From a virus, in IMG/VR virus record IMGVR_UViG_3300044635_001663, positions 62,001-126,000 of that record: DNA of 64,000 nucleotides. One strand, given 5' to 3'. The notes beneath the pieces were generated by a model, which worked only from the letters and a program-made list of their open reading frames with translations, was not told where the DNA came from and did no database searches. Below, in pieces: positions 1 through 64,000 of this stretch (position 1 is its first letter; every line of letters starts with the position of its first letter). A program made the translations under genes and the position numbers.

Positions 1-2
1 AT

Positions 3-356
3 GCAACAGAAAATATTAAACAGTTTGAACTTATAGAGCGTTGCCCACTTGTTCCTCTAGAATTTAGATCTAAATATATAGGGGACAGAGCTATATGGAA
101 ATACTGTTATAGCAAACCATTGTGTGATTGTGCAGACTGTAAGAGTCACGGATTCGTTATGTATATGGTACTTGGTCACGGAATGATTTATAATCATCAG
201 GATCAAAATAATGCCGAAATGAAATTTAATCATAAAGATTTATATGTAGACATTGTAGCCTCTGTAGATATATCTGCTAATCAAGAAATTTTTACTAATT
301 ATGGATCTAGATATTTTGCTGGTATGACAAAAAAAGTAATTAGAGATCAGCAATGA
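3..356 (+). CDS. SET-domain protein, C-terminal part (5' end outside window)
   Basis: The frame is open from the left edge to the TGA, giving about 117 codons without the true start. The visible part carries the C-terminal signature of SET protein-lysine methyltransferases: GMIYNHQDQNNA (the NH..PN-type pseudoknot strand that binds AdoMet) and IFTNYG near the end (the family's ELTYDYG-type motif). A Cys-rich stretch, CDCADCKSH, sits just before the SET core and may bind zinc. SET proteins usually methylate lysine on proteins; the substrate here is unknown. The stop overlaps the ATG of the next glycosyltransferase gene (ATGA), so the two are probably co-translated. The SET call is fairly secure; the biological role is not. 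Confidence 0.65.
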   Translation, partial: ATENIKQFELIERCPLVPLEFRSKYIGDRAIWKYCYSKPLCDCADCKSHGFVMYMVLGHGMIYNHQDQNNAEMKFNHKDLYVDIVASVDISANQEIFTNYGSRYFAGMTKKVIRDQQ

Positions 357-1063
357 CCAACACAGCTATAACAATGACAGCTTTTAAAAGAACGAACTAT
401 TTTAAAACTGTTCTGAATTCTATAAAAAATAGTATGGATTATTGTAGAACTTATCTTCCGATTTATATATCTATAGACTATTACTCTGAAGAAATTCCAA
501 CTTTAGTGAAATCTATAGATTGGACCGAAATTCATATGCTAATAAACAATCCTTCTGTAGGATGCAATCAAAACACTAGGAACGCAATATCTTATGGACT
601 ATCTATCAAAGATTCCGTGATACATATCGAAGATGATACTGTCATGTCAAAGGACGCTATTAAATTCTTTGTAGATATGTTAAAAATGTTTCATGATGAT
701 AGTTCAATAGTGTCTGTTACAGGATATAACAGAACAATCTCCTTAGACTTAGATAATAAATCAGATTTTTCTAAGATAGAACAACAAAATCATTTTACGT
801 GTTGGGGTGCTGCTTTCTGGAAACATAAAGCAGATATATTATTAGATAATTGGATTCAAACTTGCAATAAAGAAAATAGTTCTATATCTTGGGATAGTCA
901 TATTAATGATAATATTTTTATTCCAAATAAATTATATCAGGTTAAACCTATGATATCTCGTATACAAAATATAGGGGCGGAAGACGGCACATGGGTTCCT
1001 TCGGCTGGATGGCATTATGATAATCATAGATCTCCATTCACATCAGATGATTTATTATCATGA
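353..1063 (+). CDS. GT-A-fold glycosyltransferase
   Basis: The 236-residue protein begins with a beta strand and an acceptor-type opening (ITMTAFKRTNYF), then GCNQNTRNAIS, a nucleotide-sugar-binding style segment, and an acidic IEDDT motif at about residue 93 that fits the DXD metal site of GT-A enzymes. FTCWGAAFW at about 145 resembles the acceptor-loop region of GNT-I-like and GT2-like enzymes. It should transfer a sugar from a nucleotide donor in the cytoplasm; donor and acceptor cannot be read. It overlaps its neighbours by four bases on each side, in a run of glycan genes. Confidence 0.6.
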   Translation: MTNTAITMTAFKRTNYFKTVLNSIKNSMDYCRTYLPIYISIDYYSEEIPTLVKSIDWTEIHMLINNPSVGCNQNTRNAISYGLSIKDSVIHIEDDTVMSKDAIKFFVDMLKMFHDDSSIVSVTGYNRTISLDLDNKSDFSKIEQQNHFTCWGAAFWKHKADILLDNWIQTCNKENSSISWDSHINDNIFIPNKLYQVKPMISRIQNIGAEDGTWVPSAGWHYDNHRSPFTSDDLLS

Positions 1064-1689
1064 TTAAATTAATTATTTTTGATATGGATGGAGTGTTAGT
1101 CGATCTATGGGATGATAAAGACAAGCCTTTATTAGGACGTTTTTATAGTGCTCATTTTGCTTTTACTGTTGGGCAATTCTGTAAAGAAGTTACACATGAT
1201 CCCAACTACTATTTCCACGGTGAAGAAATTAGCATAGCAGCTAGAGCTTATACTCACGGTTATGATATTTATCACCCGCACAAGGTAGTGTGCTGGCATG
1301 AATATACTAGAAAAGGCCGATCAAAACAATGGGACGATGATCCTGTATGGGGCAATCCTAACAATGAGTGCCATCTTCGTAATCGCAAACTATTTGAAAT
1401 GTACGGAGGAAAAAGAGATATAGATTTTGGTCCTTATGGTTTTGGAACAGAAAGGACTTTAAGGGACTATGAGAAATATGCAGGTATTAGTTTTGGAAAA
1501 AGAGCAATACAAAAAAGTGTAACAGAACGCAAAGCTCCTCCAGATGCTATGCAATTTAGCACAGACCAAGAATTCGATGATGCTTTGCTTAGAATTTTTA
1601 AACACTGTATTGATATAGGATACGACAGAGTAAAAGAAACAGACTATGATTTTTCGGTTGTAGCATTCCATGATGAAGGAGATCTATGA
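1060..1689 (+). CDS. Chimeric protein: HAD motif I fused to the C-terminal part of a GlcNAc-type glycosyltransferase
   Basis: The first 12 or so residues (LIIFDMDGVLVD) are a textbook HAD-superfamily motif I, DxDGVxxD. The remaining HAD motifs are absent. From about residue 30 the protein matches the C-terminal half of the GlcNAc/Skp1-type glycosyltransferase family instead: PNYYFHGEEISIAARAYTHG, then YHPHKVVCWHEYTR and a conserved Arg/Trp stretch. The N-terminal Rossmann/DXD half of that family is missing. The simplest reading is an in-frame deletion that joined the start of a phosphatase gene to the end of a glycosyltransferase gene. Whether the product is active is doubtful. The reading frame is intact and overlaps both neighbours by four bases. 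Confidence 0.6.
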   Translation: MIKLIIFDMDGVLVDLWDDKDKPLLGRFYSAHFAFTVGQFCKEVTHDPNYYFHGEEISIAARAYTHGYDIYHPHKVVCWHEYTRKGRSKQWDDDPVWGNPNNECHLRNRKLFEMYGGKRDIDFGPYGFGTERTLRDYEKYAGISFGKRAIQKSVTERKAPPDAMQFSTDQEFDDALLRIFKHCIDIGYDRVKETDYDFSVVAFHDEGDL

Positions 1690-2324
1690 TGTCTAATTTA
1701 GGGGATATCAAATCACAAAAACTAGGAAACATGATACTTGAAGGTCATTTAGGAGGATTTTTTGATCAAGGAGATGGTGGAACTTATTATCCAAACATGT
1801 GGTCATATCTGGTAAATAAATATGATATAAAAACTGTTTTGGATATAGGATGTGGTAGGGGTTTTTCTTCTTTATACTTCAAGAGTATTGGATGTGAAAT
1901 AACGGGAGTTGACGGAAGCGTAAATGCTGCTCAATCATCATTAATTCCAGAAAACTTAATTACTCACGATTATTCAAGAGGCATGACCAATATAGATAAA
2001 ACCTTTGATTTAGGATGGTCTTGTGAATTTGTAGAACATATTGAAGAAAAATACATAATAAATTTTATGACAGATTTTAAAAAGTGCAAATATTTATGTA
2101 TGACATATGCAGACCTGGGACAACCTGGACACCATCATGTAAATTGTAATACTCAAGAATATTGGATTAATGCTTTGTCAAAAAACAACCTTGTTTTCCT
2201 TAAGGAAGAAACAAACGAATTAAGAAACGAAGCAGTTAAAGATAAAGAGCTACAAGACAATGGAAGATTTCATTTTCATTTTTTAAACAGAGGTCTTCTC
2301 TTCAAGAATATTGAACTAAATTAG
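1686..2324 (+). CDS. Class I SAM-dependent methyltransferase
   Basis: Motif I of class I methyltransferases is clear at about residue 55 (VLDIGCGRGFSS), followed by the acidic strand ITGVDGS that binds the ribose of AdoMet and a post-motif region GWSCEFVEHIEE typical of Methyltransf_11/23 enzymes. The 212-residue length is normal for the fold. The neighbours are glycosyltransferases, so a sugar or glycan-intermediate substrate is likely but inferred. A second ATG lies three bases downstream and could be the real start. Its 3' end overlaps by 23 bases the 3' end of the convergent minus-strand gene. Confidence 0.7.
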   Translation: MMSNLGDIKSQKLGNMILEGHLGGFFDQGDGGTYYPNMWSYLVNKYDIKTVLDIGCGRGFSSLYFKSIGCEITGVDGSVNAAQSSLIPENLITHDYSRGMTNIDKTFDLGWSCEFVEHIEEKYIINFMTDFKKCKYLCMTYADLGQPGHHHVNCNTQEYWINALSKNNLVFLKEETNELRNEAVKDKELQDNGRFHFHFLNRGLLFKNIELN

Positions 2325-2964
2325 TCATATTAACTTTTCCGTTTCCGTGGAAAAGCAACGGAAGCGTATTAAAATGCTTATTATAGACTAAATTATCTTG
2401 AATTAAAAAATCAGACATGTCTATGTCACCACCAACAGAACCATTATAAAGAGTTTGAAATATTTTACATTCATAATCAAGAGCTAGTAAATGTTGATTA
2501 GATATAAAAAATTTAGAAAATTCTAATTGTTCATCAGACCCTTTTATTTTTGGTAGTACTTGATCCATCATAAACATGATATTTTTAACTTTACCAACAT
2601 ATATTCCACCATTTAAATATTTCCATTTACTATCTACTACAGGATAATCTTTAGCCAATCTCCAGTCAGGGTAACAGCTCGTCTCTGCATTAAAGGTTAT
2701 TTTATCTAAATCAAAATCGAACCTTATTTTTTCCTCAAGCTTATCTAGAGAACAATTATTTAAACACAATACGTCATAAGCATCACAAACTAATATCAAA
2801 TTTTCCGGATCCATCTCAGAGATATATTGGGTTACTGAATATGATTTTGGATAAAAGTCCATAGTCCATGGTAGTATAATTGGTAAAATTTCCGCACCCA
2901 ATGAAGAAGTTAGGTGTCTTATATTTCCATGGTTCAAATCTGTAGAGTATATTAAAACTTTCAT
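2302..2964 (-). CDS. PLOD/GT25-like glycosyltransferase
   Basis: I place the start at the ATG that overlaps the upstream stop (TAATG), giving MKVLIYSTDL; a longer frame exists but begins inside the upstream gene. The protein has LVCDAYDVL (DxxD-type metal site, about residue 75), FNAETSCYPDW and KYLNGGIYVGK, the order seen in the glycosyltransferase domain of procollagen-lysine glucosyltransferases and related viral enzymes. It probably uses a UDP-sugar; the acceptor is unknown. It is translationally coupled to the minus-strand gene upstream, and these two are the only minus-strand genes in the window. Confidence 0.65.
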   Translation of the reverse strand: MKVLIYSTDLNHGNIRHLTSSLGAEILPIILPWTMDFYPKSYSVTQYISEMDPENLILVCDAYDVLCLNNCSLDKLEEKIRFDFDLDKITFNAETSCYPDWRLAKDYPVVDSKWKYLNGGIYVGKVKNIMFMMDQVLPKIKGSDEQLEFSKFFISNQHLLALDYECKIFQTLYNGSVGGDIDMSDFLIQDNLVYNKHFNTLPLLFHGNGKVNMTNLVQYS

Positions 2965-3605
2965 TATTCGCTTTCCCATAATTGAGATATTCTACCATCC
3001 CAATTTAAATATACTGGCCCTAAATGATCAACGTCTCCAGGCAAGCATTTTTGACAGTCAAACCTTTGAGCAAATTCAAGATCATAATAAGATCCATTTC
3101 TAAATTCATGCAAAAAACCCTGATTATCACTTAAGTATTTAAGTATTTTGTCTTTATGGAATAGCTGAAAATACCCCAAAAAATGACACATATCCTGAGC
3201 AAAGTTTCTGTTTGCATAATCGTTTCTTGTGTTATAAATCTTTCTACCACAACCATATAAGCAATCCTTATCTTTATCAAAATGCCAAGCTATGTGTATA
3301 AGATTTTTGACAACAATATCAGCATCCAACATCAGCACCCATTCCATACTATTTATGTCTATTTTACCACTCAGAAAAAGGCTATTAATAGCAGCACCCT
3401 TGTTGAAGGTATCTCCGTTCTTGTAAAAAGAATCAGTGACATGACAGCTAATATTATTGGTAGAACAAAATTCTTGAGTTTTAATATCTTTACTATCTGT
3501 AATTACCCAATAATCATGACCAGACAAAGCTTCTGCATTTTCTTTATAGGCCGAAGCTAGGAAATCCAGATAATTCACACAAACAGTTGCTATAGTGAAA
3601 ACCAT
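2964..3605 (-). CDS. GT-A-fold glycosyltransferase
   Basis: The 213-residue protein starts with a strand and loop (FTIATVCVNYLDFL), has KGAAINSLFL at about residue 68, a hydrophobic strand ending in LMLDADIVV (DXD-type site, about residue 93), and a Gly/Tyr-rich segment before a C-terminal acceptor region containing LNWDG. This fits a small GT-A glycosyltransferase. Its stop overlaps the start of the downstream minus-strand gene, so the pair forms a two-gene unit read against all the neighbours. Donor and acceptor are not identifiable. Confidence 0.55.
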   Translation of the reverse strand: MVFTIATVCVNYLDFLASAYKENAEALSGHDYWVITDSKDIKTQEFCSTNNISCHVTDSFYKNGDTFNKGAAINSLFLSGKIDINSMEWVLMLDADIVVKNLIHIAWHFDKDKDCLYGCGRKIYNTRNDYANRNFAQDMCHFLGYFQLFHKDKILKYLSDNQGFLHEFRNGSYYDLEFAQRFDCQKCLPGDVDHLGPVYLNWDGRISQLWESE

Positions 3606-3656
3606 AAATTATAACCATTCATTAAAAGATTTAGTTAAACGGGTATTTCTTAATAT

Positions 3657-3905
3657 ATGATACACCAATGGGCAGTATGGGGCTTACTTGATTTGTTTGC
3701 CTACGGCTCATATAATGTTATGAAGAGCTATGCTAGTTTATTTGATTTTTTACCTCTATATTTAGGAAAATTAGAACAAAAATTACATACCGAATCAATT
3801 CTTAGATTTCATTGTAATTATCACAATATTCCAATAGAGAGATTTGATTTTAATGTTTATTTACGAGGTATGCTTTTCACTCAAACCGCTCCGTGCATTA
3901 GGTAG
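3657..3905 (+). CDS. Short protein resembling the C-terminal part of a WavE/fringe-like glycan gene
   Basis: This 82-residue frame lies between the minus-strand pair and guaC. It holds LLDLFAYGSYNVMKSYASLF and KLHTESILRFHCN, a layout that recalls the C-terminal end of WavE-type lipopolysaccharide proteins (an F..GS..M..Y..L segment followed by E..L). No nucleotide-sugar site is present, so it is either a truncated remnant or an unrelated small protein. It has no convincing ribosome-binding site. I regard the remnant reading as likelier, with low certainty. Confidence 0.35.
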   Translation: MIHQWAVWGLLDLFAYGSYNVMKSYASLFDFLPLYLGKLEQKLHTESILRFHCNYHNIPIERFDFNVYLRGMLFTQTAPCIR

Positions 3906-3911
3906 TAAGTT

Positions 3912-4964
3912 ATGCAAAAAATTATTAATGATACTAAATTAGATTTTGACGACGTATTAATTAGACCCAAAAGATCAGCATTAAACAGTAGATCAGAAGT
4001 TAATATTAGAAGAGAATTTAAATTTAAATATTCTAATAGGAAACTAACAGTGATACCCATTATGGTCGCCAATATGGATACTGTGGGGACATTTGAAATG
4101 GCTAAAGCTCTAGCGAAAGAAGGAGCAATAACATGTCTACATAAACACTATTCTGAACAACAGTATGTAGATTTTTTTAAAGAAGAGTTTCTTAATAAGG
4201 ATCTAGTATTTTACTCTGTTGGAACAAGTGATAAAGACATACAAAAAAGTATATCAGTATTCTCTAGAATTCAGAATACAACACCATATCCCAATATTTG
4301 TTTAGATGTAGCGAATGGATATACTGAACAATTTGTAAAGACAGCTCGCCAGCTTAGGTCTCTATTTCCTGATGCTATTATTATGGCTGGAAATGTTGTT
4401 ACTCCAGAAATGACTGAAGAACTTATTATCCATGGAGGCGTAGATATAGTCAAGGTCGGTATAGGCTCAGGCAGTGTATGTACCACTCGTTTAAAAACTG
4501 GCGTGGGATACCCACAATTAAGTGCTGTGATGGAATGTTCGGACGCGGCCCACGGCTTAGGAGGACATATTTGTAGCGACGGAGGATGCAAGGTGGTCGG
4601 AGACATATGTAAAGCTTTTGGGGGTAATGCTGATTTTGTCATGCTAGGAAGCATGTTTGCTGGATGTGACGAGTGCGAAGGAGAATGGACTTATGAACTT
4701 GGAAATAAAATTACTCTCAAATACTATGGTATGAGTAGCGTTAATGCTATGAACAAACACCATAATGGGGTAGCAGACTATAGAACAGCAGAAGGCAAGT
4801 GTGTAACAGTAGACTATAAAGGGTTTGCTAAAGATGTTATACAAGATATTTGCGGAGGATTACGTAGTTCTTGTACATATATTGGAGCAAACAAAATTAA
4901 AGATTTTGGTAAAAAAACAACGTTTATTTTAGTTAACAATACTCACAATACTCTATATAAATAA
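3912..4964 (+). CDS. guaC: GMP reductase
   Basis: At 350 residues it matches E. coli GuaC (347) along its whole length. Landmarks are LDFDDVLIRPKRS near the N-terminus, PIMVANMDTVGTFEMAKAL, the catalytic loop GSGSVCTTRLKTGVGYPQ with its Cys at about residue 189, the phosphate-binding SDGGC, and YGMSSVNAMNKH. GMP reductase (not IMP dehydrogenase) is favoured by the absence of a CBS insert and by the HKHYS and YGMSS segments. It converts GMP to IMP with NADPH and release of ammonia. In a phage it could rebalance purine pools, or supply IMP for adenine nucleotides. It stands among glycosyltransferase genes rather than with the nucleotide genes near 40 kb. Confidence 0.93.
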   Translation: MQKIINDTKLDFDDVLIRPKRSALNSRSEVNIRREFKFKYSNRKLTVIPIMVANMDTVGTFEMAKALAKEGAITCLHKHYSEQQYVDFFKEEFLNKDLVFYSVGTSDKDIQKSISVFSRIQNTTPYPNICLDVANGYTEQFVKTARQLRSLFPDAIIMAGNVVTPEMTEELIIHGGVDIVKVGIGSGSVCTTRLKTGVGYPQLSAVMECSDAAHGLGGHICSDGGCKVVGDICKAFGGNADFVMLGSMFAGCDECEGEWTYELGNKITLKYYGMSSVNAMNKHHNGVADYRTAEGKCVTVDYKGFAKDVIQDICGGLRSSCTYIGANKIKDFGKKTTFILVNNTHNTLYK

Positions 4965-4968
4965 TTAT

Positions 4969-6081
4969 ATGAACAACAAAGAACAATTGATTATGCATTG
5001 TCCTGTATTTTTTACAGGATACGGTAATGCTGGATGGCATTTTTCTAAGTATCTTTACACGAATGATGTAGACATAGCACTATACCCTATACTTGCTCAA
5101 AAAAGTGATATAGCAGGTTTACAAAATGTGGAGTTTTATCGCCCAACAGATAAAGAAATTCTACAAAAAATATTACATAAACCCATTAATAAAGAATCTA
5201 AATGTCTAAAAATCTGGCATCAGTTTGATTTATTAGAACGTATTGGAACAGGCGAATATATAGCTTATCCATTTTTTGAATTAGATACTCTAAGCACGCT
5301 AGAAAAACAACACCTATCCATACCTGATAAACTCATAGTATCTTGTCAATGGGCTAAAGATATTTTGTTATCAAATGGCATTGATAGACCTATTGAAATA
5401 GTAAATCTAGGAGTAGATACAGATATTTTTGATTACAACTTCTGTACAGAAAAAGAAGATTCTGATCCATTTATTTTTATGAATATTGGTAAATGGGAAA
5501 TTAGAAAAGGACATGATGTTTTATTAGAATTATTTGATAGTGCTTTTGACAAAACAGATAATGTCCAGCTATGGATAGCAGGTTCATCAGATAAATCCTG
5601 CTTTACTTCTAAAGAATTGGAAGAATGGCACAGTTATTATAGTTCTTCTAAATTAAAAGATAAGATACGTATTATACCAAGATTACCTACACAACTGGAT
5701 TTAGCAAAAATTGCATCTAATGCAGATTGTGGAATTTTTATGTCTAGGGGAGAAGGATGGAATCTAGATTTGTTAGAGATGATGGCTCTAAATAAACCAA
5801 TTATCACAACAAACTATAGTGCCCATACAGAATTTTGTAATAAAGATAATGCTTTTTTGATAGATATTACAGAACTAGAAAAGGCTTATGACGGAAAATG
5901 GTTTCATGGAACGGGTAATTGGGCAAAAATTGGAGAAAAAGAAAAAGACCAAGCTATTGAATATATGAGATATGTTTATAAGAACAAGATTCGAACAAAT
6001 GCAGCTGGATTAAAAACGGCTCAAAATTTATCTTGGAATAAAGTAGCCAAAGATATGATAAGGTGTATCTATAAAACATAA
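4969..6081 (+). CDS. GT4-family (GT-B fold) glycosyltransferase
   Basis: The 370-residue protein has the two Rossmann domains of retaining GT-B enzymes. The N-terminal domain opens with VFFTGYGNAGWHF; the hinge region has VNLGVDTDIF; the donor-binding domain has FIFMNIGKWEIRKGHDVLLE and the late motif SRGEGWNLDLLEMMALNKP, the E-x7-E-type signature of GT4. It should transfer a sugar from a nucleotide donor in the cytoplasm. It lies four bases after guaC and is followed by a gene with a good ribosome-binding site (AAGGAGA). Confidence 0.85.
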   Translation: MNNKEQLIMHCPVFFTGYGNAGWHFSKYLYTNDVDIALYPILAQKSDIAGLQNVEFYRPTDKEILQKILHKPINKESKCLKIWHQFDLLERIGTGEYIAYPFFELDTLSTLEKQHLSIPDKLIVSCQWAKDILLSNGIDRPIEIVNLGVDTDIFDYNFCTEKEDSDPFIFMNIGKWEIRKGHDVLLELFDSAFDKTDNVQLWIAGSSDKSCFTSKELEEWHSYYSSSKLKDKIRIIPRLPTQLDLAKIASNADCGIFMSRGEGWNLDLLEMMALNKPIITTNYSAHTEFCNKDNAFLIDITELEKAYDGKWFHGTGNWAKIGEKEKDQAIEYMRYVYKNKIRTNAAGLKTAQNLSWNKVAKDMIRCIYKT

Positions 6082-6092
6082 GGAGAAATACT

Positions 6093-6620
6093 ATGCCCAT
6101 ACCCAATCCTAAAGAAAACGAAGACAAGCAAAAGTTTGTTGCCCGATGTATGGGCAATGAAACCATGAAGAAAGAATACCCTGATTCCAAACAGAGAGTA
6201 GCTATTTGTTTAGGCCAATCCAAAGGCTATGATACCAGTCATCCCTTATTAGATCAAATACAAGATAATATATTATTAGCCACTAATTATACATGGGACG
6301 ATGAATGGGACGAATTTGTTTGGGATGTTGAAGTTAATGAGATTCTACAATATGACGATAATGATATTTTGGTAGCCGCAGAAAAAAACAATAGAAAAGT
6401 AACTTTAAATAAACCATTTCGTACGCCAGATGGTCCCAAAAAATTCTCAGTCTATGTAAAAAATGATAAAGGTAATGTTGTTAAAGTTAACTTTGGTGAT
6501 CCAGATATGAAAATTAAGAAGCATATTCCATCAAGAAGGAAAAGTTTCAGAGCTAGACATAATTGCGATAATCCTGGTCCAAAGTGGAAAGCCAGATTTT
6601 GGAGTTGCAAAGCTTGGTGA
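6093..6620 (+). CDS. Phage protein with N-terminal FVARCM domain, probable virion-assembly protein
   Basis: The first 45 residues (KFVARCMGNETMKKEYPD, then KQRVAIC) form a small conserved module that I know from phage head-assembly and protease-associated proteins, where it reads roughly F...CM....M.KE.PD..QR.A.C. A linker rich in Asp and Trp follows, then a basic C-terminal module ending PSRRKSFRARHNC and KWKARFWSCKAW. The gene has an unusually good AGGAGA site. Role in head assembly is inference from the module and from the neighbouring small phage genes; no catalytic motif is visible. Confidence 0.45.
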   Translation: MPIPNPKENEDKQKFVARCMGNETMKKEYPDSKQRVAICLGQSKGYDTSHPLLDQIQDNILLATNYTWDDEWDEFVWDVEVNEILQYDDNDILVAAEKNNRKVTLNKPFRTPDGPKKFSVYVKNDKGNVVKVNFGDPDMKIKKHIPSRRKSFRARHNCDNPGPKWKARFWSCKAW

Positions 6621-6666
6621 AATAGTATTCAGGGTAATATATTAACAAGAAAATGGATCTTTAATT

Positions 6667-7251
6667 ATGAATAAAAATATAGAAGAATTATTAAGCGAAC
6701 AATCTCAAAACATCGCAGAAAAGGAAAATATTGTGGCAGAAGAACCGGACCATCAGGACATGATATCTGATGAAGAAGCTAAAAATTATACTAATGACCA
6801 AGTTGTTGAACTTCTTAAGAAATCGCTAAATATTCACTGGCAGCAAACAACAGTTCTTTCAGCACAGGCTGTACATCTAGAGAGATGGGGCTATTCTAAA
6901 CTAGCAGCGGTCATAAAAGCAGACGCTCTAGAAGAACATAAACACGCTATGATTAATCTATTAAGACTAGAATTTTTTGATGCTGACTATCAACCATTAG
7001 TAGTTCAGCCTCCAGCTTGGAGCAGACATGATATGCTTGCTATGATTAGATATAATCTAGCTTCGGTTCAAGAAGCATCCGCTGCTGAAAGGGCTACTAT
7101 AGTCGCAGCTAGATCAGTTGGTGATGAGATGACAGCTAATATTATGATACCACTACTACAAGGTAGTGAAGATGGTATAGTGCTATATGAAGGCTATCTA
7201 AAGTTAATTGAACAAATGGGCCTAGACAACTTCCTCAGTATACAGGTATAA
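6667..7251 (+). CDS. Ferritin-like (bacterioferritin/Dps-type) protein
   Basis: After about 45 polar N-terminal residues comes a four-helix pattern close to bacterioferritin: SLNIHWQQTTVLSAQAVHL, then ERWGYSKLAAVIKADALEEH with the E..H pair of helix B, then EASAAERATIVAARSVGDEM for helix C and a helix D ending YEGYLKLIEQMG. The helix-B E..H ligands and a helix-C Glu are present. The helix-A Glu and the helix-D E..H are not obvious (GSEDGIVLYEG where the family has EEEHIDWLE), so the di-iron site looks incomplete. It may store or sense metal poorly, or serve a structural role. A small gene follows with a 3-base gap. Confidence 0.6.
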   Translation: MNKNIEELLSEQSQNIAEKENIVAEEPDHQDMISDEEAKNYTNDQVVELLKKSLNIHWQQTTVLSAQAVHLERWGYSKLAAVIKADALEEHKHAMINLLRLEFFDADYQPLVVQPPAWSRHDMLAMIRYNLASVQEASAAERATIVAARSVGDEMTANIMIPLLQGSEDGIVLYEGYLKLIEQMGLDNFLSIQV

Positions 7252-7254
7252 ATC

Positions 7255-7839
7255 ATGGATCGTATAAACGCCATTCTTAACAATATAAATAACTTTCTAT
7301 CATCAGAATATTCTAAAAATTGTGAAAACACAAGTCCAGATAGAATAGATCTGCTATCTCTTGACGATATGAAAGAATTACTAGAGATTTATGCAGTAAA
7401 ACAAAAATTGCAAAACTTAAAAAAAACTAAGTCAGATGATGGTGATTTTCGCAATATTGAAGACATAGAATTGGAATCTATTGAACAAGAGATGATGGAA
7501 TACAAAAAAGATTTTTATGAAATGAGTTTAGGTTCGTTAAGAGCCATAGCAACCCATGCCACAGAAATATTGAACAGTCTTGAAAATCCAAAAGTAGCAG
7601 AGAACTTGACAGAAAGCTGGTTACAAGGTAAAATCGCCATAACGGAAGATTACATGCGTACTATTCACGATTTTGTCATGTATGTGTCTCAGGCTGCCGA
7701 TACTACAGTAGCAAAAAAGCCGGGCCTCTGGGATAATATCAGAAAGAAAAAAAAGAAAGAAGGGAAAAATTATCGTCCAGCTAAACGAGGAGACAAAGAT
7801 AGGCCAGACCCGGAACAGTGGAAAAAATTGACAGAGTAA
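7255..7839 (+). CDS. Conserved phage protein of unknown function
   Basis: The 194-residue protein is largely helical and charged. A predicted coiled-coil stretch spans about residues 40-100. A segment ENLTESWLQGKIAITEDYM precedes a strongly basic C-terminus (IRKKKKKEGKNYRPAKRG, then DRPDPEQWKKL). I have the impression that this tail recurs in proteins of large aquatic phages, where it is unassigned. The gene follows the ferritin-like gene by three bases and probably shares its transcript. No enzyme motif is visible. Confidence 0.5.
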   Translation: MDRINAILNNINNFLSSEYSKNCENTSPDRIDLLSLDDMKELLEIYAVKQKLQNLKKTKSDDGDFRNIEDIELESIEQEMMEYKKDFYEMSLGSLRAIATHATEILNSLENPKVAENLTESWLQGKIAITEDYMRTIHDFVMYVSQAADTTVAKKPGLWDNIRKKKKKEGKNYRPAKRGDKDRPDPEQWKKLTE

Positions 7840-7889
7840 TCTTAATAGTTTGATTCAAAGACACTTTTTATTTTAAGGATTATTTATTT

Positions 7890-8468
7890 ATGGAAAAGAC
7901 TTACGACACATTGGACACATATATTAACCTAGCTAAAAAAACTATTTCTAAATTTGCTGGGAAAATGTATCCATCTTTGGTTAAGGAAATGCTCAATAAC
8001 GATGAAGTTATATCTGAAATAGCAGAGGCTATCATGATAGCAGATTGGAAATGGGACGAAAATAGAGTTGGTAAAAGCACAGGTATGAAGAAAACGATAT
8101 ATTCATATAGAAATCAGTGCGCTATATGGGCGATTAAAACGTACGCAACAAAACAGTATAAGAGCAATAAAAAATATCAAGATCAAATTGATAAATATTT
8201 ATCTACTTATAACAGCGATCAGGTCATATACTCTGATCCAACACAAAAAGAAATCGAAGAAAAAGAATACTATACTAATCTAAAACATGATATGAGCCAG
8301 TTATTGGATATGTCTCCGATCACAGATAAACAAAGAGATATTATTAAACAGTACTACTATGATAACAAAACATTAGCAGAAATAGGAAGAACATACGGAG
8401 TCACCAGAGAAGCTATTAGACAAAACCTAAATAAGAGCCTCAATACGATAAGAGAACATGCAAAATAA
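7890..8468 (+). CDS. Small sigma-70-family RNA polymerase sigma factor
   Basis: The last 50 residues are a clear sigma region 4: SPITDKQRDIIKQYYYD, then KTLAEIGRTYGVTREAIRQN, the helix-turn-helix that reads the -35 element. Upstream, a helical block around residues 35-100 (IMIADWKWDEN..., then YSYRNQCAIWAIKTYATKQY) fits a divergent region 2, where core-binding and -10 recognition lie. At 192 residues it is like ECF or late phage sigma factors. It probably directs host RNA polymerase to phage promoters. Its ATG is preceded by AAGGA. The next gene starts inside its last codons. Confidence 0.72.
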   Translation: MEKTYDTLDTYINLAKKTISKFAGKMYPSLVKEMLNNDEVISEIAEAIMIADWKWDENRVGKSTGMKKTIYSYRNQCAIWAIKTYATKQYKSNKKYQDQIDKYLSTYNSDQVIYSDPTQKEIEEKEYYTNLKHDMSQLLDMSPITDKQRDIIKQYYYDNKTLAEIGRTYGVTREAIRQNLNKSLNTIREHAK

Positions 8469-8832
8469 TTTACATTTGATTATTCATTCTATCGATCCAT
8501 CTAATAATTTTTTGATACTTTCAACAGATTCTGAGGAGCTACAATTACCTGTCTTGGATCTTAATAAAATAGATATCAATAATAATACTCTATTAATAGA
8601 TGATTTGGTTAGAAATATGTTTAAGCAATATGTGTCTCTGGACCCAAATTGGAACAAGCCAAGATTCATAGATATAGACTTAATACAAACAGATAGTCAA
8701 GAAAAATATTTATTGCTATTTTATAGTTGTAGTATCCCGTATAAATCTGTATTAAAAAACAGCCATTGGCATGATGCGACAGAGTTACTAAAAACTAGTA
8801 CAATTTTACGCAAAGCTATTTATGCATATTAA
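8458..8832 (+). CDS. Hypothetical protein
   Basis: The 124-residue product begins inside the last codons of the sigma-factor gene (ATGCAAAATAA), so the two are translationally coupled. It alternates hydrophobic strands and acidic loops (LHLIIHSIDPSNNFLIL, then LQLPVLDLNKIDI) and looks like a small beta-rich globular protein. I see no known motif. The coupling suggests, but does not show, a link to sigma-factor function. Confidence 0.4.
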   Translation: MQNNLHLIIHSIDPSNNFLILSTDSEELQLPVLDLNKIDINNNTLLIDDLVRNMFKQYVSLDPNWNKPRFIDIDLIQTDSQEKYLLLFYSCSIPYKSVLKNSHWHDATELLKTSTILRKAIYAY

Positions 8833-9274
8833 GAATATTTATTTATATTTACGAAACCTATTTGCTTTTCACAAGAAAAAACAAGCAGTACAGGACGATA
8901 ATCACATTGATGAAACGTCATTAAAGCTTATATTTGATTTAACACAAAATAATATTAGTTGCGTTTCTAATATAGCAGAATATAATATTACAGAAGAAAA
9001 CAATTATAAACAAGCAGAAAAATTGGCCTACTGTTTATATAAATTACACAGCAATCCTCAGCAATTTATGTCATTAGTATTGACTGCTTTAGAAAAAAAT
9101 CAGGACATATCTGATCAACATAATTTATTTTGTAATAATGTTGCTTTTTTTTGGAAAAACTTTATCAAGATGCACAATACTATAGACACAACATATCCAT
9201 TAATATCCCCATCATCCGTATTTGGTATTATGGAAGAAAAACTAAAATATCATGGAACACCACCAAAAAAATAA
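8822..9274 (+). CDS. Hypothetical protein
   Basis: The 150-residue product starts 11 bases before the preceding stop. The first 20 residues are amphipathic and basic (IYLYLRNLFAFHKKKQ); the rest is helical, with Cys and Asn scattered but no recognisable motif. Its end overlaps the start of the next gene by 23 bases, in keeping with a single packed transcript from the sigma gene to the protease gene. Confidence 0.4.
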   Translation: MHIKNIYLYLRNLFAFHKKKQAVQDDNHIDETSLKLIFDLTQNNISCVSNIAEYNITEENNYKQAEKLAYCLYKLHSNPQQFMSLVLTALEKNQDISDQHNLFCNNVAFFWKNFIKMHNTIDTTYPLISPSSVFGIMEEKLKYHGTPPKK

Positions 9275-9686
9275 TTTAATTATATGGGAAAAATGGAGAG
9301 ATCCGTTTTTAGGATACGATGAAAATGAAATAGATATTGATAACGATATATCTGATAACTTTTATCACGACGAAGACGATTTAGAAGACCATGAAACAGA
9401 CGAGAGCGTTGGTAGTGTAAGTAAACCAGTCAGAGTGGTTTACACCCCCATGGGTATTGTTCCGTATAATGAGTATACTGCAAGTAGTAGTATATTTAAT
9501 TTTTGGGTTGGACATACTAATTTTAATATTTCTCCTTCTTTAGCAGTTCTAATTGAAGAAGCAGACGGAGTTGAAACATTAGATATTTTTACTAGATATC
9601 GTTTTAGAATTGGTATAGGTAAAGCTTTCAAAGACATTAACGTTATGAAAAATATCGAACAACAAATTACTAACAACGGACTATAA
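9252..9686 (+). CDS. Hypothetical acidic protein
   Basis: This 144-residue protein has a very acidic N-terminal third (ENEIDIDNDISD, then HDEDDLEDHETDE) followed by a compact domain with TPMGIVPYNEY and GVETLDIFTRYRFRIGIGKA. Similar short acidic proteins often precede phage protease genes, but I do not recognise the family. It ends two bases before the ClpP-like gene, so joint expression is likely. Confidence 0.4.
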   Translation: MEHHQKNNLIIWEKWRDPFLGYDENEIDIDNDISDNFYHDEDDLEDHETDESVGSVSKPVRVVYTPMGIVPYNEYTASSSIFNFWVGHTNFNISPSLAVLIEEADGVETLDIFTRYRFRIGIGKAFKDINVMKNIEQQITNNGL

Positions 9687-9688
9687 TA

Positions 9689-10366
9689 ATGGTTGAACCA
9701 AGGCACCCTCTATCAGACAACGATCTGCACGACATACATTATTTAGGTATCGACATAAAAAATAGAGAATTATATCTACATAGTAGTACAGACTCAGAAG
9801 AAGAGACAGGAGTAGATTATAGATCAGCTGTTACTTTCGAAAAAAATATCAGGTATTTCAATTTAATATCTAACGATCCTATTCTAGTGCATATGCATTT
9901 GCCGGGAGGAGTATGGGAGGATTGTTTAGGAATGTATGATACTATTAAACACTCCAAGTCCAAAATAGCAATTTTAGCATATGCAAAAGTAGAGTCAGCA
10001 AGTAGCGTTCTATTACAAGCAGCAGACTTAAGAATTCTGATGCCAAATACTCACGTACTAATTCATTATGGATCATTGAGTGTAGACAACGAACACAAAG
10101 CAGTACTAAGTAATGTTCAATGGAGCGAAAAAGAATCTGATAAAATGATAGATATTTTTACTGATAGATGCATGAATAGCGATATGGCTAAAAACAAAAA
10201 TTGGAAAAAAATGATGGCAAAAAAACATATTGTGTCTCAATTGGCTAGTAGACATGATTGGATTTTAAACTCGGAAGATGCGGTATCATATGGTTTTGCC
10301 GATGGTGTATTAGGAAGTAAAAGATTTCCAACTATAGACAGCATCAAGTCTTTTAAGAAAAAATAA
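9689..10366 (+). CDS. ClpP-like serine protease, candidate head-maturation or accessory protease
   Basis: The fold and triad of ClpP are visible in 225 residues. Ser lies in VESASSVLLQAADLR (equivalent of the GxAaSmg motif, about residue 109), His in PNTHVLIHYGS (ClpP RIMIHQP), and Asp in SRHDWILNSEDAVSYGFAD (ClpP RDxFls..eAveYGlvD). The oxyanion-loop Gly pair appears in HLPGGVWEDC. ClpP-like enzymes serve as prohead proteases in many tailed phages; others remain Clp-type chaperone partners. The context of small phage genes favours the first role, but no capsid gene is adjacent to confirm it. Confidence 0.75.
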   Translation: MVEPRHPLSDNDLHDIHYLGIDIKNRELYLHSSTDSEEETGVDYRSAVTFEKNIRYFNLISNDPILVHMHLPGGVWEDCLGMYDTIKHSKSKIAILAYAKVESASSVLLQAADLRILMPNTHVLIHYGSLSVDNEHKAVLSNVQWSEKESDKMIDIFTDRCMNSDMAKNKNWKKMMAKKHIVSQLASRHDWILNSEDAVSYGFADGVLGSKRFPTIDSIKSFKKK

Positions 10367-10368
10367 TT

Positions 10369-11037
10369 ATGCACCATATTGAGTATGGTTACTATGATAT
10401 AGCTAGTAATGAACTAGAAACTAAACAAACTATAGAAAAAGCACTCATATATAATCCTAGTGTTATTTCTGTCTTTCCGTACTATCTCAAAGGTATTAAA
10501 AATCACATAACAAAGAATTCGGCCAAACTTTCTACTATTATAGATTATCCGTTTGGTGTGTCTGATCTTAAATCAAGACAAAGTTCTGTTGAATTAGCAA
10601 TAAAAAATGGAGCAGAAATAATAGAGCTTGTGACGCCAGCCCACCTTCTGTGTAATAGAAAGTACGATAAATTTAGAGAAGATATTAATACTCATAAAAG
10701 TATTTGTTCTGAAAATAATATAGAGCTTAGATATGTTCTAGAATATAGGGTATTTACTCTAGAATTGTTATATAAAATATGTCAAATTTTGGTTGGACAC
10801 AAAATTGATACTATTTATCCATCTTCTAATCATTTATTAGATAATTTAGCCGATAATATCCTAGCGTCTGTCATGATTAATCAAAAAATTGACAACATTA
10901 AGATAGTAGTTAATGGTAACGCTTGGACAGATTCTCATGTAGACACTTTGTTATCTAATAAAAAAATATATGCATATAAAACGAATAATATATATACTTT
11001 AGAAAAAATTAGCAAAAAATTACAAACTAATACTTAA
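10369..11037 (+). CDS. DeoC/aldolase-family TIM-barrel protein, probably lacking the Schiff-base lysine
   Basis: The 222-residue product follows the deoxyribose-phosphate aldolase layout: IDYPFGVSDLKSRQSSVELA corresponds to the DeoC GFPxG..... strand and NGAEIIELVTPAHLL to the ENGADEIDMV strand. In DeoC a later strand carries the catalytic Lys in IKTSTGF. The matching strand here reads DTIYPSSNHLLD, with Tyr-Pro in place of Lys-Thr. If the alignment is right, the enzyme cannot form the usual Schiff base and may bind a sugar phosphate or catalyse something else. It starts three bases after the protease gene. Confidence 0.6.
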   Translation: MHHIEYGYYDIASNELETKQTIEKALIYNPSVISVFPYYLKGIKNHITKNSAKLSTIIDYPFGVSDLKSRQSSVELAIKNGAEIIELVTPAHLLCNRKYDKFREDINTHKSICSENNIELRYVLEYRVFTLELLYKICQILVGHKIDTIYPSSNHLLDNLADNILASVMINQKIDNIKIVVNGNAWTDSHVDTLLSNKKIYAYKTNNIYTLEKISKKLQTNT

Positions 11038-11047
11038 AACATAAATT

Positions 11048-11068
11048 TTGGGGTATACATTATTGTCT
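11048..11068 (+). promoter_or_regulatory. Candidate late promoter (TTGGkGTA motif)
   Basis: TTGGGGTA followed by an AT-rich CATTATTG stretch begins 49 bases before the chosen start codon of the downstream structural gene. The same TTGGkGTA plus AT stretch lies 48 and 46 bases before two other start codons in this region. The constant distance is the main support. Confidence 0.4.
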
Positions 11069-11096
11069 ATTAACCCTATTTTCAATGGAGAATACA

Positions 11097-11630
11097 ATGG
11101 CCTCAATCCAACAAAATGGTTCTTCTACCACATCTTCATCTACCAAAAATAATGGTGGTACTGGATTAAATGTTGGCAACACATCTACAGTATTAGAGAC
11201 TAGAGCACTAGGAGCTTCCAATGTTGGAGTTTTTGCTTCTACTCCAGTTGATAATGCTTGGGCTAACGAAGCAGTTTCAGCCGGTGTGTTTGCTTACAAT
11301 AATTCTAGCCCAGTAGCCCCAAGATTAACAACTACTTTATCTGGTGTTACTAATAATGCTCTTCGTAGTGGAGCAAATGTTCCAGGTTTACTAAGAAGTA
11401 TTCATAAAATTGAAGCTCTTAGAACAACCAAAACATCAAGTGGTATTAGAGCTAACAAGTACAATAGATTTACCGGAGCATGGGATGCTGAATATCCTCA
11501 AGTATCTAATGATTCTTTATCAGAGGATACAGCAGCAAACCCAACAAGATCAGCCCCTGGTCAACTAACATACAAGTTAGGCAATCCAGTTCCTGTTAGT
11601 AATAATGACTATAAAGCCAAAACCGGTTGA
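11097..11630 (+). CDS. Probable virion structural protein
   Basis: I choose the second ATG (MASIQQNG): GGAG lies six bases upstream of it, inside the alternative start four codons earlier. The product, 177 residues, is rich in Ser, Thr, Asn, Ala and Gly, with an N-terminal low-complexity stretch (SSTTSSSTKNNGG) and no Cys. That composition is usual for head-decoration, fibre or other exposed virion proteins. It is a single-gene unit flanked by a candidate promoter and a strong terminator, which suggests high expression. I do not recognise the family. Confidence 0.5.
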   Translation: MASIQQNGSSTTSSSTKNNGGTGLNVGNTSTVLETRALGASNVGVFASTPVDNAWANEAVSAGVFAYNNSSPVAPRLTTTLSGVTNNALRSGANVPGLLRSIHKIEALRTTKTSSGIRANKYNRFTGAWDAEYPQVSNDSLSEDTAANPTRSAPGQLTYKLGNPVPVSNNDYKAKTG

Positions 11631-11665
11631 TATCGTTAAAACTAACTTTTCATAGATATGATTAG

Positions 11666-11705
11666 AAGCCAAGGATGCTGAACAGTGTCTTTGGCTTTTA
11701 ATTTT
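11666..11705 (+). terminator. Rho-independent terminator
   Basis: AAGCCAAGGA pairs with TCTTTGGCTT (ten pairs, one of them G-U) around a 12-base loop, and the right arm runs into TTTAATTTTA. It lies 35 bases after the stop of the structural gene and just before the next ribosome-binding site (ACGGAGA). Confidence 0.8.
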
Positions 11706-11718
11706 ACGGAGACATAAT

Positions 11719-12036
11719 ATGCAAGAAACCATTATACATTTTTGGGAAAACATTGCTACAACAAGTATTGGTATAGTAGTAACCATGATGGGTTTTTGGG
11801 TAGCTATAGGACGTAATATGGCAAGCAAGTCGGAAGTATTAGCGATGATAGAAACACAGTCTCCATATGTTCATGATAGACAATTTATTATGGAAAGATT
11901 AAATAGTGGAAAAGAAAGTCAAGCAGCTTTCGCTGCTGCTTTACAAAGAAATACAGAAGTTATGAACGAATTAAAGGTTCAAATTGCTATGTTAGGCAAA
12001 ACTTTAGAAGCACTAGAAGATAGAATAGAAAGGTAA
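11719..12036 (+). CDS. Single-span membrane protein with coiled coil
   Basis: A hydrophobic segment (about residues 13-32, TTSIGIVVTMMGFWVAIG) is followed by a long amphipathic helix (about 40-105) likely to form a coiled coil (NEVMNELKVQIAM-type heptads, then LGKTLEALEDRIER). A short N-terminus, one membrane span and a coiled-coil tail are typical of phage spanin i-subunits and of some holin-associated proteins, so a lysis role is possible. No enzymatic motif is present. Its ribosome-binding site is ACGGAGA. Confidence 0.5.
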   Translation: MQETIIHFWENIATTSIGIVVTMMGFWVAIGRNMASKSEVLAMIETQSPYVHDRQFIMERLNSGKESQAAFAAALQRNTEVMNELKVQIAMLGKTLEALEDRIER

Positions 12037-12045
12037 TTTAATTTT

Positions 12046-12258
12046 ATGGCAAACGATATAAATAAAGCAATTAGTGGTAATCAGATAAAAAACGGAACAA
12101 CAGTTGTTACAACAACAGTTGCCGGAGAGTATTCCACAATAGACACATATGTTAAAAATACTCCAACGATTAGTGATATTGAAGATAAATACGATAATAG
12201 ATTCTATAATGGTATTTTTGTTCAATTAGTTGGCGACCAAACAGTAATAGGTGGTTAA
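12046..12258 (+). CDS. Small hypothetical protein
   Basis: The 70-residue product is polar and Thr-rich (NGTTVVTTTVAGEYSTIDT), ends one base before the next start codon and has no recognisable motif. It sits in a chain of short genes resembling structural or tail-accessory proteins, which is the only hint at its role. Confidence 0.4.
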   Translation: MANDINKAISGNQIKNGTTVVTTTVAGEYSTIDTYVKNTPTISDIEDKYDNRFYNGIFVQLVGDQTVIGG

Positions 12259-12519
12259 ATGAGTATACAACGTATTAATGAATTTCCAGCAGCTAGTGGT
12301 TTAACTAGCGATGATATATTTTTAATTATGGATGACCCATCAGGATCTGCTTTGACAAAAAAGGTCTCAGTATCTGTTCTTCATTCTGGTTTAGTTCAAA
12401 GTAACACTAGTTTAGTTAGTAATTCTGTTCGTATCACAAACATGATTAGCATTTCTCAAAGCAACTACGACAATCTCGCTACAAAAGACGCTAATACCTT
12501 ATATATCATTAGGGGTTAA
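12259..12519 (+). CDS. Small phage structural-type protein
   Basis: The 86-residue product opens with RINEFPAASGLTSDDIFLIM and then DDPSGSALTKKVSVSVL, an opening I know from short phage and prophage proteins linked to tail fibres or baseplates. The middle is Ser/Thr-rich and the end is a short strand. It begins directly after the preceding stop, so it is co-transcribed. A structural role is inferred from composition and context. Confidence 0.45.
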   Translation: MSIQRINEFPAASGLTSDDIFLIMDDPSGSALTKKVSVSVLHSGLVQSNTSLVSNSVRITNMISISQSNYDNLATKDANTLYIIRG

Positions 12520-12527
12520 AAGTTTGT

Positions 12528-13148
12528 ATGCCAACAGTAAACAGTGATATATTTTTAAGTGACTCTAATATAACTTCTATTAAATTAGGGAATATAGATA
12601 TTTCTAAAGCATTTTTAGGAAATAATTTAGTTTTTGAAAAAACAGGTTTTGGTAGTTCTGGGTTTCAGTGGATGAATATAGGTTCTGTTACTTCCAGTAC
12701 TGCTTCTGGAATTGGTCAGAACAATATCACGATCTCAATCACACAAACTGGTGGAGGTATGGATGCTCATACTGGCATGGTTGGTGGCACAACCTTTCCC
12801 GAAGCTTACGGAGTACCACTTAGTGGAACTCAAATTAAAAATACTCAAGCAGGTATCTTTACTGCAACTTTCAGTCAACCCGTTAATAATGCATTAGTCG
12901 CATTTGCTAGCGTTGGACAGGGAGGTACTCCAGTTCCTGTACAAGTATCAGCACCATTTACTCCAATATGGGAAACACTTACAACATATCAAAATCCAGT
13001 AAATGCTACTCAATATTCTCAGTTTACTGGAGAAGAAGGATACAATATAATTCGAATAGATGGAACTGTAACCACTGTGACTTTCAATTATACTGTTAGT
13101 GAAAACTATTGCACAGTTTGTTTCGGATTTGTTGATCAAAACGCATAA
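12528..13148 (+). CDS. Probable virion or tail-associated beta-rich protein
   Basis: The 206-residue protein opens with SIKLGNIDISKAFLGNNLVF, a repeat-like beta strand unit common at the N-terminus of phage structural proteins. The remainder is rich in Gly, Thr and Val with a beta-sandwich feel (NALVAFASVGQGGTPVPVQV, VTTVTFNYTVSENYCTVCFG). No catalytic motif is visible. It might be a fibre or adhesion domain. The next gene has its own candidate promoter. Confidence 0.45.
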   Translation: MPTVNSDIFLSDSNITSIKLGNIDISKAFLGNNLVFEKTGFGSSGFQWMNIGSVTSSTASGIGQNNITISITQTGGGMDAHTGMVGGTTFPEAYGVPLSGTQIKNTQAGIFTATFSQPVNNALVAFASVGQGGTPVPVQVSAPFTPIWETLTTYQNPVNATQYSQFTGEEGYNIIRIDGTVTTVTFNYTVSENYCTVCFGFVDQNA

Positions 13149-13154
13149 TACTAA

Positions 13155-13175
13155 TTGGTGTATTATATTCTGGTC
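13155..13175 (+). promoter_or_regulatory. Candidate late promoter (TTGGkGTA motif)
   Basis: TTGGTGTA followed by TTATATTC lies 48 bases before the chosen start codon of the holin-like gene. It matches the motif upstream of the genes at 11097 and 15818 in sequence and spacing. Confidence 0.4.
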
Positions 13176-13202
13176 TAATTTTATCTTTAATTGGAGACTA
13201 AA

Positions 13203-13529
13203 ATGGTTAAACCCGGTTATAGAACTAGTGAATTTTGGTTTACATTAGTGAGTTTCTTATTTAGTGGCTTATATTTAATAGGACTATTAGATAGCAATAC
13301 TCAAAAAGAAGACTTGATCCAAGAAACTAGTAGAGGCTTAGAAGCTACAATTTTGATTATTGGTCAGCTTACTGTGCTATTCAAATACGTTAAGGGGAGA
13401 ACAGACCTTAAAAAGACTTGGTGGAATACAGCAACCCCAGAAGAAAGAAAAGAAGCTAATAAAAAGAATAGTCAACCATTAAGAAAAAAGAGAAAGAAAA
13501 ATGCAAACCCAAAACCTGTCAGTAAATGA
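13203..13529 (+). CDS. Holin-like small membrane protein
   Basis: I choose the ATG after TTGGAGAC rather than the in-frame TTG that overlaps this ribosome-binding site. The 108-residue product has two hydrophobic segments (FWFTLVSFLFSGLYLIGLL and ATILIIGQLTVLFKYV) separated by a charged loop, and a very basic C-terminus. Two spans plus a basic tail and about 100 residues are typical of class II holins and of related phage membrane proteins. It could permeabilise the inner membrane at lysis. No endolysin is recognised next to it. Confidence 0.5.
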   Translation: MVKPGYRTSEFWFTLVSFLFSGLYLIGLLDSNTQKEDLIQETSRGLEATILIIGQLTVLFKYVKGRTDLKKTWWNTATPEERKEANKKNSQPLRKKRKKNANPKPVSK

Positions 13530-13926
13530 TCTTGGAGATCTAGTAATTAAAGCTAAAGAAATTCTTAAAAGCGCAAAAGCAGTAGCAGTACCACAAGCAT
13601 GGAATATTTTGCAACTAGCTACAGCAGAAGTTATTCAAAGCATAGAGAACAATAGTCCCTCACTTAAGGGGGCTGATAAAAAAACACTGGCTATGACTAT
13701 GATCTCTAACTTTTATGATCAAGTATTTACAATAATAAATTTTCCATTTGTGCCACAGATTCTACAGCCTATTATACAGAAGTATGTGAAACAGATTCTC
13801 ATGCTTTTGGTTAGTGCCACTATTGATGCTTTAGTTACTACGTTTAGAAATAGTGGAATTTTTGTTGATCCAAGCGCTAAAGTTGATTCTGTCGTTGATA
13901 ATACTCCAAAAGTGTCAGATAAATAA
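13501..13926 (+). CDS. Hypothetical protein, helical
   Basis: The 141-residue product begins inside the last codons of the holin-like gene. It is mainly helical, with a moderately hydrophobic central segment (FYDQVFTIINFPFVPQILQP and IIQKYVKQILMLLVSATID) that may contact membrane or form an oligomer. I recognise no family. Overlap with the membrane-protein genes suggests a shared lysis or virion-membrane function. Confidence 0.4.
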   Translation: MQTQNLSVNDLGDLVIKAKEILKSAKAVAVPQAWNILQLATAEVIQSIENNSPSLKGADKKTLAMTMISNFYDQVFTIINFPFVPQILQPIIQKYVKQILMLLVSATIDALVTTFRNSGIFVDPSAKVDSVVDNTPKVSDK

Positions 13927-13936
13927 GGAAAATAAA

Positions 13937-14329
13937 ATGAATTTTACAGAGAGCTTTCAAGAATTTAGTAGTAAACTGAGCACAACGGATTTGGCTCTTT
14001 ATGCCGGTGTTGGTATTGTACTATGGGTTTTGTTTAAGGACAAACTTAGTCCAGTACAAAAACTCCTTATGGGTTTAGTCGATAGGTTCAAGGGTACGGG
14101 TGGGTCTGCGTTACCAGTGGTTACAGTACCTTCAGTATCCCCAGTAGTTGTTCCAAAGGGAACTGATGTTGAAGATACCTTTTTTAAATTAGTGGTTTCA
14201 TGGAAACAAACTCGTGACTTAGCTGTTCAGAGCGGTTGTTCTGAAGCCGTTAAAGTTGCTGATCAAATGTTTCCATTTTTAAGTCCAAATGTATGTAAGC
14301 AAAAACCGAATGAGGATAAGGTATCATGA
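13937..14329 (+). CDS. Single-span membrane protein, hypothetical
   Basis: I use the ATG preceded by TAAGGAAAAT; the longer open frame overlaps the previous gene without a ribosome-binding site. The 130-residue product has one hydrophobic span (LALYAGVGIVLWVLF, about residues 19-33), a Pro/Val-rich linker and a C-terminal helical part with two Cys. It belongs to a row of small membrane proteins with similar architecture. Function is unknown. Confidence 0.45.
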   Translation: MNFTESFQEFSSKLSTTDLALYAGVGIVLWVLFKDKLSPVQKLLMGLVDRFKGTGGSALPVVTVPSVSPVVVPKGTDVEDTFFKLVVSWKQTRDLAVQSGCSEAVKVADQMFPFLSPNVCKQKPNEDKVS

Positions 14330-14817
14330 ACCAAAAAAATATATTACTAGGATTAGCTATCTTATTAATCTTTGTTGGTTTGCTCAAGCCAGAGTTTTCA
14401 AATATTCTTGGTCCAAACAAACCAGTATCAGTAGACGTTTTAGAATTACCGACACCAACAGATGAAGCTCTTAAAAAAGAAGCAGAAGATGTCGTTACAG
14501 TTCTAAAAGAAGCTGGGGCTAAAGCAGACGCTAGAAGATTAAGAGATTTGTATATGGATTTGGCAAAGCTTGTTGAGCTTGACGGAGAAAACGAAGTAGT
14601 TAAAAACACAGAAGAAATTCGTCAAGCCAATAGTTTGGCTGGTGTTATGCTTAGGCTAGATATTAAGGGTAAGTATCCTGATCTAGCCAAAGAAGCAAAA
14701 GAAGTAGTAGTAGCTTCTATTGGTGATGATCAAATTCTTTTATCCAAAGAGCTAAGAGCCAAAGCTGTAGAAGGTCTTAATGCTTTAGCTTGGGCTTGTA
14801 ATATGGGATCAAAATAA
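14326..14817 (+). CDS. Membrane-anchored helical protein, hypothetical
   Basis: Residues 4-22 (NILLGLAILLIFVGLLKP) form a signal-anchor. The remaining 140 residues are a soluble helical domain, largely charged (EALKKEAEDVVTVLKEAGAK). The start overlaps the previous stop by four bases and its own stop overlaps the peptidase start, so translation is coupled along the row. I see no known motif. It may tether or regulate the following cysteine peptidase, which is inference from position only. Confidence 0.45.
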   Translation: MNQKNILLGLAILLIFVGLLKPEFSNILGPNKPVSVDVLELPTPTDEALKKEAEDVVTVLKEAGAKADARRLRDLYMDLAKLVELDGENEVVKNTEEIRQANSLAGVMLRLDIKGKYPDLAKEAKEVVVASIGDDQILLSKELRAKAVEGLNALAWACNMGSK

Positions 14818-15740
14818 TGCCTAGACTATCTCCAAAAGAATTATATGATAATTATCGTAAAGGATTTAGTGGCTGCGTATGGGAGCAGCATGTATATGAT
14901 CATTTGATGGAAACTTCCAAGTATCCATTATTTGGTGATGCTAGCAAAAGAATTAGCGGTAGTGGCAAAGGGAAGCTTTCAACACCATACAAGAGTGTGT
15001 TAAAGTTTGATAAGCATCCTTACAATGAAAGACAAACCACTGGAGATTGTGTGAGCCATGGAACACGAAACGCTTGTGATGTTACGAGAGCAGTAGAAAT
15101 AGATATACATAACGAGAGAGAGGATTGGATAGCAAAAGGAGCAACAGAAGCTATTTATGGTTATCGTGGATTTTCTGGTCAGGGCATGAGTTGTGCTAGA
15201 GCAGCAGAATTTGTTAGCAAGGTCGGAGGTATTGTTGTTAGAAAAAATTATGGTTTTGTAGATTTTAGTAAGTATAATGGTAATTTGGGAGCCGGATGGG
15301 GTGGTAGAGGTCTTCCAGATAAAGTATTAGACCTTTCTAACGATCACCAGATAAAGACAGCTTCATTAATACGAACAGTAGAAGAAGCTAGAGATGCTCT
15401 TGCTAACGGTTATGGATTAGCAGTATGTTCTAATTATGGCTTTAGTAATACTAGAGATAAAAGGGGATTTGCTAGAACATCAGGCAATTGGGCTCATTGC
15501 ATGGCTTGGATAGCTTGTGACGATACTGGAAGTGAGCCAGCATTTCTTGTGCAAAATAGCTGGGGGAAATGGAATGATGGTGGACACCCAGAATGGGGTC
15601 CAATTCCAGACGGTTCATTTTTAATTCATGCTGATGCTGCTGCTGGAATGTTATCGGCCAATGGTTCCTATGCTTTTAGTGGATTTGACGGTTTTCCACT
15701 ACAAAAACTACCAAGCTATGGTTTTGAAGATTACCTATAA
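14817..15740 (+). CDS. Papain-fold (C1-type) cysteine peptidase
   Basis: The 307-residue protein carries the C1 catalytic order. Gln and Cys lie in RQTTGDCVSHGTRNACD (family Q..G.CGsCwaf, Cys at about residue 79), His in GNWAHCMAWIACDD (about 227) and Asn in LVQNSWGKWNDGG (about 250). There is no signal peptide and no obvious propeptide. Papain-like peptidases in phages may be virion-borne, help entry or lysis, or process structural proteins. It is encoded last in a row of membrane-protein genes. Confidence 0.8.
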   Translation: MPRLSPKELYDNYRKGFSGCVWEQHVYDHLMETSKYPLFGDASKRISGSGKGKLSTPYKSVLKFDKHPYNERQTTGDCVSHGTRNACDVTRAVEIDIHNEREDWIAKGATEAIYGYRGFSGQGMSCARAAEFVSKVGGIVVRKNYGFVDFSKYNGNLGAGWGGRGLPDKVLDLSNDHQIKTASLIRTVEEARDALANGYGLAVCSNYGFSNTRDKRGFARTSGNWAHCMAWIACDDTGSEPAFLVQNSWGKWNDGGHPEWGPIPDGSFLIHADAAAGMLSANGSYAFSGFDGFPLQKLPSYGFEDYL

Positions 15741-15771
15741 AACAATCTGAGCAAATAATCAGGGATGGCAG

Positions 15772-15792
15772 TTGGTGTAATAATATTGTATC
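15772..15792 (+). promoter_or_regulatory. Candidate late promoter (TTGGkGTA motif)
   Basis: TTGGTGTA followed by ATAATATTG begins 46 bases before the next start codon. It is the third instance of the motif in the 11-16 kb region and falls in a real intergenic gap after the peptidase gene. Confidence 0.4.
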
Positions 15793-15817
15793 CTTTCTTT
15801 TTACAGAGATTATTTCT

Positions 15818-16006
15818 ATGAGATTAATAGATAGAATAGCTCTCAACAGAGCAATACAAATGCTTTTAGATTTTATCTTAGCTATCATTAAGATGTTTGA
15901 TAAAAGTACTCCTGAAAATAAACCAGACAGTCCAGTAAAACCAAAACCAAAAAGACCCTTGAAAGATTTGGTGGACAATATCCTTCCGTGGAGAGAACGA
16001 AAATGA
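15818..16006 (+). CDS. Small membrane protein with Pro/Lys-rich tail
   Basis: The 62-residue product has an amphipathic to hydrophobic helix (QMLLDFILAIIKMF, about residues 14-27) followed by a Pro/Lys-rich linker (KPDSPVKPKPKRPLKD). The stop overlaps the start of the next gene (ATGA). It resembles small phage holin or antiholin components in size only. Function is unknown. Confidence 0.45.
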   Translation: MRLIDRIALNRAIQMLLDFILAIIKMFDKSTPENKPDSPVKPKPKRPLKDLVDNILPWRERK

Positions 16007-16296
16007 ATAAATTATTTATTGGTTTATTCTGTGTCAGTTTATTATTTGCTGAGGGACGCTATTATGGGTCAACAACAGCCCCTGTAACACTTGCTGGCGG
16101 CATAATTAAAGCCAAGCATTCACAAGAAGTTACTAAAAAATATAAGAGAAAAGACTGTCCAGTATGCAAGGGCAAGGGATGGTATATAAGTGGAGATGGT
16201 ATCAAAAAAATCGATTGTCAATATTGTGAAGAAGCTCCCACAACAGCTAATTCTCAAGACCTTAAAAACTGTAAAACACAACTTATTAAGAAATAA
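16003..16296 (+). CDS. Exported small protein with DnaJ-type zinc motif
   Basis: The start is the ATG overlapping the preceding stop, giving a clean signal peptide (MNKLFIGLFCVSLLFAEG). A longer frame exists but begins in the previous gene. Downstream lies CPVCKGKGW and CQYC, a CxxCxGxG/CxxC pair like one half of the DnaJ zinc centre. The mature protein of about 80 residues would sit outside the cytoplasm, where the Cys could bind metal or form disulfides. I do not recognise the family. Confidence 0.5.
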   Translation: MNKLFIGLFCVSLLFAEGRYYGSTTAPVTLAGGIIKAKHSQEVTKKYKRKDCPVCKGKGWYISGDGIKKIDCQYCEEAPTTANSQDLKNCKTQLIKK

Positions 16297-16301
16297 TACC
16301 C

Positions 16302-16697
16302 ATGAGTAATAATGAGATCATTCTTAAAAATTTAGCAGAAAAGGTGTTGGCTCAGGTGCCAATGCAAAATAAAGATAAATATGGTAGTGTCATAGTAATA
16401 CTGATGATTATTAGTATCATTTTGACAGCAATAAGAACTATTCAAGAATGTAATAAATCTAAATTAGATGGTTTAAAATTTAAAGAAAAATGTGACACAT
16501 ATGGCGCACAAATCAAACAGCTATCAATTAAACGAGGCTGGTTTACCAAAATGAGATTGAAAAAAATTATACGTAGAGAATTAGATAAAGAAGATTATAG
16601 AGATTATGGAGCAAGTTTAGTTGATGCTATTTTAAATACAGGAGAAAACCTCACGGAAGATGAACTTACAGCTTTAATGGAGACTTCAAATGGTTAG
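16302..16697 (+). CDS. Membrane protein, hypothetical
   Basis: A 131-residue product has a strong membrane span (SVIVILMIISIILTAI, about residues 29-44) flanked by charged soluble parts, and an acidic C-terminal tail (TGENLTEDELTALMET). It overlaps the next membrane-protein gene by eight bases. No motif beyond the span is recognised; a lysis or envelope role is suggested by the neighbours. Confidence 0.45.
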   Translation: MSNNEIILKNLAEKVLAQVPMQNKDKYGSVIVILMIISIILTAIRTIQECNKSKLDGLKFKEKCDTYGAQIKQLSIKRGWFTKMRLKKIIRRELDKEDYRDYGASLVDAILNTGENLTEDELTALMETSNG

Positions 16698-16944
16698 CTT
16701 ATTAACGTGGTGTATATATGGAATATTTGTTGGGAGTATAGCTAAGTCTATTATTCCTGGCGAAGAAAATTTTGGTTTCTTAAAAACAGTGGCTCTCGGT
16801 GTGGCTGGCTCATACATGGGAGGAGCTATACTTTATTTATTGGGCAAATATAGTTCTTTGGAACCAGCTGGCTTATTTATGGGTATTGCTGGAGCATGTG
16901 TATCAATTTTATTGTACAATAAACTAACAAAAAAAAGCGATTAA
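16690..16944 (+). CDS. GlsB/YeaQ/YmgE-family membrane protein
   Basis: The 84-residue protein has three hydrophobic segments and the family layout: FVGSIAKSIIPGEENFGFLK, then GVAGSYMGGAILYLLG and a third Gly-rich helix. The family (formerly called transglycosylase-associated) occurs widely in bacterial inner membranes and is linked to envelope stress; its biochemical activity is unknown. In a phage it may protect or alter the membrane. It is the last gene before the glycan island. Confidence 0.6.
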   Translation: MVSLLTWCIYGIFVGSIAKSIIPGEENFGFLKTVALGVAGSYMGGAILYLLGKYSSLEPAGLFMGIAGACVSILLYNKLTKKSD

Positions 16945-16974
16945 TTTAATGGACCATAGGCTTCTTTTGTGTCT

Positions 16975-16991
16975 TTAGCTGAAACAGCTAA
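16975..16991 (+). promoter_or_regulatory. Perfect small hairpin at the structural/glycan junction
   Basis: TTAGCTG and CAGCTAA form a perfect 7-bp stem around an AAA triloop in the 139-base gap that separates the membrane-protein row from the glycan island. There is no T-run after it, so it is a weak candidate for an intrinsic terminator and could be an RNA or operator element. The rest of the gap holds nothing clear except TAGTATACTA at 17048. Confidence 0.3.
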
Positions 16992-17083
16992 TATAACAAG
17001 ATACACGGCAAGTCTCGACAAATAACGGATATTAAGAATAGGAACAGTAGTATACTAAAGGAATATTCATTAGTATAAGGTTT

Positions 17084-18022
17084 ATGAAAACTAAAAAAAT
17101 AGCAGTATGTTTGTGGCTATTTCATGAACAGCTCAGAGAAGAGTATTTTAAATTATTATATCCATTAAAAGAATATATAGATTTATTTTTAGGATTACCA
17201 AAAGATTGTGATGATCAAACAATCAAATTATTTACTAACTATTTTTCTAATATCTATATTAATTTATTTAATAATGAAGGGGCGGATATATTACCCTTTT
17301 TATATCAATTAGAACAAATTATTGATAAATATGAATACTGTATTAAAATACATTCTAAAAAAAGCAAATGGGGAGTTTATAGACATTGTGAATGGAGAGC
17401 AATGCTCTTAAATGATCTAATAGGATCTCCAACTATTTTAGCTAATAATTTATATAAATTAGAAAATAATCAATATAACATGTTGGGTAATAAATTCTTT
17501 ATTTTTCATAATAGAGAATCATTTCATACAAATAAAATAATAGAAATTATGCAGAGTTGCAACGTTGTGTCGAACAGCAAAGACTTTTGTGCGGGGACGA
17601 TGTTTATGTCCAAGTGCAGTAACTTGCGAGTGTTTCTTGATCATTTTGACTATATTCATAGTTTGCTGTCGCAAGAAACTTTAAAAGTAAAAGAAAAAAA
17701 AATAGGAACATATTGTCATGCTATGGAAAGAGTATTTGGTTATGTTTCTAATATAGGAGCATCTGATATTCCAACCATAAAAATACAATCCGATCTAACT
17801 AATCAGTTAACATCTGAGTCATTTTTGAATCTGGTTCATTTATACAATAATCAATGTTATATTCAAGAAAACGCACACATATACGGGAAAATTATAGATC
17901 ACCATCCAGAATATTTTGATATTTATTGGTTATATATTACAGATTCTAGTAAACAAAAAAAATACAGATATTTTAAAGATTACTCTAACACACACAAAAC
18001 GGAGTTCTATCATCGTGCCTAA
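17084..18022 (+). CDS. RgpF-like rhamnan-synthesis family protein (copy 1)
   Basis: The 312-residue protein matches the rhamnan synthesis F family. KKIAVCLWLFHEQLREEYF forms the opening strand, FNNEGADILPFLYQL the VeNrGrDi-type motif, and EYCIKIHSKKSKWG the K.H.KKS motif, followed by WRAMLLNDLIGSP. It ends with a late region containing FCAGTMFMS. RgpF proteins are needed for rhamnose-glucose cell-wall polysaccharide assembly in streptococci and are thought to be glycosyltransferases. The next gene is a diverged duplicate, starting in its last codons. Confidence 0.7.
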   Translation: MKTKKIAVCLWLFHEQLREEYFKLLYPLKEYIDLFLGLPKDCDDQTIKLFTNYFSNIYINLFNNEGADILPFLYQLEQIIDKYEYCIKIHSKKSKWGVYRHCEWRAMLLNDLIGSPTILANNLYKLENNQYNMLGNKFFIFHNRESFHTNKIIEIMQSCNVVSNSKDFCAGTMFMSKCSNLRVFLDHFDYIHSLLSQETLKVKEKKIGTYCHAMERVFGYVSNIGASDIPTIKIQSDLTNQLTSESFLNLVHLYNNQCYIQENAHIYGKIIDHHPEYFDIYWLYITDSSKQKKYRYFKDYSNTHKTEFYHRA

Positions 18023-18971
18023 AAAAATTGCTGTTATAGTGTGGTTGTACCACACAGAGATATGGCCTGAGCTACTATCTTTACTTAAGCCACTTAATCC
18101 ATATATTAAATTATATATGTGTTTGTGTGAAGATCATTCAGTCGCTAACAAGGTTGTTATTGACGATATACAAAATTCAATTAGTGATTTTAGCATAAAA
18201 ATTTATCCAAATATTGGAGGAGATGTATCTTCTTTCTTACATGAAATTTCTAATATAGATCCTAACGAACATCCGCTTTTTATTAAATTACATTCTAAGA
18301 TATCTATTTTAACTAAAAGATATTTAGCGGATTGGAGAGGCATGTTATTTAATGATTTAATAGGTTCCAAAGAAACTCTATTGTCTAATATTAATAATTT
18401 TATGACTAATCCTAAATGCGGCATGATTGCTAATACAGCTCTTTTACTAAAAAACTACGAAACTTCCAATCATAAAAAAATAAAATCATTATGTAATTAC
18501 TTAAATATTAAATATAATAAAATTTCTAATAAAAATTTTATTGCTGGTACAATGTTTATGTCCAGAACATCTCTGTTCAAAAAATATTTTAATACAGAAT
18601 CATCATCTTATTTGTTGTCTCTTGTAAATCGAGAAGTAGCAAAAGTAGAAGACAGAATAGACGGAGGGACGTTTTGTCATTCTCTGGAAAGAGTTTTTTG
18701 TTATCTAGTCTACTATAATAAATTATGGATATATGAAGCCAGACGCAAAAAACAATATAAACTAATATGCAATTACTCAGATAAGAATAAGTTTCATATA
18801 ATTGTATTACATAATCGAAAGTGCTATATCAGAGAAAATCCTAATCTATGGGGATCCGTATTGAACGACACCGAAGACAGTCTTATTATCAAGTGGCAAG
18901 ATTTTATCAGTTGTTCGTATCAAAAATATCACAAGCTTAATTTTCAGACTATAATACAAAATAAAATATGA
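18015..18971 (+). CDS. RgpF-like rhamnan-synthesis family protein (copy 2)
   Basis: I use the GTG overlapping the upstream stop, with GGAG ten bases before it; a longer open frame runs back into copy 1 without a ribosome-binding site. The 318-residue product repeats the order of copy 1: KKIAVIVWLYHTEIWPELL, YPNIGGDVSSFLHEI, LFIKLHSKIS, DWRGMLFNDLIGSK and FIAGTMFMS. The two are similar over their length but clearly diverged, so the duplication is not recent. The stop overlaps the next start. Confidence 0.7.
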   Translation: MPKKIAVIVWLYHTEIWPELLSLLKPLNPYIKLYMCLCEDHSVANKVVIDDIQNSISDFSIKIYPNIGGDVSSFLHEISNIDPNEHPLFIKLHSKISILTKRYLADWRGMLFNDLIGSKETLLSNINNFMTNPKCGMIANTALLLKNYETSNHKKIKSLCNYLNIKYNKISNKNFIAGTMFMSRTSLFKKYFNTESSSYLLSLVNREVAKVEDRIDGGTFCHSLERVFCYLVYYNKLWIYEARRKKQYKLICNYSDKNKFHIIVLHNRKCYIRENPNLWGSVLNDTEDSLIIKWQDFISCSYQKYHKLNFQTIIQNKI

Positions 18972-19333
18972 GTCAATATATACAAAATCTTTCTCAAAAG
19001 AGACCAGATCTCATTCCTTCTGATTTTAATTATACAATATATTTAAACCTCAATCCTGATCTAAAACAACAGGGTATTCTTACAGAAGAAAATGCTATTA
19101 GACACTACATTCTACACGGGAAAAAAGAACATAGGTTCTATAAATATGCGAAACTACACGACGGCCCCGTAGATGCTGGTTTTGGTTTTTCTGATAAGCT
19201 CATCAATAGTCACGGAATTAATATTGACGGAATTAAAATCACAGACAACCTGAATAAGGCGTATTCAATTATTCATCAGTACAATAGAAAAGAAAGTTTT
19301 AACAATAAAGTAATCCAATATTTCTCAACATAA
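18968..19333 (+). CDS. Small protein with LNPDL-type module shared with glycosyltransferases
   Basis: Residues 12-58 (RPDLIPSDFNYTIYLNLNPD, then QGILTEENAIRHYILHGKKE, then HRFY) form a module found at the N-terminus of many polysaccharide glycosyltransferases: N.DL....G..T...A..HY...G..E.R.Y. The same module opens the large glycosyltransferase at 36748. Here it stands nearly alone in 121 residues, with no catalytic domain after it. It could be an adaptor or the remnant of a larger gene. It overlaps copy 2 of the RgpF-like pair by four bases. Confidence 0.55.
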   Translation: MSQYIQNLSQKRPDLIPSDFNYTIYLNLNPDLKQQGILTEENAIRHYILHGKKEHRFYKYAKLHDGPVDAGFGFSDKLINSHGINIDGIKITDNLNKAYSIIHQYNRKESFNNKVIQYFST

Positions 19334-19364
19334 GCAGAAAAACATGGGTTTCTAATCTACAAAT

Positions 19365-19469
19365 ATGAGAAAAATATCATCTCTAGACGAAGCTAAAAAC
19401 AAACTTGATCATCTATGGTTCAATAAGGAACATAGAAGAACATTTCGCAAAGTCTTTTTCAAATATTGA
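19365..19469 (+). repeat. Seam element S1: 34-codon frame starting MRKISSLDEAKNK
   Basis: A short frame (ATG to TGA) in the 273-base gap between the LNPDL-module gene and the acetyltransferase gene. Its sequence is related over its full length to the degenerate copy at 24023-24116 (shared TCATCT, CAATAAGGAA and ATAGAAGA blocks), and its first 13 codons recur at 32210 and 34341. It may be a relic of one ancestral gene or a recombination border. I see nothing else convincing in the rest of this gap. Confidence 0.5.
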
Positions 19470-19606
19470 CAAGATATCACACATAAGAAAAAAATATAGC
19501 GCTGCAATTATACACAAAAAGAAACAGACTACAAAGGGAGTCTAGAGCCGTGAGAATCATTAGCCAAATTAAAAGTGGCCAAGATGCCTGATATGGACTG
19601 GGGAAT

Positions 19607-20194
19607 ATGAAATCCAAATACCTCACAGAACACGATCTTCAAGATTTTGGCTTTAAGTCTATAGGTAAAAATATACAAATAGATTCTACCTGCGTATTTG
19701 TTGGCGAAAAGAATATGGAAATCGGTAGCAACATACGTATTGATGCTTATTGTATACTTAAGGGTAATATTTGCTTAAAAAGTAATATTCATATAGGACC
19801 ACATAGTGTTTTATCTGGGTCTGGTGGAAAAATAATAATAGATTCTTGTTCCGTAATGTCTAATGGTGCTTATTTATACACTGCAACTGATGACTTTATT
19901 GGCGACCACCTCGCCTCATTACCGTACATTCCTGAACAATACAAAAAAGTTAGATGTGGAGATATTTATATAGGTAAAGCGGTGTCTTTAGGTAGTCGGA
20001 CAACGGTATTGCCGGGTGTAAATATTGGTGACGGGGCTACAACTAGCATTGGTTCAATTATTCGCAAAAATATACCTGCCGGTTCTGTTTGTATCGCTGA
20101 TGGAACTAATATCAAAATTATTAAGACAAGAAATATTGAAAAGCTTCTTATGATGCAAAAAGATATTGAAATGAGTCAAAATGAAAAAAATTAG
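19607..20194 (+). CDS. Hexapeptide-repeat O/N-acetyltransferase
   Basis: The 195-residue product is a left-handed beta-helix protein of the LacA/NodL/WbbJ type. Hexapeptide turns run from about residue 30 to 170 (IGSNIRIDAYCILKG, then SNIHIGPHSVLSG, later IYIGKAVSLGSRTTVLPGVN and IGDGATTSIGSIIRKNIPAG). The last segment matches the usual end of the helix (V..G..VI...IP...V). It should move an acetyl group from acetyl-CoA to a sugar. With the FdtA/FdtB-like genes at 30.8-32.2 kb it could act as an FdtC-type transacetylase; that pairing is inference. Confidence 0.8.
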   Translation: MKSKYLTEHDLQDFGFKSIGKNIQIDSTCVFVGEKNMEIGSNIRIDAYCILKGNICLKSNIHIGPHSVLSGSGGKIIIDSCSVMSNGAYLYTATDDFIGDHLASLPYIPEQYKKVRCGDIYIGKAVSLGSRTTVLPGVNIGDGATTSIGSIIRKNIPAGSVCIADGTNIKIIKTRNIEKLLMMQKDIEMSQNEKN

Positions 20195-20861
20195 TCAGAT
20201 ACTAAAAGATATTTACCAATTAAATTGGATTGATTTAAACATTTTAGAGTGTGGCTCCCACACACATGGAGAAGAAACTCTAGAGTTTGAACCAGACAAT
20301 AATTGCTGGTGCATTGAGGCAAACAAAGAAGACCACCTATTGTTGCAAAAATTTAGAAAAAACACCCTCAACTTTGCTCTGTCTAATCTTGATGGAGTTA
20401 TAAAATTTATTATTTCTTCTCATCCGGCAAACAGCAGTTGCGAATATTCTCAAGAACATCTAGAAGAACTAAGTCAATACGGATCTACTTTTAAGGAGAT
20501 TGAAGTTGAGGCAATAACCTATGATAGCTTACTTAAAAAACTTAAAATAGTTTTTGACATAGTAGTTTTAGATATTGAGGGTCATGAAAAAACAGTATTA
20601 AATTCTTGGAAATTAATGGATAAAACATTGCTACCTAGTATTTTAGTTATTGAATGTGGGTATGATTGGAGTGAGCGCTTATCTATATTGAAAGAATTGG
20701 GCTATAAAATAGATTCTTATTATTTTAACAACTGTTATCTTAGCATGGGAAGCTTATCAAAAAACTATGAGATGATCCAAAGTTACAACAAAGAATATCC
20801 AAGCTTTAAATGGAACAATAAATTAATATATTCTAACACTCAAGGAGCAAACAATGGCTGA
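20181..20861 (+). CDS. FkbM-family methyltransferase
   Basis: Landmarks of FkbM O-methyltransferases are present in 226 residues. LNILECGSHTHGEETL is motif I, WCIEANKE the acidic strand, and TYDSLLKK followed by FDIVVLDIEGHEKTVL is the diagnostic D.EG.E motif at about residue 130, then LVIECGYD. The family methylates sugar or polyketide hydroxyls. It starts inside the end of the acetyltransferase gene, so the two are translationally coupled and may act on the same sugar. Confidence 0.8.
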   Translation: MKKISQILKDIYQLNWIDLNILECGSHTHGEETLEFEPDNNCWCIEANKEDHLLLQKFRKNTLNFALSNLDGVIKFIISSHPANSSCEYSQEHLEELSQYGSTFKEIEVEAITYDSLLKKLKIVFDIVVLDIEGHEKTVLNSWKLMDKTLLPSILVIECGYDWSERLSILKELGYKIDSYYFNNCYLSMGSLSKNYEMIQSYNKEYPSFKWNNKLIYSNTQGANNG

Positions 20862-21162
20862 TACACTCGGTAGCGTGATTGACAAATTAACTACGGTTGA
20901 TTTAAAAATGTGGAATAATCAAGAATTATTATATGAAATACGAAGAATGAGTTTTGAAGAATACAAAAAAAAATATTTTGAAGATGAAAATGGAGCAAAA
21001 AATTTATGGGAATGTCTTAAAAAAGCATGTGATCTCAATGTTCAAAGAAACCAATTAATTAACGAAGTGGATCAAAAAATAATTGAAATAATAGAGGCTA
21101 AATTGAGTGGAGAAAATTTAGATAATGGTAAGTTTATACAAAGGTCCCACAAAACATACTAA
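20854..21162 (+). CDS. Small helical protein, possibly DUF4254-like
   Basis: The 102-residue product reads TLGSVIDKLTTVDLKMWNNQ at the start and CDLNVQRNQLINEVDQKI near the middle. This resembles small helical proteins in sugar loci (LG.LIDKL...N.KIW, then LN.QRN.LI.EID), sometimes annotated DUF4254. Function in that family is unknown. It overlaps the FkbM gene by eight bases and the next gene by 38 bases. Confidence 0.45.
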   Translation: MADTLGSVIDKLTTVDLKMWNNQELLYEIRRMSFEEYKKKYFEDENGAKNLWECLKKACDLNVQRNQLINEVDQKIIEIIEAKLSGENLDNGKFIQRSHKTY

Positions 21163-21976
21163 TTATATTAACACAAAATACTTAATTAAATGTATTGGTA
21201 TAGGCGATCTTATTTTTTTCTGTAGCGCAATACTTGCAGAACATAAAGAAAATGAACCTGTCGAGTATTTTCTATCTAAAGATACGTTGCGTATTTATAG
21301 AAAAAATAGCGGTGAATACGAAATATTTTGCCATGAATACATTAAATACTTTTTATCAAATTATGATATCAAAATTTTAAATAATATAAATGAGACCAAC
21401 CGCATTTGGGACACAGACTTCCTAAGAGACGGTAAAATTCTAAATAATTCATCAGTAATTGACACTATAAAAAACAAACTTATTATTAAAAACAAGGTTT
21501 ATCAAGATAACTATATTGTAATTTTCACAAAGGTAAGAGACTTGAATCTAGATGTTTTTTCTCAAGTTTCAACAAATTTTTTCCGCTCAGTAAATACTTT
21601 TGAGGGTAAAGTTGTTCTACTTGGAGAAAGACAAGTAGAATACTCTGGAGAATACGCACTTCATAGTAAAAAGAACATATATTCTATTTATCAAAATTGT
21701 AAAGAAAATATTGCTCAAAATAAAATAATAGATTTAACTATAGAAAACTTTGATTTTAATACATTTTCATTGAGTAAAATTTTAGAAGATTGTGGAATAA
21801 TTATGAATTCTAACAAGACATACGTTTTTGGTGGTGGCGGATTTTTTTGTTTATCTCTTTTTACAGATAAATTGGTCTCTTTAACAAACGGCATTTATAG
21901 AAATGCTTTTTATACAAAACGAAACAAAAATTTGTTTAGTAGCGTGGACGAATTTCAAAAGCATTTAATACAATAA
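21125..21976 (+). CDS. Putative GT-B-type glycosyltransferase, divergent
   Basis: The 283-residue product has a Rossmann-like opening (YLIKCIGIGDLIFFCSAI, resembling the GxGD...P of heptosyltransferase-type GT9 enzymes), a central strand pair (YIVIFTKVRDLNL, VVLLGERQVE) and a late Gly-rich segment KTYVFGGGGFFCLSLF where GT-B enzymes bind the donor. No decisive catalytic residue is visible. I assign it to glycosyltransferases mostly from layout and context; start choice is uncertain because of the long overlap with the preceding gene. Confidence 0.4.
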   Translation: MVSLYKGPTKHTNYINTKYLIKCIGIGDLIFFCSAILAEHKENEPVEYFLSKDTLRIYRKNSGEYEIFCHEYIKYFLSNYDIKILNNINETNRIWDTDFLRDGKILNNSSVIDTIKNKLIIKNKVYQDNYIVIFTKVRDLNLDVFSQVSTNFFRSVNTFEGKVVLLGERQVEYSGEYALHSKKNIYSIYQNCKENIAQNKIIDLTIENFDFNTFSLSKILEDCGIIMNSNKTYVFGGGGFFCLSLFTDKLVSLTNGIYRNAFYTKRNKNLFSSVDEFQKHLIQ

Positions 21977-21993
21977 GGATAATACAGGACATA

Positions 21994-23082
21994 ATGATAC
22001 CTATTTATCAACCATATTTTACTGAGGAAAATCTAAGTTACGCACACGATGCCATAAACTCTGGTTGGGTTTCTTCACAAGGAGAGTACCTGGATTCGTC
22101 TAAAAATAAAGTAAAAAATATCCTTGGCTATCAAAGAGTCATATTAACGAACAACGGAACATCAGCAACACATCTCATGGCTATTGCTTTAAGATACAAA
22201 CATCCTAATATTAAAAAAATTATTGTTCCAAGCAATGTTTATGTAGCAGCATGGAATGCCTTTTTGTATGAGGACTATGAGCTTATTCCAATTGATTCTG
22301 ATATTGACACCTGGAATTTTGACATCTCTAAATTAGACTCAATAATTGACGACGATTCAGCAATATTGGTAGTGCATAATATCGGAAACGTTGTTAATGT
22401 GCCTGAACTAAAAATAAAATTTCCAAACACAGTCATACTGGAAGATAACTGCGAAGGCTTTTTAGGCAAATATAACGATAAGTATACGGGAACAGAGTCA
22501 TTTGCTTCATCCATATCATTTTTCGGAAATAAGACAATTACATCTGGCGAAGGTGGGGCATTCGTAACAGATGACGACGATGTGTTTGAGTATATCAATA
22601 AAGTAAAGTCCCAAGGACAAACAAATGAAAAATTTATACATGATGTTTTGGGCTACAACTACAGGATGACCAATGTTCAAGCAGCTATTTTATATGGACA
22701 ATTAGAATGCTTACCTGAAATTCAATGTAAAAAACACAACATATTTGAACTATACAAGTCCCTACTTCAAGAACTAACAACTGTGTCTTTTCAAAAAGTT
22801 GAAAAAAACACAAAACACTCTGAATGGATGCTCGGAATCAGGCTCAATCAGTTTAATCTTTCCCAGAAACAAAATTTACAACTTTATTTGTTTGAGGCTG
22901 GAATAGAGACCAGAACAATGTTCTACGATATAACAAAACATAAGCATATTATGTGTAGTAAGTCAAAAAATTTAAACTCAGACCTGCTAAATAATCAGTG
23001 TATTATATTACCATCATATCCATCTCTGACTGACGGACAAATAGAATATATAGTAAATAAAATAAAAGAGTATTTGAAATGA
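21994..23082 (+). CDS. DegT/DnrJ/EryC1-family PLP sugar aminotransferase
   Basis: At 362 residues it has the full family length. IPIYQPYFTEENLSYAHDAI opens the protein, NNGTSATHLMAIAL binds the cofactor phosphate, LEDNCEGFLG supplies the Asp for the pyridine nitrogen, and SFFGNKTITSGEGGAFVTDD holds the Schiff-base Lys at about residue 178. YNYRMTNVQAAILYGQLE is a hallmark segment. Such enzymes aminate keto-sugar nucleotides. A second aminotransferase lies at 30842, so two distinct amino sugars may be made. The stop overlaps the next start. Confidence 0.88.
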   Translation: MIPIYQPYFTEENLSYAHDAINSGWVSSQGEYLDSSKNKVKNILGYQRVILTNNGTSATHLMAIALRYKHPNIKKIIVPSNVYVAAWNAFLYEDYELIPIDSDIDTWNFDISKLDSIIDDDSAILVVHNIGNVVNVPELKIKFPNTVILEDNCEGFLGKYNDKYTGTESFASSISFFGNKTITSGEGGAFVTDDDDVFEYINKVKSQGQTNEKFIHDVLGYNYRMTNVQAAILYGQLECLPEIQCKKHNIFELYKSLLQELTTVSFQKVEKNTKHSEWMLGIRLNQFNLSQKQNLQLYLFEAGIETRTMFYDITKHKHIMCSKSKNLNSDLLNNQCIILPSYPSLTDGQIEYIVNKIKEYLK

Positions 23083-24026
23083 ACATTATTTTTTACAATA
23101 AATACAATAACGGAGATATTCATGTCTCCAGGGGTTTTATTTCAAAGTTTTGCCATCCATGGAAAGGTTCAGCCAAAGCAGTCAGCCAGTTTCATGAATA
23201 TGGTCTTTTTTATAGCCACAAAAATGACCCGTGTCTAACAGAGGATCTTAAATTAATCAAACATCTAACAGATTTTAAAAATACAGAAGAAAACAAATTA
23301 ATACATACTTATGAGAATAATGTAGTCTTAAATACCTGGTATCGTGCCGAGCATGATAAGTATATTAAATTAAGCAATGGAATTAACTTTGATTGTTTAT
23401 ATTTTATGTTTAAGGATATTTTTAGTTATTTTGGAATAAACATAGAAGACATATCCGAAGATCCTCTTGATTTTTTTCCAAGTGTAAATTTTGATTATAT
23501 CAACACAAAAAATATAGACGAATTTAGCAGTAATAACAAAATTATGGTTTTAGCTTGCAATAACCAAACAATGTCTAGTCAATCATCAAATTTTGACTTT
23601 TCTAAAATATTTCTACAGCTGGCAAAAATTTATACAGATAAAATATGGATACTTACGAATCACTTTAATTTTGACAGAGATAGCTATCCGAATGTATTGT
23701 TTGCATCTGAAATAATAAAAAAAGAAAATGGCTCAGATCTGAATGAAATATCATATTTAAGCACAAAGTGCGATGTAATAATTGGTAGAGCATCTGGACC
23801 CTTTACTTTTGCTATCAATAGACAAAATATAGAAGATCCAAATAAAACTTTATTAAGTTTTTCAACATTAGGCACAACCTATAATCGTGATAGTACAAAA
23901 TCAAGCAATCACTTTTGGTTAGGAGAGTGGGGAGAAAAACATATTCAATACAAGGCTAATATAAAAGAGTTTTCAGAAGAGGATCCCCACAAAGTCTTCG
24001 AAATTATAAAAAAGCTTTTATCATGA
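23079..24026 (+). CDS. Putative GT-B-type glycosyltransferase or glycan protein
   Basis: The 315-residue product opens with NNGDIHVSRGFISKF, a start seen in GT9-like phage and bacterial glycan proteins, and has a strand (IMVLACNNQTMSSQ), WILTNHF and DVIIGRASGPFTFAINRQN, which looks like a donor-site loop. The catalytic type is not clear. Its C-terminus (KVFEIIKKLLS) is part of a near-identical repeat found again at 34273, beyond the end of another gene. Confidence 0.45.
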   Translation: MNIIFYNKYNNGDIHVSRGFISKFCHPWKGSAKAVSQFHEYGLFYSHKNDPCLTEDLKLIKHLTDFKNTEENKLIHTYENNVVLNTWYRAEHDKYIKLSNGINFDCLYFMFKDIFSYFGINIEDISEDPLDFFPSVNFDYINTKNIDEFSSNNKIMVLACNNQTMSSQSSNFDFSKIFLQLAKIYTDKIWILTNHFNFDRDSYPNVLFASEIIKKENGSDLNEISYLSTKCDVIIGRASGPFTFAINRQNIEDPNKTLLSFSTLGTTYNRDSTKSSNHFWLGEWGEKHIQYKANIKEFSEEDPHKVFEIIKKLLS

Positions 24027-24057
24027 AAATATTATCACTAAACGAAATTAAAAATAA
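23955..24057 (+). repeat. Seam repeat, copy A (103 bp)
   Basis: This segment covers the C-terminal codons of the gene at 23079 and the start of the following short frame. It matches 34273-34375 over 103 bases without gaps; the last 58 bases are identical and the first 45 carry scattered differences. A shorter version of the core (CTTTTATCATGAAAATA) also lies at 32202. Confidence 0.85.
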
Positions 24058-24116
24058 GATTAAAAAAATTTAATCATCTGTAGTCCAATAAGGAATAAGG
24101 AATATAGAAGAGCAAC
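24023..24116 (+). repeat. Seam element S2: degenerate copy of the MKILSLNEIKNK frame
   Basis: Fills the gap between two genes. The frame MKILSLNEIKNKIKKI stops after 16 codons, but the DNA beyond the stop still matches S1 at 19365 (TCATCT, CAATAAGGAA, ATAGAAGA blocks), with a tandem 7-base duplication TAAGGAA. It is therefore a broken copy of the same ancestral sequence. Confidence 0.6.
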
Positions 24117-24977
24117 ATGATTAATTTAACTACTGTATCTGACTATAACTATTTAGTCAAAGGAATAACTTTATATGACTCATTACTTAAAAATAGTAGT
24201 GAATTTGTTTTGCATTATCTATGTATTGATGATGAATCATATAATAAATTAATTACATATGAATGTGATAATTTAAAAGCTTATAATGTTAATGATTTAT
24301 TTAATGATGATGAAGTATTGATGAATGTTAAAAAATCTGAATATAGATATTTTTGTTTTTCATTGGCTTCATATTTTACACAACATTTAATGTTGAAATT
24401 AAATGTCCCATTAATTTATATTGATAGTGATATCTATTTCCATCAAAGTATTAATGAATTATACAACTTAATGGAACCTAAATCTATTGGTATTTTTAAA
24501 CATAGACAATTTACTACCGAAAGAGCAGAAGGTGCTTATAATGTTGGTGTATGTTATTTTAATAACGATGTAGTTGGTAAACACATTTTAAACTGGTGGG
24601 CTGATGCTGTTCTATACAAAAAATACCCACAATTAGCAACGTGTGGTGACCAAAAGTATTTAGACGCATTTTCATCGATGTGTCCAGATGATTTATTTTT
24701 TGATGAGTCTACAATTGGTCATGGTGCGCCGTGGTTGTGGCAATTATATGATTTCTCAAATTTTGATGAGGGTAATATTATTTGGAACGGTATTAAGCAA
24801 AAACTTTATTTTAGTCATTTCTCACAATTTGTGTATAATACTAACAATTATATACCATCAAGAATGCATCAAGAGTATACATCATTGAGTATGTATAATG
24901 AAATATTGCCATTAAAAACAATATATGATGATTATTATAATGAAACAATAAAAACTTATAAAAAATATTATATATGA
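24117..24977 (+). CDS. GT8-like glycosyltransferase
   Basis: The 286-residue product follows the GT8 order: INLTTVSDYNYLVKGITLYD (nucleotide-binding start), YRYFCFSLASYFTQHLML, then LIYIDSDIYFHQSINELYNL with the DXD metal site at about residue 103, YNVGVCYFNN and a late IGHGAPW plus YFSHFSQF that supplies metal-binding His. It should use a UDP-sugar. Codon use is visibly poorer in G and C than in flanking genes, as in the genes at 27524 and 29772-32169, hinting at a common foreign origin. Confidence 0.75.
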   Translation: MINLTTVSDYNYLVKGITLYDSLLKNSSEFVLHYLCIDDESYNKLITYECDNLKAYNVNDLFNDDEVLMNVKKSEYRYFCFSLASYFTQHLMLKLNVPLIYIDSDIYFHQSINELYNLMEPKSIGIFKHRQFTTERAEGAYNVGVCYFNNDVVGKHILNWWADAVLYKKYPQLATCGDQKYLDAFSSMCPDDLFFDESTIGHGAPWLWQLYDFSNFDEGNIIWNGIKQKLYFSHFSQFVYNTNNYIPSRMHQEYTSLSMYNEILPLKTIYDDYYNETIKTYKKYYI

Positions 24978-25690
24978 AAACTTGCTATGTATTTGCTTGC
25001 GGCCCATCTATTAAGGACCAAGATTTAAAAAAAATAAAAGATAATCCTTGTGTTACAATTAGTAATTTTTTTGTTCACCCAGAATTTCAGAATATGAATG
25101 TAAAGTATCATATTTTTGGACATTTGCACCATCCTATTACTTATGAAATGGGAGTTGCGTGGTTTAAAGAGTGTGAAACTTGTTTAAACAAAAAAACAAA
25201 AGTATTAATTCATATCAAGGATAAGCATATTGTTACAAATAACAATTTATTTGTAAATAATGAAGTTATTTATTGGGATAATGATGGACAATTCCCAGAA
25301 ACTATACCAAACCGCATGGGACATTATGAAACTATAGCTCAGATTGGTTTGCAAATGGGTTATTATGTTGCTAAACAAGAGAGCATTGACCAAGTACTTC
25401 TTATGGGAATAGATCATAGTTGGGTAAACCATGTTGGTGAAACAAAACATTTTTATGATGAATCTCAGAGTGTTTTGTCTAGGATGGGGTATAATGAGTG
25501 GTTTTGGTTTACGGGCCGTGGAGGCGTTTGTAACGATTCAGATCTTGAAAGAGAAAAAATAATACTGAATCAAATGAATAATTCATACCGTGAGTATGGC
25601 GAATTGTGTGAAAAAAGAGGCGTATCGGTATATAACGGCACACCAAATAGTTTAATAACAGGTTTAAAATTTTTCAAAAACACAGTATAA
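24974..25690 (+). CDS. GT42/DUF115-like protein, candidate sialyltransferase
   Basis: The 238-residue product opens with CYVFACGPSIKDQDLKKIKD, then CVTISNFFVHPEFQNMNVKY. This GPS.K..D...... start, followed by a short F/Y-rich segment, is seen both in GT42 sialyltransferases (Cst-type) and in the DUF115/MptE-like group. LLMGIDHSW at about residue 142 fits either. A CMP-sialate-type synthetase gene lies two genes downstream, which favours the sialyltransferase reading, but the assignment is inference. It overlaps the GT8-like gene by four bases. Confidence 0.45.
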   Translation: MKTCYVFACGPSIKDQDLKKIKDNPCVTISNFFVHPEFQNMNVKYHIFGHLHHPITYEMGVAWFKECETCLNKKTKVLIHIKDKHIVTNNNLFVNNEVIYWDNDGQFPETIPNRMGHYETIAQIGLQMGYYVAKQESIDQVLLMGIDHSWVNHVGETKHFYDESQSVLSRMGYNEWFWFTGRGGVCNDSDLEREKIILNQMNNSYREYGELCEKRGVSVYNGTPNSLITGLKFFKNTV

Positions 25691-25709
25691 AGAGGGGTAG
25701 TTTAAGAAA

Positions 25710-26744
25710 ATGAAAATTTTATATATAGGGTATAATGAAGACCAGCTTAATTGGGGGTGTCGATCCACTCCAAAAGCATTGTTACAAATAATACAATCTG
25801 CTTTAAAACCCGATAAAATTTTAAAGATTGGCAATAATGAACTGATAAAAACTGATTTTACAAAAATAGAAAAAAATATAAAAGAATGTGACATAGTAAT
25901 AATTAATGGAGAAGGAAGTCCAATATTTACATCTCCTATTAGGAATGATTTTGATAAACATCTAATGGTTATTGAATATTGTGGCAAAATAAACAAAAAA
26001 TGTTTATATGTCAATGCAATGATTTCAAAATGCCCAAAGACTCCTTTTGATAACGAAACGTATAATAGGGCACTTAAAGCTTGGTCTAAGTGTTGTGAAT
26101 TGGTGATTAGAGATCCGATTTCGGGTTATTTAATTGATAGCAAATTAGACTATTCATATATCCCGGATGCGTTGTTTACTTGGCAATCTCACAGAATAAA
26201 AACAGGAGATTATATTTTGCTGGGCGGGGGATCATCTCCTCCTAATCATGATCAAATAGAAAATAAAAAATTATCATATTTAAAATTAATAGATAAGATT
26301 TCTGGACTAGCAAAAGTAAAATTAGTGCAAAACTGCGGTGGAGATTATTGGATGGAACAATTGGCTAAAGATCATGGCTTTGAATTAATACCGAAAGAAT
26401 GTGATATAGACCAGGGAATGAAAGAACTACAAATGGCTCAGGTTTATATTTCTGGACGATTTCATCCATCAATAATGGCATCTCTCAATGGAACTCCTTG
26501 TATATTTTTTGAAAGTAATAGTGATAAAACTATGCACATCCAAAAAATGCTAGAGTATAAAAACCCTGTCGTTTTTACATTTCCATTATTAGATGAACAA
26601 ATTAACGAAATTTATAATTTAACTAAATACTATTTAGAAAATAACGAAAGCGTGCGTGAAAACATAATAAAAACATGCCAGATTTTAAGCAAGCAGTCTT
26701 TATCTGGTTATACAAGTATATTTAAAAAATATAAAGTGGCTTAA
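25710..26744 (+). CDS. Polysaccharide pyruvyl transferase family protein
   Basis: The 344-residue product has the family landmarks: NWGCRSTPKALLQIIQ near the start, CDIVIINGEGSPIF (the D.vi.gGgs segment), VIRDPISGYLID (R.. S...l), DALFTWQ, and the late GRFHPSIMASLNGTPCIFFE (GR.H..i.a...g.P). The family adds ketal pyruvate from PEP to sugar residues, giving the glycan an acidic charge. The nearby cytidylyltransferase and sulfotransferase would also build acidic glycans. Confidence 0.82.
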   Translation: MKILYIGYNEDQLNWGCRSTPKALLQIIQSALKPDKILKIGNNELIKTDFTKIEKNIKECDIVIINGEGSPIFTSPIRNDFDKHLMVIEYCGKINKKCLYVNAMISKCPKTPFDNETYNRALKAWSKCCELVIRDPISGYLIDSKLDYSYIPDALFTWQSHRIKTGDYILLGGGSSPPNHDQIENKKLSYLKLIDKISGLAKVKLVQNCGGDYWMEQLAKDHGFELIPKECDIDQGMKELQMAQVYISGRFHPSIMASLNGTPCIFFESNSDKTMHIQKMLEYKNPVVFTFPLLDEQINEIYNLTKYYLENNESVRENIIKTCQILSKQSLSGYTSIFKKYKVA

Positions 26745-26750
26745 AAATAA

Positions 26751-26795
26751 ATGAAAAAAGTACTACACATTTGGGGAGTAAAAGAAATAAAATAA
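26751..26795 (+). other. 14-codon orphan frame (gene-start relic?)
   Basis: ATG to TAA encodes MKKVLHIWGVKEIK in the 57-base gap before the cytidylyltransferase. The first ten residues look like the opening strand of a glycosyltransferase; the last four resemble the EIK of the seam element. It may be a gene start left by a deletion, or chance. Confidence 0.3.
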
Positions 26796-26801
26796 AACAT
26801 T

Positions 26802-27443
26802 ATGAATATAAAAACACTTATATTAGCTAGAGGAGGAAGCAAAGGCATACCAGGTAAAAATATCATTGATATTAATGGCAAGCCTTTAATCCAGTATACA
26901 ATAGACGCAGCCAAAGCATCCAAAGCCAATGATGTATGGGTTAGCACTAATTGCGATAAAATTGCTAGCGTTGCCATGCAATTAGGATCTAATGTAGTTA
27001 AACGACCAGAAAATATTTCAGGAGACAAATCCAAAAGCGAAGAAGCATTGTTGCACTTTGCTAGTCTTCAAGATTTTGACATCTTGGTTTTTATTCAGCC
27101 AACATCTCCATTAATTAAGTCAAAATATATAAACCAAGGATTAAAAATGGTATTATCGGGAGAATATGATTCTGTTTTTAGTGTATATGAGGAGCATTGG
27201 ATACCACGATGGAATAAAGATGGCACTCCAGACAATTGGAATATTAGCAATAGACCGATGAGACAAGATATACCAAAAAAATATGTTGAAAATGGAGCCT
27301 TTTACATTACCAGTAGAGAACTTTTACTCAAGAATAAGAATAGATATTCCGGTAGGATTGGTATGGTTGAAATGGCTTATAGCAAAAGTTTTCAAGTTGA
27401 TTCATTTGATGATCTTCTGATCATAGAGAAACTTTTATCATAA
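26802..27443 (+). CDS. neuA: N-acylneuraminate cytidylyltransferase-like enzyme (CMP-sialate synthetase family)
   Basis: The 213-residue product opens with the classic NeuA nucleotide loop LILARGGSKGIPGKNI, then NGKPLIQYTIDAAKAS, WVSTNCDKIA, RPENISGDKSKSEEAL and LVFIQPTSPL. Near the end YVENGAFYITSRE matches the family's sugar-binding strand. It should join CTP to a nonulosonate (sialic, legionaminic or pseudaminic acid). No NeuB or NeuC homologue is visible in this window, so the sugar may come from the host or from genes outside. The final residues (EKLLS) and following bases carry a partial copy of the seam sequence. Confidence 0.82.
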   Translation: MNIKTLILARGGSKGIPGKNIIDINGKPLIQYTIDAAKASKANDVWVSTNCDKIASVAMQLGSNVVKRPENISGDKSKSEEALLHFASLQDFDILVFIQPTSPLIKSKYINQGLKMVLSGEYDSVFSVYEEHWIPRWNKDGTPDNWNISNRPMRQDIPKKYVENGAFYITSRELLLKNKNRYSGRIGMVEMAYSKSFQVDSFDDLLIIEKLLS

Positions 27444-27453
27444 AAATTGTAGG

Positions 27454-27514
27454 CAATATGACAGATTCATAAATAATACAAATCATTATATTAAAAATAA
27501 TAAATTAGAATTAT
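27454..27514 (+). repeat. Copy of a 61-bp internal fragment of the methyltransferase gene at 30252
   Basis: The 80-base gap before the next glycosyltransferase contains 61 bases identical to positions 30495-30555, which encode about residues 82-101 of the methyltransferase there. Here it is not part of a complete gene. It marks the left border of the very AT-rich block that begins at 27524. Confidence 0.85.
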
Positions 27515-27523
27515 TAAGAATAA

Positions 27524-28411
27524 ATGAATTTAAAAATAGCATTTGGAATGATTGTATTTGAAGGGGATTATGTTTTAAAGGAATGTTTAGAACAAGTATA
27601 CCCATTTGCATCTCAAATATTAATAGAGGAAGGGCCAGTAAGTTATTGGCAAAGACAAGGTAGAACTACATCAACCGATGATACTAATAAAATATTAGAT
27701 GAGTTCCCAGACCCAGATAATAAAATTAAAATTGTGCATGGTCGATATTCTGAAAAAGATGATCAGTGTAGCGCCTATATGCAGCATATCAATGGTGATA
27801 TTGATTATATCTGGAATTTAGATTCTGATGAAGTTTATAAGACTGAGGATTTAATTAAAATGATTGAATTTCTAAAACAAGAAAACCCAACTAGTGTTGG
27901 TATTAGAAGTTGTTCATTTTACGGAGGGTTTGATAACTATTTAACTGGCTTTGAATTAAATCGTGATAATTTTTTGCGTGTATTTAAATATACTAAAGGA
28001 GCAACATGGTTAACTCATAGACCACCTACCATTAACTATCCACAAGATGCAAACATAACATATAAGCATATTGATAGTGAAACATTATATAATGCAACTG
28101 GTATCCAAATGTACCATTATTCGTATGTATTCCCAACACAAGTATTTACAAAAGTAAATTACTATAAAGATAGCGTTAGTAGAGATAATTGTATTGATAA
28201 TTATTTTACTGAAATATATCGCCCATGGGTAACTGGTTCAGATGAAGATAAAAAAGCTATTGAAAGTAAATATATTGGTGTGCATGAATTTAAACCACAT
28301 GTTAGAGGTGAATGTTATACTGAAAAATTTACATTTGGTCATCCAGAAGCTATTACTAAGAATATGAATGAGTTAATTGATAAATTTAATAAACAATTAC
28401 AGAAATTATGA
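27524..28411 (+). CDS. GT2-like glycosyltransferase
   Basis: The 295-residue product has IAFGMIVFEGDYVLKECLEQ at the start, ILIEEGPVSYW, RTTSTDDTNKILDE and then YIWNLDSDEVYKTEDLIKMI, whose DSD at about residue 107 fits the GT-A metal site. The C-terminal part (IQMYHYSYVFPTQVFTKVNY) resembles a family of bacterial GT2-like proteins. Very low G+C codon choice sets it off from its right neighbour. Translation overlaps the next gene by four bases. Confidence 0.7.
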   Translation: MNLKIAFGMIVFEGDYVLKECLEQVYPFASQILIEEGPVSYWQRQGRTTSTDDTNKILDEFPDPDNKIKIVHGRYSEKDDQCSAYMQHINGDIDYIWNLDSDEVYKTEDLIKMIEFLKQENPTSVGIRSCSFYGGFDNYLTGFELNRDNFLRVFKYTKGATWLTHRPPTINYPQDANITYKHIDSETLYNATGIQMYHYSYVFPTQVFTKVNYYKDSVSRDNCIDNYFTEIYRPWVTGSDEDKKAIESKYIGVHEFKPHVRGECYTEKFTFGHPEAITKNMNELIDKFNKQLQKL

Positions 28412-29028
28412 ATATAAAAACAACAAATTTAAACGAGTCTTGGAAAAATAGTAAAAATATTTTCCCCAAACAAATAGAACTAAATCTAAAAGAACTTAGT
28501 TCTAAAGAAAATTATCCACAACATTGGAAAGATTTTTTAGTTGTATTAGATAAAATTACTATTAATAGTATATTAGACATAGGATGTGGATGCGGGGCTT
28601 ACTATGGTCTATTACAACAAAATTTAAAACATATCAATTATACTGGAATAGATTATTCAATAGAGGCAATTAATATAGCTCGTAACCAGTGGAAACAAGA
28701 TAATTTTTTTGTCAAAAATGTTTGGGATCTAAACAATGCTTTTATTTCAGATTATGACGCTTTACATTCTAGCGCACTATTTGATGTTATGGATAATGGA
28801 GATGAGGCATTAAATTTTATACTTGGATTGCATCCAAAAATATTTATTATAAGTAGGATGACGCTTACTGATACGCCGAGTTACTATGATACATATCTTG
28901 CATATGATAAATTAGAAACGTGTAGATACTATCATAATACAACTAAATTTATAGATACATGCAAAGCTAATGATTATATGATTTATAAATTTAACACAAA
29001 CCTACTATTAATACATGATAAAAAATAA
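28408..29028 (+). CDS. Class I SAM-dependent methyltransferase
   Basis: Motif I is plain at about residue 55 (ILDIGCGCGAYYG), followed by YTGIDYSIEAINIARNQW for the AdoMet ribose and a segment YDALHSSALFDVMDNGDEAL. 206 residues is usual for Methyltransf_11/25-type enzymes. Substrate is presumably a sugar nucleotide or glycan intermediate. The start overlaps the preceding stop (ATGA), and the next gene begins inside its last codons. Confidence 0.7.
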   Translation: MNIKTTNLNESWKNSKNIFPKQIELNLKELSSKENYPQHWKDFLVVLDKITINSILDIGCGCGAYYGLLQQNLKHINYTGIDYSIEAINIARNQWKQDNFFVKNVWDLNNAFISDYDALHSSALFDVMDNGDEALNFILGLHPKIFIISRMTLTDTPSYYDTYLAYDKLETCRYYHNTTKFIDTCKANDYMIYKFNTNLLLIHDKK

Positions 29029-29785
29029 CAATAAATGGGATCCAAAAGACCAGATTCTTTATCTAGAAGAATTTCTTGATCATTATAATAATAGGCCAAT
29101 TAAAGATAATACTGGCGGAATGAAATCCGCACATATGTTTAATGCTTGGTATGTTATTAAAAAATTAAAACCAAAATATATTATAGAAAGCGGAATATGG
29201 AAAGGTCAGGGGACTTGGTTTTTTGAGAAAGCTAGTCCAGAATCTTACATCATAAGCATAGATCCAATGCACCAGTATCGTGAGATAACTATTCCAAAAG
29301 CACAATATATAACTAATGATTTCACTGCTATAGATTGGGCAAAATCTTTAGATACTTCCGAAGCTTTAGTCTTTTTTGATGATCACCAGTCTTGCATAAA
29401 CAGAATACAACATTGTGTAAACCAAAAATTTATACATATTATGTTTGAAGACAACTATCCATATGACCAAGGAGATTGCTATAGTCCTAAAAAAATATTA
29501 TCTCAAAAAGAATATGTGATAGATAGAGGGGGAGATAAATCTTGGTTTCAGCCATCATTATCTGATTTTGAAACTCTTCAATCATCCATAGAAATATATC
29601 AAGAAATGCCTCCAATATTCTCTGATGTCAAAACTAGATGGGGTTGTGATTGGCTATCAAAATATGAAACCCCAAACCCATTATTATCTAGTGATCAGGC
29701 TAATGAATATGAATTATTTTATGAAGAAAGACTCGATTACACATGGATCTGCTACATAGAATTGATGCAAAATGCTTACAGATAA
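29015..29785 (+). CDS. Methyltransferase-like protein (Rossmann fold)
   Basis: In 256 residues there is a motif-I-like strand, YIIESGIWKGQGTWFFEKA, followed by YIISIDPMHQYRE and LVFFDDHQS, the order seen in cephalosporin-hydroxylase-like and Methyltransf_24-like proteins. The Gly-rich loop is atypical (ESGIWKGQG), so activity is uncertain. It overlaps its neighbours by 14 bases on each side. Confidence 0.5.
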   Translation: MIKNNNKWDPKDQILYLEEFLDHYNNRPIKDNTGGMKSAHMFNAWYVIKKLKPKYIIESGIWKGQGTWFFEKASPESYIISIDPMHQYREITIPKAQYITNDFTAIDWAKSLDTSEALVFFDDHQSCINRIQHCVNQKFIHIMFEDNYPYDQGDCYSPKKILSQKEYVIDRGGDKSWFQPSLSDFETLQSSIEIYQEMPPIFSDVKTRWGCDWLSKYETPNPLLSSDQANEYELFYEERLDYTWICYIELMQNAYR

Positions 29786-30245
29786 ACTAGAAGAAGATTT
29801 TTTTATGAATCATATAAATAACAATTCGTTGGTATTGGAATATGGTTCAGGGATTTCAACAAAAGAAATCGCTAAACGATGTAAATTCATCACATCGATT
29901 GAACATCAAGAAGAGTGGTATCATAAATTAAAAAATGAATTACAAAATAACTGTGAAATAATATTAAAAACACCTGATTTACCGTATATGGAAGGTGGTC
30001 ATTGTGGTACATACGATGAATTTAAATCTTACATAGAAGCGCCAATAGGTAAAGGTCCTTTTGATATTATTTTAATTGATGGTAGAGCTAGAGTTTCTTG
30101 TGCTTCAATAACTAAATCAATATCACACGATGATACTATTATTTTTATCCATGATTTTGATAGAGCGGAATATCAAGAAGTCTTAAGTTTCTTAGACTTA
30201 TTAGAAAAAGTTGGTACAATGGCTAAATTTAAATTAAAAAAATAA
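29772..30245 (+). CDS. Small methyltransferase-like protein
   Basis: The 157-residue product has LVLEYGSGISTKEIAKRCKF as motif I, ITSIEHQEEWYHKLK as the acidic strand and PFDIILIDGRARVSCA as motif IV. This matches a group of small Rossmann proteins often found in glycan loci. It is shorter than usual methyltransferases, but the core appears complete. Codon use is very AT-rich, and the overlap with the preceding gene is 14 bases. Confidence 0.55.
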   Translation: MLTDKLEEDFFMNHINNNSLVLEYGSGISTKEIAKRCKFITSIEHQEEWYHKLKNELQNNCEIILKTPDLPYMEGGHCGTYDEFKSYIEAPIGKGPFDIILIDGRARVSCASITKSISHDDTIIFIHDFDRAEYQEVLSFLDLLEKVGTMAKFKLKK

Positions 30246-30251
30246 AAAATT

Positions 30252-30845
30252 ATGGAATATACTCACAATTGGAATCAAGAATTTAAAAATAATACTCATG
30301 GTATTAATAATCTATCACTATGTTTAGAAATTGGTTGTTTTGAAGGATTAACATCAAATTATATAATTGATAACATATTAAATGAAAATGGTAAATTAAT
30401 TTGTGTTGACCCACTAACTGATAATTACTTAAACACCGAATTAAATGATACTGATGTTGTTAATAATGATACTATTTATAAATATTTTAATAATCAATAT
30501 GACAGATTCATAAATAATACAAATCATTATATTAAAAATAATAAATTAGAATTATATAGAAATATTAGTTCAAATATATTTCCTGAATTAATTGAAAAAT
30601 ACGAATCCCAATTTGATTTAATATATATTGACGGTGACCATAGAGCATCAGCTGTTTATATTGATGCTGTTAATTCTTTTAGATTATGTAAAAAAAATGG
30701 CATTATTGTGTTTGATGATTATTCATGGGGTGAGATGTACAATGAAGAAGCAACTAGGTTTGGTATTGATAAATTTTTAAATGAATATGAAACCCATTAT
30801 GAATTAATTAAAAAAACATATCAAGTATTAATTAGGAAAAAATGA
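30252..30845 (+). CDS. Class I SAM-dependent methyltransferase (Methyltransf_24 type)
   Basis: The 197-residue protein has LCLEIGCFEGLTSNYII (motif I), LICVDPLTD (acidic strand), FDLIYIDGDHRASAVYIDAV (the DG.H metal-binding motif at about residue 125) and GIIVFDDYSWG. The DG.H and DDY motifs point to metal-dependent sugar O-methyltransferases of the TylF/MycF kind. A 61-bp piece of this gene is duplicated before the gene at 27524. The start of the next gene overlaps its stop. Confidence 0.72.
   Translation: MEYTHNWNQEFKNNTHGINNLSLCLEIGCFEGLTSNYIIDNILNENGKLICVDPLTDNYLNTELNDTDVVNNDTIYKYFNNQYDRFINNTNHYIKNNKLELYRNISSNIFPELIEKYESQFDLIYIDGDHRASAVYIDAVNSFRLCKKNGIIVFDDYSWGEMYNEEATRFGIDKFLNEYETHYELIKKTYQVLIRKK
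30495..30555 (+). repeat. 61-bp fragment also present at 27454
   Basis: This stretch lies inside the methyltransferase gene and is identical to 27454-27514. Since it is coding here and non-coding there, this copy is probably the source or the intact version. Confidence 0.85.
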
Positions 30846-31759
30846 TACAATTATTTAACATAAATAACCATATAATTAATACTAGTAAATATAGTAATTT
30901 GCTACACGATAATGTTGTAACTAAATTCGAAGAAGCTATTGCTAATTATGTGGGTGCTAAATACGCTGTAACATTTAATAGTGCTACTAGTGCTTTATTC
31001 TTAGCCCTATTAGATAAAAATACTACAATAACAGTACCATCGATGATACCACCAGTAGTATTAAATGCTATTATTACATCTGGTAATAAACATAATTTTA
31101 CTGATGATATTAATTGGGTTGGTGATTCATATGTATTACATAGTTTTGATGATTATAAAATAGTTGACTCAGCACAAAAATTGGAAAAGAATCAGTTTAA
31201 AAACGAATGCAATCCAAATGACTTAATGGTATTTAGTTTTTATCCTACAAAACCAGTAGGAAGTTCTGATGGTGGTATGATAGTTTCTGATGATTTGGAA
31301 AAAATTACCCATCTAAGAGAAATGGCATTAAATGGTATGTCATATGCTGATAATAACTGGGAACGTAAAATTAAATTTGCTGGTTATAAAATGTACATGA
31401 ACAGTATTCAATGTGATATTGCATCACAAAACTTTGATTTATATGAAGATAAATTAGATAAGTTACGTATTGTTAAAGACATTTATAATAATGAATTAAA
31501 TTACTCAAATACTAGTAATCATTTATATAGAGTTAATATTTCTGATAGAAATGGTTTTATAAATGAAATGAAGAATAATAATATCATAACTGGTATTCAT
31601 TATAATGCAGCACATTTAAATGGTGTATATAAAATTGATAACGCTAACTGTCCTTTAAGTGAGTTAAACGCATTACAAACAGTGTCAATACCTTTCCATG
31701 AAGTATTGACTTTAAAAGATATTAAAACTATACTAGAAATTGTTAAAAAATATTTATGA
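30842..31759 (+). CDS. DegT-family PLP sugar aminotransferase, FdtB-like
   Basis: The 305-residue product is shorter than the typical 360 but has the core: AKYAVTFNSATSALFLALL (phosphate-binding loop), TITVPSMIPPVVLNAIITS, YKIVDSAQKL (the usual D.A), and FSFYPTKPVGSSDGGMIVSD with the Schiff-base Lys at about residue 141. Family segments between these are condensed. It is followed at a four-base overlap by an FdtA-like ketoisomerase. In Aneurinibacillus FdtB aminates dTDP-3-keto-6-deoxygalactose to dTDP-Fuc3N, which is the likely reaction here. Confidence 0.75.
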   Translation: MIQLFNINNHIINTSKYSNLLHDNVVTKFEEAIANYVGAKYAVTFNSATSALFLALLDKNTTITVPSMIPPVVLNAIITSGNKHNFTDDINWVGDSYVLHSFDDYKIVDSAQKLEKNQFKNECNPNDLMVFSFYPTKPVGSSDGGMIVSDDLEKITHLREMALNGMSYADNNWERKIKFAGYKMYMNSIQCDIASQNFDLYEDKLDKLRIVKDIYNNELNYSNTSNHLYRVNISDRNGFINEMKNNNIITGIHYNAAHLNGVYKIDNANCPLSELNALQTVSIPFHEVLTLKDIKTILEIVKKYL

Positions 31760-32169
31760 TTACTCAACTAAATAGTTTTGAAGATAGTAGAGGTTCTCTA
31801 TTACCAATAGAATTTGACTCACTACCATTCATACCTAAAAGAGTTTTTATTGTGAACAATGTGCCTTTAAATGATATTAGAGGTGGACATTCACATTATA
31901 AAACTAAACAATTGATAGTATGTACTAACGGTATTGTTAAAGTATTATTAGATAATGGCTTAACTAAAGACGAACACACTCTGTATAAAAATCAAACAAT
32001 ACTAATTAATGAAATGGTATGGGATACTCAACAATTTTTAACTCCTGATGCTGAAATAGTAGTGCTTTGTTCTACAAATTATGATGCTAATGATTATATT
32101 ATAGATTATAATGAATTTCAACATACATTGGGTCGTCGAGATCCCCCAGAAGGAAGATGGAGATCATGA
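31756..32169 (+). CDS. fdtA: dTDP-sugar 3,4-ketoisomerase (FdtA/WxcM-type cupin)
   Basis: The 137-residue cupin matches FdtA along its length: FEDSRGSLLPIEFDSLPFIP, KRVFIVNNVPLNDIRGGHSH with the conserved RGGH.H, LIVCTNGIVKVLLDNG, and the C-terminal STNYDANDYIIDYNEF. FdtA isomerises dTDP-4-keto-6-deoxyglucose to the 3-keto galacto form (QdtA to the gluco form), the step before an FdtB-like aminotransferase. Fuc3N versus Qui3N cannot be told from sequence alone. rmlA/rmlB genes for the precursor are not in the window. Confidence 0.85.
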   Translation: MITQLNSFEDSRGSLLPIEFDSLPFIPKRVFIVNNVPLNDIRGGHSHYKTKQLIVCTNGIVKVLLDNGLTKDEHTLYKNQTILINEMVWDTQQFLTPDAEIVVLCSTNYDANDYIIDYNEFQHTLGRRDPPEGRWRS

Positions 32170-32209
32170 TGATTAATTTAACTATAGATATTCCGGAAAA
32201 ACTTTTATC

Positions 32210-32213
<4 letters not shown>
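32169..32213 (+). other. Chimeric 14-codon frame (deletion scar)
   Basis: MINLTIDIPEKLLS joins two ends. The first 16 bases equal the start of the GT8-like gene at 24117 (ATGATTAATTTAACTA), and the end equals the EKLLS terminus of the cytidylyltransferase. Its TGA overlaps the ATG of the next seam element. It looks like a scar in which a whole gene was lost. Confidence 0.5.
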
Positions 32214-32290
<77 letters not shown>

Positions 32291-32302
32291 AAAGGGGGAC
32301 AA

Positions 32303-32857
32303 TTGAACATTCACAAAAATGGATTTTGGTTAGATATGAATTCAGACGGCCATTACTTCGACATAAACCTTAATTCTGAGATGATTAAGTTTTTAAGAGA
32401 GGAAAAAATAAATTCTATAATAGACCTTGGTTGTGGTAACGGAAGCTATTCCAAAGAATTTAAAAAAGAAGGTTTTTCATGCGATTGTTACGACGGAAAC
32501 CCCAACACAAAAGAGCTTACCGGAGGGCTCTGCTCAGAGATCAACCTTGCGGAAGAAATCGATTTAAATAAAAAATATGATTGTGTCGTTTCTTTAGAGG
32601 TCGGAGAACATATCCCAAAAGAATTTGAATCTATATTTATAGATAATATAATAAAACACTCAAAAGGACTGATAATTTTATCTTGGGCTGTGGTGGGGCA
32701 AGGAGGAAGAGGTCATGTAAACGAAAGAGATAATGACTACATAGAAAAAACTTTTTTAGACAAAGGATGGAAAAGAAATAAAGAAAAAGAAAAAGAATTA
32801 AGAGAGAAAAGTAGCTTAAGTTGGTTCAAAAAGACTATAATGGTTTACGAAATATAA
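32303..32857 (+). CDS. Class I SAM-dependent methyltransferase
   Basis: The likely start is a TTG a few bases after AAGGGGGA; the first in-frame ATG is 11 codons further in. The 184-residue product has INSIIDLGCGNGSYSKEFKK (motif I), CDCYDGNPNTKEL and YDCVVSLEVGEHIPKEFES (post-I and motif IV region of Methyltransf_11/23). The substrate is unknown. The AAAAC tract 20-50 bases upstream could alter its expression if it varies in length. Confidence 0.65.
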   Translation: MNIHKNGFWLDMNSDGHYFDINLNSEMIKFLREEKINSIIDLGCGNGSYSKEFKKEGFSCDCYDGNPNTKELTGGLCSEINLAEEIDLNKKYDCVVSLEVGEHIPKEFESIFIDNIIKHSKGLIILSWAVVGQGGRGHVNERDNDYIEKTFLDKGWKRNKEKEKELREKSSLSWFKKTIMVYEI

Positions 32858-32900
32858 AAAGATCTCACAAAAAAACCTTTTAAAATAACGCAAGGAAAAA

Positions 32901-33461
32901 ATGGAACATTTTTATCAAAAAGTTGATGGGTGGTTCAACATGGAAAAACAATATCTAGAATTACTCAGCCATTGCCCGGATGGTGGAACTCTCGTTGAAC
33001 TAGGGGCGTGGAAAGGGAAAAGCACATGCTTCATAGCAACAGAAATTATAAAACAAAAAAGAAACCTAAAGTTTTATACGATAGACACGTTTGAAGGAAC
33101 TTCGGAACTATCAGATATTGCCGAGACGAGTGTTTACAACAAACAAGATAAGAACATACTAGACCAATTTATTAAAAATACGACCCCAGTAAAAGATAAC
33201 TTGAACTACATAATATCAAAAAGCCATGAAGCTGCCAAAGAATTTGACAACTTCTCGGTCGATTCTATATTCATAGACGCAGGACATTCCTACGAATCAG
33301 TAAAAAAAGATATAGAATGTTGGTATCCAAAAATGAAAAAAAATAGCATAATTTCCGGCCATGATTACACAGAAGGTTGGCCAGGAGTAATGAAAGCCGT
33401 AAATGAATTTTTTGGAAAACCGGATAAGGTAGAAAATAGTTGCTGGTTTAAATACTTGTAG
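32901..33461 (+). CDS. Class I SAM-dependent methyltransferase (Methyltransf_24 type)
   Basis: In 186 residues: GGTLVELGAWKGKSTCFIA (motif I), FYTIDTFEGTSEL (acidic strand), SVDSIFIDAGHSYESVKKDI (the D.GH.Y metal motif at about residue 120) and SIISGHDYTEGWPGVMKAV. This is the metal-dependent O-methyltransferase pattern common in bacterial glycan loci. It stands alone between two short gaps with its own ribosome-binding site (CAAGGAA). Confidence 0.75.
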   Translation: MEHFYQKVDGWFNMEKQYLELLSHCPDGGTLVELGAWKGKSTCFIATEIIKQKRNLKFYTIDTFEGTSELSDIAETSVYNKQDKNILDQFIKNTTPVKDNLNYIISKSHEAAKEFDNFSVDSIFIDAGHSYESVKKDIECWYPKMKKNSIISGHDYTEGWPGVMKAVNEFFGKPDKVENSCWFKYL

Positions 33462-33536
33462 CAAAAAAATACCTTCTAGAACACAACTATAGTAATTTAT
33501 ACTCGATAATAAACTACTTAACAAGGTGAGAAAAAA

Positions 33537-34277
33537 ATGAGCACTTTTAGCCAAGTTCCAAGTATCATAGGAGCTAATCAATTAGAAATAACAAAAAAAA
33601 ATCCATTGTCATATGCTCCCATTTCAAACTTATCTGTTGTGGTTGGTTTGAAAAACAGGTCCAGAGTTTTACAAACTTCCATAAATTCTTGGCTAATGAA
33701 ACCAGAAATTAAAGAAATAGTAATAGTCGATTGTTCTTCTTCTGATTTTAATTCAAAATACTTTGAATCTTTAGATAAACGAATCATAATTATAAGATCG
33801 CATGATGAAGAATACTTTAATCAGTCTAAAGTTTATAATATTGGAATTGAAAATTGTACTTATGAAAATATTCTAAAATTAGATGTCGATTACATCTTGA
33901 ATCCTTATATTGATTTGTGCGATTGGCTAAGTTTTGATTTGGAATCTGAGTTTTTTACCGGGCATTGGGGAGATGAATCGTTGGACAATTCCTTGGGGTT
34001 CTTGAAATATTTAAATGGATTTTTGTGTGCAAAAAAAGAACACATAATTAATGCCGGATTATACCAAGGAAATCAGCATGGTTATGGTTATGATGATTGT
34101 GATTTATACTCAAGACTAGAGAAATTAGGATTAAATAGACAACGACTTAAATTTGATAAAAATTTTGTACCAATTTTTCATATCCCACATGGCGACTACT
34201 TTAGGACAGAAAACTACAAAGAAAAAGATTTGTCTGTATCTTTGGAAAAAAACATGCATGAAAAAAGATCTCGCTAA
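33537..34277 (+). CDS. GT2-family glycosyltransferase
   Basis: The 246-residue product has LSVVVGLKNRSRVLQTSINS (opening strand), IVIVDCSSSD, FNQSKVYNIGIENC, LKLDVDYIL (DXD-type site at about residue 118) and a late NQHGYGYDDCDLYSRLEKLG, the acceptor-side motif of the GT7/GT2 galactosyltransferase group. The 3' end runs into a fragment of another gene (34273 onward): the last five codons lie inside the repeat shared with 23955. The C-terminus may thus have been replaced. Confidence 0.78.
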   Translation: MSTFSQVPSIIGANQLEITKKNPLSYAPISNLSVVVGLKNRSRVLQTSINSWLMKPEIKEIVIVDCSSSDFNSKYFESLDKRIIIIRSHDEEYFNQSKVYNIGIENCTYENILKLDVDYILNPYIDLCDWLSFDLESEFFTGHWGDESLDNSLGFLKYLNGFLCAKKEHIINAGLYQGNQHGYGYDDCDLYSRLEKLGLNRQRLKFDKNFVPIFHIPHGDYFRTENYKEKDLSVSLEKNMHEKRSR

Positions 34278-34375
34278 TCTGAAAGAATTTTCAGAAGAAT
34301 GTCCACAGAAAGTCTTTGAAATTATAAAAAAGCTTTTATCATGAAAATATTATCACTAAACGAAATTAAAAATAA
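34273..34375 (+). pseudogene. Seam repeat, copy B: C-terminal relic of a 23079-type gene plus S4
   Basis: Out of frame with the upstream GT2 gene, these bases encode ANLKEFSEECPQKVFEIIKK and LLS, the C-terminus of the protein at 23079, then stop and start MKILSLNEIKNK. The 103-bp match to 23955-24057 includes 58 identical bases. The rest of that gene is absent, so this is a remnant carried with a recombination border. Confidence 0.75.
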
Positions 34376-34563
34376 AAGTTTGGAAAAATGACTACGACCT
34401 TATTGATGAAACAACATTATCTGATCAAGAAATGTCCGTAGTAAAACCAAAAGAATATCATTTGTTTGAAGCATTAGAAGACACTATAGCCTATGAAATA
34501 TACTGGACAGAGTTGTCCCAGAACGATATTATAAGGGAAACTAGTGGAGGACTTAATGAATAA
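34360..34563 (+). pseudogene. Orphan C-terminal gene fragment
   Basis: A frame open from the seam repeat to a TAA encodes KVWKNDYDLIDETTLSDQEM and on to SQNDIIRETSGGLNE, about 62 codons of protein-like sequence. It has no start codon before the middle. Its left end coincides with the end of the seam repeat, and its end overlaps the start of the next gene (ATGAATAA). The parent gene is not recognisable. Confidence 0.5.
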
Positions 34564-35176
34564 AATACTATTCACCCAGTGGTTCAAAGCCACACCCGAA
34601 ATTCTAACTTACAATCTTTACTGTTTATATCAAAACCTTTCTAATGAAAGAATAGACAAACTAGTTCTATTTGTTGATAATTGCGAGTTCAACAACATTT
34701 TCAATGAAAAGTTGATTGTTGTTCCAATACAAACAAGACTTTCCTATAAAATGTGGATGGACTATGCTGATAAAGAATATCCAGAAGATATAAAAATACT
34801 ATCTAATTCTGATGTTTATTTTGATGAATCATTATCTTTTTTGGATCAAATAAATGAATGGGAAAATAGATTATATGTATTAACAAGAAAAGACTTAACA
34901 AAAGATGGCAATATAATTCCATCTGGAGGTACTTATAACCCAAATAACACAAGACAAATTAATCCGGAGATTTGTCAAGATGCTTGGATTTATAAACATA
35001 CTAATATTGAATTCAATAAAGATTGGAATTTAGGAGTAATGAATTGCGAAAATCATTTTAGAGAATTAGCTAAACAGTCTGGTATTATGGCAATAAATTT
35101 ATTTGAAAAAATAAGACTTGTTCATGTTGACTGGAGAACAGATAAAACGTATAGTCAAGTCCCATATACTACTTAA
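34556..35176 (+). CDS. GT-A-like glycosyltransferase
   Basis: I start at the ATG six bases after GGAGG; an in-frame GTG four codons upstream overlaps this site. The 206-residue product has ILFTQWFKATPEILTYNLYC, a strand IKILSNSDVYFDESLSFLDQ with the SDVYFD metal-type motif at about residue 90, and PEICQDAWIYKH, found in a group of GT-A-like proteins of large phages and bacteria. Donor and acceptor are unknown. Confidence 0.5.
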   Translation: MNKILFTQWFKATPEILTYNLYCLYQNLSNERIDKLVLFVDNCEFNNIFNEKLIVVPIQTRLSYKMWMDYADKEYPEDIKILSNSDVYFDESLSFLDQINEWENRLYVLTRKDLTKDGNIIPSGGTYNPNNTRQINPEICQDAWIYKHTNIEFNKDWNLGVMNCENHFRELAKQSGIMAINLFEKIRLVHVDWRTDKTYSQVPYTT

Positions 35177-35216
35177 GTATTAATGCAAAACAAACTGAGT
35201 CACAGCTAGAAACGAT

Positions 35217-36041
35217 ATGAAAAAAACACAAAATATAGCAATAGTTCGATCCACTTATTATGATAGATCAGCCATGCTGCAATTATCTCTTGAATATCAA
35301 AACAACTCAGAAAATTCTGATAAATTCCAGACTTATGTTTTTGTTGACCCCCACCCAATACATGGATATTCAGTAGACTACGACAAAGTCATAACAGACA
35401 AATATATTCGTATCAATTGGCCAAGAAACTCTGGTAAATATAGCTGGTACGATTCTGTAAAATTTACTTTTGATAATACGGATTATGATTATGTAATAAG
35501 TATAGAAGACGACATTTTAATCAGTAAAGACTATTTAATGCTGTGTGAGCAATTATGTCAAGACAGAGCACTAGACAAAGATGATATACTATACTTCCAC
35601 ATAGGAGCATGGGAAAAACCAAAAGGAAATCCTAATAAAATAATTCGTTCAGCAACATCAATACGATCCTGTTTAATTAGTAGGTTTAAGTTTATAAAAT
35701 ATGTCAAGCCATATTACGATTCTATAAAAGAGATTGACGGCCTAGATTTAGATTTAAAAAATATATTAGTCAAAAATAATATGACTACAATAGCCCCAGA
35801 AACCAACCGGCATGGTCACATAGGAATATATGGATGGAGTGCAAACCATATTCATGGTGATAATAGGGGACAAAGCTCATTGTTTGATAAACCCTTAACT
35901 CATGAAGAACTATATTCTTTATTAAAAGAAAACTGTTTGTCTGGAACTAAACTTCTTGAATTAAACCAAAATAAGAGTCTAAATTATTTCTGGGATTTTG
36001 ATCCAAATATTTTTTTTGATAAAATAGAATATCGTATATAA
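35217..36041 (+). CDS. GT-A-fold glycosyltransferase
   Basis: The 274-residue product opens with IAIVRSTYYDRSAMLQLSLE, has YVFVDPHP, a strand ending DYVISIEDDILISKDYL (the EDD metal site at about residue 100) and an acceptor region IGIYGWSANHIHGDNRGQS. This resembles GNT-I-like enzymes such as the one at 353. A sugar-transfer role is likely; specificity cannot be read. Confidence 0.6.
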   Translation: MKKTQNIAIVRSTYYDRSAMLQLSLEYQNNSENSDKFQTYVFVDPHPIHGYSVDYDKVITDKYIRINWPRNSGKYSWYDSVKFTFDNTDYDYVISIEDDILISKDYLMLCEQLCQDRALDKDDILYFHIGAWEKPKGNPNKIIRSATSIRSCLISRFKFIKYVKPYYDSIKEIDGLDLDLKNILVKNNMTTIAPETNRHGHIGIYGWSANHIHGDNRGQSSLFDKPLTHEELYSLLKENCLSGTKLLELNQNKSLNYFWDFDPNIFFDKIEYRI

Positions 36042-36077
36042 AAACTTACTATCATATTTAGAAGAGCACCATACATT

Positions 36078-36764
36078 ATGTTCAAGTATTTAGTATTAAA
36101 TCATATACCAAGATGTGGTGGATCAAGTTTAAAGAAAAGTATATATGACGGAATAAAAGATAATGTTTACTTTCAACAAGCTCCAGCTTATATATCAGAG
36201 CATACACATTCAAATATTTGTTTATATGAAAAACCCCACCTAATAGAAGCTATCCATACAGACACTCTTCTTTTCGTAGACCATAGTCCAACTTTTTTTA
36301 TTGAGAATAGTTTTAAATTACCTATAGAAGATACTTATAGAATACTTACTCTTAGAAACCCAATATCAAGAATAATTAGTCATATTCATTTTTTTTACAA
36401 TATACACATTAATAATATAGCTGAAGACGTATTAATAAATTACCTAGAACAATTTGGTAATTTAACAATAGATTACTTAACTAAATGTAAATTTTTAGAT
36501 ATTTCATTAGAACAAAAATATAAAGAAGCAAAAAAAATAATTAATGATTATCAATTCTGTTTTCAAGTTGAAAAACAAAAACTATGTGAAATTTTTAATT
36601 CTTCAAATCCTTTTGAATTGCATATACCTAATTATCACATAAATCGATCTACTATTGATAATATTATAGAAATTGAAATTAGCCCAAAAATAAAAAATAT
36701 TATATACAGCACAATCAAACTAGAAATTAAATTATTAGAAAAATATTATGAAATGGATCTCTAA
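36078..36764 (+). CDS. Sulfotransferase-family protein
   Basis: The 228-residue protein shows both PAPS-binding motifs: the 5'-phosphosulfate loop LNHIPRCGGSSLKKSI at the start (family HipKtaGtsl) and the 3'-phosphate motif RILTLRNPISRIISHIHFFY at about residue 90 (R...S with RnP..R). This is the Sulfotransfer_2 pattern of carbohydrate sulfotransferases. It would put sulfate on a sugar, if the cell makes PAPS. Its stop overlaps the start of the large glycosyltransferase. Confidence 0.78.
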   Translation: MFKYLVLNHIPRCGGSSLKKSIYDGIKDNVYFQQAPAYISEHTHSNICLYEKPHLIEAIHTDTLLFVDHSPTFFIENSFKLPIEDTYRILTLRNPISRIISHIHFFYNIHINNIAEDVLINYLEQFGNLTIDYLTKCKFLDISLEQKYKEAKKIINDYQFCFQVEKQKLCEIFNSSNPFELHIPNYHINRSTIDNIIEIEISPKIKNIIYSTIKLEIKLLEKYYEMDL

Positions 36765-38895
36765 TGAATATACAAAACAATTAGTTGAAAACAACAAACA
36801 TCTCATTCCCGAAGATTTTGACCCCATGATCTATACATCAATGCATCCTGATCTTATTCAGTGTGAGGTAAACACCAGTCAAAAGGCCACAGAGCACTAC
36901 CTGATGTTCGGAATAGGCGAAGGTAGAAACTATAAACAAATTATGATTGAAAACCTAGACACAATAAACATAAAGGTTCCTGAATTTTGGAATAATGGTA
37001 AAAATTTATTGTATTTTTCTCCTATGGCTCCCGATTTTGATTGTAGTAGTGGAGGTAATAGATTGTTACAGATTCTGAAGATTTTAAAACTTGATTTCGA
37101 ATATAACGTATGGTTTTTATGTAACGGTTATAATAATCGCAAATATATAGAAATAGTAAAAGAATTAAATATACCAGTTTTTGTACCAAATATACACAAA
37201 GGAATATACTTAAATAAGTACTTGCAAGAAGCAGCTGATAATAAAATAATTTTTGATAATGCAATTTTTTCGTGGTACGATATAGGAAACCAGTACATAG
37301 ATATTGTTAAATCATTATTTCCTAGTATTAAAATTTTAGTAGACAGCGTGGATGTTCACTGGGTAAGAGAACAAAGAGGTAAAAATTCTGGGCAATTATT
37401 AATGACCCAAAATAATATAGAAGATAGGAAAAATATAGAAAAAAATGTATACTCAAAAGCTAACACAATATTCGCCATAACAGAGGACGATAAAAAACAT
37501 ATTCAAAAAGAACTAGGTTACGGATACAATATTAAAATACTAAGCAATATACATGATAGTAAAAATATTAAATTAGGAAAACACATAATTTTTATAGGTA
37601 ATTATAATCACGGCCCAAATGTCGAAGCGGTTAAAAAGACTATTAATATTTATACAAAATTTCAGAAAACTAAAACATATCATTCTTTAAAAAACAAACC
37701 CTGCCTGTTGATAGCTGGTCCGTATTTAGATGAATCAATTCAACAAAAGATCCAGAATATTCCAGAAATACAATATCTTGGACAAGTAGATAATCTTAAT
37801 GATTTATATAAAAAATCTTGTTTAATGATTGCTCCATTGTTTTGGGGAGCAGGTATTAAAGGGAAAATTTGTGATGCTGGAATGTGTGGGGTGCCTATAC
37901 TTACTTCTGATATAGGAAATGAAGGAATAAAATTTGCCCATAGACAAAATGCATTAATAACAAATTCAGAAGAAGGTTTTATAGAAGAGCTAGAATACTT
38001 CTTCTCTTTATCTCTAAAAGAAAAGGTTAATCTGGGCAGATCGGCACAAAAACATTTATCACAAATAGTATCTAGAACATCAGCAACTAATATTCTTAAG
38101 CATTCATTACAAGATAAACATATAATTATTAGTATAGTAACTTACAATCAACCAGAAAAATTAGAAAAATGTCTTGAGACCATATTAGAAAAAACAAAAT
38201 ATTCAAATTATAATATAGTTATTACAGATAATGGGATTCAAGACCAATCGGAATACATAAAAAATAAATTCAATACAGATAAAATAATATACATAAAAAA
38301 TAACACCAATGAGTATTTTATCATACCAAACAATAAAATTATTAATGATACAAAATATCAATCTTCTGATATATTATTAATTAATGATGATATAGAAATT
38401 TTAGATAATTATTGGTTAAATTATTTATACTCTAGTGCATATAGTGCTGACTACATTGCTGCTGCTGGAGGAAAAACATTATATCCAAATGGTAAGCTAG
38501 CAGAAGCTGGGGCAGAGCTATATTCTGATGGTACTGGCAGAAATAAGGGAAGGCATCAAGATGCTGATGATCCTCAATTTAATATCCCACACTATACTGG
38601 ATATTGCTCTGGATGCTTATTATATATGAGAAGAGACGCCATAGATAAACTTGGTCCACTAAGCGAGCAGCTTGATAAAATGTATTATGAAGATAGCGAG
38701 TGGCAATATCGAGCACATATTAACGGATTAAAAACCATATATGAACCAAGATGTGTTGCTATTCACGACGAAGGATCTTCTAGCGGAACAGACATAACAA
38801 AAGGAATGAAAAAATATCAAGAAATTAATAGGGTACAATTCTTAAAATTAATGAGAGATAAAACTAATCTTAAGATAGAAACATTTAATGAATAA
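36748..38895 (+). CDS. Large multidomain glycosyltransferase (LNPDL-type module + GT4 + GT2)
   Basis: Three parts can be seen in 715 residues. Residues 8-55 (KHLIPEDFDPMIYTSMHPDL to YLMFGIGEGRNYK) repeat the module of the small protein at 18968. Residues about 75-445 form a GT-B/GT4 domain with LLYFSPMAPDFDCSSGGNR, KHIIFIGNYNHGPNVEAVKK and PLFWGAGIKGKICDAGMCGV. Residues about 455-710 form a GT2 domain with IISIVTYNQPEKLEKCLETI, ILLINDDIEILD and a late YYEDSEWQYRAHINGLKTIY. It may add two successive sugars, as in other two-domain polysaccharide polymerases. Confidence 0.8.
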   Translation: MKWISNEYTKQLVENNKHLIPEDFDPMIYTSMHPDLIQCEVNTSQKATEHYLMFGIGEGRNYKQIMIENLDTINIKVPEFWNNGKNLLYFSPMAPDFDCSSGGNRLLQILKILKLDFEYNVWFLCNGYNNRKYIEIVKELNIPVFVPNIHKGIYLNKYLQEAADNKIIFDNAIFSWYDIGNQYIDIVKSLFPSIKILVDSVDVHWVREQRGKNSGQLLMTQNNIEDRKNIEKNVYSKANTIFAITEDDKKHIQKELGYGYNIKILSNIHDSKNIKLGKHIIFIGNYNHGPNVEAVKKTINIYTKFQKTKTYHSLKNKPCLLIAGPYLDESIQQKIQNIPEIQYLGQVDNLNDLYKKSCLMIAPLFWGAGIKGKICDAGMCGVPILTSDIGNEGIKFAHRQNALITNSEEGFIEELEYFFSLSLKEKVNLGRSAQKHLSQIVSRTSATNILKHSLQDKHIIISIVTYNQPEKLEKCLETILEKTKYSNYNIVITDNGIQDQSEYIKNKFNTDKIIYIKNNTNEYFIIPNNKIINDTKYQSSDILLINDDIEILDNYWLNYLYSSAYSADYIAAAGGKTLYPNGKLAEAGAELYSDGTGRNKGRHQDADDPQFNIPHYTGYCSGCLLYMRRDAIDKLGPLSEQLDKMYYEDSEWQYRAHINGLKTIYEPRCVAIHDEGSSSGTDITKGMKKYQEINRVQFLKLMRDKTNLKIETFNE

Positions 38896-40186
38896 TTTAG
38901 CAATTTTGACTACAATTTATAATCATCAAAATTCACCATTAGTTATTGAAAATTTTCATAAATTTGTTGCTTTTATTGATGGATGTGGTCTAGGTAATCA
39001 TTTATATATTTGTGAGATAATACCAGAGAATACAACCTCTAATCTCGATACCAATACTGGTACAATTTTTACTATCCATAACAATAGTCCCCTGTGGCAT
39101 AAAGAATCTGCTATAAATTTTTTGCTGAAAGAAATACCAAGACTATACGAATATATTGTTGTAGCAGATAGTGACATTATTTTAAATAATAATAATTGGC
39201 ACTATAAAACTTGTAATTTATTAAAAAATCATATTATGGTTCAATGTTTCGAAACAATTAAATATATTGGACCAGATGGTTTAGGTATGGATAGATATTA
39301 TGAAAGTACTGTAAAATTCTCAACTTTAAACAATCATATAAATGATGGTAATCCTGGAGGATTTATAGCATATAGAAAAAACTATTTATCCTATGTTGGG
39401 GGTTTATTTGATAAATGTTTGGTTGGTGGAGGAGATACTATAAATATAGTACCTTTTTTTATTGATAGTCACTATATTTCTATGAATATTTTTGATAGGG
39501 TTTTTTCTGATCACAAAGTCCAAATATTAGATTATATAGAAAAAAGCAAACAATTCATCTCTGCAACCAACTACAAAAAAACAGCATACATAGAAAATTG
39601 TCATGCAACTCATCAATATCATGGAATGATTCATAACAGAAACTATCATAGCAGATACGGCTTAATCAATACATTAAATTCTCAAAATTATATTGAACAA
39701 AACAATTTAGGATTTTATTCATTTACTAATAAACTCTTGTCAAACTATGATTTATCAAAAGATATTAAGGGATTTTTTGATAATAGATCTACTTCTTATT
39801 CTGATACTAAACCTATAATTTATAATTCTAATAAATATACTAGTGACAATAATAATAGTATCCTTTGGTTATCTGGCAATAATTGTCTTAACTTTAGAAA
39901 TATTAATAAAGCTAAAATCAGTTTTAAAAAACCTTATAAAATTCAATATATCAATATCAATATTAATGGATCTAATATAGACACAAATAACTTGTTGCTA
40001 GACGGGCATATGGTTATAGAAATATTAGAACCAATAAATATGATCATTGATTCAGACTACATTATCCCCCAGCGACTGTCTATGGGAACAGACATAAGGG
40101 AATTATCTATATACATCGACAATATACAAATTACTTCTGCTGACAAACCAGATTACTATGAATACCCTCTGACAGATGTAATATAA
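38888..40186 (+). CDS. GT2-like glycosyltransferase with C-terminal extension
   Basis: The first 250 residues look like a GT-A enzyme: LAILTTIYNHQNSPLVIENF, NNSPLWHKESAINFLL, YIVVADSDIILNNNNW (the DSD site at about residue 95), and GFIAYRKNYLSYVGGLFDK. The remaining 180 residues form an extension of beta-like sequence with SILWLSGNNCLNFRNINK and ILEPINMIIDSD that I cannot assign. It begins inside the last codons of the large glycosyltransferase and is the last gene of the island. Confidence 0.55.
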   Translation: MNNLAILTTIYNHQNSPLVIENFHKFVAFIDGCGLGNHLYICEIIPENTTSNLDTNTGTIFTIHNNSPLWHKESAINFLLKEIPRLYEYIVVADSDIILNNNNWHYKTCNLLKNHIMVQCFETIKYIGPDGLGMDRYYESTVKFSTLNNHINDGNPGGFIAYRKNYLSYVGGLFDKCLVGGGDTINIVPFFIDSHYISMNIFDRVFSDHKVQILDYIEKSKQFISATNYKKTAYIENCHATHQYHGMIHNRNYHSRYGLINTLNSQNYIEQNNLGFYSFTNKLLSNYDLSKDIKGFFDNRSTSYSDTKPIIYNSNKYTSDNNNSILWLSGNNCLNFRNINKAKISFKKPYKIQYINININGSNIDTNNLLLDGHMVIEILEPINMIIDSDYIIPQRLSMGTDIRELSIYIDNIQITSADKPDYYEYPLTDVI

Positions 40187-40238
40187 TAAACAAGAATTTT
40201 TAGAACATCCGGTTGCTATTCCGACACAGAAACGTATA

Positions 40239-40790
40239 ATGAATCACCTGGACACATCGAAGATTCAACAACCTGTCCCAAATCAATATGAGATTTTGGA
40301 AATAAAATTCTTAAACGGAACAAACATGAGACCGAGCTGGGCAAATTATTTTTTAGGACTTGCAAAAGTTGTTTCCCAAAGAAGCCACGACATACATACC
40401 CAACACGGATGTATAATAACAGATCAAAACAACAGAATTCTCGGTGTCGGATATAATGGTTATCCAAGAGGATTGGACGACACCAATCTACCTAAAAGCC
40501 GTCCTGAAAAATACCCATGGATGATTCATGCTGAAAGAAATGCTTTGAGTAATTGTGTTGTAAGACCTGATAAGGGAATAGCTTATGTCACAGGACAGTC
40601 CTGCAATGATTGCATAATGGCTTTATGGCAAGAAGGAGTGACTGAAGTATTTATGACAGATACTCACGGTACACATTTATTTGACGAACATCAACAAAAA
40701 ATATTTGATACATTTTCAAAAATGAGTGGTATAAAAATTCATAAAATTCAACCAGATCTTTCTTGGTTGTCTAGTGTCTGTGGTGTATGA
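40239..40790 (+). CDS. dCMP deaminase
   Basis: The zinc and catalytic site is complete: MIHAERNAL (HAE) and SCNDCIMALWQ (SC..C, about residue 125). LAKVVSQRSHDIHTQHGCII and GVGYNGYPRG are family signatures of deoxycytidylate deaminase. It turns dCMP into dUMP for dTMP synthesis. The annotated ATG has a poor ribosome-binding site; an internal ATG at 40326 (MRPSWANYF) is a good alternative and gives the usual length. It starts the nucleotide and replication block. Confidence 0.88.
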   Translation: MNHLDTSKIQQPVPNQYEILEIKFLNGTNMRPSWANYFLGLAKVVSQRSHDIHTQHGCIITDQNNRILGVGYNGYPRGLDDTNLPKSRPEKYPWMIHAERNALSNCVVRPDKGIAYVTGQSCNDCIMALWQEGVTEVFMTDTHGTHLFDEHQQKIFDTFSKMSGIKIHKIQPDLSWLSSVCGV

Positions 40791-40802
40791 TGATATCATC
40801 AT
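40787..40802. promoter_or_regulatory. Perfect 16-bp palindrome overlapping the dCMP deaminase stop codon
   Basis: ATGATGATATCATCAT is its own reverse complement. It lies at the start of the 121-base gap before the ribonucleotide reductase gene. A T-run does not follow, so it is a better candidate for an operator than for an intrinsic terminator. The rest of the gap holds the TAGGAGA ribosome-binding site. Confidence 0.4.
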
Positions 40803-40911
40803 TAAAAATATCATTATAGACATAATAGTAAATAAACTTTATGATTAATTATTGCACAGGGTTTTTTCTTTCTGTGTTTCTATCGGACAAATCATATTAA
40901 TAGGAGATCTT

Positions 40912-43107
40912 ATGTCGGCTTTACAAGAGTTACAGAATTATACTTTCGTTAGTAAATATGCAAGATGGTTAGAGAAAGAGAATCGCAGAGAAACATGGAA
41001 AGAAGCTGTAGACAGAGTTAGAAATATGATGCATACAAAGTATGCTTCTTTAAACATAGGTTCTGATATCGATTGGGCCTACGACATAATGCATAAGAAA
41101 AAAGTTTTAGGTTCTCAAAGAGCTTTACAGTTTGGTGGGGAACCTATCCTCAAAAGACATGCAAAAATTTACAACTGTACCAGTTCCTATTGTGACAGAC
41201 TTAGATTTTTTCAAGAATGTTTTTGGCTACTATTGTGCGGTTCTGGTACTGGGTTTAGTGTTCAAAAACACCATATAGCAAAGCTACCTTCATTGTCACA
41301 GGAACCGAAATCAGAAACTGGTAAAAAGTATGTTATAGAAGATAGCATAGAAGGATGGGCTGATGCTCTGGGGGTTCTTCTTAGTTCATATTTTACAAAA
41401 CCATCAGAAGATAAGTTTAAAGACTATAAAGACCAATATATAGTATTTGATTATTCTAATATTAGAGAAAAAGGATCTTCTTTATCGTCTGGTGTTGGTA
41501 AGGCTCCAGGGTTCGAACCTCTTCAAAACGGCTTAGAAAAAATAAGAACACTTCTAGACAGATGTCTAGCAAATGGACAAAAAAAACTCCGACCAATAGA
41601 TGCCTATGATATTATCATGCATAGTAGTGATGCTGTATTAAGCGGAGGAGTAAGAAGAAGTGCTTCCTTAGCACTATTCAGTCATAACGATGTTGAGATG
41701 GCCAAGGCTAAAACAGGAAATTGGTACATGGATAATCCACAAAGGGCTCGTAGTAATAACTCAGCACTTCTATTAAAAGATGAAACCACATTTGATGAAT
41801 TTCAAATTCTAATGGATAGTGTTAAAGAATTTGGAGAACCGGGATTTATCTGGAGCGATTCAACAGAAATGACTTTTAATCCGTGCGTAGAAGTAGGCAT
41901 GTGGCCCGTAGACGAAGAAACAGGTAGATCTGGTTGGCAAGGCTGTAATTTGTCTACTATTAATTGCTCATCTGTTACTGATGAAAGTGATTTTTATGAG
42001 AGATGTAAAGCTGCTGCGACTATAGGAACATTACAGGCTGGTTTTACAAATCTAGAGTATTTAGGCGAAATTAGCCAAAAAATCTTCCAAAGAGAAGCAC
42101 TTCTTGGAGTTTCATTAACCGGGATCATGGAAAAGCATGATATCGTGTTAACAGAAAAAGTTCTTAAAAATGGTGCCAAAATAGCAGTAGACACTAATAA
42201 AGAATTAGCCAAAAAAATTGGTATTAATCAAGCTGCTAGAGTAACCTGTTTAAAACCAGAGGGTACGAGCAGTAGTATGTTGGGAACAAGCTCTGGCATA
42301 CACCCACATCACGCTAAACGCTATATAAGGCACGTACAGGCGAATGTTTTAGAGGCCCCATACCAACACTTCAAAAAAGTAAACCCGCAGGCGTGCGAGA
42401 AATCATCATGGTCTGCCAACAATACTGATGAGGTGGTTAAATTCCCTATAGAGGTACCAGATGGAGCTAAACTAAAGAATCAATTACCAGCAGTAGAAAT
42501 GTTGTCAATAGTAAAAGACACTCAAAAAAATTGGGTCTATTCTGGTAAAAATAGATCATTATGTACCCAGAGCTATTTAAGTCATAATGTTAGCAATACC
42601 GTAACAGTTAAGCCAGATGAGTGGATAGATGTTACTAAGTACATATATGATAATCGTCGGTATTTTGCGGGGATCTCTTTGATTCCTCAGAGTGGAGACA
42701 AAGATTATATTCAGGCTCCGTTCACTACAGTGTATACTAGTAGAGAAATAGTCAAAGAATACGGAGATGCTGCTTTATGGTGCTCTGGTTTAATAGAATT
42801 AGCTCTTAATGTATTTGACAACAATTTGTGGGCAGCTTGTGACTATGTAACTATGAATCAAGCTAAGGAAAACGACACAGAAGATAGACTAAAGTTTATA
42901 ACTAAAATGAAAAACTTTGCTGGTAAATATTTTAATAGCGATGTTAAAAGATTAACTTATTGTATGAAAGATGTATATAATTGGAAAATTTATTGCGACT
43001 TATTCGATAGCTTCAAGAAGGTTGATTATACGCAACTACTGGAAACAGAGGATAATACTTTGGGAATAGAGGAAATTAGTTGCGCTGGCGGCGCCTGTCT
43101 AATTTAA
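40912..43107 (+). CDS. nrdJ: Adenosylcobalamin-dependent (class II) ribonucleotide reductase, single-chain
   Basis: I start at the ATG seven bases after TAGGAGA. The 731-residue length and features fit the monomeric Lactobacillus-type class II enzyme. The protein has KIYNCTSSYC (substrate-site Cys), CGSGTGFSVQKHHIAKLP, the radical-site loop NPCVEVGMWPV with GCNLSTINC, PEGTSSSMLGTSSGIHPHH and a C-terminal Cys pair (SCAGGACLI). It reduces ribonucleoside triphosphates with B12 and thioredoxin-type reductant, without oxygen or a diiron partner. It provides dNTPs for replication. Confidence 0.92.
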   Translation: MSALQELQNYTFVSKYARWLEKENRRETWKEAVDRVRNMMHTKYASLNIGSDIDWAYDIMHKKKVLGSQRALQFGGEPILKRHAKIYNCTSSYCDRLRFFQECFWLLLCGSGTGFSVQKHHIAKLPSLSQEPKSETGKKYVIEDSIEGWADALGVLLSSYFTKPSEDKFKDYKDQYIVFDYSNIREKGSSLSSGVGKAPGFEPLQNGLEKIRTLLDRCLANGQKKLRPIDAYDIIMHSSDAVLSGGVRRSASLALFSHNDVEMAKAKTGNWYMDNPQRARSNNSALLLKDETTFDEFQILMDSVKEFGEPGFIWSDSTEMTFNPCVEVGMWPVDEETGRSGWQGCNLSTINCSSVTDESDFYERCKAAATIGTLQAGFTNLEYLGEISQKIFQREALLGVSLTGIMEKHDIVLTEKVLKNGAKIAVDTNKELAKKIGINQAARVTCLKPEGTSSSMLGTSSGIHPHHAKRYIRHVQANVLEAPYQHFKKVNPQACEKSSWSANNTDEVVKFPIEVPDGAKLKNQLPAVEMLSIVKDTQKNWVYSGKNRSLCTQSYLSHNVSNTVTVKPDEWIDVTKYIYDNRRYFAGISLIPQSGDKDYIQAPFTTVYTSREIVKEYGDAALWCSGLIELALNVFDNNLWAACDYVTMNQAKENDTEDRLKFITKMKNFAGKYFNSDVKRLTYCMKDVYNWKIYCDLFDSFKKVDYTQLLETEDNTLGIEEISCAGGACLI

Positions 43108-43132
43108 ACTCTATTTTGCAAAAGGGTATAAT

Positions 43133-43864
43133 TTGAGAAAAAATAATAAAAACTTAAAAAAGAAATCCAAAGTTATTGATATTACAAATAATATTGATCC
43201 TCAAACAAGCAGTGTGGTATATAGGAATCGTTTAAGGCCAAGAACAGAAAACCAAAGGGCGTATATTAGAACTGTTGCAGAAAACACTATTACATTTTGT
43301 CAGGGTTTGGCAGGCACTGGCAAAACTCATATAGCGATGGGAATGGCTATAGAATATTTATTAGACGAAAAAGTAAAAAAGATTATTGTTACCAGACCAG
43401 TTTTAGAAGCAGGAGAACGTATTGGGTTTTTACCAGGAACAGCGGAAGAAAAATTACACCCTTATCTACTACCATTATTAGATGAGATTCAACACTTCAT
43501 TACTATGCAACAGTATACCAGTTTGAAACTCAATAATAAAATAGAGGTTGTTCCTCTTGGTTTGATGAGAGGTAGAAATTTCCATAATGCTTTTATTGTT
43601 GCTGACGAATGTCAGAATGCCTCTTATGATCAATTAAAAATGTTATTAACAAGAACTGGCACTGATAGCAAAATGGTTTTAACAGGAGACATCGGTCAAT
43701 CTGACTTGAATAGAAATATGCAGGGAGGATTTTTAAACATGATGAAAGCATTGGACGGAGTTGACGGTTTGGGTTTTGTACAATTACAATCGTCTGATAT
43801 TGTTAGAAATCCAATCATATCAAAAATTTTGACACGATTAGACTCACATGAGACACAAACATAA
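43133..43864 (+). CDS. PhoH-family ATPase
   Basis: The product (about 243 residues, TTG start after AAAGGG) has QGLAGTGKTHIAMGMAIEYL (Walker A), IIVTRPVLEAGERIGFLPG (PhoH hallmark), HPYLLPLLDEI, and FIVADECQNASYDQLKMLLT (Walker B), then MVLTGDIGQSDL. PhoH proteins are RNA-linked ATPases common in phages; their role is not settled. A good -10-like TATAAT lies just before the start codon. Confidence 0.9.
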   Translation: MRKNNKNLKKKSKVIDITNNIDPQTSSVVYRNRLRPRTENQRAYIRTVAENTITFCQGLAGTGKTHIAMGMAIEYLLDEKVKKIIVTRPVLEAGERIGFLPGTAEEKLHPYLLPLLDEIQHFITMQQYTSLKLNNKIEVVPLGLMRGRNFHNAFIVADECQNASYDQLKMLLTRTGTDSKMVLTGDIGQSDLNRNMQGGFLNMMKALDGVDGLGFVQLQSSDIVRNPIISKILTRLDSHETQT

Positions 43865-44426
43865 ACAATGCTTAGTACTTAATGCTGATTACACACCACT
43901 AGGCATTATCGATTGGAAAAAGGCTATGGTGTGGTCATTTAAGTATATTTATAATAGTTCTAAAATGCATATAGAAATTATAGACTATTATGATAGTGAT
44001 TATATTGTTGGAGCTAATAATAAAACTTTTTTGATTCCAGCAGTTATCAAAACAAACAAATACTTTAAGGTCCACACACAGTCTGTGACTTTTTCTAGAA
44101 AAAATTTATTCATTAGAGATAATTTTACATGTCAATATTGTGGAGAAAAGAACGAAATTAATAAATTGACTTATGATCATGTCATACCCAAATCTAAGTG
44201 GCAGTTTGATCATTCTCCCACAAATTGGACCAATATAGTTACTGCTTGTGTATCCTGCAATCTCAAAAAGAAAAATAGAACGCCGTCCCAAGCTAATATG
44301 CCTTTAAGAAATCATCCGGTAGTACCGCAGAAAAGCATCAAATACTTGCCAGTGAGTCATCACATTTCTACTATAAAATCGGAAGTTCCCGACCAGTGGA
44401 AGATTTATTTTAAAGATTTTCAGTAA
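43848..44426 (+). CDS. HNH endonuclease
   Basis: The 192-residue product opens with CLVLNADYTPLGIIDWKKA, a module typical of phage HNH proteins, then has FTCQYCGEKNEI, TYDHVIPKSKW and NIVTACVSCNLKKKNRTP: the CxxC...DH...N...CxxC order of zinc-bound HNH_5 nucleases. It may be a homing nuclease or a packaging or recombination nuclease. It overlaps both neighbours. Confidence 0.85.
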   Translation: MRHKHKQCLVLNADYTPLGIIDWKKAMVWSFKYIYNSSKMHIEIIDYYDSDYIVGANNKTFLIPAVIKTNKYFKVHTQSVTFSRKNLFIRDNFTCQYCGEKNEINKLTYDHVIPKSKWQFDHSPTNWTNIVTACVSCNLKKKNRTPSQANMPLRNHPVVPQKSIKYLPVSHHISTIKSEVPDQWKIYFKDFQ

Positions 44427-44776
44427 TGCCAACATATTCTTATTATTGTGACAAGTGTAAACTAGGATTTGAGTTATTCTCCCATATAAGAGATTATGTG
44501 GAATCACCCAAATGTGTTCAATGTGGAAAAACATCATGTACATATAGACAATATATCAAAGATATTAGTACACAAAATGTATCTGTTAAAAAATCAGATA
44601 GCGAACTCAAAACATTGGGAGATTTAGCAAACAGAAATAGAGATAGATTAAGCGAAGACCAAAAACAAGCATTAGATCAAAAACATAATGATTATAAAGA
44701 AATAGAATCTACCAAAGAATTGCCTAGTGGTATGTCTAGGATGAAGAAAACCAAAGTTAAGAACAAGTGGACCTAA
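44426..44776 (+). CDS. Small zinc-ribbon protein (FmdB-like)
   Basis: Residues 1-45 follow the FmdB/regulatory zinc-ribbon pattern: MPTYSYYCDKCKLGFELFSH, then SPKCVQCGKTSCTYRQY, with CxxC...CxxC. The C-terminal 70 residues are a charged, probably helical tail. Such proteins may bind nucleic acid or act as adaptors. The start overlaps the HNH stop. Confidence 0.6.
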   Translation: MPTYSYYCDKCKLGFELFSHIRDYVESPKCVQCGKTSCTYRQYIKDISTQNVSVKKSDSELKTLGDLANRNRDRLSEDQKQALDQKHNDYKEIESTKELPSGMSRMKKTKVKNKWT

Positions 44777-44795
44777 TAAATTAAGAAAGAAAATC

Positions 44796-45185
44796 ATGAC
44801 TATTTTTAATCCATCTAGCTGCTTTAAAGAAGACCCACTAAATGATTCATTAGAAGAGACTTATTACACTCTAATAGGATCAGAAGATAAACTTGATTCT
44901 GAAAATCTGCCTATTAGATCTAAGCTAGACAGTAAGGTATACGCTAAGAAAATTATGAGAGCTGACCAAACGGTAAAGTATTTAATTAGATTAGATCGTA
45001 ATGGAAAACTCTTCAACCCTATTTCTTTTTATGGCGAAGAAAAGAATAATAATTTTTTGGATAGAGTCTGTAGGTCAAATGATAAATTCAAACAGGTTAG
45101 TCAGAAAACATTTAATTTGTATGCAGAATTTCTAAAATCAAAAAATCCAGCATGGCTTAATAATGCAGAAAGGGAGACTGAATAA
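44796..45185 (+). CDS. Hypothetical protein, paralogue of the gene at 46794
   Basis: The 129-residue product has YAKKIMRADQTVKYLIRLDR, KLFNPISFYGE and FNLYAEFLKSKNPAWLN. The protein encoded at 46794 repeats this order (YAKIIVDNNS, KLFNPNGFWL, FDAYLLFLRTES), which points to an old duplication. It looks like a compact alpha/beta protein. Function is unknown. Its stop overlaps the next start. Confidence 0.45.
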   Translation: MTIFNPSSCFKEDPLNDSLEETYYTLIGSEDKLDSENLPIRSKLDSKVYAKKIMRADQTVKYLIRLDRNGKLFNPISFYGEEKNNNFLDRVCRSNDKFKQVSQKTFNLYAEFLKSKNPAWLNNAERETE

Positions 45186-45529
45186 TGTCAAGAATTAATA
45201 GAACACAATCATATGCAGCTCTATGGCTGAATCATTTAGGTTGGCCAGTAGAAAAAATATCTAATGAACTAGAAATAACGGATAATCAGGTATTAGGGGT
45301 TATTAAAAAAGAAAAAGAAAAGGGTAGTTCTTCTGCAATCAAAACAGCTTCGTCCTCAACCAGTGCATCAAAATCAAAGCACTTGATGATAACAGACTCA
45401 GCTAATAACAAAAATAACGTAGCCATTATGACCAAAGAAGCATCTGCCTTAAATGATGATTTCAAAAAGCAAAATCCCCCAACAACTGAAAATAGATTTT
45501 CCAAGAATATTTTTAGGATTAACGAATAA
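45185..45529 (+). CDS. Small protein with probable helix-turn-helix
   Basis: The first 45 residues (SYAALWLNHLGWPVEKISNE, then LEITDNQVLGVIKKE) have the spacing of a helix-turn-helix. The rest is Ser/Thr/Lys-rich and probably disordered. It may bind DNA near the replication genes. The start and the stop both overlap neighbours by a base or two. Confidence 0.45.
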   Translation: MSRINRTQSYAALWLNHLGWPVEKISNELEITDNQVLGVIKKEKEKGSSSAIKTASSSTSASKSKHLMITDSANNKNNVAIMTKEASALNDDFKKQNPPTTENRFSKNIFRINE

Positions 45530-45912
45530 TGAGCAATATGCCACAGATGGATCCTAATCAAATCCAAGCAATGATTGTAATGTTACAGTCTATGCTTTCT
45601 CAACAAACAAATGTTTCAGATGCTCCTAGTGCCAAACCTAAAAAACCTCGTTCTAAAAAGGCATCCAATCAATCTACCAGTAATGGTAGAATTAATAAAT
45701 TTGATTCGATGACCGAGAAAAATTTACATAAAGAAGACATAGAAATAGACCGTAAGTTAAGTCAGATACCGCCAGTTCCTAGGGCTCGTAAGTTTAGTAC
45801 TTTAAATGTTCAGTGCAGAGTATGTGGTAAGAGAGAAGAGATTAACCCTACCTTATTATCAGATGCTCCGGATAGATACAAATGTAATAAATGTTCAGTA
45901 AGTCCTGGTTAA
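45529..45912 (+). CDS. Small protein with C-terminal zinc ribbon
   Basis: The N-terminal half is low-complexity (Gln-, Ser- and Lys-rich). The C-terminal 40 residues read VQCRVCGKREEINPTLLSDA then RYKCNKCSVSPG, a CxxC...CxxC ribbon with an Asp/Ile-rich loop. It resembles small transcription-related phage proteins with a similar ribbon, but I cannot name the family. Confidence 0.5.
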   Translation: MSNMPQMDPNQIQAMIVMLQSMLSQQTNVSDAPSAKPKKPRSKKASNQSTSNGRINKFDSMTEKNLHKEDIEIDRKLSQIPPVPRARKFSTLNVQCRVCGKREEINPTLLSDAPDRYKCNKCSVSPG

Positions 45913-45918
45913 AATATA

Positions 45919-46161
45919 ATGGAATATATAGAAGAATTAGAATCTGGTACTATTTTCCGTTCAAACGAGGATCATTATTTTTTATTGACTTCTGATTTTA
46001 AACAAAACGGAAGCAGACTGTGTTACTCTATAAAGAACGGCTTGCCCCAATGGTTCCCTTCCGATACTATAGTGTCAAGGGATACCGTTTATACTCTTGA
46101 CAAAGACCATAATATATGTCCTATAAAACCTATACAATCTCAATATCCAGAAAAATCTTAA
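45919..46161 (+). CDS. Hypothetical protein, 80 residues
   Basis: A small beta-rich protein (ESGTIFRSNEDHYFLLTSDF, then PQWFPSDTIVSRDTVYTLDK), with no known motif. It looks like a small SH3-like or similar barrel. Its end overlaps the start of the next gene by 46 bases. Confidence 0.4.
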   Translation: MEYIEELESGTIFRSNEDHYFLLTSDFKQNGSRLCYSIKNGLPQWFPSDTIVSRDTVYTLDKDHNICPIKPIQSQYPEKS

Positions 46162-46391
46162 CTTTTCTTAAGGCTTTATTCTGGCATATTAATGCAGGAT
46201 TTCCCAAGGCTACCTCTGATGAAATAAGAGATAGATTAAATATTTGCATGTCTTGTGAATATATGGAAAAAACTAAGTCTCAGTGTTTGATGTGTGGATG
46301 TAATTTGTCTAATAAAAAAGTTTTTATGAATAAACTAGCATGGGCAGATCAAGAGTGTCCTGTTCAGAAATGGAAGAAAATTAAAAGATGA
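46116..46391 (+). CDS. Small protein with Cys-rich zinc site
   Basis: In 91 residues there is a stretch RLNICMSCEYMEKTKSQCLM followed by CGCNLSNKK and ECPVQKWKK, with a C..C...C..C.C pattern typical of small phage zinc proteins (DUF6171-like). The N-terminus is hydrophobic (RKILTFLKALFWHINAGFP) and may be a membrane-proximal helix. Function unknown. Confidence 0.5.
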   Translation: MSYKTYTISISRKILTFLKALFWHINAGFPKATSDEIRDRLNICMSCEYMEKTKSQCLMCGCNLSNKKVFMNKLAWADQECPVQKWKKIKR

Positions 46392-46801
46392 ACACAGAAG
46401 AATATAAGCCTCCGCTACCTCATGATATAGTATCTCAATATATATCAGAAGAAGAATTAGAGCTTTTACAAAAACTAGAAGGCAAACTTAGACAAGCTGA
46501 ACAGGCGTTGTCTGAGGAGGCTCAAAAATTTTGTCAATTCCAACAAGCTTGTGCCACAGATACAACAAACCAAGAGGAAGTATTGGGGCCTCGTCCATAT
46601 ATGGTGAACATACAAATAGTTTGCGATGTATTACAGGAACAGCCGGATATGACAGGATCTAATATGGTCGAAAGAATCCATAAAACATATATGGCAGATT
46701 TTATAACAGATAACTATAAAACAGTTATTGATACATTATACAATAATATAGAGTCTTTGCTCACGGACACCTGTAAGAATACTATAAAAAACGATGAGTG
46801 A
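46388..46801 (+). CDS. Hypothetical helical protein
   Basis: The 137-residue product has a long acidic helix (SEEELELLQKLEGKLRQAEQ) near the N-terminus, probably a coiled coil, then a mixed region with PYMVNIQIVCDVLQEQPDM. I recognise no family. It overlaps both neighbours by a few bases, so it belongs to the row of small proteins before the recombinase gene. Confidence 0.4.
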   Translation: MNTEEYKPPLPHDIVSQYISEEELELLQKLEGKLRQAEQALSEEAQKFCQFQQACATDTTNQEEVLGPRPYMVNIQIVCDVLQEQPDMTGSNMVERIHKTYMADFITDNYKTVIDTLYNNIESLLTDTCKNTIKNDE

Positions 46802-47150
46802 GATTTGGTTTACTTCTCGTAGTCATAGCAACGGATGTGATAAAAATAATAATTACATCACAGACGATTCTGCGAAAACTTATGCTAAAATTATCGTAGA
46901 TAATAACTCTATAACTTTTTATATTAAAGGTGGTAAATACGCCAAACTGTTTAATCCAAATGGTTTTTGGCTAAACAGCTCAGGACATTACGATAAACAA
47001 GAAAATTTTGATTTTTGGACATGGAAACAAGTTACAAAAGATATCTTTGATGCGTATTTATTGTTTTTACGCACAGAAAGCTATATTCATTTAGGACTAG
47101 CAGAGAAGCTGTATTTAAAATATGACAATGTATCCGTCGAAATACTCTAA
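46794..47150 (+). CDS. Hypothetical protein, paralogue of the gene at 44796
   Basis: The 118-residue product repeats the pattern of the gene at 44796: YAKIIVDNNSITFYIKGG, KLFNPNGFWLNS and KDIFDAYLLFLRTES. The pair suggests one old duplication with divergence. No catalytic residues stand out. Its end overlaps the next gene by 29 bases. Confidence 0.45.
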   Translation: MSEIWFTSRSHSNGCDKNNNYITDDSAKTYAKIIVDNNSITFYIKGGKYAKLFNPNGFWLNSSGHYDKQENFDFWTWKQVTKDIFDAYLLFLRTESYIHLGLAEKLYLKYDNVSVEIL

Positions 47151-47550
47151 CGGAAAAACCGTTACAGCAGCACAGTATATTACAGAAATGATCTGTGAAA
47201 ACCTAGCGAAGAAAAAAAATAAAGACCTGCATTATAGGTTCTGGTTAAATGTAGAATGGTGCAAATTTTATAAGTCGCAGATTTTTACTGCTCATAAACT
47301 ACTTAAAAAACACACAGACAAGGCTATCATAGCTGCTCTTAAGAGTGAGAAAGGCAGAAAAATTTTCTCATTGAGGGCTCCACATTTGGAAGCTATCATT
47401 ATACAGCAGCAAGTCGTCATAGATGCAAAAAATAACGACATATCAAAAGAAATTATCCGGGTAGATAAGTCTATTGGTGGCGTAGCTAATAATAAAAATA
47501 CGAAGAAATCTATCATAGAAAAATTAAAGGAACTAGATAATGAAAATTAA
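47122..47550 (+). CDS. Hypothetical protein upstream of the recombinase gene
   Basis: The 142-residue product is basic and helical (MICENLAKKKNKDLHYRFW, then AHKLLKKHTDKAIIAALKSE). Position and charge suggest a DNA-associated partner of the recombinase that follows with an 11-base overlap. A second ATG two codons in could be the true start. Family unknown. Confidence 0.4.
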   Translation: MTMYPSKYSNGKTVTAAQYITEMICENLAKKKNKDLHYRFWLNVEWCKFYKSQIFTAHKLLKKHTDKAIIAALKSEKGRKIFSLRAPHLEAIIIQQQVVIDAKNNDISKEIIRVDKSIGGVANNKNTKKSIIEKLKELDNEN

Positions 47551-48559
47551 AGAGAGCGTTAAAAAAGATTTTGGAGATAATATTATTGTTAGTGCCGCCT
47601 CTGTTGTGGATAAAAAGTCTGTTATTATTCCTGTGAGTCCAGCTATAGATATGGTCTTAAATGGTGGTATCCCAGAGGGAAGCTTTGTGGTCTTGACAGG
47701 TCAACCAAAGTGTGGTAAAACCACCACATCACTAACGTTTGCTGCAACAGCACAGAATCCTATATACGGTTCTGGTACGTTCAAAGATGGCAGGGAAGTG
47801 TACTACCTAAATATAGAAGGTAGATTGAAGAAACGAGACCTAGAAGGAATACCCGGATTAAATTTCGATAAGTTTCATGTTATCGGATCTCAAATGGGAA
47901 AGATATTACATGCTGAAGAATATTTACAAATAGCAGAAAGAATCATTAATGAAGAACCTGGATCAGTACTAATCATAGACTCATATTCTGCTTTATGTAC
48001 GGAAGCAGAAATTACAAGTGATATGGATAAGATGCAAAGAGCAGATGGAGCAAAACTATTAGCAAAATTTTGCCGCAAAGTAGCTAATGTTATACCTGTT
48101 AATAAAAATGTTGTTATAGGCATTACACACTTAATGGGTAATCCAACAGGATACGGAGCAGAGTTCAAAGAAAAATCTGGTCAAGCAATAGCATATCAAA
48201 CGGACATAAAATTAAGAGCAAAAACTTTTAAGCCTTGGCTAGTAGGAACAGAAAATACACAAATAGGTCAAGAGGTTGAGTGGCAAACTATTTGTTCTGC
48301 CTTGGGACCGCCGGGAGGGTCTATTACAAGCTATATTAGATACGGATATGGAATAGATAGATACACAGAAATTATTACTATAGGTACTGATGTTGGACTG
48401 ATATCTAAAGCTGGATCTTGGTATACCTTAGATTTCATTAAGGATAGTACAACTAAGTTTCAGGGAACAGAAAAAATTCGCCAGTTTTTAATAGAAAACG
48501 AAGAAGCATATAATGAACTATATAAACAAATAAACGAAATTCTTGGACATAATAAATAA
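47540..48559 (+). CDS. RecA/UvsX-like recombinase
   Basis: The 339-residue product has a RecA core: GSFVVLTGQPKCGKTTTSLT (Walker A at about residue 55), EVYYLNIEGRL, GSVLIIDSYSALCTEAEITS (Walker B), VVIGITHLMGNP and a C-terminal GPPGGSITSYIRYGYGID that resembles the region before the L2 loop. It is shorter and differs from bacterial RecA, as UvsX-type phage recombinases do. It should form filaments on ssDNA for strand exchange and replication restart. Confidence 0.8.
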   Translation: MKIKESVKKDFGDNIIVSAASVVDKKSVIIPVSPAIDMVLNGGIPEGSFVVLTGQPKCGKTTTSLTFAATAQNPIYGSGTFKDGREVYYLNIEGRLKKRDLEGIPGLNFDKFHVIGSQMGKILHAEEYLQIAERIINEEPGSVLIIDSYSALCTEAEITSDMDKMQRADGAKLLAKFCRKVANVIPVNKNVVIGITHLMGNPTGYGAEFKEKSGQAIAYQTDIKLRAKTFKPWLVGTENTQIGQEVEWQTICSALGPPGGSITSYIRYGYGIDRYTEIITIGTDVGLISKAGSWYTLDFIKDSTTKFQGTEKIRQFLIENEEAYNELYKQINEILGHNK

Positions 48560-48969
48560 TGGAAGTACAGGATCTTGATGGAAATTGGCACAACTGGAGT
48601 TTGCATGGACATATAGCAAAAGGTTCTTTAACTAATAAATCTAGTTTACATTTACGTGCTAGACAAATATTAAAAGAACATTATCCTACTATGCAAATTC
48701 TAGAAGAGGTACCTATTACCGTTAGACGTTCTGAAACTTTATATCTAGATTTTTATATTCCATTAATTAAAAAATGCATAGAGGTTCATGGAGAACAACA
48801 TTATAAGTTTGTTCCTTTTTATCATACTAATAAACTGAACTTCTTAAAATCCAGAAAAAGAGATAAACAAAAACAGGAGTGGTGCTTTCTCAATAATATA
48901 CAATATATTGAGTTTCCACATTTTGATACAGACAAATGGAAAGACATTATAAATGAAAAAAACAGCTAA
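48559..48969 (+). CDS. PD-(D/E)XK/Vsr-like endonuclease
   Basis: The 136-residue product shows TLYLDFYIPLIKKCIEVHGE then QHY, the D...E.H pattern of small restriction-like nucleases (DUF559, Vsr, EDxHD types), followed by RDKQKQEWCFLNNIQYIEF, the typical R..K...L...G/N..Y.E.F element. It may act in recombination or DNA repair beside the recombinase. It starts on the stop codon of the recombinase gene. Confidence 0.65.
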   Translation: MEVQDLDGNWHNWSLHGHIAKGSLTNKSSLHLRARQILKEHYPTMQILEEVPITVRRSETLYLDFYIPLIKKCIEVHGEQHYKFVPFYHTNKLNFLKSRKRDKQKQEWCFLNNIQYIEFPHFDTDKWKDIINEKNS

Positions 48970-49447
48970 AGAAGAATTACAGAACTGGGATAGTATCTTG
49001 GACGAATATGAGCATGGTCTCAATATTCCAAAATATGCTGCTAATCCAGACTCATTACCAGAGGATGAACTCAATAATTATCTCACTATGGATAGAAAGT
49101 CTTTGGAAAGTCTATCTCCAGAAGATTGTGGACAAATTGCATATAGGTTAGGCCAATATGCTTTTTATATACAAAGAACTATTAATAGAGAAACAGCAAG
49201 ATATAATTGGGCAGATGAGACGATCAAGGAAGTAATAGCTGATGAATTAAATAATTATAAAGGATATGGCTATGTTGAAAAATCAATTCAGGCTATTAAA
49301 CACAACGACAAAGCTGAAGCCCTCAATGCTATAAAGAAATACGCTAAACAAAGAACAGATAGATTACTTTATATAGCCACATCAATTAAAAACTTATCTG
49401 ATATACTATTATCTATTCAACGAAACAAAATCAAAAACTTGAACTAA
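48953..49447 (+). CDS. Conserved phage-type helical protein
   Basis: The 164-residue product is helical and acidic, with ESLSPEDCGQIAYRLGQYAF then YIQRTINRETARYNWADE. This arrangement (L....CG.IAY.LGQYAFY.Q...N.E.A...WA...I) is, to my impression, seen in proteins encoded near phage recombinase and helicase genes, of unknown function. A loader or accessory role is possible. It lies just before the DnaB gene, after which a new promoter appears. Confidence 0.5.
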   Translation: MKKTAKEELQNWDSILDEYEHGLNIPKYAANPDSLPEDELNNYLTMDRKSLESLSPEDCGQIAYRLGQYAFYIQRTINRETARYNWADETIKEVIADELNNYKGYGYVEKSIQAIKHNDKAEALNAIKKYAKQRTDRLLYIATSIKNLSDILLSIQRNKIKNLN

Positions 49448-49448
49448 C

Positions 49449-49479
49449 TTGACAACAACAGCCACGGACAGATTATAAT
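49449..49479 (+). promoter_or_regulatory. Candidate sigma-70-type promoter of the helicase gene
   Basis: TTGACA and TATAAT are both perfect, but the spacer is 19 bases. The -10 lies only three bases before the ATG, so the message would be almost leaderless or the true start would be an internal ATG at 49498. A related TTGACA element precedes ssb. Confidence 0.5.
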
Positions 49480-49482
49480 ATA

Positions 49483-50949
49483 ATGTCAAAAGAACAAATG
49501 ATACTCTGCGATCCATCCGCAGAAAGAGCCGTATTAGCGATTCTGTGCCAATATGGTCGAGAATATTACTATGAAGTAGCCGATATCTTGTCGGAGGAAA
49601 CATTTTATATAGACAGCAATATAGTTCTGTATAAATGTATTAAGAATGTTTTTGAAAAGCAGGAAGTACAAAAACTAGACATAGCATCAATATACTCTGC
49701 TGCTAAGAGTCTAGATTTGGACTTTATCTTAAATAAAAAAGAAGAAACTCAGCATCTAAAAGCTATACTAGATTTTCCAGTTAATGCTGCAAATCTTAAT
49801 TCTTTTACTAGTAAAATTACTAAACTGTCCATTGCTCGTAAGCTTTATAAAAAGCTTGACGAAGTAAAGAAGGGCTTATTAGACGTAAATGGGTCGGAAT
49901 CTATATCAAAAATTCTAGGTATAGCCGAAGACCCTATTCTCGGTTTTGCTTCATCTCTTAGCGATGGAGATAATAGGCCGGAACTAATTCATCAAAATAT
50001 TGATGATTATATGGATAATCTGAAAAACAATCCTATAGATCAGGTTGGTATATCCACAGGTTTTCCTGCATATGACTTTGCTATTGGTGGAGGTTTGCGT
50101 CGTAGCACCATTAATGTTATCGCTGCAAGACCTAAGACAGGAAAAACATTATTGTCAGATAATATGGGTAGAAATATTGCTAAACTAGGTATACCAGTTT
50201 TAAACATGGATACCGAAATGACAAAAAATGACCATATTCATAGATTACTAGCAATGATGACGGAAATAGATATATCAAAAATCGAAACAGGAAAATTTAA
50301 TGAATCTCCAAACCTAAATACAAAAATAGAAAAAGCTATCTCTGAACTTAAAAGTACTCCAATCTATCACAAGTCTATTGCTGGGAAATCTTTCGATGAG
50401 CAAATGAGTATTATGAGAAGATGGATTGTTCAAGAGGTCGGACTGAATGACGATGGGTCTGCCAAGCCGTGTGTCATATTTTATGATTATCTGAAACTAA
50501 TGGATACTCAGGGCATGTCTCAGGATATGAAAGAATATCAGGTTTTGGGATTCATGATGACATCTCTGCATAATTTTGCTACCAAATATCAGATTCCTAT
50601 TGTAGCTTTTGTTCAGTTAAATAGGGATGGTATTACGAAAGAAAGCACGGATACCGCGAGCGGATCAGATCGTATTATCTGGTTATGTAGTAATTTTACT
50701 ATCTTCAAGCGGAAATCTGAAGAAGAGATGGCGGAAGATGGTCCCGATAATGGTAATAGGAAATTATTGCCACTAGTGAGTAGGCACGGAGGAGGATTGG
50801 ACGATAACGATTACATTAATTGTTATATGAAGGGATGGTGTGCAAAAATTACAGAAGGTAAAACAAGATTGGAGTTAGTCAATGGAAACGGCAGCAACGA
50901 TGGATTCACCATACAAGAATCAAACTCAGAAGAAATTCCGTTCAATTGA
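49483..50949 (+). CDS. dnaB: DnaB-type replicative helicase
   Basis: The 488-residue product has an N-terminal helical domain (SAERAVLAILCQYGREYYYE) and a RecA-type domain: GISTGFPAYDFAIGGGLRRS, INVIAARPKTGKTLLSDNMG (Walker A at about residue 220), VLNMDTEMTKNDHIHRLLAM (H2), VIFYDYLKLMD (H3/Walker B), YQIPIVAFVQLNRDG (H4) and a late Arg region. It unwinds DNA ahead of the phage polymerase. The primase gene starts 68 bases before its end, an unusual overlap that should couple the two. Confidence 0.9.
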   Translation: MSKEQMILCDPSAERAVLAILCQYGREYYYEVADILSEETFYIDSNIVLYKCIKNVFEKQEVQKLDIASIYSAAKSLDLDFILNKKEETQHLKAILDFPVNAANLNSFTSKITKLSIARKLYKKLDEVKKGLLDVNGSESISKILGIAEDPILGFASSLSDGDNRPELIHQNIDDYMDNLKNNPIDQVGISTGFPAYDFAIGGGLRRSTINVIAARPKTGKTLLSDNMGRNIAKLGIPVLNMDTEMTKNDHIHRLLAMMTEIDISKIETGKFNESPNLNTKIEKAISELKSTPIYHKSIAGKSFDEQMSIMRRWIVQEVGLNDDGSAKPCVIFYDYLKLMDTQGMSQDMKEYQVLGFMMTSLHNFATKYQIPIVAFVQLNRDGITKESTDTASGSDRIIWLCSNFTIFKRKSEEEMAEDGPDNGNRKLLPLVSRHGGGLDDNDYINCYMKGWCAKITEGKTRLELVNGNGSNDGFTIQESNSEEIPFN

Positions 50950-52054
50950 TCAGCAGCAACTCAAAGTAATTTGTGATGCTGCCTGTGATAAAATTACGGA
51001 CCTATTTCATTATTTTAATTTAGAGTATCGTGAGAACTCTAAGTTTTATAGTATGTGTTGTCCTATTCATAAGGGAGACAACCCGTCTGCTCTAAATATA
51101 TATCATATAGGAGATTCTTATAGAGGTAACTGGAAATGCAGAACTCATCAATGTGAAAAAATATTCAAAGGGTCTATTATTGGATTTATTAGAGGTATTA
51201 TATCTCAACAAAAATATGATTGGCAAGAAGAAGGGGATGATATAGCTTCGTTTAATGAAGCATTAGAATTTATACAAAAATTTGTCAACATAGATGCTGC
51301 TCATCTTTCTGTCGATCCTACTGTCAAAGATAAAAATATGTTCGTGGCTAATATGTCTATTGTTAGCAAAACATCAAAAAATACATCACATCAATATCCA
51401 ACTAGAGAATCTGTAAGAAATCTCTTAAATATTCCTAGTCCATATTTTTTACAAAGAGGATTTTCAGGTGAAATTTTAGACAAATATGATGTGGGAGACT
51501 GTACTGTTGTTGGAAAAGAAATGAATAATAGAGCAGTGGTTCCTATTTATGATACGACACATCAACATATGGTTGGGTGCTCTGGAAGAAGCGTATGCGA
51601 CAAATGCGACTCATGCGGAGGACACCACAATGCCGATATAAAGTGTGAAATAGGTAGGACATTCAGTAAATGGAGACATAGCAAGGGGTTTGCTACACAA
51701 ACTTCATTATATAATTTATGGTATGCTAAAGAATATGTTCAAAAAACAGGCTCTATTATCATAGTGGAGAGTCCTGGTAATGTTTGGAAATTAGAAATGG
51801 CTGGAATTCATAATGCTGTTGCTATTTATGGATCTTCGATGACAGATAAACAAAAAATGTTATTGGATATTTCTGGTGCTATGAATATATATTTATTATT
51901 GGATAACGACGAAGCCGGACATAGCGGCAGAAAAGTAATAGAAAGTAAATGTCATAAAACATATAATATATATAATATACATATCGATACAAACGACGTA
52001 GCCGATATGAGTGTGGAACAAATTCAGGAAGTTATAGGAAAACAAATACAATGA
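50882..52054 (+). CDS. DnaG-type primase
   Basis: The 390-residue product has a CHC2-type zinc module (CCPIHKGDNPSALNIY..., then NWKCRTHQCEK) at about residues 52-85, and a TOPRIM core: IIIVESPGNVWKLEMAGIHN (VESP..., Glu), then NIYLLLDNDEAGHSGRK with the DxD pair. It makes RNA primers and should pair with the DnaB-like helicase. The ATG used here is preceded by GGAG inside the helicase gene. The C-terminal helicase-binding domain of bacterial DnaG is not obvious. Confidence 0.82.
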   Translation: METAATMDSPYKNQTQKKFRSIDQQQLKVICDAACDKITDLFHYFNLEYRENSKFYSMCCPIHKGDNPSALNIYHIGDSYRGNWKCRTHQCEKIFKGSIIGFIRGIISQQKYDWQEEGDDIASFNEALEFIQKFVNIDAAHLSVDPTVKDKNMFVANMSIVSKTSKNTSHQYPTRESVRNLLNIPSPYFLQRGFSGEILDKYDVGDCTVVGKEMNNRAVVPIYDTTHQHMVGCSGRSVCDKCDSCGGHHNADIKCEIGRTFSKWRHSKGFATQTSLYNLWYAKEYVQKTGSIIIVESPGNVWKLEMAGIHNAVAIYGSSMTDKQKMLLDISGAMNIYLLLDNDEAGHSGRKVIESKCHKTYNIYNIHIDTNDVADMSVEQIQEVIGKQIQ

Positions 52055-52785
52055 CAAAAATTATAGGTTTTTCAGGTAAAAAACAATCTGGCAAAAGCAG
52101 CTGTGCTAATTTTTTATACGCTAATTTTTTAGCAAATACGAATGCCTTTACTAAGGTAATTATGAATAACTTCGGACAAATAGAAGTTATTAAACCAGAT
52201 AATTCTCAACATATTGTTGACGTATTTGATTATTATCATCTTCGACCAAATATTGATACTTATATTTTAGATGTTATACAAAAATTGTCTGGATCAATTA
52301 AAGTCTATAGTTTTGCAGATATTCTGAAAAAACAAATATGTATCGACATACTAGGATTAACATACGAACAGTGTTACGGCACAGATGAACAAAAAAATAC
52401 AACGACCGATATGAGCTTAGACGGTCAGTCTCTAACAGCTAGAGAAGTTATGCAAATTGTCGGCACAGACTTTTTTAGAAAAATCAAAGTAGATATTTGG
52501 CCAGAATCAACAATAAGAAAAATTTTAATGGACCAACCACAAATTGCTCTTATTAACGACTGTAGATTTCCTAATGAAGTAGCTGCAATCAAAAATCATA
52601 ATGGCTGTGTTATCAGGCTAACAAGAAATATTTATGGAGATGACTCATCTCATGAATCAGAAAATATTTTGAATCAAGATAGATACGATTGGAATAATTT
52701 TAATTATATATTGGATAATAGTAATCTAGATATACTTCAACAGTCAGAACAATTATTTCCAATTTTTATAGAAAACATAAAATGA
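52051..52785 (+). CDS. Deoxynucleoside monophosphate kinase
   Basis: The 244-residue product opens with KIIGFSGKKQSGKSSCANFL (P-loop), has SFADILKKQICIDILGLTYE, TAREVMQIVGTDFFRKI and a C-terminal IALINDCRFPNEVAAIKNHN and GCVIRLTR, the pattern of phage dNMP kinases (T4 gp1-like). It phosphorylates dNMPs to dNDPs. It overlaps both neighbouring genes by four bases. Confidence 0.85.
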   Translation: MTKIIGFSGKKQSGKSSCANFLYANFLANTNAFTKVIMNNFGQIEVIKPDNSQHIVDVFDYYHLRPNIDTYILDVIQKLSGSIKVYSFADILKKQICIDILGLTYEQCYGTDEQKNTTTDMSLDGQSLTAREVMQIVGTDFFRKIKVDIWPESTIRKILMDQPQIALINDCRFPNEVAAIKNHNGCVIRLTRNIYGDDSSHESENILNQDRYDWNNFNYILDNSNLDILQQSEQLFPIFIENIK

Positions 52786-53822
52786 TTATTACTTATTTTC
52801 GTAGTTCATCTTTTAATGCTCACTCTATGTGTGAGCAACAATATTTTGGAGAATATGTATTAGGATGGAGAGGTCTTTCAGGTAAAAAAGCAGACAAGGG
52901 AACAATTGTACATAAAATTTTAGAGATTCTGGCTTTTATTAAAAAAGCAGAACAAAATAACCAGATCACTATTGTAGATGATGTTGTTGGAGAATTAGAT
53001 GTTAATAACTACGATTTAGATACTATTATTGAACAGGTATATGATTATTATACAAACACAAACCAACATCATAAATGGATGCCAGTAGATAAAAAGGATT
53101 GTCGAGAATGGGTATATAAAACCTTAAATTATAATAATGGGATGTTTGATCCTAGAAAAAGACATATAGTTGAAGCAGAACAGCACTTTGATTTTGAAAT
53201 AAAAAAACCATGGAGCAAATACAGTTTTACTATAGACGATCAAGAAATATCCGGTCATTTGGCACTAAAAGGTACTATTGATCTTATAACTAAGGTAAAT
53301 GATAATACATTAGAAATTATAGACTGGAAAACAGGTAAAAGATTAAATTGGGCTACTGGTAAAACTAAAGAACAAGAAGACTTAGAAAAAGATCCACAAT
53401 TAAGAATTTATCATTATGCTTTAACTCGCTTATATCCAGAAATTGATCATGTAATAGTTTCTATTAATTTTATTAACGATGGTGGGGCTTTCTCTATTTG
53501 TTTTGATAAAAAGGACTTAATAGCGACAGAAGACATGTTGAGACAAAAATTTGAAATCATAAAAAAATCAAAGAAGCCAAAATTGACAAAATCGTGGATG
53601 TGTAGTAAGCTGTGTCATTTGGGAAAAACCACGTTCGAAAATACCGCAGTCCCCCCACTTGTTGAATACAGAGATGGTCAAATATCTCCTAAAGATAAGT
53701 ATATGACTAAATGTGAACAAATCAAACACGATATTGAATTATATGATATTCAATTTGTTACACAGCAGTATAAACATCCTAATCATAATTTTGGCTTTTA
53801 TAAACCACCGGGACAAACATGA
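52782..53822 (+). CDS. RecB/Cas4-like PD-(D/E)XK exonuclease
   Basis: The 346-residue product has SSSFNAHSMCEQQYFGEYVL (Q.....Y near the start), a GTIVHKILE with the H motif (about residue 42), the catalytic LALKGTIDLITKVNDNTLEI then IDWKTGKRLNW (D...E.K motif at about residues 165-190), QLRIYHYALTRLYPEID (Q..Y) and Cys late in the chain (WMCSKLC) that could bind a cluster. It is likely a 5' or 3' end-processing nuclease for recombination. It overlaps the polymerase gene by four bases. Confidence 0.78.
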   Translation: MIITYFRSSSFNAHSMCEQQYFGEYVLGWRGLSGKKADKGTIVHKILEILAFIKKAEQNNQITIVDDVVGELDVNNYDLDTIIEQVYDYYTNTNQHHKWMPVDKKDCREWVYKTLNYNNGMFDPRKRHIVEAEQHFDFEIKKPWSKYSFTIDDQEISGHLALKGTIDLITKVNDNTLEIIDWKTGKRLNWATGKTKEQEDLEKDPQLRIYHYALTRLYPEIDHVIVSINFINDGGAFSICFDKKDLIATEDMLRQKFEIIKKSKKPKLTKSWMCSKLCHLGKTTFENTAVPPLVEYRDGQISPKDKYMTKCEQIKHDIELYDIQFVTQQYKHPNHNFGFYKPPGQT

Positions 53823-55693
53823 AAACATATATTCCTCTACATGTACACAGTCATTATTCCTTACTTGATGGTTTGTCAAAACCTGATCAAATAGCGGATA
53901 GGTGTGCAGAAATAGGTGTTGATACTTGTGCAATCACTGATCACGGGACTATATCCGGTACTGTAAAGTTTCACAGCATAATGAAAAAGAAGGGCATTAA
54001 ACCTATTCTTGGTTGTGAATTATATATTTGTGATCAATCTCCATCTACTAAAACCCCAGAAAACAGATCTTTAGCTCATTTATTAGTATTGGCAAAAAAC
54101 TATCAAGGATGGAAAACCCTAATAAAAATAGTTTCTGAATCAAACAATCCTGATTATTATTACTATAAACCTAGATTAGATATTCAAACATTAGGATCTC
54201 TGTTAGACGGTAATCTTATAGGCATATCTGGACACCTAGGATCGACTGTAGCAGATTGTATTGTTCGTGACGACAAAATAAAAGATGATTGGGAAACAGG
54301 GGCCATAAAACATATTGATCTATTACAGAATGCCTTTGGAAAAGATAATTTTTTCCTAGAAACACAATTAATGGATTCTCAGAATCTATTAATACAAAAA
54401 CATCTCACAGATTGTGTTAGAAAAATAGCTCGTCAAAAAAATATTAAAGCAATTTGTACACCCGATGCTCACTACTGTAGAAAAGAAGATGCTGTTGACC
54501 AAAGGATTCTGTTGTGCAATAATTTAAAAACTACGTTACCAGCTATAAATACAAAAATTCTAAATAAAGACGATGTCCCTATGGGCACCTTCTTTCTTTC
54601 TGATAATTATCATATATTAGATCATCAAGAAATGTCTGCTTTACATTTTGAAGAAGAATTAGACAATACTCACTATATAAATAGTTTATGCGAAAACTAT
54701 GATATAGTACACAAGCCAACTTTACCAGATTTTAAATGTCCAAACCAAATATCTGAAGACGAGTATCTTAGAGAATTATGTAGGCATGGATGGAAAAATA
54801 AAAATCTCAATAGTCTGGAAGATAATGTCAAAAATAATTATGTTGATCGTATAAAATACGAATTAGAGGTTCTACAGGGGGCTGGTCTGTCGAGTTATTT
54901 TCTTATCGTACAGGATATAGTTAATCATGTAAAACAAAATGACTGGCTTCCCGGCCCAGGAAGAGGAAGTGCGGCTGGATGTCTAGTATCATATTTAATA
55001 GGCATCACTAGTATAGATCCTATGCAATATGGACTACTGTTTGATAGATTTTATAATGCTGGTCGAAATACTAAAGATCATATTTCTATGCCAGATATTG
55101 ATATTGACGTACCTATCAACAAGAGAGAAGAAATTATTCAATATATTAAAAATCAGTATGGTTCTAGCAAAGTGTCTCAAATGATTACTTTTAATACTAT
55201 GAAAGGCAGAGGAGCTTTAAAAGACGTATTAAGAGTTTATGGTAATATTAGTTTTGATGAAATGAATATGATTACTAAAAATATACCAGATGAAGCAAAA
55301 ATTGCGGACGAACTACAAGAAATGAAAGACGAGTATGGGGAATCTTCGATTATTCGTTGGGCATTAGAAAATAATTCAGAAGGTCTTGAGCAGTGGTGCA
55401 AGATCGACGATGAAGGAAACTTGTCTGGCCCTCTGGCGAAGCGTTTCGAGCAGGCTATTAGGCTGGAAGGGACCAAAACCAACCAATCTAAACATGCGGC
55501 TGGTATCGCTATCAGTTCACAGGCTCTTGCCGAACTCTGTCCTATGGTTTATGATAGTAGGAACGAACAGACCATAGCCGGTATGGAGATGCAAGACCTA
55601 GAAAGTTTAGGTATTGTAAAATTCGATATTCTAGGTATCGCTATGCTAGATAAGATTATGTGCATAAAAGATTTATTATCTCATCAGGTCTGA
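53819..55693 (+). CDS. dnaE: DNA polymerase III alpha subunit, N-terminal part (PHP + palm)
   Basis: The 624-residue product holds the PHP domain with intact metal motifs (HVHSHYSLLDG, AITDHGT, GCELYI, PDAHY) and the polymerase palm. GPGRGSAAGCLVSYLIGIT is the PPGRGS-type phosphate loop; MPDIDIDVPINKREEIIQYI carries the first two catalytic Asp; SLGIVKFDILGIAMLD carries the third (E. coli KFDFLGL). It ends 17 residues after that motif (KIMCIKDLLSHQV), where the full enzyme would go on into the fingers. The fingers, beta-binding and OB parts are in the gene at 56579. No intein-like end is seen. Confidence 0.9.
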   Translation: MKTYIPLHVHSHYSLLDGLSKPDQIADRCAEIGVDTCAITDHGTISGTVKFHSIMKKKGIKPILGCELYICDQSPSTKTPENRSLAHLLVLAKNYQGWKTLIKIVSESNNPDYYYYKPRLDIQTLGSLLDGNLIGISGHLGSTVADCIVRDDKIKDDWETGAIKHIDLLQNAFGKDNFFLETQLMDSQNLLIQKHLTDCVRKIARQKNIKAICTPDAHYCRKEDAVDQRILLCNNLKTTLPAINTKILNKDDVPMGTFFLSDNYHILDHQEMSALHFEEELDNTHYINSLCENYDIVHKPTLPDFKCPNQISEDEYLRELCRHGWKNKNLNSLEDNVKNNYVDRIKYELEVLQGAGLSSYFLIVQDIVNHVKQNDWLPGPGRGSAAGCLVSYLIGITSIDPMQYGLLFDRFYNAGRNTKDHISMPDIDIDVPINKREEIIQYIKNQYGSSKVSQMITFNTMKGRGALKDVLRVYGNISFDEMNMITKNIPDEAKIADELQEMKDEYGESSIIRWALENNSEGLEQWCKIDDEGNLSGPLAKRFEQAIRLEGTKTNQSKHAAGIAISSQALAELCPMVYDSRNEQTIAGMEMQDLESLGIVKFDILGIAMLDKIMCIKDLLSHQV

Positions 55694-55717
55694 TTCCAAA
55701 AAGAAAGGGTTCTAAAT

Positions 55718-55897
55718 ATGTTAGAAAAACAGTTTATTGATATTGAGGTAAATTCTGTATTCGTATTAGATGATTTAGAATATACAAAGATAGGAGAAGA
55801 AAGACTTAGTTGTTGCAAGGTGCTTAATGCCATTCGTAACGACACCAAAGAAAAAGTCATGATTCTTCCATTACAGCGAGTAAAGGTTTCAGCATGA
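55718..55897 (+). CDS. Small protein between the two polymerase genes
   Basis: A 59-residue frame preceded by AAAGGG, running to a TGA that overlaps the exonuclease ATG. It reads FIDIEVNSVFVLDDLEYTKI then RLSCCKVLNAIRND, and looks like the small beta-barrel proteins found in many phages (FVL.D.EY.KI....C.KV...). Function is unknown. It may ride along with the exonuclease in the insertion. Confidence 0.6.
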   Translation: MLEKQFIDIEVNSVFVLDDLEYTKIGEERLSCCKVLNAIRNDTKEKVMILPLQRVKVSA

Positions 55898-56586
55898 AAT
55901 TTAGTAACAAAATATGTATCTTTGATCTAGAAACAGACGGAGTGAATCCTAATGTTTGTAGTGCAGTACAAATAGCTGCTGTGATAGTGGATCCAATAAA
56001 ATTAGAAATAGTTAAGGATTCCGAATTTAATATAATGCTTAAGCCAGAAAGCTTAGAACTCAATCCTAATCACGAATATGATAATGATATTCTAAATTTT
56101 CATGCCAAAGTTAGGAATTGTTCCAGAGATGATATTTTATGTTCGTGGAAAGAAGCTATGCCACAAAAACAAGCATGGTCCTTATTCTGTGGATATTTAG
56201 ATAAGTATCATTCGAGAACTAGTAAGAAAAATGAATTTTCTGCTCCTATAGCTTCTGGATATAATATCAACAGATTTGATCTAAAAATAGTTAATCGTAT
56301 GGCTCAAAAATTTAATACAGTCAATAAAGAAAACGATAGTAATATTTTTTACCCACGAGACGTAATAGATATTATGAATCTATTATATTATTGGTTTATG
56401 TATTTAGAAGATGTCAAATCAATATCATTAGATAATGTTAGAGATTATTTTTCTATATCTAAAGATAATGCTCACGACGCTCTAAAAGATGTAAAAGATT
56501 GTGCTGATATCTTACTTAGATTTTTAAAGTTACATAAGAATTTATCACAAAAAATTAAATTTAAGGGTGCCTTTGGAGATGTTTGA
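55894..56586 (+). CDS. DEDDh 3'-5' exonuclease, DnaQ-like
   Basis: All four acidic residues and the His are visible in 230 residues. KICIFDLETDGVNPNVCSAV has D.E (motif I), ASGYNINRFDLKIVNR (motif II), and DNAHDALKDVKDCADILLRF has the H...D of motif III. This is the proofreading-type fold. It lies between the two halves of the polymerase, so it may be the epsilon-type partner. Its last codons overlap the start of the C-terminal polymerase gene by eight bases. Confidence 0.85.
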   Translation: MKFSNKICIFDLETDGVNPNVCSAVQIAAVIVDPIKLEIVKDSEFNIMLKPESLELNPNHEYDNDILNFHAKVRNCSRDDILCSWKEAMPQKQAWSLFCGYLDKYHSRTSKKNEFSAPIASGYNINRFDLKIVNRMAQKFNTVNKENDSNIFYPRDVIDIMNLLYYWFMYLEDVKSISLDNVRDYFSISKDNAHDALKDVKDCADILLRFLKLHKNLSQKIKFKGAFGDV

Positions 56587-58129
56587 AGCAGATATATCTA
56601 AAATTGATTTGGCTTGTTCCAAAACCTGGAATTTAATATCAAATGGAAATACTAAGGGGTGTTTTCAGTTGGAGTCCAGGCTAGGAAGGTCTTTGGCTAA
56701 AAAACTAAAACCATCAAATATAGAAGAATTAGCTGCACTAATTTCTATTATGCGACCAGGATGTTTGGAGGCATATAGAGACGGAAAAAGCGTAACCAGT
56801 CACTATATCGACAAAAAGAATGGTGTCGAAGATATCGATTATTTTCATGAGTGTTTGGAGCCTATTCTGAATACTACATATGGTGAAATGGTATATCAGG
56901 AACAAGCTATGCAAATAGCTAAAGATATTGCTGGTTTCGATTTGCAAGAAGCAGACAATTTGCGTAAAGCTATTGGTAAAAAGAAACCAGAAGAAATGGC
57001 AAAACTTAAAATCAAATTTATAGACGGTTGTGCTAATAGAAAATTATTAAATGCAGAACAAGCTGATCAGGTTTTCGGATGGATCGAAAAAAGTCAAAGA
57101 TATTCTTTTAATAAATCGCACGCTATTAGTTATGCTATGAATTGTTACTTATCAGCATATGCTAAAGCTCACTATCCTGTTTATTTTTTTACGGCTTACC
57201 TAAGATTTGCCAAAGATAAAATAGATCCTCAACAAGAAATTAAAGAACTGGTACAAAATGCTATAGAGATGGGAATTAGTATATGTAATCCAGATGTAAG
57301 AATGCTAAACGATCTTATAGAACTTAAAAACCAACATATATATTTCGGACTAACAGATATTAAAGGTTTTGGTCAATCAGCATTTAAAAAACTAAAACAC
57401 CTAATACATACAGACAATCTAGATCTTGCTAAATTAAAATGGACAGAATTTTTGATAGATGTTTTGTATGAATTGAATTCCACAGCTAGTAAAGCACTAA
57501 TTCAATCCGGAGCATTGGATTATTTGAAGTTACACAGAAACAAAATGCTGTTGGATTACAGTATGTTATTAGAATTAACACCCAAAGAGGTCGCTCTACT
57601 TAAGAGTATATCTTTGAACACAGATGATCTATATACTAGTCTGTGTCAATTAAAAGAAAAAATAACTTTGAATAAACGTAAAGAAATAGTCAATAATTTA
57701 TGTAAAACAATGAAAAATCCTCCATTTTCCATTGAAGACTCTATAGAATGGCTTGTTGATACTGAGAACATGTTGTTGGGTTATTCTATCTCCTGTTCTA
57801 AAATAGACATGTATGATATTCACATGGTAAGTCATTCTTGTAGAGACATTAAGCATAATAAATGCAGCAACAATAATTTGATGGTGGCCGGTGAGATAGA
57901 GAATATCAATATAGTCAAAACAAAGAAGGGCAAAAATGCTGGAGCCGAGATGGCTTTTCTATCCATAAATGATGGTACTGCCTGTTTGGATTCTGTGGTA
58001 TATTTTCCAGAAACTTTTAGACAATACCGTAACCAATTATTTGAAGGTAATATTATTATCATCAAGGGCAATATATCTAAAAATAAGGATTCGTTTGTTG
58101 CTGAAAAGACGTTTTTAGCAAAAACTTGA
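56579..58129 (+). CDS. dnaE: DNA polymerase III alpha subunit, C-terminal part (fingers, beta-binding, OB)
   Basis: I use the ATG ten bases after AAGGG; an in-frame GTG lies 12 bases upstream. The 516-residue product picks up where the gene at 53819 stops: TKGCFQLESRLGRSLAKKLK, LISIMRPGCLEAYRDGK, LNTTYGEMVYQEQAMQIAKD, AIGKKKPEEMAKLKIKF and RYSFNKSHAISYAMNCYLSA are fingers and following motifs. It ends with an OB-like domain (LMVAGEIENINIVKTKKG). Summed length (about 1140) equals E. coli alpha, so nothing has been lost. The product should bind the N-terminal part to form an active enzyme. Confidence 0.9.
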   Translation: MFEADISKIDLACSKTWNLISNGNTKGCFQLESRLGRSLAKKLKPSNIEELAALISIMRPGCLEAYRDGKSVTSHYIDKKNGVEDIDYFHECLEPILNTTYGEMVYQEQAMQIAKDIAGFDLQEADNLRKAIGKKKPEEMAKLKIKFIDGCANRKLLNAEQADQVFGWIEKSQRYSFNKSHAISYAMNCYLSAYAKAHYPVYFFTAYLRFAKDKIDPQQEIKELVQNAIEMGISICNPDVRMLNDLIELKNQHIYFGLTDIKGFGQSAFKKLKHLIHTDNLDLAKLKWTEFLIDVLYELNSTASKALIQSGALDYLKLHRNKMLLDYSMLLELTPKEVALLKSISLNTDDLYTSLCQLKEKITLNKRKEIVNNLCKTMKNPPFSIEDSIEWLVDTENMLLGYSISCSKIDMYDIHMVSHSCRDIKHNKCSNNNLMVAGEIENINIVKTKKGKNAGAEMAFLSINDGTACLDSVVYFPETFRQYRNQLFEGNIIIIKGNISKNKDSFVAEKTFLAKT

Positions 58130-58154
58130 CATGCTGGTACACCACCAATACTAT
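58126..58154 (+). promoter_or_regulatory. Candidate sigma-70-type promoter of ssb
   Basis: TTGACA with TACTAT after a 17-base spacer (a TATACT three bases further would give 20). It overlaps the stop of the polymerase gene and lies about 50 bases before the ssb start. The element resembles the one before the helicase gene (AACTTGACA). Confidence 0.55.
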
Positions 58155-58201
58155 ACTGTGCGTTTGCGTGATTTTTAACTTTTTACAAAGGAAATTTGAA
58201 T

Positions 58202-58570
58202 ATGAATATTGTATTACTTAGAGGTAATCTAACTCGTGATCCTGAGATTAGGAAAATCGAAGGCAGATCAAAGCCTGTGTCTGTGGTAAATTTCACCATT
58301 GCTGTATCTCGTGAATATACCAAGGCTTCTGGCGAAAAGGATAAGATTACCACTTTTGTTAATTGCGAAGCTTGGGATTCTGGAGCAGAGATTATAGCGG
58401 AATCCTTTAGGAAGGGTGACTTGGTAATGGTAGAAGGATCTCTTAGAAATGACTCGTGGGAAAAGGATGGGGTCAAGCATAGTACTCTACGTATTAGAGT
58501 AAACAACTTTTCTAAGATCACCAAGCTGTCTAAGTCTCAGTCAGTTGATACAGAGGCTGTGGCTTTCTAA
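58202..58570 (+). CDS. ssb: Single-stranded DNA-binding protein
   Basis: I use the ATG nine bases after AAAGGA; a TTG two codons upstream is in frame. The 122-residue product has the OB fold of bacterial SSB: NIVLLRGNLTRDPEIRK, VVNFTIAVSREYTKASGEKD, TFVNCEAWDSGAEIIAESFR and GDLVMVEGSLRNDSWEKDG. The C-terminal region is short and ends DTEAVAF, lacking the acidic DDDIPF-type tail that recruits partners. It has its own promoter and terminator, so it is probably highly expressed. Confidence 0.93.
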   Translation: MNIVLLRGNLTRDPEIRKIEGRSKPVSVVNFTIAVSREYTKASGEKDKITTFVNCEAWDSGAEIIAESFRKGDLVMVEGSLRNDSWEKDGVKHSTLRIRVNNFSKITKLSKSQSVDTEAVAF

Positions 58571-58597
58571 GTTATCCCATAAACAGATTTAAAGATG

Positions 58598-58630
58598 GGG
58601 CTGTTGAAAAAAGACAGCCCTATTTTTATA
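58598..58630 (+). terminator. Rho-independent terminator after ssb
   Basis: GGGCTGT pairs with ACAGCCC (7 bp, perfect) around a 9-base loop, followed by TATTTTTATA. It separates the replication block from the second glycan cluster, and it argues against the longer start of the next gene, which would lie inside it. Confidence 0.85.
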
Positions 58631-58645
58631 AACACACAAATTTTC

Positions 58646-60325
58646 ATGACTAATCAAAAACATAAAACTAGAATTTTAGTATGTTCAGAATCATCTAAAG
58701 TTTCTTCAGGCTTTGGAACATACAATAAAGCCTTGCTAAAAGGATTATTTGAAAGCAATAAATATGAAATTGCTGAGTTTGCTTCATATGGATTAATAGG
58801 GGATAAAGAAAAGTTTAATATCCCATGGAAGTACTATCCAAATGCGATAGAAAAAGATGATAAAAGAGAACAGTTATATAATAGCTCTCCCGAAAACCAA
58901 TTCGGCAAATGGCGTTTTGATAGAGTTGTTTTAGATTTTAAGCCGGAAATAGTTATAGACATTAGAGATTATTGGATGTCTGCGTATCAGAGGTTTTCTC
59001 CTTTACGCAAATATTTTCATTGGATTCTTATGCCAACCATAGATTCATTTCCTCAAAAAGAGGAATGGCTAGATACTTATATCAATGCTAATGCTGTATT
59101 TACATATAGTGACTGGGGAGCAGAAGTCCTAAAACAGCAAACAAGTAATAAGATTAAATATATATCAACAGCATCTCCAGCAGCTAATGCCTCAAGTTAT
59201 CAGCAGGTTTCACTAGCTCAAAAACAAGAAATAAAGGGTTCATTAGCTCTATCAAAAGACAATATCGTCATTGGTACTGTAATGAGAAACCAAAAGAGAA
59301 AACTTTTCCCTGAATTAATCCAAGCTTTCGAAGCGTTAGTTGATCGTTTGCGTAATGAACAATCAGAAAAAAGCAATCAAATTATATTATATTTGCACAC
59401 AAGTTATCCCGATGCTGGATGGGATATGTTTGAGTTAATCAAGAATAGTAAGGTTTCAAATAAAATATACTTTACATATTGGTGCAGAAGCTGCAACGCT
59501 ATTTTTGCATCAAATTTAGCTGGCTTTACACAAAAATGCTATAAGTGTAAACAAAAGTCTGCCATAATACCGAATGTTGGAAACGCTATAGGAGAAGCGG
59601 CATTAGGTAAAATAATGTCAATATTCGATGTATATGTTCAATATTCTATCTGTGAAGGCTTTGGTATGCCCCAGGTTGAGGCAAGCTACTGTGGGGTTCC
59701 TGTTTTAACCGTAAATTATAGCGCAATGGAGGACATGATTAAAAAAATCAATGCCCAACCCATTAAGCTCGGATTAAAATTCAAAGAATTGGAAACAGGG
59801 GCTATCAGAGTATATCCAGATAAAGATGATACTGTAGATAAATTATATTCTTTGATCCATAAACCTCAGAATATATTAGCTAAAATAGGTTTTACTAATA
59901 AAAATTTAGCAACCAATGAGTACTCCTGGCAGGATACTGTTCAGAAGTGGATGGATTATATAGACACTGTTGATACGGATTACTATCGTAGTCGATGGGA
60001 AAATATGTCTTATCAACAAATTCCAACTATAAATATTAATCCAGAAATAAGAGATAAAACAGTTTATGAACAAATTTATAGTCTACATAATCAATTTAAA
60101 TCAACAGGACTAGATATGTCTACCTATTGGTTATTAAAAAACATATATTTTGCACAAAACTCAATGCTGTACGACGGAGCGTCTGTTGTGTCGTACTCTA
60201 TTAATAATATTATCAAAGATATCAATAGTATTATTACTAACTATAATAATGTAGAATATGCTAGATGTAATCCGTCATTGTTAACTAGTGAAGATTTTAT
60301 AGATTATGCAAACAAAACAACCTAA
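58646..60325 (+). CDS. GT4-type glycosyltransferase with inserted zinc ribbon
   Basis: I use the ATG after the terminator (MTNQKHKTRIL). The 559-residue protein is GT-B: ILVCSESSKVSSGFGTYNKA at the start, NIVIGTVMRNQKRKLFPELI (donor-domain start) and YSICEGFGMPQVEASYCGVP (E-x7-E signature). Between these, at about residues 280-305, lies WCRSCNAIF then CYKCKQKSA, a CxxC...CxxC zinc ribbon that is not part of the usual GT4 fold. A C-terminal extension of about 120 residues follows. The next gene starts inside its last codons. Confidence 0.75.
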   Translation: MTNQKHKTRILVCSESSKVSSGFGTYNKALLKGLFESNKYEIAEFASYGLIGDKEKFNIPWKYYPNAIEKDDKREQLYNSSPENQFGKWRFDRVVLDFKPEIVIDIRDYWMSAYQRFSPLRKYFHWILMPTIDSFPQKEEWLDTYINANAVFTYSDWGAEVLKQQTSNKIKYISTASPAANASSYQQVSLAQKQEIKGSLALSKDNIVIGTVMRNQKRKLFPELIQAFEALVDRLRNEQSEKSNQIILYLHTSYPDAGWDMFELIKNSKVSNKIYFTYWCRSCNAIFASNLAGFTQKCYKCKQKSAIIPNVGNAIGEAALGKIMSIFDVYVQYSICEGFGMPQVEASYCGVPVLTVNYSAMEDMIKKINAQPIKLGLKFKELETGAIRVYPDKDDTVDKLYSLIHKPQNILAKIGFTNKNLATNEYSWQDTVQKWMDYIDTVDTDYYRSRWENMSYQQIPTININPEIRDKTVYEQIYSLHNQFKSTGLDMSTYWLLKNIYFAQNSMLYDGASVVSYSINNIIKDINSIITNYNNVEYARCNPSLLTSEDFIDYANKTT

Positions 60326-61424
60326 AAATATATTATACATAGCTCCATATAGACAGCATGATGGTTGGGGACTAGCGTCTAGAGATTATCTATTAGCTTT
60401 ATTAAGCACACACCATAATGTGGTTCCCGTCTCTTTCTATACTAATAGAGGAGCTAAATGTGTTATAGATAATAAACAAATACTTAATGCGGAAAAACAA
60501 TCCTATACTTATTATGATTATGTTATACAAAAATCTATGCCTCAGTCTTTTGTGTATAATGGAGATTTTGGGAAAAATATAGGATTAACAGTTATAGAAA
60601 ACAATAGATTCTTTTCCTCCGGAATAGCATCTATTAATATTATGGATCAGTTATTAGTCCCGTCTTTAAAAGAAAAAAATGCACTGATAAATTCTGGTGT
60701 TCGTATACCAATATCGACTATTTCTCAACCCATCGATACTAATCTAATAAAAAATCATTCAAGTAAAGTATTAGATATGGGCTTATCCTCTAATACGTTT
60801 AAATTTTATTTTATTGGAGAATATATTCAAAGAAAAAACATAAAAGATATTATTATTGCTTTTAATTTAGAATTCGATATTAACGAACCAGTAGAACTAA
60901 TAATAAAAACATCTATGCCGGGATTAACAAGCGAACAAGCTAAACAACATATAGAGCAAGATATTGTAAAACTGAAAACACGCTTCAGAATTAAAAATAA
61001 ATATAAGACAGAAACCATAATTACTAAACGACTATCAGATTTAGAGATGCAATCATTACACAAAACGTGCGATTGTTTTGTTGCCGTATCCTATGGAGAA
61101 GCATTTTGTAGACCAGCGGCAGAAGCGGTTTGTTCTGGCAACACGGCTATCCTATCAGACGGTATTGGTATCTCAGAAATGTTAGACACTGATGACTTTT
61201 ATTATGTGCAAAGCTCTGAGCAACCAGTACTCATGGAAGACACAACATATGTAAATGGTCTAGATTTTTATAATGCAAATGAGACATGGTTTATTCCAAG
61301 TATTATGCATTTAAGACAACAAATGAGATCTGCTTTTAATGATAAAAAAACTGTTTCTGATACTAAATATTTAGAGAGATTCAGTTACAATAATATAGGA
61401 CAACAAATATGTCAATCAATTTAA
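60306..61424 (+). CDS. GT4-type glycosyltransferase
   Basis: The 372-residue product is GT-B: ILYIAPYRQHDGWGLASRDY opens the first domain, FKFYFIGEYIQRKNIKDIII starts the donor domain, and AVSYGEAFCRPAAEAVCSGN is the late E-x7-E motif. The donor is unknown. It overlaps the previous gene by 20 bases and the next by 16, so the three are read as one unit. Confidence 0.78.
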   Translation: MQTKQPKNILYIAPYRQHDGWGLASRDYLLALLSTHHNVVPVSFYTNRGAKCVIDNKQILNAEKQSYTYYDYVIQKSMPQSFVYNGDFGKNIGLTVIENNRFFSSGIASINIMDQLLVPSLKEKNALINSGVRIPISTISQPIDTNLIKNHSSKVLDMGLSSNTFKFYFIGEYIQRKNIKDIIIAFNLEFDINEPVELIIKTSMPGLTSEQAKQHIEQDIVKLKTRFRIKNKYKTETIITKRLSDLEMQSLHKTCDCFVAVSYGEAFCRPAAEAVCSGNTAILSDGIGISEMLDTDDFYYVQSSEQPVLMEDTTYVNGLDFYNANETWFIPSIMHLRQQMRSAFNDKKTVSDTKYLERFSYNNIGQQICQSI

Positions 61425-62296
61425 TGAAAAATATTATTCATAAATATAATTCTATAGATACTAATATATTTTGTAGTTTTAATACCAGAAATTTATATCT
61501 AGATAGTTTGATTTTACCGACAGAAAAGACATCCTATTTCAGTACTCAAAATAATGGTAATAATGCTATAACTCAAATTAATGATATTCAATTTTTTAAT
61601 TATGATTTTATCTTAACTAATTATCTAAACGAACAGATCATTAATTTGTCTAATACGTCAGAAATACCTTTAGTATTAGTGACACAGACAACCGCCTCTG
61701 ATATAAATCTAGAATTACTAAATAGCATAGATAATTTATATTATTTAACAATAGCTGATTCTGAACACAATGTTGCTGACAAATATAAAGACAGGGTTTT
61801 ACAAATACCTCTATGTTCAAGTACGGAAGCTCCAGTAATTAAAGATATAGATAAAATTAAAGATATTGCGATTATCAATTATAATACAACCAAAATTAAT
61901 CCTAGCATAATTGCTTTATTAAAAAACAATCAATTGAGTTGCGATACACTAGACATATATCCTGCTTCTATAAACGACCTGATTACCACATTGTCTCGTT
62001 ATAGGTACTGTATAGATTTTTCTAATGCATCCCCTCTGGAATGTTTTGCTAGCATCATAGCAAAAGCTTTTTATATCAGCACAGGCAAAAATACTATATT
62101 GTATAATAATCTATTTAATACTGTTTCTATCTCTAATGAGGATGAACTAGTTAAAGTTTTGAATAAAACTATTAATACAATTTCATGTTCTTTATTTGGT
62201 CAAGATAATAATGTTTTGTCTAACCTAATATCGGATGATAGAAATGATAAACTACAACTTTTTTTTGACAAACTAACAGCTACAAGGTATTATTAA
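61409..62296 (+). CDS. Hypothetical protein, possibly degenerate GT-B
   Basis: The 295-residue product alternates strands and helices (FNYDFILTNYLNEQIINLSN, then DIAIINYNTTKINPSIIALL, then YRYCIDFSNASPLECFASII). The last segment sits where GT-B enzymes have the E-x7-E motif. Neither a conserved donor loop nor other catalytic residues are plain. Its position among GT4 genes suggests a glycosyltransferase-like fold, with low certainty. Confidence 0.4.
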   Translation: MSINLMKNIIHKYNSIDTNIFCSFNTRNLYLDSLILPTEKTSYFSTQNNGNNAITQINDIQFFNYDFILTNYLNEQIINLSNTSEIPLVLVTQTTASDINLELLNSIDNLYYLTIADSEHNVADKYKDRVLQIPLCSSTEAPVIKDIDKIKDIAIINYNTTKINPSIIALLKNNQLSCDTLDIYPASINDLITTLSRYRYCIDFSNASPLECFASIIAKAFYISTGKNTILYNNLFNTVSISNEDELVKVLNKTINTISCSLFGQDNNVLSNLISDDRNDKLQLFFDKLTATRYY

Positions 62297-62298
62297 AT

Positions 62299-62718
62299 AT
62301 GCTCAAGAATAAAAGTATTAATCTATATATTACAGAAAATCATATTGTTAGTGATTTTACTCCTGTACACGTTAGTGAACTACAAAAAGTATCCAATGGA
62401 TCTGTAGACACTATGATTTGTAATTTTTTAGATGAATTAACATTAGAGCAAAGAAATGCTATTTTTCTAGAAATGTCTCATAAGCTGAAAAAAGATGGAT
62501 TATTAAAGTTACGATTTATAGATTTAGACACATTCGGTATAGACCTCTATCGTAATAGAATAGATTTTGAAAATTTTAATCAAATATTAAATGCACATAA
62601 ATCCATGTGGGATCAATCATTTATAGTTCATGTGTGTTCTCAGCTACCTAATTTACGTATTTTAGAAAATAATATTTCTGGTTTATTTAAAATTTTAACA
62701 GTTCAAAGAATCAAATAA
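62299..62718 (+). CDS. Truncated SAM-methyltransferase-like protein
   Basis: The 139-residue product resembles only the C-terminal half of a class I methyltransferase: SVDTMICNFLDELTLEQRNA (motif IV), then FLEMSHKLKKDGLLKLRFID (helix D and strand 5) and a last strand pair. The Gly-rich motif I that binds AdoMet is absent. It may be a non-catalytic partner or a remnant. Confidence 0.5.
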   Translation: MLKNKSINLYITENHIVSDFTPVHVSELQKVSNGSVDTMICNFLDELTLEQRNAIFLEMSHKLKKDGLLKLRFIDLDTFGIDLYRNRIDFENFNQILNAHKSMWDQSFIVHVCSQLPNLRILENNISGLFKILTVQRIK

Positions 62719-62723
62719 TTATT

Positions 62724-63494
62724 ATGAAGACAAAATGTAACAAATGCATATTTAAAATTACAGACGAAAACAATAAACAAACATCCTGTCAGCTGGGGGT
62801 AACGGAGAGAATTGTTAATAAGCTACAGCTGTTATACAATAAAGACAACCTGGAAGTTGACGAGACAACAAATAGCTATATTATTAATGATTTTTATTGT
62901 CCTTATGCAAGATTGGCTGAGTGGGCATCTGTTGTACAAGACAATAATCCAACAGACGAATCTTTAGAAAACATTGTTCTTAAAGAATCTACTATAAACT
63001 ACTACTTATTAGTGTTCTTGTCATCATCTGATAAAAACTATATTAATAAGACATTAGACAATATTAATAACTTAGTTTCAAAACCAAGATTAATATCATT
63101 TATTATTCGTAAAACAAATACTAATATCAAAGACAATGTTGCAAAATACATAGAAGAATATAATCTCCCAATCAAATGGAAGATTCACTTTGTGGTCGAT
63201 GATACCAGCGACAATATGATATTAGATAGCGTCCTTAGAACTGGTCTACCTCCGATAGCAGCACTGATTTTTGTCATTAAAAATGATTTCACAACAGAAC
63301 AAATTGATTCCTCTCAAGAAATATTCAAGCATTGCATAAATAAAAAAATTATTGTATCAGAACAGCTTACGGATAGGGATTTTCAAAAATTAGCTATTCC
63401 AACATCTTTTTATACGGCGATGGATAAGAATATAGATTTCGTGATAGATGAAATACATCGAGTAACAGATCTATACAACATAGAGATTATATGA
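62724..63494 (+). CDS. Protein with N-terminal Cys site and GT-A-like domain
   Basis: The first 75 residues hold four Cys (CNKCIF, SCQLG, FYCPYAR) with the look of a metal or cluster site. From about residue 90 a GT2-like Rossmann portion begins (NYYLLVFLSSSDKNYINKTL, then ISFIIRKTNTN and WKIHFVVDD). No clear DXD motif is seen. I do not recognise the family. The stop overlaps the start of the final gene. Confidence 0.45.
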   Translation: MKTKCNKCIFKITDENNKQTSCQLGVTERIVNKLQLLYNKDNLEVDETTNSYIINDFYCPYARLAEWASVVQDNNPTDESLENIVLKESTINYYLLVFLSSSDKNYINKTLDNINNLVSKPRLISFIIRKTNTNIKDNVAKYIEEYNLPIKWKIHFVVDDTSDNMILDSVLRTGLPPIAALIFVIKNDFTTEQIDSSQEIFKHCINKKIIVSEQLTDRDFQKLAIPTSFYTAMDKNIDFVIDEIHRVTDLYNIEII

Positions 63495-64000
63495 TTAATA
63501 TCGTTATTTTAGCTTGTGAAATACCAAAAGGTATGAAGTCCTATGGGCCCAAAGCTATTCTGACAATAGATCCCAAAAATAAAAAACCGTTGATAGTGAA
63601 GCAAATAGAGTTACTACAACATGCTTATAAAGGACATAAGCATCAAATACATATAGTGTTGGGATTTCATGCTGATAAAGTATTAGAGATTCTAAAAACA
63701 TTTAAAGTATTAAACAGTAGTATTAATATTATTTATAATGATAAATTTGAAATAACTAATCAGTTGTATAGTTTTACTAGATGTTTAGACCATATAAAAG
63801 ATGGGTCTATTATGGTATATTCCAGCGGTATAGTCTCATCATATAAACCTAAAAATTTAGAAGAATCTAGTTTGATTGCACTAGCTAACAACGATAAAGA
63901 AAATCATTTCGATATAGGCATAGGACACAATCAGATGAAAGCCGAATACCTGTGCTACGACCTCGATTTACTGTGGGCAGAGATGTGCTATTTTTCACAC
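63491..64000 (+). CDS. Nucleotidyltransferase-like protein, N-terminal part (3' end outside window)
   Basis: The 170 visible codons look like sugar-phosphate nucleotidyltransferases: INIVILACEIPKGMKSYGPK (where the family has ...AAG.G.R......K), then KKPLIVKQIELLQHAYKGHK and HIVLGFHADKVLEIL. The Gly-rich nucleotide loop (AGxGxR) is replaced by CEIPKGMKS, so NTP binding may be altered. The gene continues past the right edge. Confidence 0.5.
   Translation, partial: MINIVILACEIPKGMKSYGPKAILTIDPKNKKPLIVKQIELLQHAYKGHKHQIHIVLGFHADKVLEILKTFKVLNSSINIIYNDKFEITNQLYSFTRCLDHIKDGSIMVYSSGIVSSYKPKNLEESSLIALANNDKENHFDIGIGHNQMKAEYLCYDLDLLWAEMCYFSH

Follow-up and report, generated by a model that had tools for sequence, protein, structure and literature searches.

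A probable two-chain DnaE-type polymerase divided between palm and fingers, with a DEDDh exonuclease gene in the seam, in uncultured phages

In a 64,000-nucleotide stretch of virus DNA (the window, part of the 126,336-base IMG/VR record IMGVR_UViG_3300044635_001663), the coding sequence expected of one DNA polymerase III (Pol III) alpha subunit is distributed over two open reading frames (ORFs), p1 and p2, that do not touch. Are the two products joined, do they work together as separate chains, or is the gene broken, and what is the role of the exonuclease gene that lies between them? A first-pass annotation, made from the sequence alone, had read the locus as a polymerase of two chains whose proofreading partner is encoded between them. 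The features of the locus are as follows.

49483..50949, + strand: DnaB-type helicase, in the same run of genes as p1
50882..52054, + strand: Toprim (primase-like) protein, same run
52051..52785, + strand: deoxynucleotide monophosphate kinase (dNMP kinase), same run
52782..53822, + strand: PD-(D/E)XK nuclease, same run, directly 5' of p1
53819..55693, + strand: p1, N-terminal chain of Pol III alpha (PHP, palm, thumb), 624 aa
55718..55897, + strand: o59, ORF of 59 aa with no family match
55894..56586, + strand: DEDDh 3'-5' exonuclease (DnaQ-like), 230 aa
56579..58129, + strand: p2, C-terminal chain of Pol III alpha (fingers, HHH, OB), 516 aa
58196..58570, + strand: single-strand DNA binding protein (SSB), directly 3' of p2

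The order is operon-like: helicase, Toprim primase-like protein, dNMP kinase, PD-(D/E)XK nuclease, p1, o59, exonuclease, p2 and SSB. The p1 start and the nuclease stop overlap by 4 nt (53819/53822), as do the exonuclease start and the o59 stop (55894/55897), and the p2 ATG overlaps the exonuclease stop by 8 nt (56579/56586). The p2 ORF is listed with a GTG start at 56567; ATG 56579 was preferred because homology with most relatives begins there and because the resulting 8-nt overlap is the commonest spacing. With this start, 885 nt separate p1 from p2, and both the gap size and its occupation by an exonuclease gene and a 59-residue gene are as originally annotated.

The first chain carries all three catalytic aspartates. 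p1 matched the PHP family PF02811 and PF07733 above cut-offs, the latter profile being covered end to end (E 1.5e-73), and its catalytic aspartates are D426 and D428 in PDIDID and D603 in KFDILG, in agreement with the earlier statement that the first gene contains PHP and all three catalytic Asp. The three palm residues are kept in 117/117 p1 rows from relatives; these counts refer to 117 of 130 distinct loci, leaving out 6 in which p1 is interrupted and 7 whose extracted frame contains a stop. In the AF2 model, p1 terminates with the helix following the KFDILG strand, one helix past the third catalytic Asp. Only 16–27 residues lie beyond the last catalytic motif, KxDxLG, in the 124 of 130 distinct loci that were measured.

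The second chain takes over where the first one ends. p2 matched PF17657 (fingers), PF14579 (HHH) and PF01336 (OB) above cut-off, and eight inspected positions are kept in 124/124 rows (124 of the 130 distinct loci, the rest having a frame that is open at a contig end or holds a stop). The profile TIGR00594 (1022 positions) is matched over 1–572 in p1 and 580–1022 in p2, and phrog_405 over 42–614 and 623–1072; as judged from these profiles, the seam loses almost nothing of alpha. The structural models divide in the same manner. Residues 1–624 of the p1 model (pLDDT 90.6) align with residues 7–608 of Mtb DnaE1 (5lew, Z 41.5), and residues 1–512 of the p2 model (pLDDT 86.9, below 50 at residues 61–86) with residues 610–1099 (7pu7, Z 20.3). 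The two models tile the solved polymerases at 7–608/610–1099 in Mtb, 5–639/640–1125 in Taq and 3–576/583–1074 in E. coli, a tiling point that rests on aligned ranges and not on superposition because the rmsd of some p2 rows is high, reaching 10 A. Domain matches and tiling models together corroborate the earlier reading of the second gene as running from fingers to OB. That the parts add up to a normal alpha holds for their sum (624 + 516 = 1140 aa) and not for the C-terminus: the end of p2 corresponds to position 1074 in E. coli, 1125 in Taq and 1099 in Mtb, so the C-terminal (tau-binding) domain that follows OB in E. coli alpha is missing. By their catalytic Asp, PHP, fingers, HHH and OB, p1 and p2 constitute a DnaE-type C-family polymerase with predicted activity. 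The palm-fingers boundary at which it is cut is unbroken in the unsplit and differently split polymerases compared here.

The first-pass annotation had advised looking for the same arrangement in related phages. Relatives were sampled as the best 80 loci at most per scan, drawn from 228 and then 398 candidates (p2) and at least 559 candidates (exonuclease); one further scan yielded 12 loci. All three parts were present in 253/256 loci, the other 3 being incomplete. The order p1, exonuclease, p2 was found in 130/130 distinct loci, the window's included, and p1 and p2 shared one ORF in none of them (0/130). Under another deduplication key, which gives 140 distinct loci, the same order is kept in 138/138 with both parts. 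Loci retrieved through the exonuclease contain it by design; among those retrieved through p2, 159/160 have all three parts, and the exception (L156) has sequence for only 893 nt ahead of p2. Overlap between the exonuclease stop and the p2 start is seen in 104/130 loci (by 8 nt in 56 and by 4 nt in 37), and the two lie at most 25 nt apart in 129/130, the exception (L049) having two extra ORFs there. An SSB relative was detected in 123/130. Pairwise identities of p1, p2 and the exonuclease correlate (r 0.885, 0.819 and 0.833; maximum of 500 permutations, 0.173), and the catalytic residues are invariant down to ~46–50% pairwise identity. Proteins 100% identical to those of the window occur in three other IMG/VR records (L002, L003 and L082, with p2 of L082 cut by the contig end). 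These copies, together with the order in 130/130 distinct loci, led us to reject an assembly slip in a single record.

Among the best 80 loci per scan, no close phage relative with an unsplit gene was found. The highest-ranking 'phage' matches to p1 that were opened (MT836213, MT835501 and MT835604) contain a whole dnaE with neighbouring ORFs that look bacterial, and L262 (genome_contigs) is a whole bacterial dnaE. Members of the lineage were also seen inside bacterial MAGs, two of Bacteroidota and one of Alphaproteobacteria (L259–L261), which gives a weak hint of the host. The small ORF o59 carries a conserved Cys-Cys motif and was detected in 119/130 distinct loci. In L110 and L193 the exonuclease frame starts right at the p1 stop, with no space for o59. 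The lineage thus appears able to do without o59, which was not detected in every locus, but not without the exonuclease, which is present in all 130.

Several explanations would do without a two-chain enzyme. Post-translational joining of p1 and p2, by a protein-splicing or ligating activity that escaped recognition, draws some plausibility from the split and cis inteins in the same genes of relatives, and the sequence leaves room for a cryptic system; we nevertheless consider it very improbable. No intein model matched p1 or p2 of the window, in keeping with the earlier remark that no intein residues or splice junction appear there. The same libraries detect the N-half of the L044 intein (TIGR01445) and the L060 intein (PF14890, TIGR01443) and miss the L044 C-half, so this control is valid for N-halves only. 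Because the L044 N-half is detected, an N-intein at the p1/p2 seam would be expected to show, and the few residues after KxDxLG leave no room for one. An intein in the window was rejected on the lack of a model match and on this short p1 tail, with the proviso that one known C-half (L044) escaped the models. Excision of the gap from the mRNA as an intron, or an 885-nt bypass by the ribosome, would likewise yield one chain. Phage polymerase genes can carry introns, and bypassing is known from T4 gene 60 (described in a passage of PMC5009743). RNA splicing had been named at the outset as something that could overturn the two-chain reading, and a search of Rfam introns in 53000–59000 at E up to 1 returned only a chance-level match to RAGATH-27 (E 0.76); at gathering score there were none in L021, L029, L044, L049, L060 and KLEB27-3. 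A group I or II intron was rejected on the lack of an Rfam match in the window region, which is weak evidence alone. Beyond this, p1 has a normal stop, the stop of the conserved exonuclease ORF in the gap runs over the ATG of p2, and L021 and L049 have additional genes in the same gap, all of which makes a spliced or bypassed message hardly to be expected.

It is scarcely credible that the polymerase gene is broken or misassembled and that the phage relies on the host polymerase. A few relatives do have a disrupted p1 or p2: p1 carries many stops in L128/G023, and p2 lies in two frames in L209/G033 (348 aa in the G033 frame). Against this, the cut is common to 130 distinct loci with invariant catalytic residues, and identical proteins recur in other records; the order and the invariance led us to reject chance or a broken gene. 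The record of the window has one palm site (PF07733) and one fingers site (PF17657), and so do the 43 relatives of 105–233 kb (44 records in all), except for the palm in G010 (two intein-split pieces) and G023 (broken by stops). An intact alpha gene elsewhere in the genome, the other observation that had been named as contrary to two chains, was found neither in the window's record nor in 43 relatives of 105–233 kb, records that may be fragments. DNA_pol_B and DNA_pol_A had no match in the 44 records, which are of no stated completeness and may be fragments; in controls, these models matched 5 and 10 of 14 known genomes, respectively. The split polymerase appears to be the sole replicative polymerase of this uncultured phage lineage. 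Taken together, the order in 130/130, the invariant residues, the tiling folds and the negative searches for an intein, intron or intact alpha in the window's record support the two-chain reading, and we conclude that this large-genome lineage very probably has a non-covalent two-chain replicative polymerase of the DnaE (C-family) kind. Made from one run of genes, p1 and p2 would associate without a covalent bond and so rebuild the polymerase.

Homing elements are frequent in these genes. Read from their sequences, L044/L071 have a split intein inside p1 at GPGRG|S with a separate endonuclease ORF, and L060 has an in-frame intein within p2 at RPG|C. A homing-like ORF is present in L021/L024 and none in the window's seam. 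In relatives, homing elements still occupy five places in or beside the polymerase. The split itself probably originated when homing elements invaded the polymerase gene. These polymerase genes are a hot spot for such elements (inteins, a split intein, and LAGLIDADG and other endonuclease-like ORFs), and so illustrate how an essential gene can end up in two permanent pieces.

A second kind of break affects the 5' end of p1. In 25/130 distinct loci, the window not among them, p1 is broken right after PLHVHS by 4–8 extra nt that open with a stop codon, and it resumes at (S/A/T)-(H/M)-(Y/F)-SLLDG in any frame. The codons ahead of the stop are GTC CAT TCN in 25/25 interrupted loci, and GTC occupies that codon in only 2/96 intact loci (9 loci were unclassified). 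The cause is seen in a pair of loci that are 93–96% identical, L106 (intact) and L107 (interrupted): L107 has an insert of ~830 nt with a 240-aa ORF, ending over a new start and a fresh 5' coding copy, then TGAGTG. The insert ORF looks like an HNH homing gene; no family of Pfam or NCBIfam supported this identity. On the p2 tree (FastTree, local support only, 124 rows, 24 of them interrupted) the trait requires 16 changes and so appears to be mobile. In 25/25 interrupted loci the rest of the PHP motifs is intact, an indication that the HxH segment is still being provided. In 15/25, an in-frame ATG or GTG lies within 7 nt beyond the stop and would permit reinitiation. Of the 10 others, 9 resume directly after a TCN serine codon of the kind that precedes the stop, and by analogy with the known bypassing of T4 gene 60 (a passage of PMC5009743) a short bypass at these matched TCN codons is possible.

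We turn to the gene in the seam. The exonuclease matched PF00929 (E 4.9e-9) and phrog_192 (E 9.2e-19), and its best-fitting PHROG bears the name 'DNA polymerase exonuclease subunit'. The DEDDh residues D11, E13, D129, H194 and D199 are invariant in 130/130 distinct loci. E. coli epsilon binds PHP through a long C-terminal tail. The exonuclease lacks such an epsilon-type alpha-binding tail and has one of its own, with 31 residues from D199 to the end and a conserved K-x-K-F-x-x-S/A-F motif (K220 in 123/130, F223 in 130/130, F227 in 128/130). This motif is possibly the docking site of the exonuclease; its coding sequence partly overlaps the p2 ribosome-binding region, and some of the conservation may serve that.

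The PHP domain of p1 is a second candidate for proofreading, one that the first-pass annotation had passed over. A nine-ligand pattern, HHDHEHHDH, occurs in 92/117 p1 rows, the window protein (as L003) included. HHDHEH[C/H]DH is given as the 'active' PHP exonuclease motif in a passage of PMC12926913, and in Mtb DnaE1 nine residues hold three zinc ions (a passage of PMC5636811). Of the remaining 25/117 rows, 18 deviate through an interruption, a wrong start or unread sequence (X) at the 5' end of p1. The site is lost in the last 7; six of them are present in the p2 tree, where they form one clade, and their exonuclease site is intact. From the ligand pattern, the PHP looks active in most members, and two proofreading sites, DEDDh and PHP, may be available in them. 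The observation that DEDDh is never lost and PHP is sometimes lost favours the exonuclease as the constant proofreader, and both may act.

The exonuclease could instead be a mere neighbour of a genuine two-chain polymerase, working elsewhere (in recombination, or in turnover of host DNA or RNA), with the PHP zinc exonuclease of p1 as the proofreader. The active-kind ligand pattern in most p1 rows would suit this, DEDDh exonucleases serve many other roles, and the solved sequences that match the exonuclease profile (PolC exonuclease, an exodeoxyribonuclease and exonuclease I) include none that is close. The position in the seam in 130/130 loci, the active site that is invariant even where PHP ligands are lost and the name of the best PHROG speak against it, and we regard it as a lesser but real possibility. 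The same invariant active site and fixed place make it probable that the exonuclease is the proofreader of the two-chain polymerase, the role first proposed for it. Translational coupling between the exonuclease and p2 would keep their amounts matched, and the exonuclease would join the complex as an epsilon-like proofreading subunit, possibly via its KxKFxxSF tail. A link mediated by the beta clamp is unsupported, since the clamp family PF02768 was found in none of the 14 records examined. The exonuclease might even bridge the palm and fingers chains in an obligate three-part enzyme, a speculative and rather unlikely extension. In such an enzyme, the cut would have become fixed because the proofreader docks at the palm-fingers seam, where it would sense the primer end directly, and C-family polymerases would then have a third mode of attachment for a DEDDh proofreader, next to those of PolC and epsilon.

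The lineage has many members, with 130 distinct loci examined and the best 80 of 398 candidate relatives taken in one scan. If the two chains act as one enzyme, they make up a naturally split replicase in which communication between fingers and palm can be probed and the recruitment of a DEDDh proofreader tested directly.

Separate genes for C-family polymerase parts have been described before. In group 2.2 jumbo phages, a minimal Pol III alpha is encoded as two stand-alone proteins that are thought to reassemble (a passage of Iyer et al. 2021, PMC7824862). The likeness lies in a C-family alpha built from two separate proteins; theirs, by the same passage, is a minimal core that lacks the remaining Pol III domains and comes from distant genes beside a family B polymerase (PMC7824862), whereas here the parts extend from PHP to OB in neighbouring genes, with an exonuclease in the seam and neither a family A nor a family B polymerase detected in 44 records. 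Among the matches listed (1354 phage records match p1), cultured phages with split DnaE-like genes are NarutoRun (gp56/57), Onyinye (gp82/84), Jayan (CDS0041/0043) and KLEB27-3 (gp166/164). They too have DnaE in two neighbouring ORFs, three of the four with an ORF in between, but are cut elsewhere: after PHP in NarutoRun and Onyinye, at the MP|DID motif in Jayan, and at FQIE with an HNH gene in between in KLEB27-3. The splits of Jayan and KLEB27-3 may be introns. The first-pass annotation had mentioned split dnaE genes of cyanobacteria and none of cultured phages. Cyanobacterial DnaE is likewise a Pol III alpha made from two genes, rejoined by protein trans-splicing through a split intein, and the intein halves that mark its cut were not found here. 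PolC of Gram-positive bacteria carries a DEDDh exonuclease as an in-frame domain inside PHP. It resembles the present locus (structures 3f2b and 9qpc) in having a DEDDh exonuclease within the coding span of a C-family alpha, whereas here PHP is uninterrupted and the exonuclease has an ORF of its own between palm and fingers. In T4, topoisomerase genes 39/60 owe their split to a homing endonuclease according to a passage of PMC5009743, a parallel in which a phage replication enzyme turned two-chain with homing elements as the likely agent (PMC5009743); the enzyme is a different one, and the window's seam holds no homing gene. The open-access literature searched yielded no description of a palm-fingers split that places a DEDDh gene in the seam. 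Split C-family polymerases are therefore already known, and the palm-fingers cut with a DEDDh gene in its seam is a new variant of them.

Among the 130 distinct loci, the window's included, that carry p1 (the N-terminal Pol III alpha chain), the exonuclease gene and p2 (the C-terminal chain), p1 is interrupted directly after PLHVHS in 25, by 4-8 extra nucleotides of which a stop codon comes first. In some of these loci the interruption is linked to a mobile ORF that comes with a duplicate 5' coding stretch of its own. Judged from the sequence, the interrupted p1 may be expressed by reinitiation or by a short ribosomal bypass.

L107:2378-3360, 5' interruption of p1, compared with L106:3211-3360
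L009, L051, L057, L062, L071, L081, L089, L119, L150, L159, L161, L218, L237, L248, L259 and others, 5' interruption of p1

Disrupted frames were also observed. In L128 (a 194,787-base record), all three kinds of stop codon occur within p1, and the p2 and exonuclease frames are open; two-frame genes were found for p2 in L209 and for p1 in L103 and L219. Decay, sequencing error and inserts are candidate causes of these disruptions.

A further break in p1, positioned before SMPDIDVD, is accompanied in L029 by a LAGLIDADG ORF. An Rfam search of L029 returned no intron match at gathering score; the break, in all the loci listed for it, is probably an intron. In the gap between p1 and p2, two loci contain a 227-aa ORF that we read as homing-like, for which a weak HTH match was the only Pfam result. 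This ORF may illustrate how the p1/p2 split originated.

L029/L150:3351-4453, also L227 and L260, p1 broken before SMPDIDVD
L021:2130-2813 and L024:4383-5066, 227-aa homing-like ORF in the part of the gap between p1 and o59, the 59-aa ORF

In 100 of the 130 loci, the window not among them, p2 has an N-terminal extension with a C-G-C motif, and the Cys preceding TW in p2 is invariant (124/124). Together these cysteines could possibly form a zinc knuckle at the new N-terminus of p2. The 59-residue product of o59 (window 55718-55897) is variable except for a Cys-Cys motif, kept in 14/14 aligned rows.

Three top matches of p1 deposited as 'Bacteriophage sp.' (MT836213, MT835501 and MT835604), examined in the search for an unsplit outgroup, encode a whole dnaE beside an ORF read as phosphofructokinase, and look like bacterial chromosome contigs.

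In relatives of the window, inteins are located in both chains.

L044:1993-5082, also L071, split intein within p1 at GPGRG|S
L060:6001-8268, also L213, in-frame intein within p2 at RPG|C

The C-terminal end of p1 in L112 is an N-intein half resembling that of L044 and L071. Intein splicing matches were found in the p2 insert of L060, and the 763-aa p2 of L213 has an insert whose start is similar to the L060 intein. In the p1 of L044 and L071, a free-standing endonuclease-like ORF separates the two split-intein halves, an arrangement that is, by its gene order, the 'fractured gene' layout.
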